Source: Sycobia sp. Sy_11
Lineage: Eukaryota; Arthropoda; Insecta; Hymenoptera; Epichrysomallidae
Reading direction: 5' to 3'
DNA length: 64,000 nucleotides
Assembly (NCBI GenBank): GCA_018907035.1
Contig: JACCIC010000189.1
Location: 293,001 to 357,000 of the forward strand
The notes below the pieces were generated by a model that was given only the letters and a program-made list of their open reading frames with translations, made no database searches and was not told where the DNA came from. The position numbers and the translations under genes are program-made. Shown here piece by piece: positions 1-64,000 of the stretch (positions are counted from its first letter, which is position 1; every line of letters begins with the position of its first letter).

Positions 1-125
1 CCGCCAGGGGCGCTGGCGGATCTTTAGCCGGATCCTCGCCGCCTTCCCTCCCTACCGCGCCAAACCGCTTCCGCGTATCAATCCGGTGCTCGGCCGGGGT
101 GGCTCACGCTCGCGCCGAACTGCCT

Positions 126-169
<44 letters not shown>

Positions 170-520
170 TGACGGAGCTTTGTTCCTTCGCGGGGTTTCG
201 GCGGTCGCAGATAAGAAAAGCGCGCGCAAGCTCGCGCCTCTGATGGGCGCGGCGGGGGGGGGTAAGGGGGCTACGACGGCGGTGTTTAATACTTTTATTG
301 CGCGCGGCGCGCCTCCGCGGAGCTTTTCCAAGCCCTGGACGACTAACTGCTTGTCTTGCTCGCCCGTGGGATCGGGCGTTGAGAAAACTGCGGACATTTC
401 GTGCAGTAGTCATAAAATTATATTCGTTCGAGATTTTTGGTTGAGGGCAACTCCAAAGGTAGAAATTGAGAGCAATTTTGAGACCGGGAATTGGAAGGTT
501 TAATGTTCAGCTGTCTAAGA
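1..520. other. CpG-rich segment, no gene recognised
   Basis: The start of the window is GC-rich with frequent CpG and a GA array. Open frames on both strands depend on the array and show no domain or splice support. Confidence 0.6.
128..169. repeat. (GA)n followed by poly-G
   Basis: About 17 GA units run directly into eight G residues. The frames that read through this are repeat translations (alternating Arg-Glu or Leu-Ser). Confidence 0.97.
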
Positions 521-1281
521 TCTCTACTTGAACGAAACACGTTTTCGTATCTGCTTTTTTTTTTTTATTTTTTTAACTGTGGATTGAAACGGTCGTCAAT
601 TCTAATATTTGATCAAAAGCACTTTAAAAAGATATCTTGGCTAGTTTTTGATGTGTAAAAATTTCCGAAATAATATCCATTAATTCGTAAAAATATCATG
701 CCTTACGTGTCGTGTCCAAGATTTTTTGGCGCATGAAAACTGGATAAAACCCTATCTTTCAGACATTAAAAATACTGGCAGAACTACTTTGACAGATTTA
801 AGTTAACAATTTTAAAAAGTCTTGATTAAATGACATGACTTAACACAATCGTCAGTTCTTAAATAACCGAAGTCTAAATTATCTTATTATTAGGTTCATT
901 TGAAATGTTCAAAACATCCGTATTTTTAATTATCGGACATAGGGAGTACTTTGACCGAAGGCATCTTTGGATATGCTTAAGGAAATGACATTCTATAAGT
1001 CAGTGCCATATTTGAAGAACGACTGAATCACGGCTATCGAGTTTTCACTCTTCCTCAATGCTATCTTTATAGTGTGTTTGGACGGTGAATATTTTAATTT
1101 CATGTTTTTTTCTTTTTTTCAGCTGAATAATGAACTATTTTTTTCTGATAGAAGGAAAGATTAATTTTAACTTAATTTAAGTCTTTAGAGCTACCACAAG
1201 GCAAATAAATAGAAAGCATGGTTAAAACTAAAATCTATATCTCTCGCTTTCTTACGTGATTGGCGAGTGGCGTTCCCCAGT

Positions 1282-1320
<39 letters not shown>

Positions 1321-4000
1321 ATTAGTTATACCAATCCTATACCAGAGAAGAAGTCACAGCTACTGTAATATATGTCAACAGTAATGAAGATTCAATTATT
1401 AATTAATTTTTATAATCGAGTTTTAGCACGGGATGTAATGAGAAATCTACCTTGAAAACTCATTAAATTTATGCACACCGATGGTTTCATTACAGTATAT
1501 GAGCAAGAATTTAATGAAAAAATTATACTGCTTATATAAAACATATTTTTAAGCTCACACATTCAAATGCTTTTTCAACTTGCTAAAACAGAATATAAAT
1601 ATCAAATCATATAACCATAGATATAACCTAATCTCTCTTATACAGTACCTCGATTATATGGTTCAATCAGGAAAGAAACGAGAGTGATAGATCTATGTTT
1701 TTTCTTTACCTTATGACGGCTCCGAAGCCCTGGAGTCTATCTCTAATTACTGTATGTTTGCAGCTAAATTCAATGAATTTATTGATTAAATGATCCAACT
1801 TTGAGGTCTGTCGCAGAACGCAAAACATTTTTTTTTGTTCTCTGCGAGATTTTATATCGAATTATACCGATTATTCAAAAAAAAAAACATTTTACGTAAC
1901 ATCATCAGATGACGAATATTTCTAATTAAAAGGATGTTTTTAATAATAATAACAGTATGCATTAGAAGTTAAAAACTTGTCATTTAATGATTGTATCGAG
2001 TCACTTAAAGAAGCTCGATTTTACGCTGATAACAGCATAAAATAAACGGATAATATTAAAAAGAAACTAAAATATTATGATACTTGCGTTTCTTTTACAA
2101 TTAAATTTTCGGTAATGTAACTATGCGTTGATTAACTAAAAATCATCAGCTGTTCCATCGACCGTAGGGATAGCTATCGGCTGTATTTTTACAGTAATTT
2201 CTTTCTTCGACAGCCAGAGACCCCAATAGCAACGATAATAATCATCCCATCGCAATCTCATAATAGTAAATAAACAGCGGACACGCGAGCGTCTTCCCCC
2301 CTCCCATTCCCCACCCACCAGGTTAAAGGAGTACCGATGTATATATTCAGAGCTTAGCCCTCTATTGGATGAAGTTGGGGTATCTCGGCGAGTGGCGAGC
2401 AAGAACTACGGCGGGTGGACGATGGTTGGGAGCCCGGGGACAGGTCGATGCGCGCAGGAGGCTTTTGTGTATCCTCTTTGTTGGTAAACCAGAGAATTTG
2501 TCAAAATGAGATATGGGATGAGGGTGGGATGGGGAACACGGTGAGACGGAGCGAGATATTGGGGGGGGGGGGTATTAGCGTGGACGTATGGCCAATTTTT
2601 CGACGGGCACGGGAGCGGGCACCGGAAGGTTTTTTTGAATGGCTCTATAGAAAATGGAGCTTAGGAGGTGAAAAAAAAGGAAGATTTGAGGAAAAATTGG
2701 ATTGCAATAGAGGACGGACAGTTTCATTATCGGAGAAACACCGTTTTGAAAATGTATCGATGAAAAGCTTTTTATTGGCTACGTATCGTTATTACTTCTA
2801 TTAAATCTTTCTGTTAAGAATTATTTAGGTTTCGTCAAAAGCGGGGAGGAGTGATGCCTGGAATTTAACGACCAATAATAAAGAGATTATCTAGACTTAT
2901 TACTAAATTTAGAATTAATAGACAATGAAAAAGAATGATTTCTTATCTATACATGGATCGTCATTGGAGATCGAACATTTTAGCTGAAAAATATAGTGTT
3001 TCAGACTCATTGCGACATTGGTCCATTTAAAAAGTGTCACCATTAAATTTTGCATAAAGGAGTTTTTGATATTATTATACCATCGAAATTCCTCGTTCCA
3101 GATCGTCCATTAGAATAACCGAAAATGCAATTTCTCGTCTTTGACGAAGGTGTCTGAAATTCTCATGCCGGAGTCGTTGCCAAGATCTCTAAAAAGTTCC
3201 CCTATTTAAAATGCATTTATCACATAGCATAAGCCTAGATATCTAATTCAAATGTTCAGTTTATCGAGTTCTGCAAAAAAAAACATCGGGAATAGTTGAA
3301 ATTTTATCGTCACATTTGTAGACAGCCCATCCCGAAATCAATGAGACCATGTATAGAAAAAACAAGCTGTATGGTCAACGAATCTTTTACCGTTTTATTT
3401 TCAAGAGACCTTCGCTCAGAGGAAATAAATGCTAATGGGTATTGTCAAATTTGTTTTCAATCGAAGGCGAATTATAGACTCATAAAAGTTTATTTCAGCT
3501 TGCAAAGATTTTGATTTGGTATTGGTCAAACTATTCTATTTATGGAATTACTGCCAGGCTTTTTAAAATCAACTGACACAGTCCTTCCTTTGGTATTTTC
3601 CCCACCGATAAATTTTATCAGAGCGCAACCTTTCTCAATCTCGACACTTTCACGACGAGCGTCGCTTCAAAATCTTCTTTGCGACCGGGCAGACGTGAGC
3701 TTTTTTTTTTTATTCTCTCAGACAATAGATTCCCTCCTTGAAAGCTTTCGCGGCAATCGCGAGTCTAGTCTCTAGATCAAATTTCCCTCTTAAGTAAAGG
3801 CATTATCCTGAATTTATTCGCTCCCAACGACATTTATTCTTCCACGCGACTCGCCTCTAGACGTCTATTATCCGCCGTATATGTCCCAACCATATGCCAT
3901 CTAATCGAATCTCTTTGTTTTTTCAAATATGTATCTGCTCTCCGGCACGTTTACCCCGACTCCCAGCAGGCTCCGTCTGATTAACTGCGACTGTACACAA
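520..4000. other. AT-rich gene-free stretch
   Basis: It consists of poly-A/T runs and stop-dense frames. A modest open frame at 2415-2804 (129 codons) lacks an acceptor, composition change or domain. Only the CA array at 1.3 kb is a clear feature. Confidence 0.6.
1285..1318. repeat. (CA)n microsatellite
   Basis: Seventeen uninterrupted CA units. Confidence 0.97.
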
Positions 4001-4507
4001 GCTCCCGTCTGCTCCTTTCTTTGTCCGGCTTAAGAAATCCACTGGCTCCCCTATCGATCCCTCCACCCCATCTCTATCTCTTCATCCATCCACCTTTTAC
4101 CCAGCCAAGCCATATGGTCGTGATAAATAGCCAATTCGCGCCTGCGCGCGCGCGCGCGCGCGAATTCTTTCATTACACCTACACTTCTCCCGCGCCCTGC
4201 TTTGGCGCAGCTTTAATTAGGTGCAGTTTTTAAACGGTTGTATAAGACACACACACATACACACACACATATACACATACTTGGGCACACTTTGCAGTGG
4301 ACTTGGCTACCTCTTCCTTCCGTTTCGAGCAGCCTTCCGCGCCCGCGGGCTTCCGTAGATTTTGAGCTCCTGGATCGTCTTAAATTGAAAAAGTTTTAGC
4401 CCGAGCTCGCGCACGCGGCCCCGATGGGGAGGGGGGGGTGAGTTAGCTTAACGACCGTGGAGTGGTGGGGCAGTCCAGCTCTCTCGTCCTCGCCTCGTGG
4501 GCTCGGG

Positions 4508-4530
4508 TTTTTTTTTTTTTTTTTTTTTTT
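4508..4530. repeat. Poly-T tract, 23 nt
   Basis: An uninterrupted T run. No target-site duplication or SINE body is evident beside it. Confidence 0.97.
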
Positions 4531-4809
4531 GTTTTTCATTGCCTACAAATAACCCGACGATTAGGCTTTAATTTTGAATGATGAGTCTTAATGGGACGGT
4601 GAGGGGGAAGGGCACCGGAGTTTCATAAAAGAGCCGCGGTGAAATCATCGCTCGATTAAATATTCAGGGGTGATTCCCGGAGCTTGGAGATCTGCTGAAT
4701 AACCGGATTCGCGGGGCTCTTCTTCTCTCGGACTTTTTGAGGGAAATTTCAGGACGGCAGCGAGTACGAGGACGACGTCAATCACCGGACGGGTGGCTGA
4801 GTCGTAGAC

Positions 4810-4823
4810 AGAGAGATAGATAA

Positions 4824-4861
<38 letters not shown>

Positions 4862-4873
4862 GGAGAGAGAGAA
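4810..4873. repeat. (GA)n purine tract
   Basis: GA-rich with GATA and AAA interruptions. The purine-only strand is long enough for triplex-type structure. Confidence 0.95.
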
Positions 4874-5693
4874 GGATCCGGGAATAAATGTATAAAGGGA
4901 TAGAGAAAGAGGAAGGGAAAGAGACCTGGGATGGCCGAGCTGACTATAGGGGCACGCTCTCTAGTTAGTAGGAAGTTTCGAGGAGAACGAGCCGGCGTCC
5001 GTCTTCTCCTGGATGGTGATTACGCAACCCTTTCCAGGGGATCAGGTGCTCGAATAAGTTTTTCTCCCTTTGATTTCTTGGGCAAAGAGTATGGTAATCC
5101 ATTCCTTTGTGCGAACAAACATAAGGACGAGATATTTTTTCGCGGACGCTCCGCCGTGCTGTTATTAGAATGGTGAATAGCCCAATCTCTCGCCAATATA
5201 TTTATTCAATATGAATTTTCAAAATAATTCTTTTTTTTTTTTTAAATAAATGTAATCCGACTTGTATCAAAGAAGCGTCTTGTTATAGAAATGTGTAAAA
5301 TTTCATCAAATCATTCACCTCATTACTTAATGACACAAATCATTTCGTAATACGTAAAATACGTATTATTGTACAGTAAACGCGTTTAAATAACAAAGTT
5401 AAAAGAAAAAGTAATTATTTAGCCTGATTCCCCGCACCTTGCCGTGAATAATTTTAATTATCCGACCGGCTTTATTAGTTGGATTACACGGGCCGAATTA
5501 TTCATTTGGCTTGGCCTACTCATAGCCGTTCGTTACACTATACTTACCCCATGAAAAGTACGCCCTTTGAAAATATTACCCAGCAGGATGTAAGGGTGGC
5601 TGCGTTACTTACAATAAAAAAAAAAATTACACGTACAGAATTTTAATCAAAACTTCTTTAACGAGAGCCGATCGTTAAAAATCATAAAGAAAG

Positions 5694-5701
<8 letters not shown>

Positions 5702-5757
<56 letters not shown>
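5702..5757. repeat. (GA)28 microsatellite
   Basis: A perfect array of 56 nt followed by an imperfect GAAGAA tail. Confidence 0.97.
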
Positions 5758-5759
<2 letters not shown>

Positions 5760-6772
5760 GGAGAGAGGAGAAGAAGAAGAAAAAGAAAATTGAAGCAGTT
5801 TTTCATTACGGTCTTTAGGAGGCACTTGCCCGTGTTTCGCTCGGCATTAATCCGAAAGCTTTTGTGTTTTTTTTTCTTTTTTTTTTTTTTTTTTAATAGC
5901 GTCAGCTTTGCCTTGTTTTTATCACGAGGCTAACATAATGGGCAAAAGTGGCATAAATCAATTTAAAGATATACTTCTGAAGTGTTTTAATAAAGTTGCC
6001 GGGAAGATAATTCTCGGTTAAGTTTCAGTGTCAATAAAAACAAATGTAATTATTTTACTTACCTCTGCGGAATCTGACTGGTAAACTTTTAATCGTTATC
6101 CTGGCTATCAAAACTCTGCACATTGGCGTGATATTTTTTTTCAATGTAATCTACTATATATAATGCACAATACGATATCTATAAAAATTCTACGGAATGA
6201 CAAATAAAAATGTAAAAATGGAATAAAATAAAATAGAAAATCGGTAGAAAAAAAATAACGGAATCACGTAGTTAGTTCTGGATAATGAAAAAAGCGAGTT
6301 TTTTAATTTTTCGTATTGACCGTGTAACTGACATTATAGATTTTTTTTTTCATCGAAACTCTGTGCATGCTTTCAAAACATACAGTTGTATTATAATGAC
6401 TGCCAATTGGTATTGAAAGACTCGTAACAAAAATCAGAATATGATTAAATTGGTTTGGTACGATTTCCGTTTCTATAAGGATTAAAATATTGAGAAATAA
6501 AGAATGTTAAATACGATAAGCAACGTTTGAATGCGTATGGCAAGCAAATGAGCAAATAATGAAAAGCAAACACTGCTATATACGTCGTAGTATTTTGCGT
6601 TAAATTATATCGTATACGTATCTGTCGAGTTCGCGGTAGATGGAAATAAAACGGCGTAAAAAAATTCAAGGTCGTCGGGTGGCTACGTCTTCAGGATTTT
6701 TCACAACCATTGGTTAAAAGGTTCGTGTATTGAATAAAAATAGACGCTTCTGTTAAATAGACATGATTTGTG

Positions 6773-6795
6773 TTTTTTTTTTTTTTTTTTTTTTT
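6773..6795. repeat. Poly-T tract
   Basis: Twenty-three T residues. It could be the A-tail of a minus-strand retroposon, but no body is recognisable. Confidence 0.95.
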
Positions 6796-6890
6796 ATTCG
6801 AACGTAGTGCGTCGTTTCATGTATACATATAGCTCGAAATCGCTCGGCGTGACATTCACGCTCTCGCAGCACCGAAGCACGCTCGTCGAT

Positions 6891-6930
6891 TTCTCTCTTT
6901 CTCTCTCTCTTTCTTTCCTTCTTTCGCTCT
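6891..6930. repeat. CT-rich tract
   Basis: An interrupted CT/TTC pyrimidine tract, about 75 nt upstream of a GA tract of opposite strand sense. Confidence 0.9.
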
Positions 6931-7001
6931 TGCACACGCGGGAATATCGCACGTTCCGTAAAATAGTTCGTATTTTTCCAAGACAACGACACATAGAGGA
7001 G

Positions 7002-7003
<2 letters not shown>

Positions 7004-7034
<31 letters not shown>
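7004..7034. repeat. (GA)n microsatellite
   Basis: GA array with one AAA interruption. Confidence 0.95.
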
Positions 7035-7152
7035 ATACACACCCCTTGAAAATTACTCGCTTCGCACGCATCGCTGGTCCTCTCTCGCTTATTAGCGCAC
7101 ATACACACGCGTACAGACATACACATACACGACTGGCAGAAAAAAACGTCAA

Positions 7153-7155
<3 letters not shown>

Positions 7156-7191
<36 letters not shown>
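7156..7191. repeat. (GA)18 microsatellite
   Basis: Perfect array. Confidence 0.97.
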
Positions 7192-7193
<2 letters not shown>

Positions 7194-7612
7194 GGAAAAA
7201 GGAGAAATCGAACCCTGGATCATATGCTCCAAGCAACACGAGCGCCAGGTTGAGAAAGCAGCTAAGTCGGCGTCTCGGCTTCCCAGCGCGCGTTCAAACT
7301 TCCCCCGCGGCAATTTCTACTGCCCCTCCTCCCAACAACCTCTAGGTCCTTTCCGTGCGTCCGGGAGACGCACGGCTACATTCGAACCGTGCCCGAAGTT
7401 CTTTTCTTCCCTCTCTCCCCGCCCCCGTTGCTCGTCGCCATGCTCCGTCCCCGAGGTTGCTGTGCACTATGTACACGGCACCGGGTGCGCGGAAAGAAAG
7501 CTTCTTCACCCCCGCCACGCCCGCTTGTCCTCGCCTTTACCGAGTATCTCGCGAGCCATCCGCGCCGCGAGGGAGACAATCAGGAGGCGAGGGGATCTCG
7601 TTTGTAGAATGC

Positions 7613-7615
<3 letters not shown>

Positions 7616-7660
<45 letters not shown>
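7616..7660. repeat. (TA)n microsatellite
   Basis: A perfect TA array of about 45 nt, able to form a cruciform. Confidence 0.97.
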
Positions 7661-7662
<2 letters not shown>

Positions 7663-9112
7663 TCGAACGCGTTTATGTTACGTTTTAATGCTGTGGAAAA
7701 AAATCTTCCGCTCGGAAATCGTAATTTAATCTTATTTTTTTTCTAAATATTAGCAATGGATCGTATAATTGAAATTATCTCTTATCAAATTTTCATAAAA
7801 CAAACAATATCGTCACGCTTCTGTACCGCGGACTAACTCAGCGCCTCCAAAACCTCTGCATGTGAAACTATACGCTTACCGGCTGGAATATGAAAAAATT
7901 TCCATTACGTATTCGGAGGAAAAGCTCTGCGTTAAGTCAATTTTATAGAGACCATTGTCGATCGCGTTAAAATAATTCATCGAGCGAAACAATCATTTTA
8001 CGAGGGCTAAAGAGTAATGTAGCGAAAATAAAAAAAAAGAAAACAAAAAACTTTCATTTCCTTCACGAATCCAGCGTTTCGGTGTCAAGGTCCGCCACCC
8101 TCCTCGCGATCACACTGGCAAAATATCGAAATTCCAATTATCGACGGAATTTTTTAAAAATATTTAGCGAAACCTCGTTCCTTTATTCGGCACATACCTC
8201 TCTGCTCGCACGAAAAAACAAAATGACCGTTTTACCCGTTCTAAATTATTTTCGGTAAATGAAGAAAATTACAAAAATTCACGTGAAATTCACGCAAAAA
8301 TGTGCCAACCGATTGAAATTTTAAAATTCAGGGACCACCCCAGCGATAACACCGCCGATTTATAATGTTCCGATATTTCCGACCGAAAAATTGTCCCACT
8401 CGTGCGAGAGCCTCGACGATAATTAATGGAGTCGCGGATCCATCGCCTACGCGCTCTCAATTAGTATTCTCCCCCGGTGCGCTAGTCTACCGTTGTGCGT
8501 CCCTCACCCCACCCACCCGCGGCCACGATTCATCTCCCGCCGAACGGGGGAGGTCGGGTACGGCTTGGGAGGGCCATTTATCGCCGGGGCCGGACGCTCG
8601 GATATTCATGACGTACTACCGATCCACGTCCTCGCTCGCATAGGCGATCCCGGTCCCCGGTTCGTTGGCCACCGCTCGATTACCCGCTGCGCGATCTCGC
8701 AACGAACGAACTTACGACGAATGTAGGAGAAAAAAAAAACCAACAACCTAATAACACCCGGCGATTATCCCTTTTTTTTCAGAATATCCACAATCAGCGT
8801 ACGATCGAGCGATATTTCGTAATGTTGAGCTTCGCGAGACAAGTTATCGGATCTCTTTTGTAACGCGCAACGTCGTACGCGCCCATTAACGACGTACAGG
8901 CAGACGAGAAAGTTTTTTTTCGAAAGCACGGATTTCTCGATGATAAACGTGTCGTTTGCCCCCTCGTCCGTACTGTCGCGCGCCGCGGCGCGAGCCATAC
9001 GAAACGGAGAGCCGAGTAATAGAAAAAAAATCCGATATTTCTGAATATATCCGGTGATCCGACGAAACTTTGTATATTTGAAACATTTTATTTCCCTCCT
9101 TGACTCACTGTA

Positions 9113-9114
9113 TC

Positions 9115-9146
<32 letters not shown>
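9113..9146. repeat. (CT)n microsatellite
   Basis: The first of three CT arrays within 0.6 kb; one TGT interruption. Confidence 0.95.
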
Positions 9147-9427
9147 GCGTTCGAGCCGGCACGCTGCTCTGTTTGAAAACTCCTTCGTAATTCTTTTCAA
9201 CGTTTCGCTCTGTGTACGAGCGCGTTCGCCCGTGCCGCGGAAAAATCGAGCGACGCCGGGAAAAACGGGAAGGGGCGGTGTGGGGGGGGGTAAAAAGGCG
9301 AGCATTAAAAAAAAAAAAAGAGGAGTCGTCCGGTATTATCGTCCGTCGAGGAAAATAAATATCAAAATCAATTATCCTCCGCTCGGGCTTAAAATAATCG
9401 GATAAAGGAGTTTTGTGCCTCTCGTCC

Positions 9428-9431
<4 letters not shown>

Positions 9432-9475
<44 letters not shown>
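9432..9475. repeat. (CT)22 microsatellite
   Basis: Perfect array. Confidence 0.97.
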
Positions 9476-9478
<3 letters not shown>

Positions 9479-9667
9479 CTGACCTTCTCACCCGCGGCTC
9501 TCCTCCGAGCTCCAGTTTCTTTTCCTTTTCCTCTCGCGATTTACGCGGCACCTCGAGCTCTCATTTTCCAGTCCGAGTAGAGAATGAAATCGCGAGCCAG
9601 GTTGTCGAACAAAGCGTCGGAATTCCAGACTCGGAGATTATTTACAAAGTGTTCGCTTTCTTTATTA

Positions 9668-9670
<3 letters not shown>

Positions 9671-9716
<46 letters not shown>
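9671..9716. repeat. (CT)23 microsatellite
   Basis: Perfect array, the third of the local trio. Confidence 0.97.
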
Positions 9717-9719
<3 letters not shown>

Positions 9720-9920
9720 TATAAACACTGTCGCTCTCATGCATACAATATTTCTCTCTTTAACATATCATAGTTTTAATTTAGCACAAAATTACGCTTT
9801 CGATCCATTCTATACGCATTTCACAATCGTCATTTTTCTCGCTCTTGCAATTTCGTAAAGTTCGTAAATATATATACGATTCTGGAAAGAATCTTATCGA
9901 ATTCGATTTCGACGTATAAC

Positions 9921-9974
9921 TAATAATAGTAATAGTAATGATAATAATAATAATAATAATAACAATAATAATAA
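9921..9974. repeat. (TAA)n microsatellite
   Basis: TAA array interrupted by TAG, TGA and CAA variants, so probably older than the perfect dinucleotide arrays. Confidence 0.95.
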
Positions 9975-10333
9975 TCACCGTCGAATCTCGCTCGAAGGTA
10001 TAGGTAGCAAATCGAATCCGTCTCTCTCGCATCGAACACAATTTTTCCACTTGGCTATATATGCCCATGTCTATGTTTACGTTGTTCACAAGTCCCTGAA
10101 ATATTTTACCTCGTCCATCCGCCTTATACAAGAATATTTTCATCAATGTACAATATGTCCATTATTCTCGCTCTTACATGTCTAGATCATTGGATGTGTA
10201 CTTGCGTTACGACTTTTTTTCATTACCACGCAGCCCTGTTCTACAGGTCACGCGTGGGTTCGAATGTTTGTTTGTAGCCACGGAGGCGCGTTCTCTCGTT
10301 GTGTTACATCGGTGATCGAATCGTGTCAATGGA

Positions 10334-10337
<4 letters not shown>

Positions 10338-10383
<46 letters not shown>
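10338..10383. repeat. (TA)n microsatellite
   Basis: A perfect TA array ending in TGTGTGTA. Confidence 0.97.
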
Positions 10384-10389
<6 letters not shown>

Positions 10390-11594
10390 ATATATGAAAA
10401 AAGTGCAGGTTTTTTCTACGCCCCCCCCCACCTTTGCATTATTCTCCCTCAACGACGAGCGTTGGTTCTTCGGCACGAATTTCAGTGAGGTGGTCGGGTT
10501 ATTTTTTTTTTTTTATATTATTCTTCGCTCTTCGCTGCCCTCAGTTCGTATATAATCTTTCAGACGTGATATTTTCCTCTTATCGACGATTTGGACAATT
10601 GAATGCGTGAAAATTGCAGTGGAATCGCGGTTTCGCATAATGTTCGGCCGAATTAATGCCGTTCCGAACAATTTCAAACGGCAACTTAATTCGAATCGAA
10701 GCTATTTAACTCGCCGATAATGCTTTTAATAATGGAAATGAGTTGGATAGGACGTTGTCGTGGTTAAAATCGAGTAAAAAACGATAACACTGATGTTTGC
10801 GCGTCACATTTATTTCGATATATGTGATTACATTGAGCGAAATTTATAGAAACATAATTTAATGACAAATTCATTATTCCAAATCCAGGGCGAAAACTCT
10901 TTGATTTGTCATCAAATTTCAATTTCGAATCAATTTCGCATTACGCTTGGAATCCATCCGTCGTGTATTACGCATTAAAATTACCGTTCGAGGGCAACGT
11001 TTTCTCAAGTAAATCCAAACTGTAAAATATGCAATTGAAAACAAGGAGCTAGAATAGAGACGAGGAGCCCCGTTTTGTTGTCGGCGCTTCGATTTTCTTC
11101 GTGATCGCGCCCGAAGGAAAACGGGAAACAAAATACAGGAACGATCGGGCCATCGGTCGCCTCCGCAATCCCGCGTACCGCGCCTATCTCTCTCTCTCCC
11201 ACTCGCCAATCGAGCGCCGATCGTTAATTGGCGCGGTCGCGCGTTGAAGGGCGCAGAGAGGACCGGCGTATATATATATATATGAGTAGATTTTCCGTAC
11301 GCCCTGCGACAATCGCGCGAATTGCGAACCGAGAGAGGAAAAAAATCTGGCGCCCGAGCGCGTTTCATTAATTTTCCATTGATCCCCGCGAGTGGCGCCC
11401 GAAACACTTCCCTCCCTCCCCCCCATTTTTTTTGCTCCCTACGTCGCTCCACTCCTCGCTACGGCGCGCTTGCGCTCGCGAGATCCGCGCCTACCGCTTG
11501 GATTTATGCACATGCGCTCGAGACAGAGAGGCGGAAAGCGAGAGCTCGACGCTGTCGTATACAAATCTTAGACGATAAATCGCTATAGATATAC

Positions 11595-11607
<13 letters not shown>

Positions 11608-11649
<42 letters not shown>
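11608..11649. repeat. (TA)n microsatellite
   Basis: Perfect array with TA-rich flanks. Confidence 0.97.
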
Positions 11650-11653
<4 letters not shown>

Positions 11654-11881
11654 CACAGATATAATATATAAAAAATTAGCACGCGCCGCGCGACGCATAA
11701 TCTATTATTTGTTATCTTTTTCCTCGGCCTCTTTATACCCTATACCTTTCGTATTTACATTAATCTCGACGAATCGCAGACGCCGCGCGGAACCCCGGCC
11801 CGTATTAACAATGCAATTGTTATTATTGTTCGAAGCGTAACACGGCAGTCCCGCGCTGCTCTCAATTGTATATGTATATAA

Positions 11882-11886
11882 AGAGA

Positions 11887-11917
<31 letters not shown>
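11882..11917. repeat. (GA)n microsatellite
   Basis: GA array with one GGG interruption. Confidence 0.96.
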
Positions 11918-12282
11918 TCAACAACCCGTCCTATCGCTCCGTCGGTCGGAAGAAGTTCGTGGAGGTTGTGGGGTGGTTGAAGGGGGGGGGCGAATTTCCG
12001 AAGAACAAAAGAGCGGAACGAACGGCGCGCCGTTCGGCTCGACCCGACCGAACGAGGCAACGCGAACCGAGCGTTGCACGGTCGAACGGCACACCCCGGC
12101 GGCTGTTTTATGTACCTCGACGCTCTCTCGGTCCTTTCCTCCCCCCCCCCCTTCTACCTCCTCTGCACCCCCGACCAACCGTGAAATAAAGCGTATCGCG
12201 CTTCCCTCGAAGAACGAAGCGTCCGCTCTTCGCCGCCCGCCGCGGTTCCAGCGTCACTGCACTCACTCACTGCACTCGCTCG

Positions 12283-12316
12283 TTTCTTCTTCTTCTTCTT
12301 CTTCTTCTTCTTCTTC
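12283..12316. repeat. (TTC)n microsatellite
   Basis: Eleven TTC/CTT units, polypyrimidine on the + strand. In frame it would read as Ser, Leu or Phe runs, with no other coding support. Confidence 0.95.
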
Positions 12317-12807
12317 TGCTTCGTCTCCTTGTCTTTCTGCTGTCCCTCGTTCATCTACCCCTTTATATATATTTATAAAAAGTTATTTGCGCGCGCGCGT
12401 GTGTGTTCGGAGTTGTCCGGCACTCGCACTGAATAATTTCTTCCTCCTCGGCGCGTTCGGAGCCTCGGCTGCCGCCTCGATGGCCTCTGCTTCTCCATCC
12501 CCTCGCTTCGTCGTCCTCTCTGCCCTCCTCTCTCTCTCTCTATCTGTCTTCTTCTCACGGGAACAATGAAGCGTGGCGGCTCTGCCCCGGCTAGGTCGCC
12601 AAATTCTGCAACACACAGACACAGAGAAGGGTCAAACAATTCGCTAAATTCTCTTTGTACGCGCGTTGAGCGGGCGTAGGAAAATGAAAGGTTGAAGAGT
12701 GAAATTTTGCCGGGTGTTTTTTTTTTTTGTAGTTTTTTCCTGTACCTACTTTTTCTTTTACTCTTTTTTTTTAGTTAACCGGCATTGTTCGTCGACAAAA
12801 AAGAGTG

Positions 12808-12810
<3 letters not shown>

Positions 12811-12856
<46 letters not shown>
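12811..12856. repeat. (AT)23 microsatellite
   Basis: Perfect array. Confidence 0.97.
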
Positions 12857-12859
<3 letters not shown>

Positions 12860-13399
12860 TTGGAGGGCAATGAATGGGAAAGGGACTAAAACAAATCGGC
12901 CGCTAATCCGCGGCCGACAATGCCCGTTAACGAGCTGACGAACCCTCATCCCCCAACCCCCTCACGGCTCTTTCTTTCACTGACGGTGGTCCCTTTATTT
13001 CCGCCCACGGCCTTCTTTTTTCTTTTATTTTTAAACAGCGGCTCGAACTCTCCAATGCCGAAATATCCGCCGTACCGGGACAAGAACGGTCCAGTGGGTC
13101 GGCGGGAGTTATTTTGAAAATGAGGGTTGGCGGGAGGGACGGGGGAGTGGTACGTCCGTCGTCTTTGTCACTTTTCGGACGCAGTTCCGTGCGCAATGGG
13201 ATTCGCGCGGGGCGAGGAATAGGCGACAAACTGGTCATTGTTCCGCGTAATCGGGACGAGGGTGGGGTGGGCCGGGGCAACGAGTTGTACGAAGATTACC
13301 CAGGGCGTAATTGACCCTTCTATCGAGAGAATTAATGGAATAATTAATAGATATTTAACGCTTTGTTTTGTCGATCGATGTGTGTGCTACGATTTTTTG

Positions 13400-13950
13400 T
13401 TTTTGTTGCTTGGACTTAGTGTGATTTAATTATAATAATGAGGGTACGTTTAATTAAAATGTCTTTGATTGGTGAAAGACTTAAAACGTTTGTTAAAACG
13501 TTAATTGTCACTACTGCTCAATGATTATTATTTTATAATTAAACTATAGAGAATTTCAGATAAACATGATGAATTGTGTATATATTTAAATATTTGGCGT
13601 CACTCTTATTATTATCTTTATTATTTTATTTCAATCCGACGGAAATTTAAATTCGCTTCGAGACGTTGTTGTATTATTTTTTTATATAGTGTAAGGAGCT
13701 TCTCCTGAAATAGTAGCCCTTACTGATCGTTTCAGGTAGCTCTGGCCACCGAAACGGCAAAAAAATCACCATTCCCCCGGACTTTTTTTCCCGCTCAAGA
13801 CCACCGAAATACAGAGAACGTTTCCAACCCTACGGCGAATGTAATCTATATAGTGGAACTTATATCCGCGGGCGGCGAAGATTCTTGTTCCCGCACCGAT
13901 TTTCCAACCCGACCGACTTGACCGGAGCTATGCTCGAATTACTTGGACGT
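13400..13950. other. AT-rich spacer
   Basis: Nothing but stop-dense AT-rich sequence, grading into unique GC-mixed DNA after 13,690. Confidence 0.6.
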
Positions 13951-14105
13951 GAGAAAAATGTCGCGAGTGAAAATAATCGCTTTGATCCATCGCAAAGTAG
14001 CAGTGCCCCCGTTTCAACGTCTATTCGTACGGGAATTATCGTCCTATTTGCGCCTTGAATCGGTTAGACGGTGTCGCGCTCATTCCTATTTGTTGTTCTT
14101 GCAAC

Positions 14106-14111
14106 GAGAGG

Positions 14112-14154
<43 letters not shown>
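14106..14154. repeat. (GA)n microsatellite
   Basis: Near-perfect GA array, 21 nt from a TA array. Confidence 0.96.
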
Positions 14155-14159
<5 letters not shown>

Positions 14160-14171
14160 TGGAGAGGCAGC

Positions 14172-14175
<4 letters not shown>

Positions 14176-14222
<47 letters not shown>
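14176..14222. repeat. (AT)n microsatellite
   Basis: Perfect array forming a compound locus with the GA array just upstream. Confidence 0.97.
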
Positions 14223-14224
<2 letters not shown>

Positions 14225-14520
14225 CACAGATAGAAAAAGGCCACAAGACAGGTAGAGCGATAGAAATGAGTGTCGCTCGGACGAAAAATTAAGCCCTCAA
14301 CGTTATTGCATTCCTTTTTCTCTCTACCCCGCGTCCACTCTCATTCTCTCTCTCTTTCGTTCCACCGCTCTCCTTGTCATTCTCTCTGGCGCCACGTCCA
14401 ATTCTTTCTCTCTTTCGCTCTTTCTTTCCATTGTACACGTTAGCTCGCTCGCGCAAAACTGATAGAAACAGAGTGATAGAAAGGGGTGGGCGCTTGTTTT
14501 TTATATTAATGCGGCAAAAA

Positions 14521-14527
14521 CAGAGAT

Positions 14528-14558
<31 letters not shown>
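14521..14558. repeat. GA-rich tract
   Basis: GA array with GATA and AAA interruptions. Confidence 0.93.
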
Positions 14559-14559
14559 T

Positions 14560-15300
14560 GGGGGATGGAGTAAGCGTGGACGGAAGGTGAGATTTAAATT
14601 CGCGCGGCCGCGCCACGGTACGTTAAAGCTCAATTCCCCACCCTCGCGATGGACCGCGAAAGCAGGCACCCGCGCCACCCCAGTCGACCGTGTCGGTGCA
14701 GCTTTTTGTTTTTTTTTTTGTTTTTTTTTTTTGGCCCGCCACGCCTCGACCCTCTCGCGTCCGAGTCGCCGCGCTCGCGATAACGCCGGGCTATTTATAC
14801 GTTTTTATCGAACATCCACCGGTTACGCGCGTTATTCGCGCTAATCGGCTAGACCGCCGCCGCGACAAACTGTTTCGTCGCTCTCTCGGGTGCGGGGTCG
14901 CTGGGAGGGCGGAGGGGCGAGGCTACGGTTTCAATAATAAATTTCCGTTCGCAAGCTCGCGAGCATTTATTGCTCTTTAATGATACCGCGAGCGAGGTAA
15001 GCGGGACCGTTAATATTTAACGTCGCGCGGTGCTGTGGCGGTCGAACGGGGGAAGGGGCAGGGGGGGTGGGTTGCGGGAGGTTCGATATTAGCGCCCACC
15101 GGCGCCGGGTCAATTTGATTTTTACGCGCGGCCCCGCAACGGTTTTCGTTGCCCGATTAATTTCTAATGGAATTCCGCGATTAATTCGCTGGTTATTATC
15201 GCTCGCTGTCCTGGCCTAATTTGGCCTTGGGCCGATTAGAAAATGGCGGGAACGATCGAAGGGGACTTTGGATTTTGTTTTGTGTTGTCGGCGCTTGAAT
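14560..15300. other. CpG-rich unique DNA, no gene
   Basis: Largely repeat-free, with the possible regulatory cluster at its 3' side. It carries overlapping chance frames only. Confidence 0.5.
15140..15255. promoter_or_regulatory. Possible cis-regulatory cluster (homeodomain-type TAAT cores, E2F-like site)
   Basis: Within about 110 nt there are several TAAT/ATTA cores (GATTAATTTCTAATGG, GATTAATTCG), a near-palindrome GGCCTAATTTGGCC at 15212-15225, and GGCGGGAA at 15245-15252, an E2F-type consensus overlapping an AAATGGCGG YY1/Pho-like word. The segment is GC-mixed, free of microsatellites and has no open frame. This rests on motif content only. Confidence 0.25.
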
Positions 15301-16440
15301 AATCAAGAAAATTACTATAGGATAATACAGCGTATGCTTTTAAGTTGTATTTTTTGGGACAATCGTACTTATCAAATCCGACGATAGAATAAGTTGCTTA
15401 TTTTTGTTCGCACAGATTGTGATAATTAAAACTCGAAGGTTTTTAATAATATTTTTATCAACGCAGTTATCATTGTTCTGCGAAGTCGTTAAAAAAAAAA
15501 ATTATCTGAGCGAAATGTACCATGAAATCGAGGTATTCGTGTTTTTCTTTTTAATTTGCAGCTCGTTTAAATTTCTTCATTTCTAATTGATAAAGTTTGC
15601 GCGGAAACTCGCAATAGTATCGCCGGAGACACTTTTTCTGCTTATTTGCACTCCAAGTATACTTTTCATTAGGAAGTCTATGTAACTGAACATTCGTAAC
15701 TTAAATTTCAACCAATTTCTAACAGCGTATTCGTGGCATTTTATTAGTAATTATAGCATCCCTAGTGGGATAAATTTTGCTGAAAGGTGATTTTTACAAA
15801 ATTCAGAATTTTTTATTTATCTCCTTTAGTATTCTACGCAGTTTGATCGCGTGTGACATTAAAATTGATTGTACTATATTTTTCGTCACTAAAGTACATA
15901 ATTATGCAGAATTTTTGACTAAAGGAATGATATGCCCTTTTGATTGTATATTATATGACTAACTATGACTAATTTGCTGCTAAAACAGTTACATTCGGTG
16001 ATAAAGTTCGAATAGATCGAAGAATAATGAATATTTAAAGAAACCAAATTCACTCCACCTGATCTAATTTCTAAGCTTAATAAATCGAAAAATCAAAAAA
16101 AAAAATTAACTAGTAATTCGTCAATAATGCGTTCTTCCTTTTGCCCCCCTTCCTCAATCAAATTCGCTGTTCAGCGATCTTCGGCTGAACTGCTGCAGTA
16201 CCTCAATGGACAAAAAAAGAAAAAAAAAAAAATTAGGTTCTATCTCTTATTTCAGCGGAGCGGCCAGTATTATTATACGCTTTCGAGTGAATATCAAACA
16301 AATGAACGAGCCCCGCATTACATCCCCTTTCATTCGAGAATGATTATCCGTCGGAATTAGAAGAATCCGGCGTGTAACCATGATCCTCCCTTTGTTCCCG
16401 CGAATTAACCCGATCCCCCTTCAACCTCCTCCGAGAGGAT
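15300..16440. other. AT-rich gene-free stretch
   Basis: Short frames of about 60 codons without splice or domain support. An A-run lies near 16,219. Confidence 0.6.
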
Positions 16441-16450
16441 CCGTCAAGCG

Positions 16451-16454
<4 letters not shown>

Positions 16455-16519
<65 letters not shown>
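16455..16519. repeat. (AT)n microsatellite, about 65 nt
   Basis: Among the longest perfect TA arrays in the window. Confidence 0.97.
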
Positions 16520-16522
<3 letters not shown>

Positions 16523-16529
16523 GCGAGGA

Positions 16530-16771
16530 AAATCAGCCCCGCCGTCCCGTGCAATCCCGGAGCCAATTTTGCGCTCGGTGGATTCTGCGAGCTCGAGGGC
16601 GCGTGTCGTCCTCCCCTCCCCCTTCCTCCGCCCATTGCACCGCGCAATCACCCGTTAATTGCCAAATGATTGGGAGCGCTTCGGTCGAGGCTATCAGCCG
16701 TTAGACCACCCCCGCCGGCGCCGCCGCTCGCCAAACACGTTCTGCGCCGCAGTCTGGCGCGCCCTTTCCCG

Positions 16772-16811
<40 letters not shown>

Positions 16812-17650
16812 CGAGCCCCCGCCCATGAAAAGCCCTACGCGAAGGCATAACTCACTCCGCAGCCGGGCTTATAAATGCCGCCATAAATGCCAGAGGTGGA
16901 CGCGCGCCGCGACGCGGCTTCCGACTCTTTTATCTCTCTTCTGTCCCGCTGTGGTGGCGAGCGCGCGCGCGCGCGCGCTCGCCTTATAGGAAGAGAATGC
17001 GGAGAGTTAAAAGTCCGGAAAACCGGCGGGGGGGGGAGGGGGAGTGGAGCTCAGCGGCGTCGGTGGCATAAGTCACGTCGAGAGACGGAACCCCGGGAGT
17101 TTTTACTCCGCAGGATTTAGGGCGACTGTACAGCGTTTGTCAATTGGGGGCCGTAGCCTTTGGGCGCGGGCGAGTGGGAGTGGTGGGCTGAAGGAGGGTC
17201 AGTATTATCCGTCGCGGTGTGAATTATGGTCGGAGTGCCGACGGGCCGTGGGACACACGGCGGCCGGGGCTCCAGCGCTCCGCTCTACCGGCCGGTGCCG
17301 CGTTTTTTGCCCCACTCCCCTTTTTTCTCCTTTCCTCTTCTTCTTCCCCTTCTGCTTCCTCTGTTCTTTTTCTTTTTTTCGCGCGGCCGAGGCGCGGAGT
17401 CGACTTTATCGCGCAGCGGACTTTGCCGCGCGAACTGCTGACTTTTCCGGATTCGCCGAGCGCTTGGGCAAGCTGAACGCGGAGGAGGATTTTCCCGGGA
17501 CGAGATCGCGACGGGCGACGAAAAATTGCCGCGGCCAAGCATCTCGCGGACGGGATTTTGATAATAGAGAGGGATATTTTTCGTTAATGCGACAAGTATG
17601 TGGTCGTACGCTCGAGAGTCGCGATTTTTTTGGGATTGTTTAGAAGAGGA
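16530..17650. other. CpG-rich stretch, no gene recognised
   Basis: A 199-codon frame at 17044-17643 (+) is opposed by frames on the other strand. It contains a low-complexity Phe/Pro/Leu stretch and has no domain. High GC makes such frames expected. A (GC)n word sits near 16,962. Confidence 0.5.
16779..16808. repeat. (GA)15 microsatellite
   Basis: Perfect array in CpG-rich DNA. Confidence 0.97.
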
Positions 17651-19010
17651 CGAATCGAATAAGGAAAATGTTGTAATTAAACGTAAAATGTTGTAGCATT
17701 ATGTGCGACTTTGATTTTGATCTATATTTAGCATCAGAAAAGTTGAAGAATTGTGTCTATGTCGTAATTCTCGGGGTTCAAGTGCTGTAAAAATAATTGT
17801 TACCGTACTTCAAGTAATATAACTCGAGATTCGATCAGACGTAGGTAGTTTCCTTCGATTCGATTGATTACCTGAAGGAAGGAGTTGTTTTTGATTTCGG
17901 ATGGATATTGTAGGGAAATATCAATCTCTGATCCATCAAATTTTTCTAAAATCGTTGACTTATTAACAACTTTGTATTGCTTTAATGTCAGAAGTCATAC
18001 AATGTTTTTCGAATTACAATACAATACAATGAGTTCGAATAATTTTAATATCCTTGAAAATCGAGTGTTATGAACAATGGACTATTATTACTTGGCTGAG
18101 TAGAATCATTACTCTTTTCTGCTATTTGTCAGAAATTTTATTTTACAATTATAAGATGAATGTAATAATGATCGGAAAAGAAGAACTCAATACTAATTTA
18201 AATCTATTTAATTGTTTTTCTCAATAGTATCATTGAAACAAAGCTTTTCATCTGAGCCAAATACGAACTAAAAATATCATTCGAAAGTATACAATGTAAA
18301 CTCGAATTCTTAAAATCTCGATTTAAATCGAGATTCGAAATTTTATTAGCTGCTGGGGTTCATGGAGATGGAAGGGGAGAATCGAGAGAACGAAGAAAAA
18401 AAAACGTTCGAAGTAAAAGAGAGAAGGGGAGCAACAGCACGAAACCCAGCCATTCGTTGGAAATTCGAGCTTTCTTCTTTTTGGCCTGCTTTGTAAATCG
18501 AGCGCTCGTCCGGAGATCGATGGGGCTTAATTTCGTTTAGTCAAAAAAGCGCCCATAGTTATTAACGTCCACCGATCTAATGGACACGTTACGTTGCGCT
18601 CAACCCCCCTCCCCCCCATCTCGTGACTGCAATCAGGCGTGAAAATACGGCTGGCGTTGATCGTGAATTACGATTGCGATTTTTCTTTACATTCGTCGTC
18701 CCCACCCATATTTTTGTTAAATCTACGATTTTCTGGACGGCGATAAATTAATAATTATTTCGAGCAGTCTAACGGGATATATCGGCTGATGGTAGAAACG
18801 TTTGTGACGTACGTGAAACGCAGAACAGAATTATCTTCTTATACTGTAAATGTACCCAATTGCAATAGACGCGTCTAATTATGAATCGTTTCCAAAGAAT
18901 TTTGTAAGAATACATCTCCCAATATTCGGAAATTATGTTAAGATATTATATTAAAAAAATGAAAAATATCAAGGAAGTTCCGATTTATGGACAAGTGGAC
19001 AAAAGTTGCC
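17650..19010. other. AT-rich gene-free stretch
   Basis: Stop-dense AT-rich DNA to 18,350, then mixed sequence with a purine-rich part near 18,365-18,430. No exon-like segment. Confidence 0.6.
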
Positions 19011-19740
19011 GACGGCGTAAAAACGAGAGGCTCGGGAAATCCGCGCTATTCCTGTGGCTTCTCAATCATTTACACCCCCCCCCTCCGGCCCTTCCACCAT
19101 CATCTTCTCTTCCGCGTCCACGACCACGTCCGCCCCGAATTCGAATGGCGCTCCGTGACCGCAGCCGTAAAGGACGCGACGCCCCCCCCCTCCCACCGCG
19201 CATATCCCGCGCGATAATCTCGCGCGCACCCGCCCGCGCTCGATGACCCTCGGCAGGTGGAAGAGCAGCGATAACCTTCATTACGGGGGCGTTTAAGCGC
19301 TCGGACGCAACGGAGGGGGAGGGCGCCGCTCGACTCACGTCACCTCGTTCCACGATGGGGGGGGGGTAGGGGGGTGAGGCTGGTTTAAAGAGCGCCGGGG
19401 AGAGACTCGTAAAACTAATTGCGGTGGGATGAGCCGCCTTCCGCTCGCCGCGCTCCCTCGGGGTCAAACCCCCGTAATGGCGGGGTTATTAAGGAACGCT
19501 GCGGCGGGTAGGGGAGGGGGGGAGGCGATGGTGGGTTGCGTGACGGCTGGGCCAGTTCTGGATGAGACGGTCTATCTCTGCGAGGTTCCTTCGCGGGGCT
19601 GAGGATTCCACGAGAACCGGGGCTTTTTAGTTTGAACTGCGAGCGGGGGAGGATTTTTTTTTCGCCTCGCCGAGGGGCAAAATACACGAAGCTGGGCGGA
19701 CTGATTAACGCGTTTACTTCTTGATTACTCTGTTTACTAT
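19010..19740. other. CpG-rich stretch with poly-C and poly-G runs
   Basis: It has several C7-C9 and G8-G10 runs. Frames on both strands are open only because GC is high. Confidence 0.5.
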
Positions 19741-20820
19741 TACTCAATGTTCGATTTTTTCACTTGTTTCATTTTTATGGCAATGTCAGAAGGCATAATG
19801 TTGTTTTTTTTCTTGCTCCTAATTGGCGAATATACGATATGATCGAATCGCAGTGGCAAGTATTTGGCAACTATTCGTTCAACTTTAACGTTCATTCGAT
19901 CGTACTGCATGGAGAGTATAACGAGTCCTCGATCAATTCCATAATCGTGGAGTTAATTAACAGTTAATACGACATGGTTGAAGCATGATAGCTGAGGTTG
20001 AAAATTGATCGAACGAAATTCACTTACCGCTTTTTTTTTATTATACATTTTCACGAGGAAACTTTGATTAAATAAATTCTAAATGAATTGTTACACCCTA
20101 TTTGAATTCGGTTCTTTTTAAATTTACGGCTGTATTTACAGTTAGACCAGGTATCATTAAAAATTTTTATGTAAAATTGTCGGGAACATCAATTTTGGAT
20201 AAAAATCACAATTGGAATCTTCGGATTCATAAATGAAAAGTTTTTATTTACTTTATTCCTGCCAAATTGTAATGATCCGTTTCTGATCATTTTTTTTGTT
20301 TTTAGTATAATTTCGTCACTGGTGTGAGAAAGGAGGAAGGTAAATCGCACGAGGTAAATAATTACTTTGTTTACGTTTACATCGTTGAAAAATCATTCTA
20401 ACATTGTGATGTTAGAATAGCTTACAAATAAAATGGAAATTTTTGTTTTCAATAAATAACTTTTTTAGAAACTACTTTTAGATAATTTTCAATAATTTAC
20501 TTTTTTCTCATTTGAAGATTATATTAATATAAATTACTTCTCCTTTTTTTAATATAGAAACCTATCATTAGAATTTGAAGACTGGTCAAGAAATTACAAG
20601 AACTAGGCAATTGTGTGACATTGAAAAAACTGCAATTTTTCTTTAATTCACAATTTAATGTTTTTAATACAATTTTTAACGAAACCTAACGAGTCAAAAT
20701 GGAAAACGCGAGAGACTAAATTTTACATCGTTTCACGAGCTCATTTTCAATTACGTAACTTAGATGATCCAGATACTTCAATTTAAAAGTGCCAAGAACA
20801 TCGCGCGCGCGCGTACTGTT
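19740..20820. other. AT-rich gene-free stretch
   Basis: No frame above 70 codons and no paired splice signals. The last part carries a (CG)n word at about 20,802. Confidence 0.6.
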
Positions 20821-21850
20821 AAAAAAAAAAACATTTCCCGCCCGAGCGTCAGCGCTAATTCCGCATTTCGCTTGTTTTTACAGCGCGGCACAATGCCCTC
20901 GAAACAATAGCGGGAGGGACGGGGACACAATAGGTGGCAATACGTAGCATCCGAAACCTCCCCCCCCAATCCGTCGTCGCCGCTGATTTTCCAAAGGCGG
21001 ATAGTGCACGTCGCGCCGAGAATCCTGGGTGAACGTGTAAAAGCGGTTCGCCCCTCCCCCCTCTTCCCGCGCCACATCCCGTCCTGCCCCCCTCCCCTCC
21101 GCGGAGCATTAATATTTATACGGGAGAGCTTCTGGAATTTCAATTTTGCGGGCTAACCGCCGCAGCCGCCTAACGTACCTACATCCGTTAATCCCGCGGT
21201 CGCGGAATATGCCCCGGGGCCTCGAGGGTCATTCGGCCGGAGGCTCGGCTCCATCCACACCCTCCCCTGCCCCCCCCCCGCAAAAGCCCCAGCCCACCTC
21301 TCGTTATCGCCGAGTCTCGACGTGGCACCCCAGACCCCTCCCCTCCTCGCCCCTCCGAGCTCGCCCTTACGTATGCACACTTGTACAGCGGGGCTGCTTC
21401 GGCATTTCCCGGCCCGATGTGTAACGAGGGGCTCTTGCGCCCTTCTCGCGGTACTCTCACAACCTCTCTCTCTCTCTCTCTCTCTCACTCCAGTCACTAA
21501 TTCGACGCGTGCAGCCCGGACGCCGAGTGTTTCTGCACCGCCCCCCTCCCCACCCGTCGCGAGATCGTCCTGCGGTTGCTTCATCTCTCCGGGGCTCGTC
21601 TGCGTACGTGCCCGTAAGCGTGTGCGTTCGCGTCCGTCGCTGTTTCCGGCGCTGCGCCTCGTACCTCCTCGCCCGCTTAGACCGCGCGGGATAACGTTTG
21701 GTTAGAGCGCACGGTGGCTGGGTGGGGGGGGGGGGGGAGTTGCGCGATATTCCGAAGTGGATTATTCGCTCGCTGCTCACGGTGAAGGGCCGAGGGGTGG
21801 GGGGGCTCTTTGTAGGACGCGCATTAACTCGGAAACGATCGTACTGCGTA
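20820..21850. other. CpG-rich stretch, no gene recognised
   Basis: Overlapping chance frames on both strands (for example 21153-21584 minus and 21322-21705 plus). Poly-G runs (about 14 nt) near 21,725. Confidence 0.5.
21464..21486. repeat. (CT)n microsatellite
   Basis: Short perfect array. Confidence 0.95.
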
Positions 21851-21959
21851 AGCAAAAGAAATAAATAAACAAATACATACATAAATAAAAATTCGATTAT
21901 AAAAGAAGAATGGCTCGTTGAAATTTATGCATATTTTTGCTTTACGCGCGAATGCTTAT

Positions 21960-21960
<1 letters not shown>

Positions 21961-22005
<45 letters not shown>
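21961..22005. repeat. (CT)n microsatellite
   Basis: CT array with one CG interruption. Confidence 0.96.
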
Positions 22006-22009
<4 letters not shown>

Positions 22010-24050
22010 TAGTCCGAAAAATGCTTTCTCATTAAATCAAAGTAATCGATGACTTATCAAACAGATTCCTGTGATTGAATGTTGCGCGTTCCGAATGAAT
22101 GAGCGAATTTTCGAACAACAAACAAAAACGAATTGATTAATGAAATATTATCTCCCTCGGAAAATGAAAATTCGTTAACCAAAGGTAAATAAATCCCAGA
22201 TACGTCGTAATTTGTCGATGGTTAATTAATACTGCTTTATAGATAACGATTAGATTTTAAAGCGAAATTCGATTTGTACTTCGTACGAAAATTAATTTGA
22301 TCATTTATACAGCTGTGTGATACAGTAAGTATATCTGATAATAGGTTTTGCCTAAAAGATAATTGTATATATAAACAACGGATGGTAAAAAAGCTAATTA
22401 TTTTACCTATCTCGTAATATTATTAATAATTCATTGTTTTTTAATGAATCCATACTGACTTAATTAAATTTATATTTTACAGCGAGTAGCAGCGAAATAT
22501 TTCGCCGTACACTTTGTCCGAGAATAATGCCCTTTATAATGCAATTATAAAACAATTTAATCGATAAAGTTTCCGTGTTCGCGGAAAAATTTGATAGGAG
22601 ATAGTACACGCCATGACATGAGAAGTTGCGTTTTGAAATACGTACGGGCGATATATTGTCAAGGGGTAAAATTATTTTATTTTTTGCACCTGACTTTTCA
22701 TATTCCTGAGAATGCTCAAATGTAATGCACACGTGTCCGCGATCAAAATTATCCCTTCGGCGAATAATTCCAAATTGCTTCACAAATATTTTGTTTACGA
22801 GGTTTCGAACGAAAAAAAAGTCACTATTTTTAATACGTATTCGCAAAAAACATCATGCAGGTTTGCGTAAATTTTAAAAATAATTGTGTTAAAAAAAAGG
22901 TTCCGCGATAAAATTACGTTTTACGACGGGAGATTAAAGAAAAAATTTTAATTTTCGTTAAATAATTTAAATAAAAAGCCTTGTATTCAATTTTGCAATA
23001 TTGCGACTTTTAATATTCCATTTACTATGTAGATATACGGTTTTCATATTTGTTTTTCTTTCATAAATATTTACATATTTATTCTCTGTTATTGATATCT
23101 ATGGGAAGCAATGCGCGTAGAATTAAAGCAATTCGCTGGATAAAATGTGGCTTTTTAGATTTTTATATGTACAATATATATCAACGATTTAGAATTAATA
23201 TTGGAAAAGTACGAATCGCGCGCTGAAAATAAAATAAAATAACCGTATACGGTATTTACCTTGATTTCCCAAAAACTGTTTAAAGTTTGCGTCTAGTTTA
23301 ATTCGTTGACTTTGAAGTTCCCTATGGCGATTCGTCTATTCGACGAAATTCATTAGTTTTCAGGGGGTAAATACAATTAGACGGTGAAAATATTCAATTT
23401 TTGACGTGCCTCTGCAAAATTTCTCGAGAACGCCTTTTTCAGCACTTCCAACATAGCATGATTTTTTGAAACCCGTTTTTTTTGCACATTGACAGTGACG
23501 ATTGCTCGAAAACTACTTGTCCAGTTTAGCTGAAATTTTTTAGGGTTTCCTCCTTAGACCTCAAATACGTTTATAAATCTAATTGTTTTGAAATTTCATG
23601 TCGCGAAATTGAATTATTAATGTAAAAATTGCTGAAAAAATAAACTTCTGACAAATTTCAGAAATTTTATTCCTTATTTTTTAAAGTTCAAATGACATTT
23701 TTAAGCCAAGTTTCTTTAAGGGGCTGCTACAGATCAATAACACGACGTCCACAATGATTCTCCATTTTCTTTGTAGGTCCAACTCACGCCAGCGCACTAC
23801 CGCTATCCCGTTTTCGTAAACTAAAGAAATGAAATTTTTTACATTCCTCGTTTGTAACAAAACTAAATTTGCAATAAAAATCTTTGTGAAAAAAAAAATG
23901 TTTTTTGATTATCTTATTTTTACCCGTGTAATTGTATTAAACAAACTTAAGCTACGGCAAAATGTACTTCATTTGTATCCTAAAAATGAGTACGTAATAC
24001 TAAAAAATCTCACCCGTCCGCGGCATATCGGGGAAAAAATCACGACCGTC
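22010..24050. other. AT-rich gene-free stretch, possible old repeat at 23.4-23.75 kb
   Basis: Stop-dense throughout. The part at 23,400-23,750 has the monotonous TTTTT/AAATTTC style of old insect repeats, but I cannot assign it. A 128-codon frame at 22460-22846 (minus) lacks splice signals or a domain. Confidence 0.5.
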
Positions 24051-25098
24051 CTCATTGGAATATTGCCCTGCGTCCCCCTCCTCCCATTCAGAACGGCCAT
24101 TACAATATTCGTATGCGAGTAATGCAAAGCGTACGTTCTCGAGCATCATCCTATTGGTAACGGCGTGTTTGAGAGTGGTTGGTTGAGTGCGGGGGCGGGG
24201 GGAGGGGTCGTCGAGGTTATACGAGAGATCTTTTCCGATATTACGCGACACGGAGGCGCTGCCTAATTCAACTTCTCCGTAGGTTCTTATACAAGCCCGA
24301 GGCATGGTGTCGCCCCTTTCGCCCCTAACCCACCGCGCTACCGAGACGCACGCGTCGAGTTCCGCGGGATCCGTCGGAATTCGTTATGGAAGTTTAAAGT
24401 TCCATTTAGCGGTGCGCGCGCGCGCGACCGAGGCCCCGACGCGTGATTACGCGCGGATACGAAAGTTTTACCGTGGGCTGACGACGAGCCTCTCGCCCCC
24501 ACCCCCTCTTCCCCCGCCACCGACGCCGCCGCGCGATTTCCATATATCCGCGGCGCGAGATCGTCCGCGCGAATGAAAAGCAGGAGGAGCGCGGGAGGAA
24601 ATTGGCGGGGTTGAGGGGGGGGGGGGGAAGTCGAGCGTAGCCGCTCGTACGAACGCGAAAGTAAATCCGCAGCGCGACGATACTCGTCCCGTTATACGGC
24701 CCTCTCTATGTGACGTTTTTAATAAAATATGTCTAACCCCCCACTCCCGCAACTTCTCGACCGGCGCGCCGCCCCTCGTGTAAAATAACTCGATTCGGGG
24801 GAAATTTCTTTTAACGCGGACGCGAGCGACGCGCCTGTGAAAAGTTCCGGCTCGTGGAGGAGGAGGAGCAGGAGGAGGAGGAGGCTGATGTGGGGGGGGG
24901 GCGGTCGTAGCGATGCGCGACTTGCCGCCCGCGTCTCTTTCTCGTCGCTCCGTTTTTTTTTCTCCTTTTTGTTTTGGCCCACGCAGGTGGCCGAGGCCGT
25001 GCGAGTTCGTCGCGCGCGGTCCCCGTGACGAAATTTAAACTTAGATTAGGGAATTACGCGTGGCGGTCGTCCGATGGTGGATAAGGGGTGATGGAGAA

Positions 25099-25129
<31 letters not shown>

Positions 25130-25330
25130 CTTTATACTAGCATGCGAAAGTTCTTTTTTGCGTGTTTCAACACGGGCCACGGGCTTAATCATGAATTTCG
25201 AATTAGAATTTGTGCTTGGTGCAGGGTTTGGTATGAAATTTTTTTTTTTTTTTTCGATTCAGAACGCGGGATAAAGTTCAGTGGACGAAAAATTCGCGGA
25301 TGCGGCTGGTCGTAACGGTGCCGTGAGAAA
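24050..25330. other. CpG-rich stretch, no gene recognised
   Basis: It includes a (CG)n word near 24,415, a GGA-repeat patch at 24,856-24,883 and poly-G runs. Frames are not supported. Confidence 0.5.
25103..25129. repeat. (GA)n microsatellite
   Basis: Perfect array of about 27 nt. Confidence 0.96.
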
Positions 25331-25394
25331 CTTTTTTAAATTATACATGTTGGAGGGGGGGGGCGCAAAAAATTTAAACAAACATATTCTTAAT

Positions 25395-25610
25395 ACAAAG
25401 CTTTCGATATTCTTTATAAAAGTTTAATATTTTTTAGTTAACTTTGACTTGACTCAAAAATTATCGTATTATTTGAACGCCGATATATCTCAAAAACTGA
25501 CCGCTGAACTTTTTTTATCTTTTTAAAACTACAGTTAAAAATTGTACTACTTTCGACTGTTCTGAATTAAATTAATAAATATTTTTATCGGTCTTACAGT
25601 CTTTATAATA
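25395..25610. repeat. Diverged interspersed repeat, copy A
   Basis: A 29-nt block at 25579-25607 (ATATTTTTATCGGTCTTAC and following) matches 55690-55718 at 25 of 29 positions. Upstream words recur in the same order in both places (CAAAG-TTT near 25398, AATTGT near 25542). This suggests an old shared element of unknown class. The limits are approximate. Confidence 0.3.
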
Positions 25611-25697
25611 TCATATATTAGCTACAATAATTTCAGTTAGACCATCCTTGATTATATTCATCTCCGAAGAATCTGAAATAAAACTACATTAAGTATA

Positions 25698-25797
25698 TTG
25701 AAAATTAAAAATTAAAAATAAAAATAAAAATAAAAAAATGAATAATAAAATAAAAATAAAAATAAAATAATAAGTAAAATAATAATAATAAAAGCAA
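25698..25797. repeat. A-rich (AAAAT)n-type tract
   Basis: Repeated AAAAATA/AAATAA words about 100 nt long, directly beside the interspersed fragment at 25.8 kb. It could be an expanded element tail. Confidence 0.8.
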
Positions 25798-25799
25798 TA

Positions 25800-25905
25800 T
25801 TCTATGTCGGTAAAGGACAACTTAACCCACCACTTTAAATTTAGATTCACCTTTGGTGTCCGACGTTTCGAACCGCTACGCTTCATCCTCAGGAAGTAAA
25901 CCGCC
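25800..25905 (-). mobile_element. Interspersed-repeat fragment with Penelope-like / degenerate hammerhead-like motif
   Basis: On the minus strand CCTGAGGATGAAG (25893-25881) is followed, after a short GC-rich segment, by CGAAACGTCG (25870-25861). The pattern CTGANGA, then a short stem, then CGAAACGTC is typical of the conserved end motif of Penelope-like and related animal repeats. CTGAGGA with GAAAC matches hammerhead core blocks, but the base pair closing helix II (G10.1-C11.1) is absent and helix III is not evident, so I do not call an active ribozyme. The adjoining sequence to 25800 (a hydrophobic, AT-rich frame) shows no domain. It is probably an old 3' fragment. Confidence 0.35.
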
Positions 25906-25909
25906 TTTA

Positions 25910-26340
25910 GTTGTTCCTTTTATTTTTTTTTTTATTATTAATATTATTTTTATTTTTAATTTTTAGCTACACATAATATTATGAAGACTGCAAGAACGAT
26001 AAAAATATTTATTATAATTTTTAAAGCTAATTTAATTATTTATATCGCCAGGATTCCAAAACAATTTCATTCGTTTAGATAACTCGAGCCATCTAGAAAA
26101 TTAAAAAGAAGCCTCTCGTTCGATAAAAATGTATTTGTAGCATGCGTCATTGGGTATCTGCTTACAACCGAATAATTCCAATCTCGAATTGATTTTCTTA
26201 TTCCAATATAATTCGAACGCGAAACAATCATCATTCGGGCTAATCGCGAACAGCGATTTTAATCGAATCGGAGGCATTGAAAATACTGGAAAAATTGCAC
26301 ACCCCGGCAACTTAGACGACAAATTGCATTCGTATTCTTT
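25910..26340. other. AT-rich spacer
   Basis: No exon-like segment. A frame running 26150-26593 starts with a non-ATG codon and has no domain. Confidence 0.55.
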
Positions 26341-26619
26341 CCCCCCGCCCCCTTATCCACATTCCAGCTCTAACGGCAACGACGGCGTCGTTTCCTGCCG
26401 ACTGTTCAACAACGCGCTCGAAAAGCTTGCCGAGCTTCCGCCGAGCGCCGCTTCGAACCAGCGCGGAGCGAGGGAAAGCGACGAAAAAGAAACAAAAAAA
26501 AAAAACGAGAAAAATCCCCACCGTCCCCGTTTGCCCGCCGCTCGTGGACGAAGGTGCGAGAGAAGGCAACGAAACGACATGGCGCAGCGCTGAAAAGGTG
26601 CGTGCAAAAGATTCTGTCC

Positions 26620-26624
<5 letters not shown>

Positions 26625-26678
<54 letters not shown>
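26625..26678. repeat. (TA)27 microsatellite
   Basis: Perfect array. Confidence 0.97.
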
Positions 26679-26680
<2 letters not shown>

Positions 26681-27459
26681 AACAGACGCACAAAAGTTAC
26701 GAGGATCTCAGTGTCGAGCCAGCTTGCCTCTTAACGAGCGCACTCTCCCTGTATAACCCCCCGTGGCTCCGCCGCGGGATAGGCTCGATTTCGCGTGCGC
26801 GCGCGCTCGCGAGTTTACGCGACGGTACATAAGACGCGCCGTTGCGGCGACGTACGTACATACACACCGATATAACGCGTTTAGGGTATAGTAGAGTAGG
26901 AGAGGGAGTGGCGGTGGGGGTGGGTGTGGGAAACCTCTACCGTTTAATTGCCAGAATTGATATGGGCCGTTCGCGTATAAACCGCGGCGGGGCTTTTGGG
27001 GTTGGCGGGTGAGGGGGGAGGAGGAGGAGCGCCGTACATCGCCGACCCGCGGCAAGAGTACGACGGGTATATAAGGGCGAGGGGCGGGCTAATATTCGCG
27101 GGGATGCGCGTGCAGTTGGCAACCTCTATTAAGTAGTCTCTACTCGCTCGCTCGTCCTCTCGCGCTCTCTCCACGAGGTTTGATAAGGCGACTACGGGCC
27201 CCTCGGGTATTCATATCGGGGCTACGAGCGCGAGAAAGTTCACTCTCACCCCCCCTCCCCCGGATCGATACCCGAGCTTTCGTTGGATGACTGCGGTGGG
27301 TGGAGGGGCGGGGGCATCGTTAGAGGTCTATAATTTGACGCGGTAAATTGCGCCTGAAACTCGCTCGTTATTTCGACGTCGTCGGTTATAACTCAATAGT
27401 TTTCGAAAACGTCGAGGGATCAAGGTAGCGGATATGTACGTGCGTGTATACATATACAT

Positions 27460-27463
<4 letters not shown>

Positions 27464-27495
<32 letters not shown>
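27464..27495. repeat. (AT)n microsatellite
   Basis: TA array followed by a T run. Confidence 0.95.
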
Positions 27496-27503
<8 letters not shown>

Positions 27504-28396
27504 TGCATATCTATGTCGTTTCCTGGATAAACCGAAATCGAGACCAAGTTTGTTGTTTTTGCTTCTTTTTCAAACAGATCTCTTGACTCCGTCGTTCGTA
27601 CAACACTGAATTTTTTTGGAAGATTATCGAAAGCTACGCGAGTTTACCATGGTAGGAGGTCGGTAGGAAGCAGAAATTTCGAACTTAAATCGTAAAAGAA
27701 CTGGTACTTGCCAAATAAAGAACTTCAACCGAATTGAAGTTTGTCTTTTATTGTCACAAATCCGGAATTTTTGTGGAAATTACCGAGTTGCGTGTTTATA
27801 AACAATGACCAAATCGACCAATTTTGTACGCTGCCCACTACAGAACTGTGTAAAAAAAATGACGAATTTCCACAAATTCTGGAGACAATTTCCTTATTTA
27901 CCGTGACGATCGACGTGGACCTGTCCATCGGTCAAACGGCAACCGTCTGTCATTAATTAAGCGCTGAAACTTAATCCGAACGCGATCGAGCAAGGAAGAA
28001 TTTCCAAGCTCGACGAAACTCGGCGAGTTTTCGCGTAAAGTACGACGACGGGTAAATCGCAACGCGGTCCCAGAGAGCGAGCGCGGACAAACCGCGCGCC
28101 GGGGCGAAAAATCGCTATTCTCGCTAACTCGTGGCGCCGCCGCAGTCGCGGGGGGTGGGGGTGGGGCTTCGTTCGCAGGTGGCTTGAATGCCGCGAGGAG
28201 GATAGAAGAGAAAGAGACGTCGGAGCGGGGAGAGGGCGGCGGGTCTTGGCTCTCGTTTCAAAAGCGTGCAACCGTGTGGGGTAACGAAAGAGCGCGCCGT
28301 TCCCGTCCCTCGCCTCCGCGATAAGGCGATACAGAGCGAGAGAGAGAGGGAGCGGATGAGAGCACGGCAGGACAAGGTTAGAATGGAAGGACGAGG

Positions 28397-28432
28397 ATAT
28401 ATATATATATATATAGAAAGAGAGAGAGAGAG
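28397..28432. repeat. Compound (AT)n-(GA)n
   Basis: A short TA array directly followed by GAAAGAGAGA. Confidence 0.93.
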
Positions 28433-28797
28433 TGAGATTAGGTGGAGGGAGGGGGCGAGAAGTCGCGGATTAAGGTTACGACGGGCGAGCCGCGGAGAGC
28501 CGAGATTTCGCGCGATATCCGGCCCTTCTCTCTTTATAATTTGACGGCTCGCCTCGAATAAAGGGGCGAGGCGGTTCGCGCCCCTTCTGCTTCTCTCATC
28601 TACGCCTATCCACGACAAAACTCGGAATTAACCCGACACTGCACGCGAAACGTCCTCGAAGCATTTACCCGTTAAATTTTCCAGCGATCGCGTTCACGTA
28701 ACTTCGCTCGGCTCCACTCGTCGCGATTTTTCGCAACGACGACGCGATATAGTCGCGGCTAAAGTCTTCTTGAAAAACGAGAACAAAAGAAGAAACC

Positions 28798-28817
28798 AAA
28801 AAAAAAAAAAAAAAAAA
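28798..28817. repeat. Poly-A tract, 20 nt
   Basis: An uninterrupted A run. No retroposon body is recognised upstream. Confidence 0.95.
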
Positions 28818-29349
28818 CGGAAAAAAGCTCCACCCACCGCTCCCCTCGCGCCCGACTCCATCGAGTTTTACGCGGCGGAGCCGCCCGATTAATAAAATTA
28901 AAATCGCTGCGCGGAATTCGATTTTAATAATTTAAAAGCCAGGGGCAGGCCGCGTTGAGCCAGAGGACCGCCCTGTAACGGTCGGCCGCGGGAACGAATT
29001 TCAACGCGGACGGCCCGATCGGCCGTGCGCGAATGCGAAATTGCAATTTAAAATCGATGTATACAGATATCCGTGTACATATATATATGTATATTCGCTC
29101 GGGATATATCGTAACGCTGATGTCCCCGCCTCGCTCGCCCGGAAATTTCATATGTAATTAGTGCAATATCGGGATTGTCCGAGCGCCGCTCGGCGCGTGT
29201 CCCGAATGATCTAGATTTTAAATTTGCGCGATCGCCGGCGCGTTAAATTTTCGGGAAATTCAATGCATCCCCTCTTTCGGCGCGTCGGACAAATAATGGC
29301 TCTCCTGCCTTTTTATTCGTGTGTCCGTGCTATAATGGCGCGATTTACG

Positions 29350-30240
29350 AAAAAAAATTCGTTGCGTAATATTTTTTTTCTTCTGTTATCGATGCAATTA
29401 GTAACGTCTTTGTAGTAAATTTCAGTTTCTGCTATTCATGGCGCTTCGGCAGAAATTGTTCGCTCCCGTGTTAAGCAAATACCTTTATCTTTAACGCACA
29501 CGCGCGATAAATTCGATTTTTCTTATGTATTAACACGGTTTTTCGTTCTCACAATTATTATTAACATTATATGCAGCTCCTATAAAAAAACGGATTGTAT
29601 TGTGGAAATGACAAATGAGAATCTTAGGGTATCTCTTTATAAGTTTCGCGTGGAATTTTCAAATTCATTCAAGAGAACTTTTCGAATAAATAATTTGTGG
29701 CATCATTTTTTCGTGAAAGTGTGCAGCTGTTAATACACGCGTATATATATTATGAATCATGGCGATATTAGAAAGTCAGCCAGTAGCAAGTCATGCAGTA
29801 TTCTATAGATTTACTGATAAATATTATATGTTTATTTATATTTTATTGTCAAATTAATTAAATAACTATGTATATTTTATTCGCAATTTTCCTAAATTTC
29901 ATATGAGAGAGAACAATTGTAAAAATTCAAACAATATAAATCAGACAGTAAAAATGAGGCAAACTGCGTAAGGAGAGTGACAGAACAATTTTCACACTCC
30001 CCCCCCCCACCTGATCACTAAAAATCTGGCATAATTGAAGTCCGTACATCTTTACATGCATATGTATATCATAACTTATGTTTCTTGAAAAGAAATGCAA
30101 AACGTCGCAGCCGATGCTCGAAAATGTTGAGGAGAAAAAAAACAGTGTGAATTAACATCAAATATTCATGCCGTTGCCAATTTGATCGTGTAAGCCAGGA
30201 GCCCTCGCATGTTCATTGCCTGCTCTCCACGCCGGTTCTC
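29350..30240. other. AT-rich gene-free stretch
   Basis: Stop-dense. A C10 run at about 30,000 is the only notable feature. Confidence 0.6.
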
Positions 30241-30265
30241 TATATATATATATATATATTATATA
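30241..30265. repeat. (TA)n microsatellite
   Basis: Short array with one TT interruption. Confidence 0.93.
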
Positions 30266-30363
30266 CAGAGTGGCGCGGCGCAAAGGAGCGGCGGCCGTCG
30301 ACGGCAGCGCGGGTTCGCCGACAAAGCCTCGGGATGCCCGACGGTGTTCGTCTAACCAGTTTG

Positions 30364-30370
<7 letters not shown>

Positions 30371-30408
<38 letters not shown>
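30371..30408. repeat. (CT)n microsatellite
   Basis: Nearly perfect array, about 270 nt upstream of the candidate exon acceptor. Confidence 0.96.
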
Positions 30409-30420
<12 letters not shown>

Positions 30421-30678
30421 GGCCGCCTCCCCCCTCTACCACCACCCCGGGGGTTGGATAAAGGAGGACACAGCAACACGTGTAAATTTGCTGCTGCGAG
30501 GATCTCGTACCCCCCACCCTCATACTCCGGGCGCGCTTAAGTTCTTTGTCCAGTGGTCTCGTCCTCGTCGGCGTTGCAGTTTCGTCGGTTTTACTCTCGT
30601 GTTCTGAAAGCTCATTAGAGATTGGTTTTTCCGTTTGTTTTGCTTCTTTTTTGTTTGTTTATTTGTTTTTTCTTTTAG

Positions 30679-30831
30679 TCGCTAGCGGAGAGGATTGTTC
30701 AAAGTGGGTCGTCGCCGGCGGGCTGAGCTTCGAAGGATATGACGGAATCGAGACGTTTATCCGACGCGCAGCTGCAGTACGGCCGCCGAGGCGTTCTGAA
30801 AATTGTACATTGTCGTACACAGCGAGGGAAG
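30679..30831 (+). CDS. Candidate small exon with start codon
   Basis: A pyrimidine-rich acceptor (TTTTTTCTTTTAG, next base 30679) and a consensus donor (AAG|GTAAGA at 30832) delimit 153 nt. An ATG at 30739 opens 31 codons beginning MTESRRLSDAQLQYGRR and ending in phase 0; a TGA lies in frame upstream, as in a 5' leader. Two downstream acceptors are possible, at 30891 (a 59-nt intron) or at 31821. A second frame across the exon is also open (containing SFEGYDGIETFIRR) but meets a stop in either downstream exon. There is no family resemblance. It could be a 5' exon, a long noncoding RNA or a false pair of splice signals. Confidence 0.28.
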
Positions 30832-30890
30832 GTAAGATCACAATTAATTAATTTCACGATGGGGCTTTTTTTTTCTACTTTTGATTCCAG

Positions 30891-30940
30891 AACTTGCGCC
30901 GAGGCCAGGACGGATTCGGCCACGAATTCGCCACGGATTA
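30891..30940 (+). CDS. Alternative short terminal exon
   Basis: A strong acceptor (long T tract, TTTTGATTCCAG) precedes 30891. Joined in phase 0 to the candidate exon ending at 30831, it adds NLRRGQDGFGHEFATD and a TAA, giving a 47-residue peptide. The intron would be 59 nt, near the lower limit for insects. No known peptide is recognised. Confidence 0.15.
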
Positions 30941-30989
30941 AATTAGCTCGGGCTCCGATTATTACCAAAACGAGACCCACAAACTTTTG

Positions 30990-31820
30990 ATGCCTAACGC
31001 CGTCCCGTTTTCGAGATATGCTAATATCCTGTTTAAAATTGAGTACTTTCTTTTCTAATTAACTTGGATATAATATAATATCAAGCCGGAGAAATGACAG
31101 CAATGTAAGGGTGTAGTTTTAGGAGATGGGATTTCGAGTGAAAAAAAGAGAAAGAAAAAAAGAAATCAAACAAAGATCGAACAAGGCAACGTTTAATTAA
31201 ATCGGGATCAAGATAATTTGATAACCAAATAGAAGATAATCTTCTCGAGAACAATGCAACGCTCTAATGGGAAACTTGATAGTCAAGTCAGCTCTCGAAC
31301 TGTTTCTAATCCATGACACTTTAATTGTCTCGGACGCCGTGAATGCTTTTATTATTATTTTTTCATTTATATAAAAAATTCCTGCACGTTTTATTAGATA
31401 GAACTACGAAGATATCGCTATAACCGCTCTTTGTGAAGGTTTCTTGAGACAGAGGTTTACCGAAAGAATCGATACTTGGATAGAACGTAGCGAATTATAA
31501 TTCCGTTGAATTAGAAAAGGTCGATTTGGTTGATAAATTTTTGCTTCAAAATTGGATCAAATAAAATTAGGTAAAATCAATTACAAGCAATTACAAGAAT
31601 CGAAACAAATTTCATAAAATCGAGTCGAACCCGAAGTTCGCGGGCCTCGATAATATTCGGCGGAAAAAAGGGGGAGGGGCCGATTTACCGTGCGAGCCTA
31701 AGAGCCAGAAGAACATCCACGACTTCTTTCAATTCCTCAAAGTCGCGGCTCGGGGCGGTCGGATCAAAGCACCGCCGAGATTTCGTAGCTCCTTTAACCT
31801 CCTATTATTCAACTACACAG
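30990..31820. other. AT-rich stretch between candidate exons
   Basis: Stop-dense and intron-like. It turns GC-mixed after 31,640. Confidence 0.5.
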
Positions 31821-31863
31821 GCTGGAGTGATCGTGGGAGAGGATGAAAATCTGGCCGCAGTCG
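31821..31863 (+). CDS. Candidate 43-nt micro-exon
   Basis: The segment follows TATTATTCAACTACACAG and precedes a consensus donor (TCG|GTAAGTGAG). Of its three frames only one is open, AGVIVGEDENLAAV. That frame requires phase 0 input, which is what the candidate exon ending at 30831 supplies. It would leave phase 1. The agreement is suggestive, but the exon is very short and no following exon was identified. Confidence 0.22.
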
Positions 31864-31869
31864 GTAAGT

Positions 31870-33050
31870 GAGCTCCTCCCCCCCCTCTTCTTTCCGTGAA
31901 GCTGTCTTTGTATCGACTACGGCGCTAAGTCTATGTATCCCGGACCGGTCGCAGAACGCCTCGGACGGGGAGATTTATCGCGGATGCGCGGCGGTGCGCA
32001 GGGGTCCGAGGGCCGTTAATGCAAAGCGCGAGCAACGGAGAAAGGAGCTCTTTATCCCTCTCGCGCGTACTCCCCGCCCGTCCTCCGCCCTCGAGTCGAG
32101 TGCGGGAGAGCGGCTACGCCGCGGTCTATCGAGTTGAAACACGGGGCTTCTTCCATTCTCCGCACTTTCTCCCTTCCGCCCCGTCGACGCAGACCCCCGG
32201 GCCGTACGGTAAGAGCGACCTCCGTGTCAGTTTCCGGTTTTTAGCCGAGGGGCTGCTACTGCTGCGTACGTGAAAACACGTCGCGTACGAGGATGGTAGG
32301 GACGGTGGGGCGGGGCGGGGGGATGGGGTTGCGGCAGATAACGTCGGAGGAAAAGGTCGAGTCACCGGGGTAGGGAAAAGCTCGGGGAATTGTCATCAAG
32401 GGATTCGCCCGGGGGCGTTAAAATATTCCCAGCGGCTGATTTCTGCTACCTTGCGCAGATCCTCTCTCCCCCCCCCCGCCCCGGCTCACCCGCGCGAAAA
32501 ACCGAGCCGGGCAGGATCGCGTCGTTTTCATATCTAACGTCAGAACCATCTCCCCGGCCCCCTCTCTCCTTTTACGTACTCTGCCGAGCTTCCGCTGGCC
32601 TTCCGCTCGTCTCCTCGGCTCTGCTCTCAATATGATCTCGGTATCGCAGCAGTAGCGGCAGCAGCTCTCCCTACCCCCCTCCCGCCGGTGTAACGAAAAT
32701 TCTTTATTACTTTCTCTTTCTCCCCTCCCCCCTTCTGAGGCAGCCTCGCGAGCTTCGGTACGAAATCTTTCTGAAACAGCACCCGCTCCGCCTTCTCGAG
32801 CTGCCTCTGGGCCTCTGCCCGTGCGTCTCGCCTTTAATCCCGTCGAGGTTGCCTGTGCTCTCCGCTTACGCCCAGTTTCTTTAATCAATTATTCCCGTGT
32901 ACGAAAAGCGCGAGCTATTGTTAAGCGTGGCGAGCTTCTCTGGCTGCCCTCGTAATTTAGGGCTTAGGTCGAGTGCTTGTGTTTGGAGCACGGGCAATAA
33001 TTTAGAGCAAGGTATCTTTCGAAAATCTACGAATTATAACTACGAATTAT
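31870..33050. other. CpG-rich stretch, no gene recognised
   Basis: Chance frames on both strands, with poly-C runs near 31,880 and 32,469. No further splice-bounded open segment follows the 43-nt candidate. Confidence 0.5.
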
Positions 33051-33751
33051 GTGAGAATTCGTTTTATAGCCCGGTTTCCGTCGATTTATCCTTTCGCATT
33101 CGCACTGGATCACTCAAGGTGTCTGTCTTTACGTTTAGCGGTGCTGTCGGCTTGGGAGAAAGTTGTAGAAGCAAATGTAAACAAACGTCACTTGAAACTT
33201 TTCTGGATACCAGCTCATGTTGGAATTAAAGGAAATGAGGAAGCGGATAGGCTAGCTAAATTCGCTACAAACACAGATATCCCTGAAATACCCCTTCTTC
33301 ACTACACGGATCTACATGAATCGCCACGTCTGAAAGCCACAACTCAAACAAAAAACACCATAACTGACGAAGGGCAACGTAAAGGTAAAAGATTTTATCA
33401 AGTTTTCTATAATCAGAGAGCATACCCGTAGTTCAAGGACAGTAAACTGGACAGATTCACTATCGTTTCAATAAATCGAATTCGTTCCAGTGACTACAAT
33501 CTAGCAGCATCTCTGGCTCGCATTGGCTTTATAAATAACTCGATCTATTCTTGTGGACGCGAAGACGAAGACATTAATCATGTACTATGGAATGTCGTCT
33601 CTACAGTAGTCAGCGACAAAAATTAATAGAAAATCTAGACAAAAATAAAATAAAATCACCCTTTAATATCGAAACCATTATTGGCTCACCAAATATATAA
33701 ACTTGTATGTCCATCACTATATTTCTAAGAGAATGTAACAAAAAATTGTAA
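33050..33751 (+). pseudogene. Non-LTR retrotransposon 3' remnant (RNase H and C-terminal domain), inactivated
   Basis: The translated strand shows the end of a LINE ORF2. FWIPAHVGIKGNEEADRLAK (about 33201-33260) is the classic C-terminal part of a retroelement RNase H domain, ending in the His and Asp region. After a TAG at 33429-33431, where a tryptophan codon would be expected, the same frame continues with RSSDYNLAASLARIGF and a Cys/His segment (YSCGREDEDINHVLW), as in I/Jockey-group elements. A one-base loss near 33592 shifts frame to CRLYSSQRQKLIENL and onward. TAA codons at 33698 and 33749 close it. The 5' part of the RNase H (expected near 33110-33150) is scrambled, and no reverse transcriptase is present. 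The copy is 5'-truncated and dead. The exact clade is uncertain. Confidence 0.85.
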
Positions 33752-33759
33752 ATTGAAAA

Positions 33760-34430
33760 AAGAAAATTGAAACCATAATGTATATTGTCCAATTTGAAAC
33801 TCTGTAAGCTATATGTAAAATTTACAAATACTTGTAGGAATATGATACAGATTTGTAACAGATATCGGTAGCTATAAAAATTTTTATAAAGATCAATTAA
33901 ACAATTATAGAGATGTAGCTGATTTAATTTTTTATGTAGAAACTTTTCTATTTAGTGTGTCTAGTGCGTATGAATCGACGGAAGAAATTGTAGCTTTGGT
34001 AATGTATCGCATCATTTAATTATACCGAATCAATGAATCGAGTCTTTAATGCCCAAAGATTCGTTTTTGACGTTAACTGTAACCCCTTAAAAATTTCAAT
34101 ATTAAATTATTAATCGAGTTTTTGTCAGATACTAAAATGCCCCGTAGAATACAATTTGAAGCCCCTTTGGTAGGAAAGTTCGAAGAAAAATCATTTTATT
34201 GGAAAACACCACATTTTCGACTATTTTTAAGTGCGCTACTTTAGAATATGATATTAAAAATCAAGAAATTTTTCCAAGTATAAATTTCCTCTCTTCAAAA
34301 ACAATACCGTTAAGTTTTATGCCATCCGTGTTTAAAAATTAGCCCTAGAAGCAGATTGTTACAAATCGAACATTAACATTTATTCGTCGGAATCTAAGCA
34401 GTTCTACGCAAGAAAAAAGCAATGAAAAAG
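33760..34430. other. AT-rich stretch downstream of the retroelement
   Basis: The first 70-100 nt may be the element's 3' untranslated part. No poly-A tail or target-site duplication could be placed. Confidence 0.5.
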
Positions 34431-35271
34431 AAATCTTCCGATTTGTCGGGGCGGAAGATAATTCTGCTTCTGCGACATTTCAAAATTCACCGGCACGCTC
34501 GCATCGCGCGCTATCTCCCACACACACGCGCAATTACGCTTAACTCTCGTGAGAAACGACTCTGCTCTAATTTTTACGCCCACTCGTCGCTCGGCGCGCT
34601 AGCCGTCCTCTCTAATTCTACATTCCCCGGCTCGCCAAGATCGACTCGTCTCCGAGAGCGGGCCAGTATATTTTTAACAGCCTCCCTCCCCCTCCCCTCC
34701 GCCAGTCTATATCTCCGCGGAGCTTCCCGACATTTTGATGGCTTTTCAAATCAACCGAGGGGGGACCAACCCCGCGATTGGCCCGGGAATTAACTTACGG
34801 CTCACGTACTGGATGAGCTCGTGCCATTGTTAAACTTCCTTCCCATCCCTCCCCCGTCCCCGCCGTTCCCAACCTCTTACTCGCAGAACTTCGCTCGCCT
34901 TCCTCCTTCCGACTGTTCGTGTAACGCTCGCGAAAATGAAACGCTGGGATATTCCGGCGCGCCTGGAATTGCCGATATTAGTGAGTCTCTCTCTCTCTCT
35001 CTATATCTCTCTCTATCCCCCCGTCCTGCTTCCTCTCCACTCCGTCGCCTCACTTCCTGTTTTGAAAGGCAGGCGCAACGTGAAGAAGCGGATTTTAGGG
35101 GGGGGGGAGTGATCGTGGGGGATATCCCTCCTGGAAATCTGCAGACGCGCGAGGTCGAGGAGCGTGTTTACGATGATCGCATTCTGCAGATCGGATAAGC
35201 GGCTCGTCGCCACTGACTGGTCCAAGGACGAGTGGGGAAGGGAGAAATGCGCGAGAAGGAACGACGAAAGA

Positions 35272-35296
35272 GACAGAGAGAGAGAGAGAGAGAGAG
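35272..35296. repeat. (GA)n microsatellite
   Basis: GA array running into a G8 run. Confidence 0.95.
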
Positions 35297-35409
35297 GGGG
35301 GGGCGCGGCAGAGAAACGAGCGGCGAACGTTTTAACGCCAGAAATCGTGGATTCCGCGCCGCCGGTGGGAAATTCGCTTTATTTCCGCTGGTCGGGTTGT
35401 TCGGCAAGG

Positions 35410-35410
<1 letters not shown>

Positions 35411-35451
<41 letters not shown>
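35411..35451. repeat. (TA)n microsatellite
   Basis: A perfect array followed by TGTGTGTATA. Confidence 0.97.
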
Positions 35452-35453
<2 letters not shown>

Positions 35454-35978
35454 GTGTGTATATACTTTCCGTTCTAATTTCGCAGAACTCACGGATTCTC
35501 GGAAAATTCGCGCGCGAAATTAAACGAGCCGAGCTGTCGTTGCGCGGCTCTTAAAGAGTCGAAAGCCGCGAAGCAAAGGATAAAATTAATAAATCCGTCG
35601 CCTCGTTTCTTGAGCGTGCATTCGGCAGTTTTCTTTTTTTGAGGATGTAGAACCAAAGCAAGAAAAAATAAATCTGAAAAAAAAACGGTGGTTAAGCTAT
35701 CAGAAACGAACGAGCTTGCTTGTTCGAATTGCCAGGGAATAAGATCGTCAAAGGCGCGGGGCGCAGGGGGGAGGGGGCGAGGTTAAAATTTTTTCACCTC
35801 CCCCCAACCCACCGAGCCCTTGGCAAACATATTCTTCGGTGTGCCGGGAATTTTAATCACTTTAGGCGAAATTTGTGTAATCTGCGAGTTTCCGGGCGGC
35901 TTTCGCGCAGGCAGTTTACACTTTGCATTAGTTATACCGTTTTAGTATGCGCGGCTTTTATACATATAGAATCTGGAC

Positions 35979-36062
35979 AGAGAGAGAGAGAAAGAGATAG
36001 AGAGAATGGGATAGAGGGAGAGGAAGGGAGAGAGAGAGAGAGAGAGATAGAGAGAGAGAGAG
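35979..36062. repeat. Interrupted (GA)n purine tract, about 84 nt
   Basis: GA units with GATA, GGGA and AAA interruptions. Confidence 0.95.
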
Positions 36063-36089
36063 TCAGAACGAAAAGGAGAATGCTCGTGC

Positions 36090-36840
36090 GATATAATGTA
36101 TAAATTCATACAATTTTCATTCTTGCTTTATTAATTATTCGAATCGAAATTAGCAATAAGTGCTAATAAATATTATTTCAGCCATTCATTTTACATATTA
36201 AATTCGTAATCAAATGCGCAAATTCAACCTGGGCTTGGGGCTTCGCGCATTGTTCAGACGTTATAATTCATAATATTTGTAAAATACTTGCTGTTAATAA
36301 AGTGGATTAAAAATCGTTTCTAATTTTCGCTTACATTTCGCTTGTAAACACTGAAAACTGGTTATTTTTTTTTTGAAAATAGTAAAAAAAGGGATATTGA
36401 AAAATGAACATGATGTACAAAATATGGTGAAAGAAGATTGGAAAATTATGAAGCGCTCTAGTGATCTAAATTTCATACTCCGAAAATGCGTCGTTTCCGA
36501 CGAATTTATTCCAATCGCGCGTCCGGCCACGTTTGGCATTTACTACTCGGCCATTTTACCGCTTGTCTTTACGACTTTACCAAGCATCGCAATGAAACAA
36601 TTTAAGATTATACATATTTATGTATGGTATATGCACAAATACTTATTGGTATCGCAACGATGCGCAATCCTATTGTATTCGATTAATGGCCAAGGCTCCA
36701 TTCGCGAGCGATTCGTCCGACACCGGCGGATTTTTCCTTTAAAGCCGCATTTGTCCCGCTCATTTAACTTTACGACTGAAAACAAATAGAAGAGAGATTA
36801 TAGGGAAATCCCCGAAGATCCTCACCCGACGCTCCCCTTT
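36090..36840. other. AT-rich stretch, one unsupported open frame
   Basis: A 138-codon frame at 36373-36789 (+) begins with a non-ATG codon, has no domain and no acceptor of quality. It is treated as chance. Confidence 0.5.
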
Positions 36841-37450
36841 AAAATGCCCTACAAATATACGAACCGGATAAGCCGACGCTTCTTTTCTCCTTCCTCCTCC
36901 TTCTTTACTCCCGGGCAATCCGGCTCGGGCGCCCAAATCCTCTTCAGATCAGACCCCGGCATCCGGTGGCGAGGAAGAGCGGGCGAGGGCTGCGGCGGTA
37001 GGGCGGGGGGTGGGCGCGGAGAGATACTCTCGACCAGATCAAGAGATGGAAGAGAGTGGGGCGGAGAGGGAGCGCGAGCGACGGGTAGATAGACAGAGAG
37101 CCAGATATTGTGTTAAAGCGCCGGGTAATATCGAGCTCGGCGAACGAGGGGGGGGGGGTACGGCGGGGGAAGGAGGGCCCGTGTGTAGCTCACGGTTGCA
37201 TGCGGAAGGGTCGGACGAGCCGATATCGCCAAAGGGGACGAGACGCCGAGGCGGACACGAGCGCGCGCGCGCGAGACCGCGAGCTTCCACCTCCTTCCGG
37301 CCCTCTCTACTACCCGCGCTCCGCTCCCCGCGCGAACGCGGGCTGAGACGGCCGGACCTGCCTCTCGCGCCGACCGCGGATCGAATCGAGGGGTGGCGCG
37401 AGGGGGGGGGGAGCGCGACGCTCGTACGCAGATAATGCTGATCTAATCGT
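36840..37450. other. CpG-rich stretch with poly-G runs
   Basis: Strong CpG content, G8-G11 runs at 37,148 and 37,404 and a (CG)n word at 37,261. It is island-like; no gene recognised. Confidence 0.5.
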
Positions 37451-38250
37451 TTCTTACGTACGTCGGGGGTTACGGGGGGTACGGAGCTCGAGGGTTTTGT
37501 CCGTGCTTTTAATTGTGGAAAGTCGCTGTTTTGTAACTCGTTAATTCGATACCGGCGCAGATTCTTCGTTCGGATCGATATTTTCTTTTTTTTTTTTGTT
37601 CTTTTTTTTCCATTTGTTTGGGGTAAATTGGAATTCGAGATTTCGAACTCGTTCCGCGAAGAGATTTTGATTCAAATCCGAGCAGGTTTTATTCGTAGTT
37701 TTTGTCGAAAAATCATATTTAACATCGTATTTAAGAATAAAGTCTATCGAATCTCCATGATGTTACAATAATCTGTCCGTTAAAATTTCAATTTCGCGAG
37801 TACGATACTTTCTAAAAAATTGTAAAGTGAAATTAGCCCCGATTCGATTGTAATTCGGCTACCGCGAAGAAAAATTTGTCCCTCGCAATCGTTTCCCATT
37901 CTCGCAGTACATCGTATTGTATCCTTTCGTTTTTCGTCCCAACGTCCTTCAATGGAATATCTCGATTCGCGAACTTCGACGAACGCCCGGATTCCATGGA
38001 CTTCCAGCGAGGGAACGGATTTTAACGATTAAAATCACTAATTTTAACGGGGCTAGTACGGCAACGGGAAATTCCGATTTCAACTTTCAATCCAAAATTT
38101 CGTCGATCTTAACACGCGATTCCGTCCTTTTCATTTATTATAGCGCGATATTGCTTTTACCGCCACATCTTCTTCATCGAATTATTATTCATTATAATTT
38201 ATAACTAATTTCAGTAATTCATCCGTTATTTATTCAGATATCTATTCATT
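37450..38250. other. AT-rich to mixed stretch
   Basis: No splice-bounded frame. A T-run lies near 37,586. Confidence 0.55.
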
Positions 38251-38259
38251 GTCGGTTTC

Positions 38260-38284
38260 TATATATATATATATATATATATAT
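38260..38284. repeat. (AT)n microsatellite
   Basis: Short perfect array. Confidence 0.95.
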
Positions 38285-38662
38285 TATTCCAATTGCTCCG
38301 AGAGCACGCACGTATTTACATTTACGAATTCAAACAGCGCGCCGTCCAAACACAACAAACAATCGGCGCGAAACAATATTATCTATGGCCAGTCCGGATT
38401 TCAGGCGAACGGGTCGAGCGAACAAATAAATCAACTTAATTATCGTTGATGTGCCGAGCTAATCCAGCGATGCTGGATTCAGTCGCGAGATTGAAAGAAA
38501 TCGACCCTTCGATACGGCCCGTCGCATCTCCCATCTCCTTTCCGCGAGACGACGCAAATCGCAAAAGAGGCCAGCCGCGTCGATTTGCGTAATTCGGGGC
38601 TACGCGGGAAGCCGCCGAGCCGAAAACTAAACTATATATTACACGCGCGGACGCACACACGG

Positions 38663-38678
38663 GCGCGCGCGCGCGCGC
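38663..38678. repeat. (GC)n tract
   Basis: An alternating purine-pyrimidine CG run next to CA and ACGC words; a potential Z-DNA segment. Confidence 0.9.
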
Positions 38679-38871
38679 ACGCACGCACGTAAACGTAGTC
38701 GCACTCGTGATATTCTCTCTGTCCCGACGGAGGGTGGTGCAGTGGGGGTGCGGGGGGCGGGGGCGTAACGAGGTCTGCCTGGTTAATGAGAAGGTCGGTG
38801 GTAATCGAAGTCGTCTAAACGCTCCGTTAATTACGCGCGGTGCCGCCTCGCTTCCCATCCAAAAGCGCGCG

Positions 38872-38892
38872 CTGCTGCTGCTGCTGCTGCTG
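38872..38892. repeat. (CTG)7 repeat
   Basis: Seven CTG/TGC units; no supporting coding frame. Confidence 0.95.
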
Positions 38893-38947
38893 CAATTTAT
38901 CTTTTGCGATAGCGTTCGAGTTAAATGGAGATGGGCAGGGTGGGAGG

Positions 38948-38970
38948 GAGAGAGAGAGAGAGAGAGAGAG
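38948..38970. repeat. (GA)n microsatellite
   Basis: Perfect short array. Confidence 0.95.
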
Positions 38971-39077
38971 TGAGAGAAGAATGGGAGAAAGGAAAAGAAA
39001 AGGAAAGGAGAAAAGGAAGCCAGGAGGTGTACTACTTCACGCTCGATGTATACGCGAAAGAGCCGCAGCGGCGGGGT

Positions 39078-39078
<1 letters not shown>

Positions 39079-39137
<59 letters not shown>
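39079..39137. repeat. (CT)n microsatellite, about 59 nt
   Basis: CT array with one TT slip. It lies 109 nt from a GA array of the opposite strand sense. Confidence 0.97.
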
Positions 39138-39315
39138 GGCAAAAAATAGGCGACATGGTCGCGGGGTCGAGGCAACGAGGCCGATGGGAAATTTTCACCG
39201 ACACTGGCGCCAGCGCCAACCTATTTTTCATTAAAATTGCGCCCGAGTAATTTCTTCGGCTTTGACTGCGCGGCGGGCTCTCGGAACCCCAAGCGCGAGC
39301 GTCGGGCCTCGGCGA

Positions 39316-39343
<28 letters not shown>
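39316..39343. repeat. (CTG)9 repeat
   Basis: Nine CTG units, CAG on the minus strand. A minus-strand frame would read VQKQQQQQQQQSPRPDAR, but no splice sites support it. Confidence 0.95.
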
Positions 39344-39346
<3 letters not shown>

Positions 39347-39545
39347 TGTACGGCGAAAATACAGGATTAGCGTCCCGGTGTATTTCAAGCGAGCGGCGGC
39401 GGCAGGCGGGCGTATATAAAGCGAGCCGAGCCTGGGACTCTATAATCCGGGGGTATTTTCGGAAATTTAATCGCCGGCCCGTGAATTTGGGACCTTTAAT
39501 TTGGGCTCTTCTATTTGTTCTTGTTATTCAAAAAAAAAAAAAAAT

Positions 39546-39573
39546 GTATATATATATATATATTATATATATT
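39546..39573. repeat. (TA)n microsatellite
   Basis: Interrupted by one TT. Confidence 0.93.
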
Positions 39574-39692
39574 TAATAAAGAATAATAATTCATGCATTT
39601 CACGTCATTATTTCCAGGGGGCTCGTTGAATTCGATGTAAAACGTTTGAGAGCTGGTTGCTTTTATAAATTATGTCTTGCAGATAATTTAAG

Positions 39693-39694
<2 letters not shown>

Positions 39695-39741
<47 letters not shown>
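39695..39741. repeat. (TA)n microsatellite
   Basis: Perfect array, the second of three TA arrays in 400 nt. Confidence 0.97.
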
Positions 39742-39744
<3 letters not shown>

Positions 39745-39883
39745 GTACACTTCGTCTAATTTTACATTAATTATATTTCTACGGCATGACTCTATAAACA
39801 GAAAAAAAATATCATCGCGTTAACTTCGAAACCAAGATCGCATCGTCATTAAGTTGAAAACGAATGCCTGAAACTCGCGAAAA

Positions 39884-39884
<1 letters not shown>

Positions 39885-39927
<43 letters not shown>
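39885..39927. repeat. (TA)n microsatellite
   Basis: Perfect array, the third of three TA arrays in 400 nt. Confidence 0.97.
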
Positions 39928-39930
<3 letters not shown>

Positions 39931-39939
39931 TCTATACAC

Positions 39940-41050
39940 ACAAGCATCGCGGTTTCGCTCGCGAGTTAAATTAGAATTTCACCCTCGGCAGAAATTGCTA
40001 AAAACGCGAATGGGGGGCGGGAGGCTTCGCCGTTCATATCTCGATCCCGACGTAACGGCGACGGCAACGAGACCGCAATTTTCCGCCCGTCGGCGGGACC
40101 GAGGGCCGGGGGCTTGATTATACGCCTCGGGAAGTCTCGTAGCCCGTTGACGATAGATAGAATTGAAAAAAAAAAAAACAAAAAAAAAAAAAATAACAAA
40201 ACGAAACTGGACACAGAGTAAAGAAAACAAACGGAGAAAAAAAAAGAAGGACGAATAATGCACCGTTTGCGAAGCGATCGCAATCTCTTTACCGTTCTCC
40301 CAAGTTTGATTAAAAATCCGAGGCGAGCGGGTCGCGGAGAATAGACGACCGGTCGATTATAACCGCAAAGGGGGAAAAGATCCTTTGCCGTTATTATTCG
40401 CCGACAGTCGAAATCGGCGGAGCCTCCTTATCCGCGCTCCCTTGGCTCTCGAGAATGGACGGGCATTATTACGAAAATTTCTTGGAGCCTTTATTTTTTC
40501 TTGTCCTTCGTTTCGCATAACGATTCAGTTGCTATGCGAATAATTGCGGGTCGATGGTAATTATCGCGGGTGAAAAAACGCCATCGACAGTTCTGCCGAA
40601 GCAATGAACGACCAAGGGACGGCCGTTCGAACGGTGGGCGAGCCACGGAATCGGCGTACCGAAATTTCTCTAAATAATAATAATAATAATAGTAATAATG
40701 ATAAATAAAAAATCTAAAGCAGCAGCATCATTTACCGCCGTTGTCGAGGAAACGACCGCGGCAAGCGGCTCATTAGCCGTAAAAAATCAAAAGGAACCTC
40801 TTCCTCCCGTGAGGGGGCGCGGGTCGGGTGGGGGGCTGCTTAAAAAGACAGAGGACGGCGAATCTCCTAGCTCATTTTGCTCTATCGTCTCCTTCGAGAC
40901 AATGTGCCCGGCATTGTCGTCGGCGAGGGGTCGAAGGGGGGGGGAGGCTCGGGCGAGCTGAAAACCGAGGTGGGCTCGGTCGAATATTAACCGAAACAAT
41001 TCGCGAGAGCTCCACCGCGGAGCGGCGCTCGGCAACGAAATAATCGTCAA
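39940..41050. other. Mixed unique stretch, no gene
   Basis: It contains A-runs at 40,166-40,194 and a (TAA)n word at about 40,675-40,705. Repeat-poor CpG-containing DNA at 40,290-40,660 has no frame and might be regulatory. Confidence 0.5.
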
Positions 41051-41061
41051 AGTGAGTACCC

Positions 41062-41106
41062 GTCTCTTCTCTTCTCTTTCCCTCTCCCTCTCTCTCTCTC
41101 TCTCTC
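41062..41106. repeat. CT-rich tract
   Basis: An interrupted CT array, followed by a short GAAGAA stretch. Confidence 0.92.
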
Positions 41107-41109
41107 CGA

Positions 41110-41554
41110 GAAGAAGAAGAAAAAAATTCGTCCTAATCGAGAACGAAAATGACGGACGACGAAAAGATAGCCAAGGGTACGCGCCGAAGTTGCGGCGGCG
41201 TCACGATCTCGCGCGACTCTTGGCTCTCGAAAGCGCCCCGCGCCACGGCCTTATCGCCGTCTCTATACTTGCCGACGCGCCTAATCTATACGGACTACCT
41301 CTATCCTCCACGCTCGCCCCCACCCCCGCCCCTCCCACCCGCCGCCCGAGCTGCCCTCATCGTTCCATTACCGGTGATGGGCTCGGACCAGAGTACCCTA
41401 CCACCTCCCCTCCCTCCCCCCTCCCGCTCACTCTCTCTCTCTCTCTTCTACGACCCGTATTCGGGGATCTGGCTGCTCCAAATCGCAGCGTCACCGCTGC
41501 TTGGTCGGCGGAACCCAGGGGGGCAACTTCTTGCAATCGCGATTCGCGATCGCG

Positions 41555-41601
<47 letters not shown>

Positions 41602-41700
41602 TCGTACACTCGCTTTCTCTCTGTATGTGTGTCCCCGTCCCCCTCTCGCTTTCTCTAGCGGAACAATAGGAACAAGACTGCTTTGCCTTCAAGTTATTTA
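41110..41700. other. CpG-rich stretch, no gene recognised
   Basis: Two long + frames (169 and 205 codons) overlap in different phases, and both read through CT arrays. No motif is shared with a known protein. Confidence 0.5.
41557..41595. repeat. (CT)n microsatellite
   Basis: Perfect array. Confidence 0.96.
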
Positions 41701-42670
41701 CTTATAAAAGCTCCGGTGGCTCGATCTTTGCCTCCTGCTTTTTCCGCAGCCTTTGAATCTCTCTCTCTCTTCCTCACCCTTTCTTAACCTCCCTCTTACA
41801 CACTCTCTCTCTCTTTCTCTCAAGCTTCTTTTCGAACCGCTTGACTTTTGTTAACCCCCCACCCCCTAGAAGCGGCAGTCTTCCTTTTTCCACTCTTTTC
41901 GTACTTGCACACGCGCTCCTTGACTTCTGCCTCAACGTGCCGTCCTTCCTTTCCTAGTCTAGGATTTTGCTTGCCAGTGTCGCGAACTCCTTCTCTCCCC
42001 CCTTATCATTAATAGTAGGCGTACGAATTCTGCCATGCACGCGTCGCTTGCTTAACGATTCAGTTATCATTTCTTCTCCAAATTATGCATTGGTATAAAA
42101 TCTGGAAACGACGTGTACGAGAAATATTTAATTCGGCATTATCGCAGCGACTCAATTATACATTGAATTCATGTACTGTGAAATTTGCATGTTGTTAATT
42201 TCGATGCCGTATAAATTTGTAGTCACGAGGTATGATGAATAATAATAGCAAGATTTGTTAACAATTAATTTCAAATCGATCTGTCTACTCGTGCTCTATA
42301 AAGAAATTAATCTGTGAAATAAAAAAACAAAAAAACAGTCATAATTTTACCACTACAATGTTTAATAATATACTCCTCTTTAGAAGTATAATATTAATTG
42401 TTATGAAATTTTAACTATATATTTTTCTTATCATCGAGCCGAATTTCGCCGATTCTTATTTAAGTAACAGTATTGTCGAATTAAGCTTCGTAAATAAAAG
42501 CGTCGAGACAAAATACTCCAGTATTCAGTCTACATAATCAATAGTTCTGCCTATAATTTATAGCCACCAATCAGGTTGTCTTTTTCGCGTCAAACCGCCT
42601 CCCATCCCTTCTATCTTCGTCGACCCCAACCACCATCCAGCTATCTCAATCCATTGCACGTTCGAACGAC
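41700..42670. other. Pyrimidine-rich then AT-rich stretch
   Basis: The + strand of 41,740-42,000 is C/T-rich. The rest is AT-rich with no exon-like segment. Confidence 0.55.
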
Positions 42671-42676
42671 ACGCGC

Positions 42677-42679
<3 letters not shown>

Positions 42680-42727
<48 letters not shown>
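42680..42727. repeat. (AT)n microsatellite
   Basis: Perfect array. Confidence 0.97.
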
Positions 42728-42730
<3 letters not shown>

Positions 42731-42929
42731 TATAAGTCCGGCTTTTCCGCCGAGCCGGCGCGCTGCAATTTAACGATAATAACAAGAATGGTTATCGTGC
42801 GAGCGCGAGCGCCCGGCGCATTATAACGGGTGAATAATCGAATACATCTGGCGGGGCCTCTAAGTGCCCGGTCCCCCTCCCAGCCCTGCTTCGCGAAAAC
42901 TGATGCGATTCCACCGCGCGACAACATTG

Positions 42930-42932
<3 letters not shown>

Positions 42933-42976
<44 letters not shown>
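42933..42976. repeat. (GT)22 microsatellite
   Basis: Perfect array, complementary to the CA arrays at 43.46 and 43.65 kb. Confidence 0.97.
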
Positions 42977-42979
<3 letters not shown>

Positions 42980-43458
42980 TATAAAATACAGAGAGGACAA
43001 GGAGATTTATGCGCGCGGGGCAGCTGAGAAACTTTCGCCGAGGCCTCTCTCTCGCTTTCCCTCCCTCTCTGTATATCGCCCCTCTCTTTTCAACTATTAC
43101 GACGCGCGCAAAACGGCACCTCCTCGCTACCGGTCCCGTCCTCGCCCTCGCGCCCATCAACACCACCATCAGCCTAATTTTTCCGTCCATTAGCGACGCC
43201 CCCCACCCCGTCCTCATTCCCCAGTTACTCAGCGCCAAAAAGTTAGGCACTCCTCGGGTGTTAGGGGGCGGTGAAGGGGTCGGGCGGAGAGCGCTAATGG
43301 TCGGCCGTATTTTATTTGCGTTTCTCGGCTGGCAGAAAGAGAGAGAGAGAGAGGGGGGAGGGGGGAGAGACAGAGAGATGCTGAAAAAGGAAAAGAGAGT
43401 TACAGAGGAGAGCAGAGAAGGGGCGGGAGTGCGAGAGACACGGAGAGGTAGAGAAATA

Positions 43459-43460
<2 letters not shown>
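42980..43460. other. CpG-rich unique DNA between GT and CA arrays
   Basis: The 264-codon + frame and the 235-codon minus frame through this interval both depend on the flanking dinucleotide arrays and are not genes. A GA-rich patch lies at 43,336-43,380. Confidence 0.5.

Positions 43461-43500
<40 letters not shown>
43461..43500. repeat. (CA)20 microsatellite
   Basis: Perfect array. Confidence 0.97.
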
Positions 43501-43501
<1 letters not shown>

Positions 43502-43642
43502 CTGGGTTGAGAACGCGGGTGCCAAAGAAAACGCAGAGAACGCGGGGGGGCTTTGTGGATGTTTACGTTCGCGTCGCTAACTTCATCTCGCCGCTCGGGG
43601 AGCCCGTCGAGGCGCATGCCGCAGGCCTGCCCCGAAATATCG

Positions 43643-43646
<4 letters not shown>

Positions 43647-43687
<41 letters not shown>

Positions 43688-43710
43688 ACACAGACAGACA
43701 GACACACACA
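43647..43710. repeat. (CA)n microsatellite with CAGA tail
   Basis: A perfect 40-nt CA array followed by CAGACAGACAGACACACA. Confidence 0.96.
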
Positions 43711-43798
43711 CATATCGTAATTGGACGGTCGATCGAGTTAGTTCGAATTTCATGGATTTTCTCGCGGCCTTGCTCGCCGTGGATGGGTTACGGGACTG

Positions 43799-43834
43799 AA
43801 TAATAATAATAATAACAACAATAATAATAATAAT
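43799..43834. repeat. (TAA)n microsatellite
   Basis: TAA units with CAA interruptions. Confidence 0.95.
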
Positions 43835-43839
43835 ACATC

Positions 43840-45045
43840 ATAAGTGTACTTTATCAAAGAGCCGTACAATGCGCCTACGCGTTGCAATCTAGCGAACGTG
43901 TTGCATACATAAAGGGGAGGGGGGGAAGTGAACCACGCCAGAATCATTAATCGCGATCGATCGGGCGCGATGGAAAATTTTCGATCCGTATATTCCGACG
44001 AATTCAATTTCAGTGCGCGAAAATTCCCGATCGCCGCGCACTTGAGATTTTATTCGTAAATTGTCTGGTTTCGCAAGCGCTCGAGGCACGAGAAAAACGA
44101 ACGGGCGGTCAAAAAAAAAAAAAAAAATATACACCGCTTCAAGTTCGCAGGGGCTTTCCCGTTCGTCGAACGAAAATGCCCACGTTAAATGTGCACGTGT
44201 GCGTATAGGTAGTGACAATGTTAGACGATGGATAATTAGCTGAACAAAGACAGCGACTTTATCGGCATTGAAAAGCTCCATGAGCGACGTATTGTCGAGG
44301 GTCGAGGAGGGAAATTGGCTTGCTATATGCATGCAGGCAGGCGAGGAAGATTTTAAATTATCAGCTAGCGCAATAAAGAGGATAAGTTTCTGTTCTGACT
44401 TATCGTCCGATATATATATATATATAAGGATTGATTAGAAATTAGCTGCGTCATTTAACGATTTTTAGGATGTTTGGCAGTGGATCTCAGCTAGCGACCC
44501 TCGAGCATACATATATAAAGCGTACCGAGTTGCACAATTCTAAACAGTCGTATTTTACTTCCATCCTACAAAATCTGTATGTGAAAGCAGCTAATTCTAT
44601 AAAATAATGATAAAAACTGAAATTAAACAAGAAATACGTAGATAAATATTTAAAGCAGTTAATGTTATTAACATGTATATACATAGACTTACATATTTTT
44701 GAAAAAAAGTAGAATGTGAATAGGTTTTGATATATGTACTCTTATGATAAGAATTTTACGGCTGAAACTTATCAACAACAAAAAAAAAATTAATAAATAA
44801 AGAACATTTTGCCTTTTGCAAATATTTAAAAAATATATCAATTATAAGAAATCAATTTTTTATCCTACAATTTATTCTACAATTTTTTTTTTTACATGTT
44901 TCATAGTCACGATTTTTTACGTTTGAAAATCACGGATAGAAAATAGTACATTTCCTATAGGCGAAACTATAAAAAATGTAACGAAAAAGCTACCTGAAAC
45001 AGGTCGAAATGTATCTCAAGTGCTGTAATTCGTGGAAGCCATCCA
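43840..45045. other. Mixed to AT-rich stretch, no gene
   Basis: Stop-dense from 44,340. A 147-codon minus frame at 43889-44332 crosses a poly-A run and has no domain. Confidence 0.5.
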
Positions 45046-45049
45046 TCGA

Positions 45050-45084
<35 letters not shown>
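45050..45084. repeat. (TA)n microsatellite
   Basis: Interrupted once by ATT. Confidence 0.94.
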
Positions 45085-45086
<2 letters not shown>

Positions 45087-45401
45087 ATTTATTTAGATGG
45101 CCCAAACGTTACTGTGTAGTTTACATATAAATAGTTCGAAGTTCGTGCTTAGCACGGTGACAAGCTATACTCCCGCGGATTGCGGCGAAACGAGAAATAG
45201 CGCGGGAACGAGGTTGGCCGTGAAAGGGGGAAGGAGAAGAGGCGGGAGGGGGGGAGGCAGAAGTTCGGCCGGCGTTCGAAAACCCGCCGCACGAGAGGGC
45301 AAACCGATGCATTAATTAATTATAACGAACTCGGAGGGACGTCGGTGATATAGTGACAGCGAGAAAGGACAGAGTGAGGGTGGCTAGGCGGTCGAGAGCG
45401 A

Positions 45402-45456
<55 letters not shown>

Positions 45457-45467
45457 TACATATATAC
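45402..45467. repeat. (TA)n microsatellite with CATATA tail
   Basis: A perfect 50-nt core followed by CATATATA variants. Confidence 0.97.
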
Positions 45468-45751
45468 GAGCAAAACGCAGAGCAAGGACGTGCGCAGCCC
45501 GGCGTCATTCGGGATCGTTTCCCCGTGACAGGCAGATGACGCGTTGCCGCGTGTCCCTCTCCTCGAATTATGCCGTCGCGCTTACCGCGTCCCCATCGTC
45601 GCGTGCGTATCCGCGCATGCGCGTGTACGAACGGACGGGATGGCAGTCACGTCGGTCCTCTTCCTGAATACCCCAGCCCCCTCCCCCCACCCTCGCGACC
45701 CACCACCACCACGACCTGCATGAGTCGCGGCGCAGCGTCAGTCGGTCGGTC

Positions 45752-45760
45752 TATATATAC

Positions 45761-45824
<64 letters not shown>
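45752..45824. repeat. (TA)n microsatellite, about 73 nt
   Basis: Begins with TATATACA variants, then a perfect TA array; the longest TA-type locus here. Confidence 0.97.
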
Positions 45825-45826
<2 letters not shown>

Positions 45827-45829
45827 CTG

Positions 45830-46680
45830 CGGAGAAACGTGAGAGATTACGCTTAGACGAGGGATTCTGTATCCGCGCTGCTGCGCTCGTGTGTCTATCT
45901 GCGCCCGCGCGGCCGTGCGCGCGAGCAACCATCGAATGCAGCGTCAGCGGTGGAGGGCGGGGGGGGGGGGGGTAGTGAGGGATTGATCGGAGCGACCGCC
46001 CGTAAGGAGACGTCGGCCACATCGGATGATCGCCTTGAAACTCGGTATGCGTGGCAGCGCGCGCGGGGCCGCGCTTCGAGCCGTTTCGGGCTTAAAGGGG
46101 CTCCCGAGGCATTCGGACAGGGGGTTATTCGCCGTGATTTTCGTCTTTGTGTACATAAAGGTATATATAATGTAGCTTAAGTTGGAATTCGAGCTGCTCA
46201 CGAGGCCATTGCATGACTACGCTCGATACGGGCGTTTGTATTAATTCTTGATCATTTATTCGTCCGGGGGCTTTTCTGAGCCTCGCGGATGCCACGGATT
46301 TCCTCCTACGTAATCGCCATTCGGACGCGACGCCTATTAGACGACGTCGAAACGACCTTGCGTACTTTGGACTCGTCTCTAATTTTAATCGGCGCGCCGA
46401 GTAGTCGCCGCCGTTATTTGCCAACGATGATGAAGACGGGACCGATTTTTCAATCGGCTGCTGATGCAACGGAATTATGCGCGATTCGACGCGGTTCTCG
46501 CTCCTGATTCCTGTCGCTCGACGGGCATCGAGCGTTCGCGAAACCGACACTCGTTTCGGTGGCGGCGGATTTCGAATATTCGACAAATTGGATCGGGTCG
46601 GTCGCGTTTACAACGCGATTGGTGTTTGCAAAAGCAACTAGCGGAGCGTTCACATTAATTAACCTGCTGAAACATCGAAT
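45830..46680. other. CpG-rich unique stretch, no gene recognised
   Basis: G14 run at 45,959-45,972. The 153-codon minus frame at 46125-46586 starts with a non-ATG codon and has no motif. Confidence 0.45.
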
Positions 46681-47540
46681 ATTACAGAATACTTTGTACT
46701 TTTCATTTATTGTCTTTATTGCTATTATTATTATTCGTTATTTACCTTATTTTATCAAAATATGTTTTACGATTAATTATTTATATGTTAAAGTTATCGC
46801 ATACCATTATTATTATTTGCTATAAGTTTATAAAATAGACAGCGTTTGTTAGTACAGTCAGAGAAGCTACCGGAACGATAGCAAAGAAATTTCGACAAGA
46901 AGTTTTGACGTTTCAAAGTAATGTAGAGTTGGTTTTTTTTTTTTTAAATAAACGATAAGTTAATGAAGCCAAAATGAACAAAGGCCTGCTGCGTGGACAC
47001 GTGTACTATGGTCACTTGGCAGAACGTAATATTACGCATTTCTCAACAGGGGGCGACGCGCGGATACGATACTGTACGCGCCTAAACATTTGCTGATTAG
47101 TATATAGAAAGCTGCATTGCTTGAGAGTTAAAATTGCCTGTCAAGCAAGTGAACGTTCCTTCTTGATTCGAAATATTTCACTATTTTTTTTTTTATTGCG
47201 AAAATAGCAATTTTTCCATTTTTAAGTAAACACTAAAAAAAAGGAGTCTCGGTTGAAACTCTAAAAAAATATCATCTCGCAATTTTTCTTATACAAACAA
47301 AACCTTTAATTAACAAGAAAATAGAGCGAGGTAATTCGGATTATCGTCAAAATTGCTCACGTATGGCATCCTCTCACTTAGAATTCGTACTGAATTAGTA
47401 ATAAAACAAAAACCTACTTTCTACGATATTAATAAAAGCGTATCGAATTTCCTGGCTCCGATGAAAACAATTTTCCGGATAAGAAGTTACCGATTGCATA
47501 AAATTGCCAGCAACACAATTCTATCCGCAAAACGGCTCGC
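46680..47540. other. AT-rich gene-free stretch
   Basis: No exon-like segment. A T-run lies near 46,933. Confidence 0.6.
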
Positions 47541-48560
47541 GCTCACAAGCGTAACGACCATTCCGCGCGGCGCGGCCGTGGAACTCTCGCGCCGCTGGAA
47601 AGCGACGAGCGAAACTTTTTCATCGGCAAATTAACCCCTGGCACGAATTTACTTCGCGACGCAGCTGCGCGGGCTGGAAAAAAGAGAGAAAGACGAAGAA
47701 GAAGAAGAAGAAGAAGAAGCAGAGAAACGGCGCGAGGGAAGACGGGGAACAAAAACTCGGGGTACCTCCTGGGCACGCATAAATACACACCCGCCATGAC
47801 GAATTACCCGGGGGGGGGGGGTTAGGACACCGCTGGGCCTCCGTCCTCGGCCCGTTGCATTAGCACACGATTAATCGGGGGCCGCGCGTTTACGCGCCAC
47901 TTTTGCGCTCGGCGAGACGACGGGGGGGGGGTGGAGGGGCGAAGGTGGGAAAAATGGTCGACCGACAAAACGGCCAACGCGCCGATTGCCGCGAGACCGC
48001 GCCGGTGGCCGGGGGGCGCGCATTTGGAAGGTGGCCTATCGCGCGCCTCCACCCTATCCGCCCAACCGGTGACGCACGACGGCGACGCTCGCCTTTTGAT
48101 CCCCCTCCCCCAGCCGCTGCTTCCATTTGCGTAATGACCCGCGCGGCACGTCGAGCAGGAAAGACTTACGGTGTACGTATGCATGTATATATATATATAT
48201 ACACGTGTGTGCGCGCGAGCTATTTCGCGGCGGCGAGCAATTATTAGGCCATCAAGGGGGCCGAGGATGGCTACTAACGACTCTACTCCACTCGGAGGCG
48301 ACGCGGCACGCTCGAGACCAGCCCACCATCCCGCGGGTATCGGACCCGAGTTTTAAAGCCCTCTCCCCCGCCCCTGAGAATTTATCGCCGATGGAGGGCG
48401 GAGGGGGGTTGCCATCTCAAGAGCGGGGCAGCGGGATGTTCGAGGCTTCGGCATTACCGCCGCGAGAGGTGATAGTGCGGCGTTCTCAGTCTCAAAACGA
48501 CTGGACTATCTTTTTTTTTTTTTTTTAATTTACTGCAACGCCACAACTGATTGAAGTAAG
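47540..48560. other. CpG-rich stretch, no gene recognised
   Basis: A GAA repeat at 47,694-47,719, G9-G11 runs and a short TA array near 48,187. Frames are on both strands and unsupported. Confidence 0.5.
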
Positions 48561-49180
48561 CTGGTTGAAGTCGGACGCGCGAGGCTGTGTTCACATTTGA
48601 TAAAATACGAAACGGCCGGGTGTGTGCCTGCGCGTAAGAGAGAAAGATTTAATTTACATTTGTTTCAGGTCCTATATATTTTTATGCGATTTATACGAAT
48701 AGTAATGCAAACAATACCTATTCGCGAAAATTAACAGTGAATTAAAAGAAGGATGCGAGAAAAGGAGAATAAAAATAAAACTAAATAGAGAGTCTGACAG
48801 ATTGATAATATTAAATAGTAAATAGGAGAATTGTTATTCTTATAACATCAGAAAAAATGTATGAGTATGTATTTTCATGTTAACATACATAGAGAGCAAT
48901 TGCAATAATTTTAATATATCAATAAAATAATTCACTGATAGCATTACGTGTCATGTAAATACATGAAAAATAATAATGAAAAGAGAAAATAATAATACAA
49001 GAGTATGTATGGTAAATTTTTTAAAAATAACAATAATATTGAGACAATATTTTCATCAGAGTACAAATCATGTTAATATAAATTTCGATTGTCGATTGTA
49101 CACGATTGTCTTAATTCATCTCGTCACAATTTTATTGCAATGAAAATCTAAAGTTGTTTTGGTACCATGTGATTAGCGAA
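48560..49180. other. AT-rich gene-free stretch
   Basis: Stop-dense DNA with nothing recognisable. Confidence 0.6.
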
Positions 49181-49185
49181 TGAGG

Positions 49186-49194
49186 CAGAGAGAC

Positions 49195-49242
<48 letters not shown>
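49186..49242. repeat. (GA)n microsatellite
   Basis: GA array with a few ACA interruptions at its start. Confidence 0.97.
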
Positions 49243-49245
<3 letters not shown>

Positions 49246-49249
49246 CAGG

Positions 49250-49709
49250 GAGAACCAGAGAATGTCCCTCAGCCTACTCCTTTATCTATATTAAAAGTTC
49301 GCCAGGGATTTTTTAACGCCGCGTCGCGATAGGGAGGGCTTTTGTCCCACGTTATCCGCGCGAGACTCGGGGCTTGCCATGGCCCGATCGTGCCCGATGT
49401 CCCGTTTCTGGAAGCGGGGGTGGGGGGTGGTGGGGGGCACGAAGTCACACGGGCCGTCGGCTGGTTCCGCGAAGGGGGTGGAGGGTCCCATTGTCACGGC
49501 GCAACCGACGATCGTCCGCGCCGCAAGCGTGAGCGGGGCGTCGCTGCGAGGAAGCGGCCCGGACTGCTGTATTATATGTCGCAAGCCGTTCGAGCGAACC
49601 GTAGCCGAATGAAGGTCGGCCTTTAAACGTAATCGAGCGATAATCGCTGGCTGTTTTCCCGATCCTGGAAATTTGGAGGCGAATTAATATTAGTTCATTG
49701 AGACGTGTA

Positions 49710-49710
<1 letters not shown>
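49250..49710. other. CpG-rich unique stretch
   Basis: Overlapping + frames in two phases without splice support. G-rich patch at 49,417-49,437. Confidence 0.5.

Positions 49711-49716
<6 letters not shown>

Positions 49717-49761
<45 letters not shown>
49717..49761. repeat. (AT)n microsatellite
   Basis: Perfect array. Confidence 0.97.
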
Positions 49762-49764
<3 letters not shown>

Positions 49765-49765
<1 letters not shown>

Positions 49766-51900
49766 TCTGAAAATAGGCTGATTAAAATTCCAGTTCAGCG
49801 TCCGTATCGAAAATTGATGTTATAGCCGGGATAAGGTATCCGTGGTAGATATTGTTGAATAATCCACGGGAGTGTTGGTTGTTTTACGAAAAAATGTAAA
49901 AATTGATTATAAGATCCTTTTCTAACCTTAAACGATGGAAATTTAGTATAAAATGCCTTGTATCTCGTAGATAAAAGAATTTAGTGATATTTCACTTTAG
50001 CTAATGAAACATTAAAGCCATCGTTATTCTTAAAGATAAATCTCTTTGTGCGTAAATTAAAATAGCAGTTTCAAATCTTAAAGATATCTTAAATTTTATA
50101 ATTACCTTTTTTAAACGACCATAATAACATCATTTTTATTTCAATAAAATTCTTCTTATTCTTCTCGTAATTCATCGATTTTGATAATTTTCCCTCTTTC
50201 GATATTCCTTTGTCGCGCGAGCATTGAAATATTGCGGGATTATCCGCGAGTCAATTACCGTATTTACCGTAAGTAAAGCATAAATTAAAAATTTCGAGTA
50301 AATATTCGATGAAATTTCGCGCCAAATTCATTTGTAATTCCATTTAGTTCAAAGTCGCTTAATAATGAAAATACGAAATTTTACGATTGAGGCTTTGCAC
50401 TGTTAACTAAATATTCAATGGCCCCGTCTTGCCCGTGCGCGAGGATCGTCAAAATTTCAAAATTGAAATCAATAATAAATGAGCGAACGTTTTATCATGC
50501 ATTAAATTGATATACGCTTAAAGCGATCCCGATAAATTCGTGCTCTCGAAAATCGCAAAATTATCTTTGCTGCTGTTGCGAAGTACATTTTTTTTCATAT
50601 TTTTAGTAACGTATAGAAGTAGTTCGAAGATTCGATTGGCTTCTAGGATTTGAACTACTTTTATTCGACAAATCTCAGAAAAATGACTATTTCACCGCTC
50701 GCGTATAGATGCAAAAAAAAAAAAAAAAAATGGAAAAATATACCTGTGTCACAAAAAAAATGAATTCTTTGTATACGTCTTTGCCGCTTCTAAGGCTGCA
50801 GCAATGCACTGCATGGTTAGTAAAATTAGCACAGTATGCGACAGAGACGGAAATTCAATATATTTGAGCAAAGTTTTTGATAGATTAAAGATATTAATGT
50901 CAACAGATGTTAAGGTAATTTTTCAAAAGTAAAATAATCTTTATAGAAAACTTTATTTCGCTAAAAAAATCTTGTCCATATAAGTGAGATTAGAAATAAG
51001 ATACGATTCATTCTCTGCGTTCGTATTATTCGTCCTAAATTTCCAGACGACCCATGAAAATAGAAACGATATTTCTTCGTATGTTTCCCATGTAAAATAT
51101 TTTAATGATATTTTTCTCAAATACTATATTCATGATCCGCGCTGTTCATTCTTGACGGTCGAATGATTATTTTTCAATGGGAATGATGTGTTATTTGGGT
51201 TTTCTCCAAAGCTCAGATCGGTAACTGGACTGATGTCACCTTATACTTGAGAGGCCGGAATGACGTCACGATGGGGCATTTTTTAAAAGTTTACTGCAAG
51301 TCTATGATACTTTTATATCTTACAAATTATAGAGAATAAACATTTGTAGTCCAAATCGATTTATCGTCCAGCTCAGTTTTTCTAACGTAAAAATCAAAGT
51401 TATAAATTCGAATTTTGTTAATAAATAAACTAAAAATTGAATAAAATTGATAGAATATAAAAATATACGAAAACATAATTCATGAATTATTACCATCCTG
51501 TACCGTCTTTAACTCGTCAACATTTGACCCTGGATTGGCTCTAATTTAGTGACCTAGAAGACTTTTCTAAGGAAATAAGAAGCCAACTAAGTTTTATAAA
51601 ATTCCGGCCCTCCAAAAATGAAAGAGAAGCATCATTAACTATTTCGTATGAAATTTTTTTTTTAAATTATCAAAATTTTCGTGGCCCGAATCGCTCATTA
51701 CTTTCGAAGTCAAATAATAAACGTCGAGGCGGTAATTGGAATTTCAGACATCCGTCGTGCACTTGCGCATCTCGATAGCCAGAAATCTTACAATATAGCT
51801 GGACATCGTCGGCTACCCGCTCATATTATTAGCTGTACATTGCTATTTTCGACCACCAACACCGACGACCTCGACGCGCAATAATTTCCCGAAACAATAA
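49765..51900. other. AT-rich gene-free stretch
   Basis: More than 2 kb with no frame above 70 codons and no exon-like segment. It contains an A18 run at 50,713 and the CRE palindrome at 51,261. Confidence 0.6.
51261..51268. promoter_or_regulatory. Palindromic CRE (TGACGTCA)
   Basis: This is a perfect cAMP-response-element palindrome in AT-rich DNA, 30 nt after a related half-site (ACTGATGTCACC). CREB/ATF-family proteins bind this word. Function here is unsupported by neighbouring genes. Confidence 0.25.
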
Positions 51901-53040
51901 TGGCCCGCGACGCTCGGCGGACCTTAGCACGCACGCCACCGGGGCGTCCGATTCACCCCCTCCCAGCTAATAAGCTTCGATCGTTTCTCCAACAAAAAAC
52001 AAAAAAAAAACAAAAAAAAAAAAATATAAACAAAATCCCGCGATCACAATTACCAAAAGGCCTTGTTAAATGCAAAGAGCCGCGAGAAATTCACCTCAAA
52101 ATTACTCGCACGAAAGTCGATGCCTATGCACCTATGACCCGCCAGGGGCGGAGAGGTGATCGCCAGGAACATCCCCGCGCCACGGCTAAATTTCTCCGCG
52201 GTATCGGGGAAAACGCTTCAAAATACTCGCTCCCTCCCCTCTTGATATATTAATATTAATAAAAAGTATTTCCCCTCCCCTTTCCCCGCGCACTACCGAC
52301 TAGCCCGCGAGAGGCCGCTGCGTCCGGGCAAAAACGCGCGCGGCAGCGCTGAAACTGCCGTTATCTGTGTGAGCTATCGCCGGGTCTCGGGGCCCCCCCG
52401 CGCCCCCGTGTTTTCCCTCGCCAAGGGGGCGACGGGACGAAGGGTTACGGGATCGGAGAAGGAGGCGGAGGCGACGGCGGCGTTGGCGGCGCAAGCTCCT
52501 CCTGTAGCGGCCCCCGGGGGCTTATTGAATTTTGAATTTCAATGCGAGGATGTGCTCGGTCGTCCAGGACGTATGGACGTTGTGCATATATCTATATAAT
52601 ACAGGACGGAGCCTATACGTGAGAGCGTCGCCTTCTCCAAGGGTTAGAAAACACACACACACCCACACACACACAGAGAGCCAACGCGCGCGGGGGGGGG
52701 GGTTCACAGGCGCATTATCTACGGATCGGGGATTTTGCCGAGAGCGTATAATCATCAGGGAAGAATGGAGAGGGGCTGGGGGGATACGGGCAATCTCGCA
52801 CGCGCCTCTCGTGCACCTTCGAGAGGGCGGAACTCCCCCCCCCCCACCTCCGCGACCCCTCGCCGTACGGCGCTGTTTTTGCGAGCCATGAGGGTCTCGT
52901 TTGCCGGGTGACGGCAGCGGCGGCGGCGGCGTCGACCACGTCCTCGGAGCGGGTGGAAAACGGGCGGCACTTTGTATATACTTCGATGGCGCCCCGATGA
53001 CGAGGCAAAAGCGAGATTCGCGCGGGTAAAGAGGATCGGA
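51900..53040. other. CpG-rich stretch, no gene recognised
   Basis: A frame at 52369-52599 begins with GTG and reads NFEFQCEDVLGRPGR, but it lacks an acceptor. A CA/CCA tract at 52,650-52,675 and poly-G/poly-C runs are present. Confidence 0.5.
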
Positions 53041-53045
53041 TGTGG

Positions 53046-53046
<1 letters not shown>

Positions 53047-53088
<42 letters not shown>
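53047..53088. repeat. (TA)n microsatellite
   Basis: Perfect array. Confidence 0.97.
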
Positions 53089-53091
<3 letters not shown>

Positions 53092-53094
53092 GTT

Positions 53095-53900
53095 ATATTA
53101 CACGGTGCCGCGACGGCGGCGAGATGGATAGGGAGATCGGAGATTGGATTTGTCTCTTTCTCTTTGGAATTCTCGACGCGGCTTTGTCTCGCAGTAGGCT
53201 CTGCGAACGGCGGCCCAATGACTTTATCGGCTTTCCTAGCACAGAGGAGGGGGTTTCGATGTACACGAGAGAAGGTGGGAGAATTTCTTCGGTGTTAATT
53301 TATCATCTTAAACTATTTTTTTTTTTTTTTGACCGGGTATATTCGATTCATTGCGAAGAACAATAGACGTATCGTAATGCAGTCTTTACATATGAGCAGT
53401 CGATAGAAATTCAATTGAAAACGTTTTTCCAATGTGTGGAGTAAGCGGCAAGTGATTAATTATTTGAATATACTGTTATAAATACGCAAATTTATTTCTT
53501 TAAATTCCTAGTCAGAAAATCACTTTGTTTTTTAGTGTTCTTTTTAGTTAAAGCTTCACTATCGCTTGGCTGAATGCATTTGTTTGCGCGATTAAAATAC
53601 AAAAAAAAAAAGAAGATTAGTATACCATACTGAATACTATTATACTAAGTTACGGCCTGCATAGATTATTGGAATTGATAATCGGACAGATGTGTCGAAT
53701 TTAAAAAAAGAAAAAACAAGGGAAGGTCACTATTAAGCCATTGTGCCCTTTTTAATATAATTGACACTTGAAACGAACGGCTGATTAAGATGAATTTTAT
53801 CTGCAGAATGGAGCGCGCAAGCGACATTTGTTCCATGCATTCGCCAATCGATGAATTACATCAACGTGCTCGTATAGCGAACGGTGATTCGTGATTTTTT
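53095..53900. other. AT-rich to mixed stretch
   Basis: No exon-like segment. A T14 run lies near 53,318. Confidence 0.55.
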
Positions 53901-54350
53901 AATATCAAACCACACGCCCCCTCCCCCGCCCCACCCTCCCAGCGACGTCGGATTACATATCACCCGAAAAATCACCCCCACCGCCAATTAACGGCTCGCC
54001 GAAACCCCGGCCCCCGTCGTTTGTGTTTCATTAGCGCTAGCGCGCGCGCGCGCGCGCGAACTATCTCATTCGATTAAACCGCTAGGCCGGGCGCGCGATA
54101 TATTTATACGTTTACCGGCTCGTTGACGGGAGGTCCCCGCAAACCCCCGCCCCCGTCCCTCCTCCCTCAATCGCGCCGCGATACCGCGCGGGTTTCGCCC
54201 GAGAGCGGCGGCGGCGGGGGGGGGGATGAGGGGAAGAATTCGTTAATTATCACTCGAAAGCTGTATAGTCTCGACGGATGGATATGTCGAGTAACGGGGG
54301 ACGAGCGGCCACGCGTTTAGAAATGGAAAAATTAGGAACCGCGGGGATAT
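53900..54350. other. CpG-rich island-like segment
   Basis: A (CG)n word at 54,040-54,058, poly-C and poly-G runs and high CpG between AT-rich flanks. No gene recognised. Confidence 0.5.
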
Positions 54351-55488
54351 GTCGATGTAGATCGATTGCTGTATGTTATATAACGAGCTTTTTTTATCGG
54401 ACTTTTAACAGTTAAGCGACTGTATTCCACGCCTATGATGTGAATTTGCAATTTGGAGTACAAAAAAAAAAAAGTAATATTTTCGTATCGAGAAAACATA
54501 CGAGAATATCATAAGATACCTTTAATCGATGATTCGTGTAGGTTAATTGGCTGTGTATTTTTTTTTCTTTCCGGCAAATAAATAAGTGCATTTTTAGATT
54601 TACTGTGTTGTGCCTGCTTTAAAAGAGTACGAAATCGGACAGAACGCCCATCTTTAAAAACGAAATCTAACAATGAGAAACGATAAAAATCATAAAAGCA
54701 TTAATTACGAAAACAAAATACTGCATGCGTTTCGTCGTTTTAATGAAAGTGCGTTTTGATTGTAAATGAAAAAATGCGACGCGTAATTGTTTTCCCTTTA
54801 TAAAAAGGAACGAGGGTAAATTTGTAAAATGAAGGCGCTTTTTATTCCAAAAAGGTTTTCAAGCTTTCGAAACACTTCAGCATCGAAAATTCTTCGTTTT
54901 TACCCGCTCGCAATAATACAGTTTAAAAATTAATAAAAACATATTGCTCTTTGTTCTTTTGTCGTATTTTTGAACATGTAGCCATTTTAAAGCAGGCCTT
55001 TAAAAAGTTTAAAAGATCAATTATGATAAATTCTTGCTATTATTCTCAATTAGAATTTCCTACAAAATGATCGTTATCGTATGGAAGAGTGGCAAAAAAA
55101 GTTAAAAGTCACGATAACGAAGAATTTATCTACATTATTACTTATTAATTTACACTAATAATTTACATCTGCAATTTACATATTGTAAAAATAGTAAAAA
55201 TAGAAATACAGTAAATTTTAAAGGCTACGTACAGGTAGTTATTGACGCTCAAAAAGAATTTTTTTTTTAATTTTCTGTAATATTTTCTTGTATCGTATTT
55301 ATGAAATTATTCTAAAAAATATTTTCTTTCATGTTTTAGTTATAACTATCGACTGTATAAAAAAGCACTTTTGAGATAATAGTGAGCGCGCTATATAATT
55401 ATAACTATTTGAACGATTTAAAACAGTAATAAAGAATTTTCAAGAATGTGCGTGTAAAAGTAAACAAGGAAAATTTTATGGGTCAAAT

Positions 55489-55490
<2 letters not shown>
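54350..55490. other. AT-rich gene-free stretch
   Basis: Stop-dense, nothing recognisable. Confidence 0.6.

Positions 55491-55491
<1 letters not shown>

Positions 55492-55547
<56 letters not shown>
55492..55547. repeat. (TA)28 microsatellite
   Basis: Perfect array. Confidence 0.97.
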
Positions 55548-55550
<3 letters not shown>

Positions 55551-55604
55551 GTAAAGGTCTAGGAATGAGAGGCCGATGGTTATGTGTCAACGATCTGCTT
55601 CAGA

Positions 55605-55720
55605 TCAAACAATGTAAGATTCTGATGCAAAGTTTGAGTATCATTTAAAAAATGTAATTGTGCCAACTGCTCAAAAAGTATATTAATATATATTTTTGTC
55701 GGTCTTACTGTCGTCATACA
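55605..55720. repeat. Diverged interspersed repeat, copy B
   Basis: This is the partner of the copy at 25.4-25.6 kb, in the same orientation and shorter by internal gaps. The best-conserved block is ATATTTTTGTCGGTCTTAC at 55690. It lies just downstream of a long (TA)n array. No coding potential is visible. Confidence 0.3.
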
Positions 55721-55732
55721 ATAATGTATTAT

Positions 55733-55755
55733 ACGTATTATAATATATAATACGT
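55733..55755. repeat. AT-rich inverted repeat
   Basis: ACGTATTATA and TATAATACGT form perfect 10-nt arms around a 3-nt spacer. They lie within a TATT/ATAC-rich stretch (55720-55840) that could extrude as a cruciform. Confidence 0.7.
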
Positions 55756-56145
55756 ACAATATATTATAATACAATAATATATGATACAATACAAAGTAAT
55801 GTATTATACATACAATAATATATTCTACAATAACATATTAACGGAAATTTACAATGCAAATTTGATGTTTTTTTATTGCCTAACGAGACATTTGTCTCTG
55901 AATTAGCACGATGGGTTGAAAACCAAACATCGCCGAAGCTGTCTGAGATTCCGGTTTTTCATCGAACGTTGCATTATTTCCGAGCCGGTAAAATTCCCCC
56001 CTCGATTATTTTGAAAAAGCGACGGCGCTTAAAGAAAAAAAAAAAAACGAAAGAAGAAAATGTCAAAATTTTCTCCTCATTATCCGAGTCCGTCCTTACG
56101 GCACCGCTCCCGCATCACGGCTGAACGTAACGTGGGCCCACTCAC

Positions 56146-56488
56146 GATTTCCTCGATCTTGGAGCAGCCCCTGCTCGTCGTGCAGACGAGGGCGACGATC
56201 ACGCCGCCGCCGAACATCAGCAGCAGCAGCACCGCCAGCTTCCAGTCCCTGTCCCTCTGCGAGACGATGCGCTTGGCTGCCGGCAGGCCCGCCAGCTCCC
56301 TCGTCGTCACCCCGAGCCGCTCGGCCTTGACGAGCGTCGCCCTCAGCCGGCGCGCCGCCTTCTCGCAGGCCATCCTCGCGGGCGGTGACTTCCCGTTGGC
56401 CACGTGGGCGCCGTGCCTCGGCGCCGGGGCCGCTGAGGTGCTGCCGCCGCTCGTCTGCGGGGCCGGCCGCGCGTGCATCACCTGCTGC

Positions 56489-56520
<32 letters not shown>

Positions 56521-56681
56521 AAGTTGCTGGTACTGGTGATTCACCGGGCGCCGCTCCTCGGCGCGGTGCATCGGCTCGGGGCGCGCGCCGAGCGGGCCGG
56601 GGGCTCGGGTCCCTGGAACGGGCCGCTGGCGGGGGGCTTGCGATCGGCCGGGGCGGACGGCTCCGAGGGCCCCATGCGAGT
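56146..56681 (-). CDS. Internal or first coding exon, polyglutamine, single-pass membrane protein, unnamed
   Basis: On the minus strand the exon starts after a strong acceptor (pyrimidine-rich tract ending TTCTTGTTTCAG, next base 56681). It ends before a consensus donor (ATC|GTGAGT, exon base 56146). It is 536 nt and GC-rich between AT-rich flanks. One frame is open throughout: two leading bases plus 178 codons, leaving phase 0. An in-frame ATG lies at 56571-56569. Counting from it, residues 16-30 are a glutamine run, 31-65 are Pro/Ala/Ser-rich, and 67-110 are charged and probably helical, ending in KRIVSQRDRDWK. Residues 112-130 (LAVLLLLMFGGGVIVALVC) are a clear transmembrane helix, followed by TTSRGCSKIEEI. 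Positive charges before the helix favour a type II topology with the C-terminus outside; this is inference. I do not recognise the family. Remaining exons lie outside the visible evidence. A second ATG at 56675 opens a 44-codon frame that closes inside the exon. Confidence 0.68.
56487..56521 (-). repeat. (CAG)n glutamine codon repeat inside the membrane-protein exon
   Basis: CTG triplets on the + strand read as CAG on the minus strand and encode about ten glutamines, interrupted by one CGG arginine codon. The repeat may vary in length between individuals. Confidence 0.9.
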
Positions 56682-56689
56682 CTGAAACA

Positions 56690-57230
56690 AGAACGAGAGA
56701 AGTGCGCGTGTATTTTTGGAATTATCAATTACCATCCATTTAATTAGCTAAATTTTCAAGATTAACAGGGAAATTTTGTTTCTTTAAATTTCACTATATT
56801 TAAAGAGTTCGAATATGTGTTTGTGAAGTAATTATTCTATTGTAGTACCGAAGCTGGCTAAGAAAGTACAAATAGTAATTAGTTGGAGTCTGTAGCTATA
56901 CGGACAATTTTTTTTTTTAGCAAAATAATCTCATTGGAGATTCAAATTGCATTAATAAAAAAAATAAAAGGAATTAGTCGTGAATGCTTATATTGACTCG
57001 ATTATATACGTAAGTTTGAAAGGAACTGAAATCCAGAAAGAAAACATAGAAATTGTTCAAAATTAGTATGAAATTAGAGTTCGTATATGCAGAGGTAGTT
57101 TCGTTATGTTTCAAGCAAATATCTACCACAGATATTCCAGGCTGTGCTCAAATTTTATTTAGACATCTTTAAATATTAATGAAATAAAAATATATTGATT
57201 AATGTTTTCATAATAAAAATTTATTGATTA
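56690..57230. other. AT-rich stretch upstream of the membrane-protein exon
   Basis: Probably its intron on the minus strand. The acceptor's pyrimidine tract lies at 56,685-56,700; nothing else is recognisable. Confidence 0.5.
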
Positions 57231-57447
57231 AGAAAAAATGAAACGGGAACGTATTTCAAGCACCCCGTGTGCCTCTGTGGAAGCTTCATGGATACACAGA
57301 AAGCTAGCCAGGAGAGCAAGTTATTCCTATTGTCTATTTATTTACTGTAAAAAAGCTGCTATTTTACTGTTGTATTTACTTGGATCCATTGTACTCAATA
57401 TTCTCAAATTCCATTATTCTACTGTGACATTATCTTTTCTCTCACAG

Positions 57448-57555
57448 AAAAAATTCGGTGAGAAGGCTTTTAAGGCAATTCATCTGTGTAACCTTTGCCG
57501 GAAATGGATTTTCTGCTGTATAACGGAATGCTGGAGATGGTTTAATGATTTTAGG
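57448..57555 (+). CDS. Candidate 108-nt cysteine/tryptophan-rich exon
   Basis: A good acceptor (TTATCTTTTCTCTCACAG, next base 57448) and a moderate donor (AGG|GTACGA at 57556) enclose exactly 36 codons in phase 0-0. They encode a basic start (KKFGEKAFKAIHL) and CNLCRKWIFCCITECWRWF, with five cysteines and three tryptophans. The same frame is open back to an ATG at 57238 and on to a TAA at 57601-57603 (121 codons), which is unusual in this AT-rich stretch. I do not recognise a domain. It may be a real exon, a short intronless gene, or part of an old element. Confidence 0.25.
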
Positions 57556-57604
57556 GTACGAAATGTAACTAAGGATTCTTGCGAGGCTAATAAACGAAAT
57601 TAAA

Positions 57605-59010
57605 ATAAAAAAAAATCACATACAATCGACGTAAGTCTTGTGGGGAGGGGATAATAATTCAACTTCTCATTCGTCGAGCAGTCACCATTTATACCTCGAT
57701 CGGCGAATGAGAATACGAATTATTTTTATCTAACGGAAGCCTCACAGTTACCATTCCAGTATATCATTCGCCATGAGGCAACGCTACTCATTCGCTTTAC
57801 AAACAAATCGACTTATTACAATGTCCTTCCGATCGAGACTTGCTTGATCACGAATTCGCGATTCGCCTTCTCGCGATACTTTAAAAAACGTTTTAAGAGT
57901 GTAAAAAAAAAAACAAAAAAAGGAAAAGTGAAACATCAACTTGGCGATACCGCGATACAGCGCCTCGATCTTCGCCGCAATTGAGGCTTGACCGAGGCCC
58001 ACGACATGCCCACGTCGTTACGTCCTTATCGAATCCGCAGGTGTCCGCTCCACAAACGATTATCACACTACGGCTAATGTGTAATAGTCTAACATGTGAC
58101 ATTGATTAACCCGTGTACGCGCGTATGCTCATACACTGCGCCTACGTACTCGGCACGACGATTGTCCCCCCGCAGCTCTCTTGTCTTGACCTTCACTCTT
58201 TTCATTCGACTCCCCCCCCCCATTATCTCCTTATTGAATACTATTATGAAACTTTCTGTATTTAATTGTACTTAGAGCTTATCTTTTCACTTTAAACTTT
58301 ATAGACTCAATTTAATTTTTCATCTTTCACTATAATTCTCATTCCTCTATTCCATTTATTCTAACGTTCTACTTTTCTTCGATATGCTGAATATCTTATT
58401 TTGTAGACTCCACGTTTACTATGATATCCAATAATGAACTCGTACTCCTTTTGAACCAAACAAGATTGCATCCCACGGCCCCATAAACATAAGCATGAAA
58501 TACCCCCCCCCCCGTGTCCGATACTGTTACTAATCTCGGTGTTATTAGACTGACGCTTATCGCGTAGACTTTATAATAATTCTTTGACTAATGTAATTTG
58601 AAAAAATTTTTGGGCTTTCTTCGTAATTACACTGCCGGGACGTTACGCAGATGACTTTCTGTAGCGCTGTTCCTTCTTGGCTTTGATAATTGTCCCGCGT
58701 TAATGCCGGACGCTTGGCGAAGAAATTGAAAGCAGACGCCCGACACAGCGTTACGTCAAGGACTAAAAGAATTGACAAAAAAAAAAAAAAAACAAGACCG
58801 TTTCACGACCTTACTACGTGTCAGAACTTCGTGCATACGCGCATATTCCAGAATACGTGGATGGACACGCCGATGCGATTAAATTCATTCGAGCCACGTG
58901 TGAATTTATTTTTGCGTCTTCCTGCGCGGTCGGCTTCGGTATTTGAATAATGGGCGAATGTGGCTTTTACTACGTTGACCGATACTACGCTGAGAAAAAT
59001 TCCGTTATGC
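57605..59010. other. Mixed gene-free stretch upstream of the ribozyme unit
   Basis: Short chance frames only. C-runs at about 58,213 and 58,504-58,514, and an A16 run near 58,778. Confidence 0.55.
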
Positions 59011-59014
59011 TTAT

Positions 59015-59221
59015 TGTAGGTTTATCCTACATGCCAAGTCTGCCAAGAGAGGGCAGCTCGGCACGTAGTTAACCCGTGAGCGACCACATAGGACTCCAGT
59101 TAATATAAAAGTCCTTGACCCGGTACATATGACCGCGTCTAAGACAGGGGTTACCGACAATGTCTTACTGATGAGTCCAGTCGATAATCCCGGGACGAAA
59201 CGCAATACGAGCGATTGCTCG
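59015..59221 (+). other. Cluster of perfect hairpins enclosing the hammerhead (retrozyme-like unit?)
   Basis: Read on the + strand, the stretch holds consecutive inverted repeats. TGTAGG/CCTACA lies at 59015-59031 with a 5-nt loop. CTGCC/GGCAG lies at 59040-59056. AGGACT/AGTCCT lies at 59090-59115 with a 14-nt loop. The hammerhead follows at 59135-59203, then CGAGC/GCTCG at 59208-59221 with a GATT loop. This density of short perfect stems contrasts with the surrounding AT-rich DNA. Small structured RNAs carrying hammerheads are known as animal and plant retrozymes and as parts of Penelope-like elements. Assigning this unit to either is inference. Its outer limits, perhaps about 58,980-59,270, are not marked by any repeat I can see. 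Confidence 0.5.
59135..59203 (+). ncRNA. Hammerhead self-cleaving ribozyme, type III permutation
   Basis: The segment folds into a complete hammerhead. Helix III pairs GCGU (59135-59138) with ACGC (59200-59203). The cleavage-site C is 59139, giving a GUC triplet. Helix I is a perfect 7-bp hairpin, UAAGACA (59140-59146) with UGUCUUA (59161-59167), closed by a 14-nt loop. CUGAUGA occupies 59168-59174. Helix II is GUCC (59175-59178) with GGAC (59193-59196) and has a 14-nt loop. The GAA core is 59197-59199. The diagnostic pairs are all present: U1.1-A2.1, G10.1-C11.1 and A15.1-U16.1. From the known family, such RNA cleaves itself 3' of C17, here after 59139, leaving a 2',3'-cyclic phosphate and a 5'-hydroxyl. 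Helix III is only 4 bp, as is common in retroelement-derived or dimer-active hammerheads. The loops of helices I and II are large enough for the usual tertiary contact, but that is inference. No protein gene overlaps it. Confidence 0.88.
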
Positions 59222-59269
59222 ATATATAGGTGTGTACATATGGGAATATAGAACATCCATGTGACACAC

Positions 59270-61028
59270 CCTATAATATTATATTGCTTTGTGCTCTTGT
59301 TGTATTTAAGGCAAAGTTAATTGTTAAGATACCGCTATAACATCAAACTTTCTGTCGACTGCCAACCCAAGATTGATTTACCGTCATTATTGATTCACCT
59401 TCGACTCAAGAGCTTCGGATCGTAACGATATCATAACGACCGAATGTGCAACTTCATCGCACTCCGACGAAAAGTGCTCGAACTTAAGTCCAAGTCGAAA
59501 TTAAGATCGACAAATATAGCTCAGGCTACTTGTTGAGCCGAAGAGACTCCTTCATAATCTGGAATGCCTAGACGTGAAAATAGGTCTCAAGGATTTTCTG
59601 TAATTCTTCGTTTATTTAGTGAAGAATTCTAGAAATTTAGTTTTGCGGAAAAGAAAAGAAAAGTGCCTTGCGAGTATACATCCAAGCATTAGATAAAAAA
59701 ATTATTATATTCACGATTCCAGAATTTATTAAAATGACAATGCATTGATTCTAAGCTATACTTCTAATTATAATACTATAAGATATCTTTCAATTCTTTT
59801 TCTACATTTTAACATATTTGTGAAGAATATTGCAGATAAATATATGCTCCGACTGGATTTATGTTCATATAGTAAAATAAATGCGTTCACAGTGAGCTTT
59901 TCACTTTTATTTACAAGCAAACGGAATAAAAATAATGGCAATCAAAATACTTAACTGCGAAAAATTAAATGAAAAGCAAATGTTTATTTTCTACATTATT
60001 ATAGCTTGGAGAATCGATAAGCACGATTAACTACTCTATTAAACTATGCCTTGCATATCATGTTTTGCCTTGATACAAAAAAAAAAAAAAAAACAATTCC
60101 ATATACAGGGCTATTACATTATTCTTGTTATATTCATTTTCAGTTGAATAAATAGTTGCGCAGTACCGATTTATTTATACTTCGTTTTTCCCGCACACGA
60201 TAGCTAAACAATAACAGATGCATCGTAGTGCAATGACGTCGTACATTCGTGCCCTTTCGAATGAGATTTTCAAACTTTTCAAGAAAGACATTACCTATTA
60301 CATAATCCATGAGAAGAAAATTGTGACTAATAAGCCGAAATTTCCAGGGATGTATTGACGAGCTGTTTGCGAAAATTGAGAGCAAAGCAATTGTTTTTAA
60401 AGACATTGTTAAAAAAATTCGGCGTGTAGTAAATTTTTTATTTTGGTTTTTTTGCGTAATAGGTAGGATTTTAATTGGACTGTAAATCTATAAATATATA
60501 TTATTTTTCTCCAAATTTTGTAAAATTCGAAGGGATGCCAGTGCGTACTACAATCGAACATGGATCAGCTTTGAAATAATGCATCGTACAGTCTAAAAAT
60601 GAATTCCGCGAAAGAATTATGTTACGACATAAATAACGAATACACCGCTCTATTTGAGAACAAAATAGCTTCCTTTCCATTACGTTTTAAACGGTGTAAT
60701 TAGTTGATAAGTTTTTTTTTTTTTATGTTTTGGTTAAACCATATATTGCGCACAAAGCAGCTTTGATTTTCGCGATCGACGCGTCGAAATAAATGCTCGA
60801 GTGTACAAATAACTGGGATGATGGTCCGGACCTTCATTGGCTTGTCAGCCTCCCCCACTCCCCTGAGCCCCCCTTCCCAATCTAGGTGAGCCAAACACCT
60901 TATTACGATGAAATCATCGCGCCCGATGAAAGAAATTTCCAATATACTCGTCGATATCGATCGGGTTTAATTTTAGAAATTTATTGAATATCAACTCTGG
61001 GTGCTTTCGCTAATTGCCCCGGCTATTC

Positions 61029-61030
<2 letters not shown>
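59270..61030. other. AT-rich gene-free stretch downstream of the ribozyme unit
   Basis: No second hammerhead core (CTGANGA with GAAAC) was found on either strand. An A16 run at about 60,078 and no exon-like segment. Confidence 0.55.

Positions 61031-61031
<1 letters not shown>

Positions 61032-61084
<53 letters not shown>
61032..61084. repeat. (TA)n microsatellite
   Basis: Perfect array. Confidence 0.97.
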
Positions 61085-61086
<2 letters not shown>

Positions 61087-61120
61087 AGTTCTAACGAACG
61101 AATACCGCGTTATCTCTGCA

Positions 61121-61158
61121 CTATAATAATAATAATAACAATAACAATAATAATAATA
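61121..61158. repeat. (TAA)n microsatellite
   Basis: TAA units with two CAA interruptions, 37 nt after the TA array. Confidence 0.95.
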
Positions 61159-61159
61159 T

Positions 61160-62880
61160 AGTTATCCGAAATTAATTAAAGATCATCATTGCCTGCTTGG
61201 GTATAATTAATCGAAACGTTACGCTTTCGTACACAATCGTTCATTTACTGACGTTTCAGCGAATTTAACGATAAAAAATTATCAAGTTGCTTTTGTATCA
61301 GTGATTTCGTGTACGATTTCAACATTAACTGAAATAACGATGTGCAGAAAAACTCCTCGTCCGCCCTGAATTCCGCATATGCCGCGCCGATTATCAATAG
61401 ATCCAGTGGTGGGCGAGGGGGGGGGGCAGGCGCAATTTATATCCCTGATGAATCGAATGCACGCACAATGCCTTATCCCATCCTCTCGCGCCGTGGCCCA
61501 TTCAGCGGCGAATAAAAGTATCCCGCGGCGCGTTTATCGCGCCGTCCTAATATGCTCCGGGATGTTGGCCGACGGCACCGCCAAAAATTCGATTCCTCCG
61601 GCCTCCGGCACCGCATCCCGCCACTGTCGCATCGCTGAGGAACTGTTCGTTCCGTTTTCGAATTTTTCACAAAAAAAAAAAGAGAAGAAGAAACAAAGAA
61701 GTCACCGTTCTTCGAGAGAGCGGCGACGGGAGGGGGGTTTAATTGCTTATTTACCCTGTAGCACCAAGCTATATATATATAGCTTATACAAATAACCAGC
61801 GCGCGGGGCCGAATCCCAATTACCCGCAATTTCCTCCCTACGAGAAATATGTGGTGCGTCGCTTTGTTTTTGAGAAATATACACACACCATATATATATC
61901 AGACCATCTCTCTTTCTCTCGTAGATTATCACGGCAATGCGGGAGAGGGGAGAGGGCTACAGCAGCGTTACGGTAAAGCCAGGTCTACTAAAGTAAAAGA
62001 CGAACAGAAGCAAAAAAAAAAAAAAAAAAAAACAAACAAAAAAATACGACGAGCTTAACTCTGCCATTCGGGGAGCGAGCATTTTTTCCCCACCTGAAAT
62101 TTTTATCCCACAGGGGCGAATGTTTTTAAAAGTAGGCGCTATTTTCCAAGGAACAAAAAAAAAAAAATACGTCCCTCCATATTACATTCTAAAAATTTAA
62201 TGTAGTACACGCACATGCACGCGGGCATTTTAAATTCAACGATATAATATACGAGTGGTACGTATATATGCTTGTGTTTGCGAAAAAGAAAGTAAAAAGT
62301 TTTGAATAAATCCTTAATTTATACATGTATGTATGCATGGATGTAAGTATATACATATGTAATATGAAATTTTACATCGGACCAGCCAATGTCTAATCCA
62401 AATATACTATTTGTTCGAAATTTCAAAGCAGTCGTAGACAACGACGTTTTCCAACATGTATATAGCGACAAAAATATCAAATGGGGTAATTTGAATTTTT
62501 TTCAAAAGTTTTCGTCGTTATTTCAGCTTTCAATAAAACGTTCAACAAAATTATTTAATGATTTCGAAATAAATTCTATCGAAATAAAAATGACTTCTTC
62601 GAAAATGTAGTATTATTTTAATTTACAGTTAACTCACGAGTCAGACCAAATTACATGCAATCTTTCAGGATTGATAAAAAATTATTGGGCCTCTCTTTTT
62701 AATATAATTAATTCTATTTTAATACAACGTGAAGTTGAAAACAAATGCCGCCTGGCGGCTCGAGTCAGTTGGAAAATAGAGAATAAATATCATGTTTTTT
62801 TTTTGTTTTTGAAGAAATGCACTCGTAAGATCGTCCGTAAAAGATAGACTTCGAGCGAACGACCTCAGACGGTTAAATAA
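61160..62880. other. Mixed then AT-rich stretch, no gene
   Basis: CpG-rich at 61,375-61,650 with an unsupported 138-codon frame (61379-61795). An A19 run at about 62,013; AT-rich and stop-dense after 62,100. Confidence 0.5.
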
Positions 62881-63387
62881 ATAAATGGCTCGTTCTTCCT
62901 TTGTCCCGCGAACTTCGTTGACATCTCCCGACCTCGGCGCGCGCGCCGTCGTTGAGGCGCTGAGGGGGGGGGGGGAGGTGGAAAAAAATTCAGGAGAAAA
63001 TGCAGTGGAAACGAGCCACGGACGCCTTTTATATTGGCAACCGTTTCGCAAAATACATAAACCGCACCGCCTCGGCGGCCGCTCTAAAGCTCCGCATTAT
63101 ATTCGTAAATTCAGTCCCGGCGTAGCGCGCGTTAAGCTTGTAAAATGTACGTATGTATATCCATATATATATATATATATATACATACATATAAAACGCG
63201 TTTCTACATGTCTCGTATAACGGTCGGGTACGGGGCGGGGGAGGGTGCGAAAAACCGACCGTCGCCCCTTCCGAGTACGTCGCCATTATCGGGTTATGTG
63301 GGTCATTTCGCACTTCGGACCATTTAGACAGAACTCTCGTGGCTCGTTTTGCCGATCCTGCCCTGCCCCTCTACCCCAGCGCGCGCG

Positions 63388-63405
63388 CACACACACACAC
63401 ACACA
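63388..63405. repeat. (CA)n short array
   Basis: Nine CA units following a (CG)n word. Confidence 0.93.
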
Positions 63406-63421
63406 TCGCCTGCTCCCCCAC

Positions 63422-63444
63422 CTCTCTCTCTCTCTCTCTCTCTC
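63422..63444. repeat. (CT)n short array
   Basis: Perfect array. Confidence 0.94.
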
Positions 63445-64000
63445 GGCCCTCGGTAAAAGTGCTTCCTGCGCGTACGAACCACCGCTTTACTTCGACTCTC
63501 CTGCCCGTTCGAAAATGAGGAAGAGCTGGCGAAAGTTTCGGTGGGGCGGGGGTGGGTAGGGGGTTTCGAGGAGTCGCATTATGTCGCAATCGGCGGCGTA
63601 GCGTCGGGGGGGGGGGGGGAGAAGGCCGGGCTCGGTGACGGGGACACGGCGCGGTGCGCGAGATGTAAATTCGACGGGGCCCGATGGCTCGAGGCAGAAA
63701 TGCAGGGAGCGCGGTAGACGGAGCTCTGCTCCCGTGCGGCCGGGGCACGCGACGCGTCCCGGGGTCGCGATCTCGTTATCGCCGGAATAGCCACTTTTAC
63801 GGCTTTCTGTTTCTCCACTTCTTCTCCCTTCTTTCGCCGCCGCTCGCCTCGCCTCGACCCTCCTTCCACGTACGCGCCTCCTCTCTTTTCCCCGGTCTTT
63901 TTCTTTTTTGTTTTTGTTTTTTTTTCGTTTTTCATTTTTTACACGCGCCGTAGCGGCTCGTGATCGTATATATCGATATGTAATTACGAGATACCGAGAG

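Follow-up and report, generated by a model that had tools for sequence, protein, structure and literature searches.

The hammerhead motif at positions 59135-59203 of the window, by which we mean the whole 64,000-nucleotide stretch of Sycobia sp. Sy_11 DNA analysed here, is most probably the ribozyme of an LTR retrozyme, that is, of a miniature, non-coding LTR retrotransposon whose LTRs contain a type III hammerhead, and the window copy would be an old solo LTR of that element. This reading is built on the ribozyme anatomy, LTR-internal-LTR units, target-site duplications, complementarity to tRNA-Trp, solo LTRs and hybrids that carry a Gypsy 5' LTR, all of which can be read directly in the genome sequence. 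The motif itself is ordinary. What is unexpected is that an animal genome should have an element with the architecture of an LTR retrozyme, fused in some copies to a Gypsy LTR.

Anatomy of the hammerhead motif

A preliminary description of this DNA had reported a complete type III hammerhead in a gene-free stretch, and every element that it named was recovered at its exact coordinates on the forward strand. Helix III (GCGT/ACGC) pairs 59135-59138 with 59200-59203, C17 lies at 59139 with cleavage predicted directly after it, and helix I (TAAGACA/TGTCTTA) pairs 59140-59146 with 59161-59167 around loop I (59147-59160). The CTGATGA core block (59168-59174) is followed by helix II (GTCC/GGAC, 59175-59178 with 59193-59196), which encloses loop II (59179-59192), and by the GAA core block (59197-59199). 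The window copy therefore holds the conserved core (CUGANGA, GAA and NUH) and three helices in type III order, with helix III open. In addition, GGGGTTA of loop I (59147-59153) is able to pair with TAATCCC of loop II (59185-59191).

We searched with a type III descriptor made up of NUH, a helix I of 5 bp, CUGANGA, a helix II of 4 bp, GAAA and a helix III of at least 4 bp, with loops of up to 20 nt and G-U pairs permitted. It matched once on the two strands of the window, at 59135-59203, and once across 1000 dinucleotide-preserving shuffles. A chance motif, already judged very unlikely beforehand, is made unlikely both by these shuffles and by the family of copies described below, with its 242 core matches. 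The surroundings are gene-free as far as tested: Pfam searches of all six frames from 49 to 64 kb of the window gave no domain above cut-off, and none was found in ten long ORFs of the window.

In the covariance-model check suggested in the preliminary description, an Rfam scan of the window returned no family at the gathering score, which is a curated cut-off for typical members and not a chemical criterion. Scored as Hammerhead_1, the window copy reached 18.1 bits against a cut-off of 34 (E 0.36 in 1.2 kb), below threshold and not clearly free of the background, while nine of 11 scanned family loci scored 25.0-31.1 bits as Hammerhead_3 (RF00008; cut-off 48.5; best E 0.0078). Since the single window copy does not clearly exceed the background score, the case for a hammerhead is carried by the copy family.

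A family of LTR-bounded copies

The ribozyme had at first been taken as solitary, which it is not. Its 24-nt core, CTTACTGATGAGTCCAGTCGGTAA, occurs with at most three mismatches at 115 + 127 = 242 places in the 621-Mb genome (472 contigs), and the reversed control of the same core at 0 places. With a 501-bp query around the motif we obtained at least 44 matches, namely the window and 43 others at 84-88% identity, from the 40 of 283 candidates that were scored. The copies have in common a block of about 259 bp with defined ends, TGTGGGGTACCCACATG...ACACCCTATA, hereafter LTR_B. A TATA-box-like TATAAAAG, at 59104-59111 (forward strand) in the window, begins 31 nt before the ribozyme in the family majority, so transcription possibly starts near the ribozyme. 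A scan of IMG/VR for the 20-nt ribozyme pattern gave 0 matches.

With the element start set at TG, 23 of 31 elements lie between perfect 4-bp target duplications, and 5 more match at three of four positions; with permuted flanks the number of perfect duplications averaged 2.5 and never exceeded 10 in 10,000 trials. Without the TG rule, the number of perfect duplications is 18 of 31. (The count omits L016, L033, L039, L041, L043, L045 and L047.) A second set of 20 loci, chosen by exact core match and partly overlapping the first (L080 = L042, L084 = L043), contained 13 with both ends, seven of which had perfect duplications. A family of LTR-bounded copies with 4-bp duplications bears out the earlier suggestion of a mobile element; to call it a new mobile-RNA class goes too far, as its architecture is that of plant LTR retrozymes.

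Some LTR_B blocks are truncated at the 5' side (9 of 78, with some overlapping loci). The block of L081 begins at LTR position 126, straight after a poly(A) run, and that of L074 at position 129; the cleavage site is at 124/125. The start in L081, a single case, might be likened to cDNA of a cleaved RNA. As evidence, copies starting at the cleavage site were dropped, L081 and L074 being too few among the nine.

Five distinct loci (L031, L042, L044, L046 and L048) consist of LTR_B, about 85 bp of non-coding internal region and a second LTR_B, with perfect outer duplications in four of the five. Both LTRs of L031 carry the ribozyme, with 346 nt between the two cleavage sites, and exact cores are present in both LTRs at the C458 and C112 loci. 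Within a single copy, the LTRs show 14-27 differences over about 259 positions. Ahead of the 3' LTR, two-LTR and hybrid copies alike have a polypurine tract (PPT), GAGGGGGAGTGA or close variants of it.

At the other end, the internal region of L031 begins GTGGTGACACCCCGACGTGATCTAAACACGCAACC. A tRNA-Trp query sequence gave only four genome matches, all antisense and all in such internal regions, covering tRNA positions 28-70 or 28-72 (E 1.4e-7 to 2.7e-7 with this query). Since no tRNA-Trp gene was recovered in the assembly (three pattern matches, none a tRNA gene by ARAGORN), tRNA-Trp is, from its sequence match, only the probable primer. The antisense stretch, seen for example in L034 and L031, extends over about 45 nt and is far longer than a usual primer-binding site (PBS), as though reverse transcription had run on into the tRNA primer. 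The two-LTR copies further carry a 2-nt AC insertion in the PBS, at loci selected with a pattern containing that insertion. We rejected the insertion as proof of a circular template, because the selection pattern contained it and L074 is without it. Being short and non-coding, with two LTRs, a probable PBS and a PPT, the family has the TRIM form, of which LTR retrozymes are a special case.

Folding and conservation of the ribozyme

The copies could then be an ordinary TRIM, with a stable LTR hairpin that merely resembles a hammerhead and does not cut. We regard this as unlikely, although several results lean its way, the Rfam scores below threshold among them. The predicted energies point in the same direction. 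In the majority sequence, loop I and loop II have 12 nt of mutual complementarity, including one G-U, and the loop-loop hairpin comes to -25.4 kcal/mol versus -13.0 kcal/mol for the hammerhead fold; the corresponding values for the window copy are -19.7 and -10.9 kcal/mol. Folded alone, the window stretch did not adopt the hammerhead fold and was not unusually stable (z -1.12, with 30 of 200 shuffles equally stable). The first 40 nt of the majority sequence fold around the helix I hairpin at -13.5 kcal/mol. Folded as a circle, the 346-nt unit comes to -128.5 versus -100.5 +/- 6.4 kcal/mol and is more stable than 60 shuffles.

Covariation across the hammerhead fold is weak, which also suits a mere hairpin. 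In alignment A2 (32 copies, 500 shuffles), 96.2% of the cells of the named structure pair; the shuffle mean is 95.9, and 57 of the 500 shuffles reach the observed value. The covariation score is ordinary, being reached by 183 of 500 shuffles. Two-sided compensatory changes were found at four pairs, one in each helix and one in the loop-loop pairing, a number that 22 of 500 shuffles reach. Over 43 copies, the difference from the majority is 4.9% in the ribozyme and 6.8% in the rest of the LTR, counted without L040 (the same locus as L031) and without blocks shorter than about 235 positions. LTR positions 21-120 differ by 4.3-5.5%, and the gap between ribozyme and remainder stems from the LTR ends. 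Special conservation of the ribozyme was therefore rejected, as positions 21-120 are about as conserved. What weighs against a fortuitous hairpin is the full core with three helices in the right order, matched once in 1000 shuffles, together with the four two-sided changes that preserve pairing and an architecture that the element shares with plant retrozymes.

Hybrids with a Ty3/Gypsy element

At five loci (L032, L033, L034, L036 and L037) we found hybrids in which LTR_A, a 340-bp 5' LTR, is followed by the internal region and LTR_B. All four hybrids with placeable ends have perfect duplications (TATG, ATAT, ATAT and ACAT) and thus look inserted as units; since ATAT is a common target here, some of these matches could be due to chance. 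LTR_A itself gave at least 41 genome matches (40 of 151 candidates scored), some of them paired 5-9 kb apart. Between LTR_A pairs lie domains of RT (L069, L071), RNase H (L069, L071) and integrase (L069, L072). L069 is broken across frames, the integrase of L071 is below cut-off, and a single ORF tested from L070 showed no RT, RNase H or integrase. The PDB chain nearest to the L071 RT is Ty3 RT (E 8.1e-68), and named relatives of the Gypsy pol include Trichogramma, Stomoxys, Spirometra, Araneus and Formica. BEL/Pao as a helper was rejected because the Pfam and PDB searches matched a Ty3-type RT and an integrase.

The LTR start TGTGGGG and the PBS start are similar between the retrozyme and the Gypsy element. 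Four of the hybrids retain the PBS, and in these Gypsy sequence runs through the LTR end and TTG(G/A)TGACCCCGACG and is followed by the retrozyme internal region; L037 has lost the PBS. The Gypsy elements continue differently from that point, with TTGCCGAAAA. Switching in the PBS would be the expected outcome if plus-strand transfer took place between two cDNAs of the same particle, and the switch point of the hybrids would fit such a transfer. LTR_B is also found inverted beside a Gypsy LTR_A-internal piece, in L055 (1164-1837), L072 (8378-9118) and L079 (323-1242), and in L072 and L079 the inverted block begins at position 86. These pieces are possibly products of auto-integration or of later rearrangement.

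The coding elements found thus carry LTR_A, which argues against an origin of LTR_B in a larger, autonomous element whose LTR contained a hammerhead and from which the short copies arose by deletion. Integration of the family in LTR-retrotransposon mode would agree with such an origin, and only some of the candidates from the genome searches were scored. Yet at 10 loci collected by an internal PBS-like pattern, what comes after LTR_B and the internal region is either LTR_B again or sequence that is unrelated or degraded, and no coding region was recognised at these loci in a search that was not exhaustive. We consider this origin very unlikely.

The window copy and a proposed cycle

In the window, LTR_B (TGTAGG...ACACCCTATA) occupies 59015-59275 of the forward strand, 261 bp, and differs by 12.0% from the family majority. 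Its left flank TTAT (59011-59014) matches the right flank ATAT (59276-59279) at three of four positions, a presumed 4-bp target-site duplication. Judged from these features, the copy is an old solo LTR of the retrozyme family. It may have been left by LTR recombination or inserted as single-LTR cDNA, either being compatible with its form; the second route has been proposed for plant retrozymes (PMC4918200; this and all papers below are cited from the parts of them that were available). Domestication, with a function of the ribozyme at the window locus, had been raised in the preliminary description, and an intact core with intact helices in so diverged a copy could be taken to favour it. We see no sign of it and find it highly improbable, since the copy is one of hundreds, no gene was recognised around it, and it is a solo LTR with near-matching flanks.

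As an LTR retrozyme, the element would have the following cycle. The transcript of a two-LTR copy would be cut by both hammerheads to give an RNA of about 346 nt, which would be closed into a circle. Reverse transcription, primed by tRNA-Trp, would proceed inside particles of the co-resident Ty3/Gypsy element, and the Gypsy integrase would insert the cDNA with a 4-bp duplication. Cleavage, circularisation, priming and mobilisation by Gypsy are steps that we infer.

On the predicted energies, it is possible, as a speculation, that the RNA would cut during transcription and then be locked by the loop-loop hairpin. Hammerheads commonly have loop pseudoknots (PMC3088659), and for plant retrozyme RNA a conformation in which the ribozyme is blocked has been predicted (PMC4918200). 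We tentatively put forward a wider model, whose chances we place somewhat short of even, in which an animal lineage would have plant-type LTR retrozymes whose RNA is copied in Ty3/Gypsy particles alongside Gypsy RNA, the Gypsy/retrozyme hybrids would arise by inter-molecular plus-strand transfer in shared particles, and the 12-nt loop complementarity would act as a built-in switch. Helix I would form first, the RNA would cut while being made, and it would then refold to a rod protecting the closed circle.

Other elements in the genome

A second abundant family carries CTGATGAGGAGCCGTAGCGAGCTCGAAACGTTGGAC, which resembles a minimal type I hammerhead whose helix III is nearly absent. Its copies were seen in L001 (1501 on the minus strand and 1642 on the plus strand) and in L003, L004, L005, L006 and L008 (about 1501). 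These seven copies at six loci have a common sequence from GTCC onward and not upstream of it, as if the element began there. Rfam searches of three loci of this family gave no hammerhead. L001 also contains a Mos1-like mariner transposase fragment (3-629, E 8.1e-77); together with the relatives of the Gypsy pol, it points to an animal host, probably an arthropod. The generic pattern CTGATGAN{4,34}CGAAAC occurs at 2454 + 2451 places in the genome and its control at 116 + 128; the matches may belong in part to this family.

Comparison with known systems

Animal retrozymes are described as type I and as having no LTR, PBS or PPT (PMC7229834, PMC7761336, PMC4918200). The family here shares with metazoan non-LTR retrozymes an animal genome and a non-coding hammerhead unit of a few hundred bp, in some cases in tandem, and departs from them in type, LTRs, PPT and probable PBS (PMC7229834). 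That it is one of the usual animal non-LTR retrozymes or satellite repeats is hardly credible: a 346-nt unit within the size range given for animal repeats (PMC7229834) and the existence of tandem copies would suit it, but it is contradicted by the duplications and Gypsy hybrids, and the type III order, defined LTR ends, 4-bp duplications and PBS-like and purine tracts are described as lacking in animal retrozymes.

Type III hammerheads have been reported in termites and dipterans, with none found in hymenopterans and more work announced (PMC7936874). Together with HDV-like type III hammerheads, these resemble the present motif in type III order and in Watson-Crick pairing of loop I with loop II. 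The termite motifs, however, are isolated in the genome and have longer helices, and no LTR element is described for them in the available part of that paper. PbTRIM and Helenus have the same short LTR-internal-LTR form, with 4-bp duplications, a PPT and a PBS, the last being probable in the family here (PMC3532108, PMC10886601), and a tRNA-Trp primer and a Gypsy link are reported for some hymenopteran families of Helenus (PMC10886601). Unlike the family here, PbTRIM has LTRs of 152-184 bp and a tRNA-Leu PBS (PMC3532108), and identity with it was rejected on LTR length and PBS; Helenus LTRs carry a tRNA-like sequence (PMC10886601). In the available parts of both papers we found no hammerhead described for either element.

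Our literature search, which did not reach preprints and most subscription papers, retrieved no animal LTR retrozyme. LTR-bearing retrozymes with type III hammerheads are described as plant elements and as possible ancestors of viroids, and animal retrozymes are described as having no recognised motif that names their helper (PMC7229834, PMC7761336, PMC4918200). An animal LTR retrozyme would thus cross the division between plant and animal retrozyme types, and the hybrids would point to its helper from genome sequence alone, so that the retrozyme cycle would become testable in an animal.

The closest counterparts are the plant LTR retrozymes. The host here is an animal genome, the PBS matches tRNA-Trp whereas that of the plant elements matches tRNA-Met, the internal region measures about 85 bp and not 300-700, and the cleavage sites are 346 and not about 700 nt apart. 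The 14-nt, mutually complementary loops are a further difference, as are the Gypsy 5' LTR hybrids, of which we found none described in the plant sources. Both are non-coding, with type III hammerheads in their LTRs, 4-bp duplications, a PBS that is probable in the animal family, a PPT, a link to Ty3-gypsy elements and many solo LTRs (PMC4918200, PMC7761336), and both have a predicted RNA with a blocked ribozyme conformation (PMC4918200).
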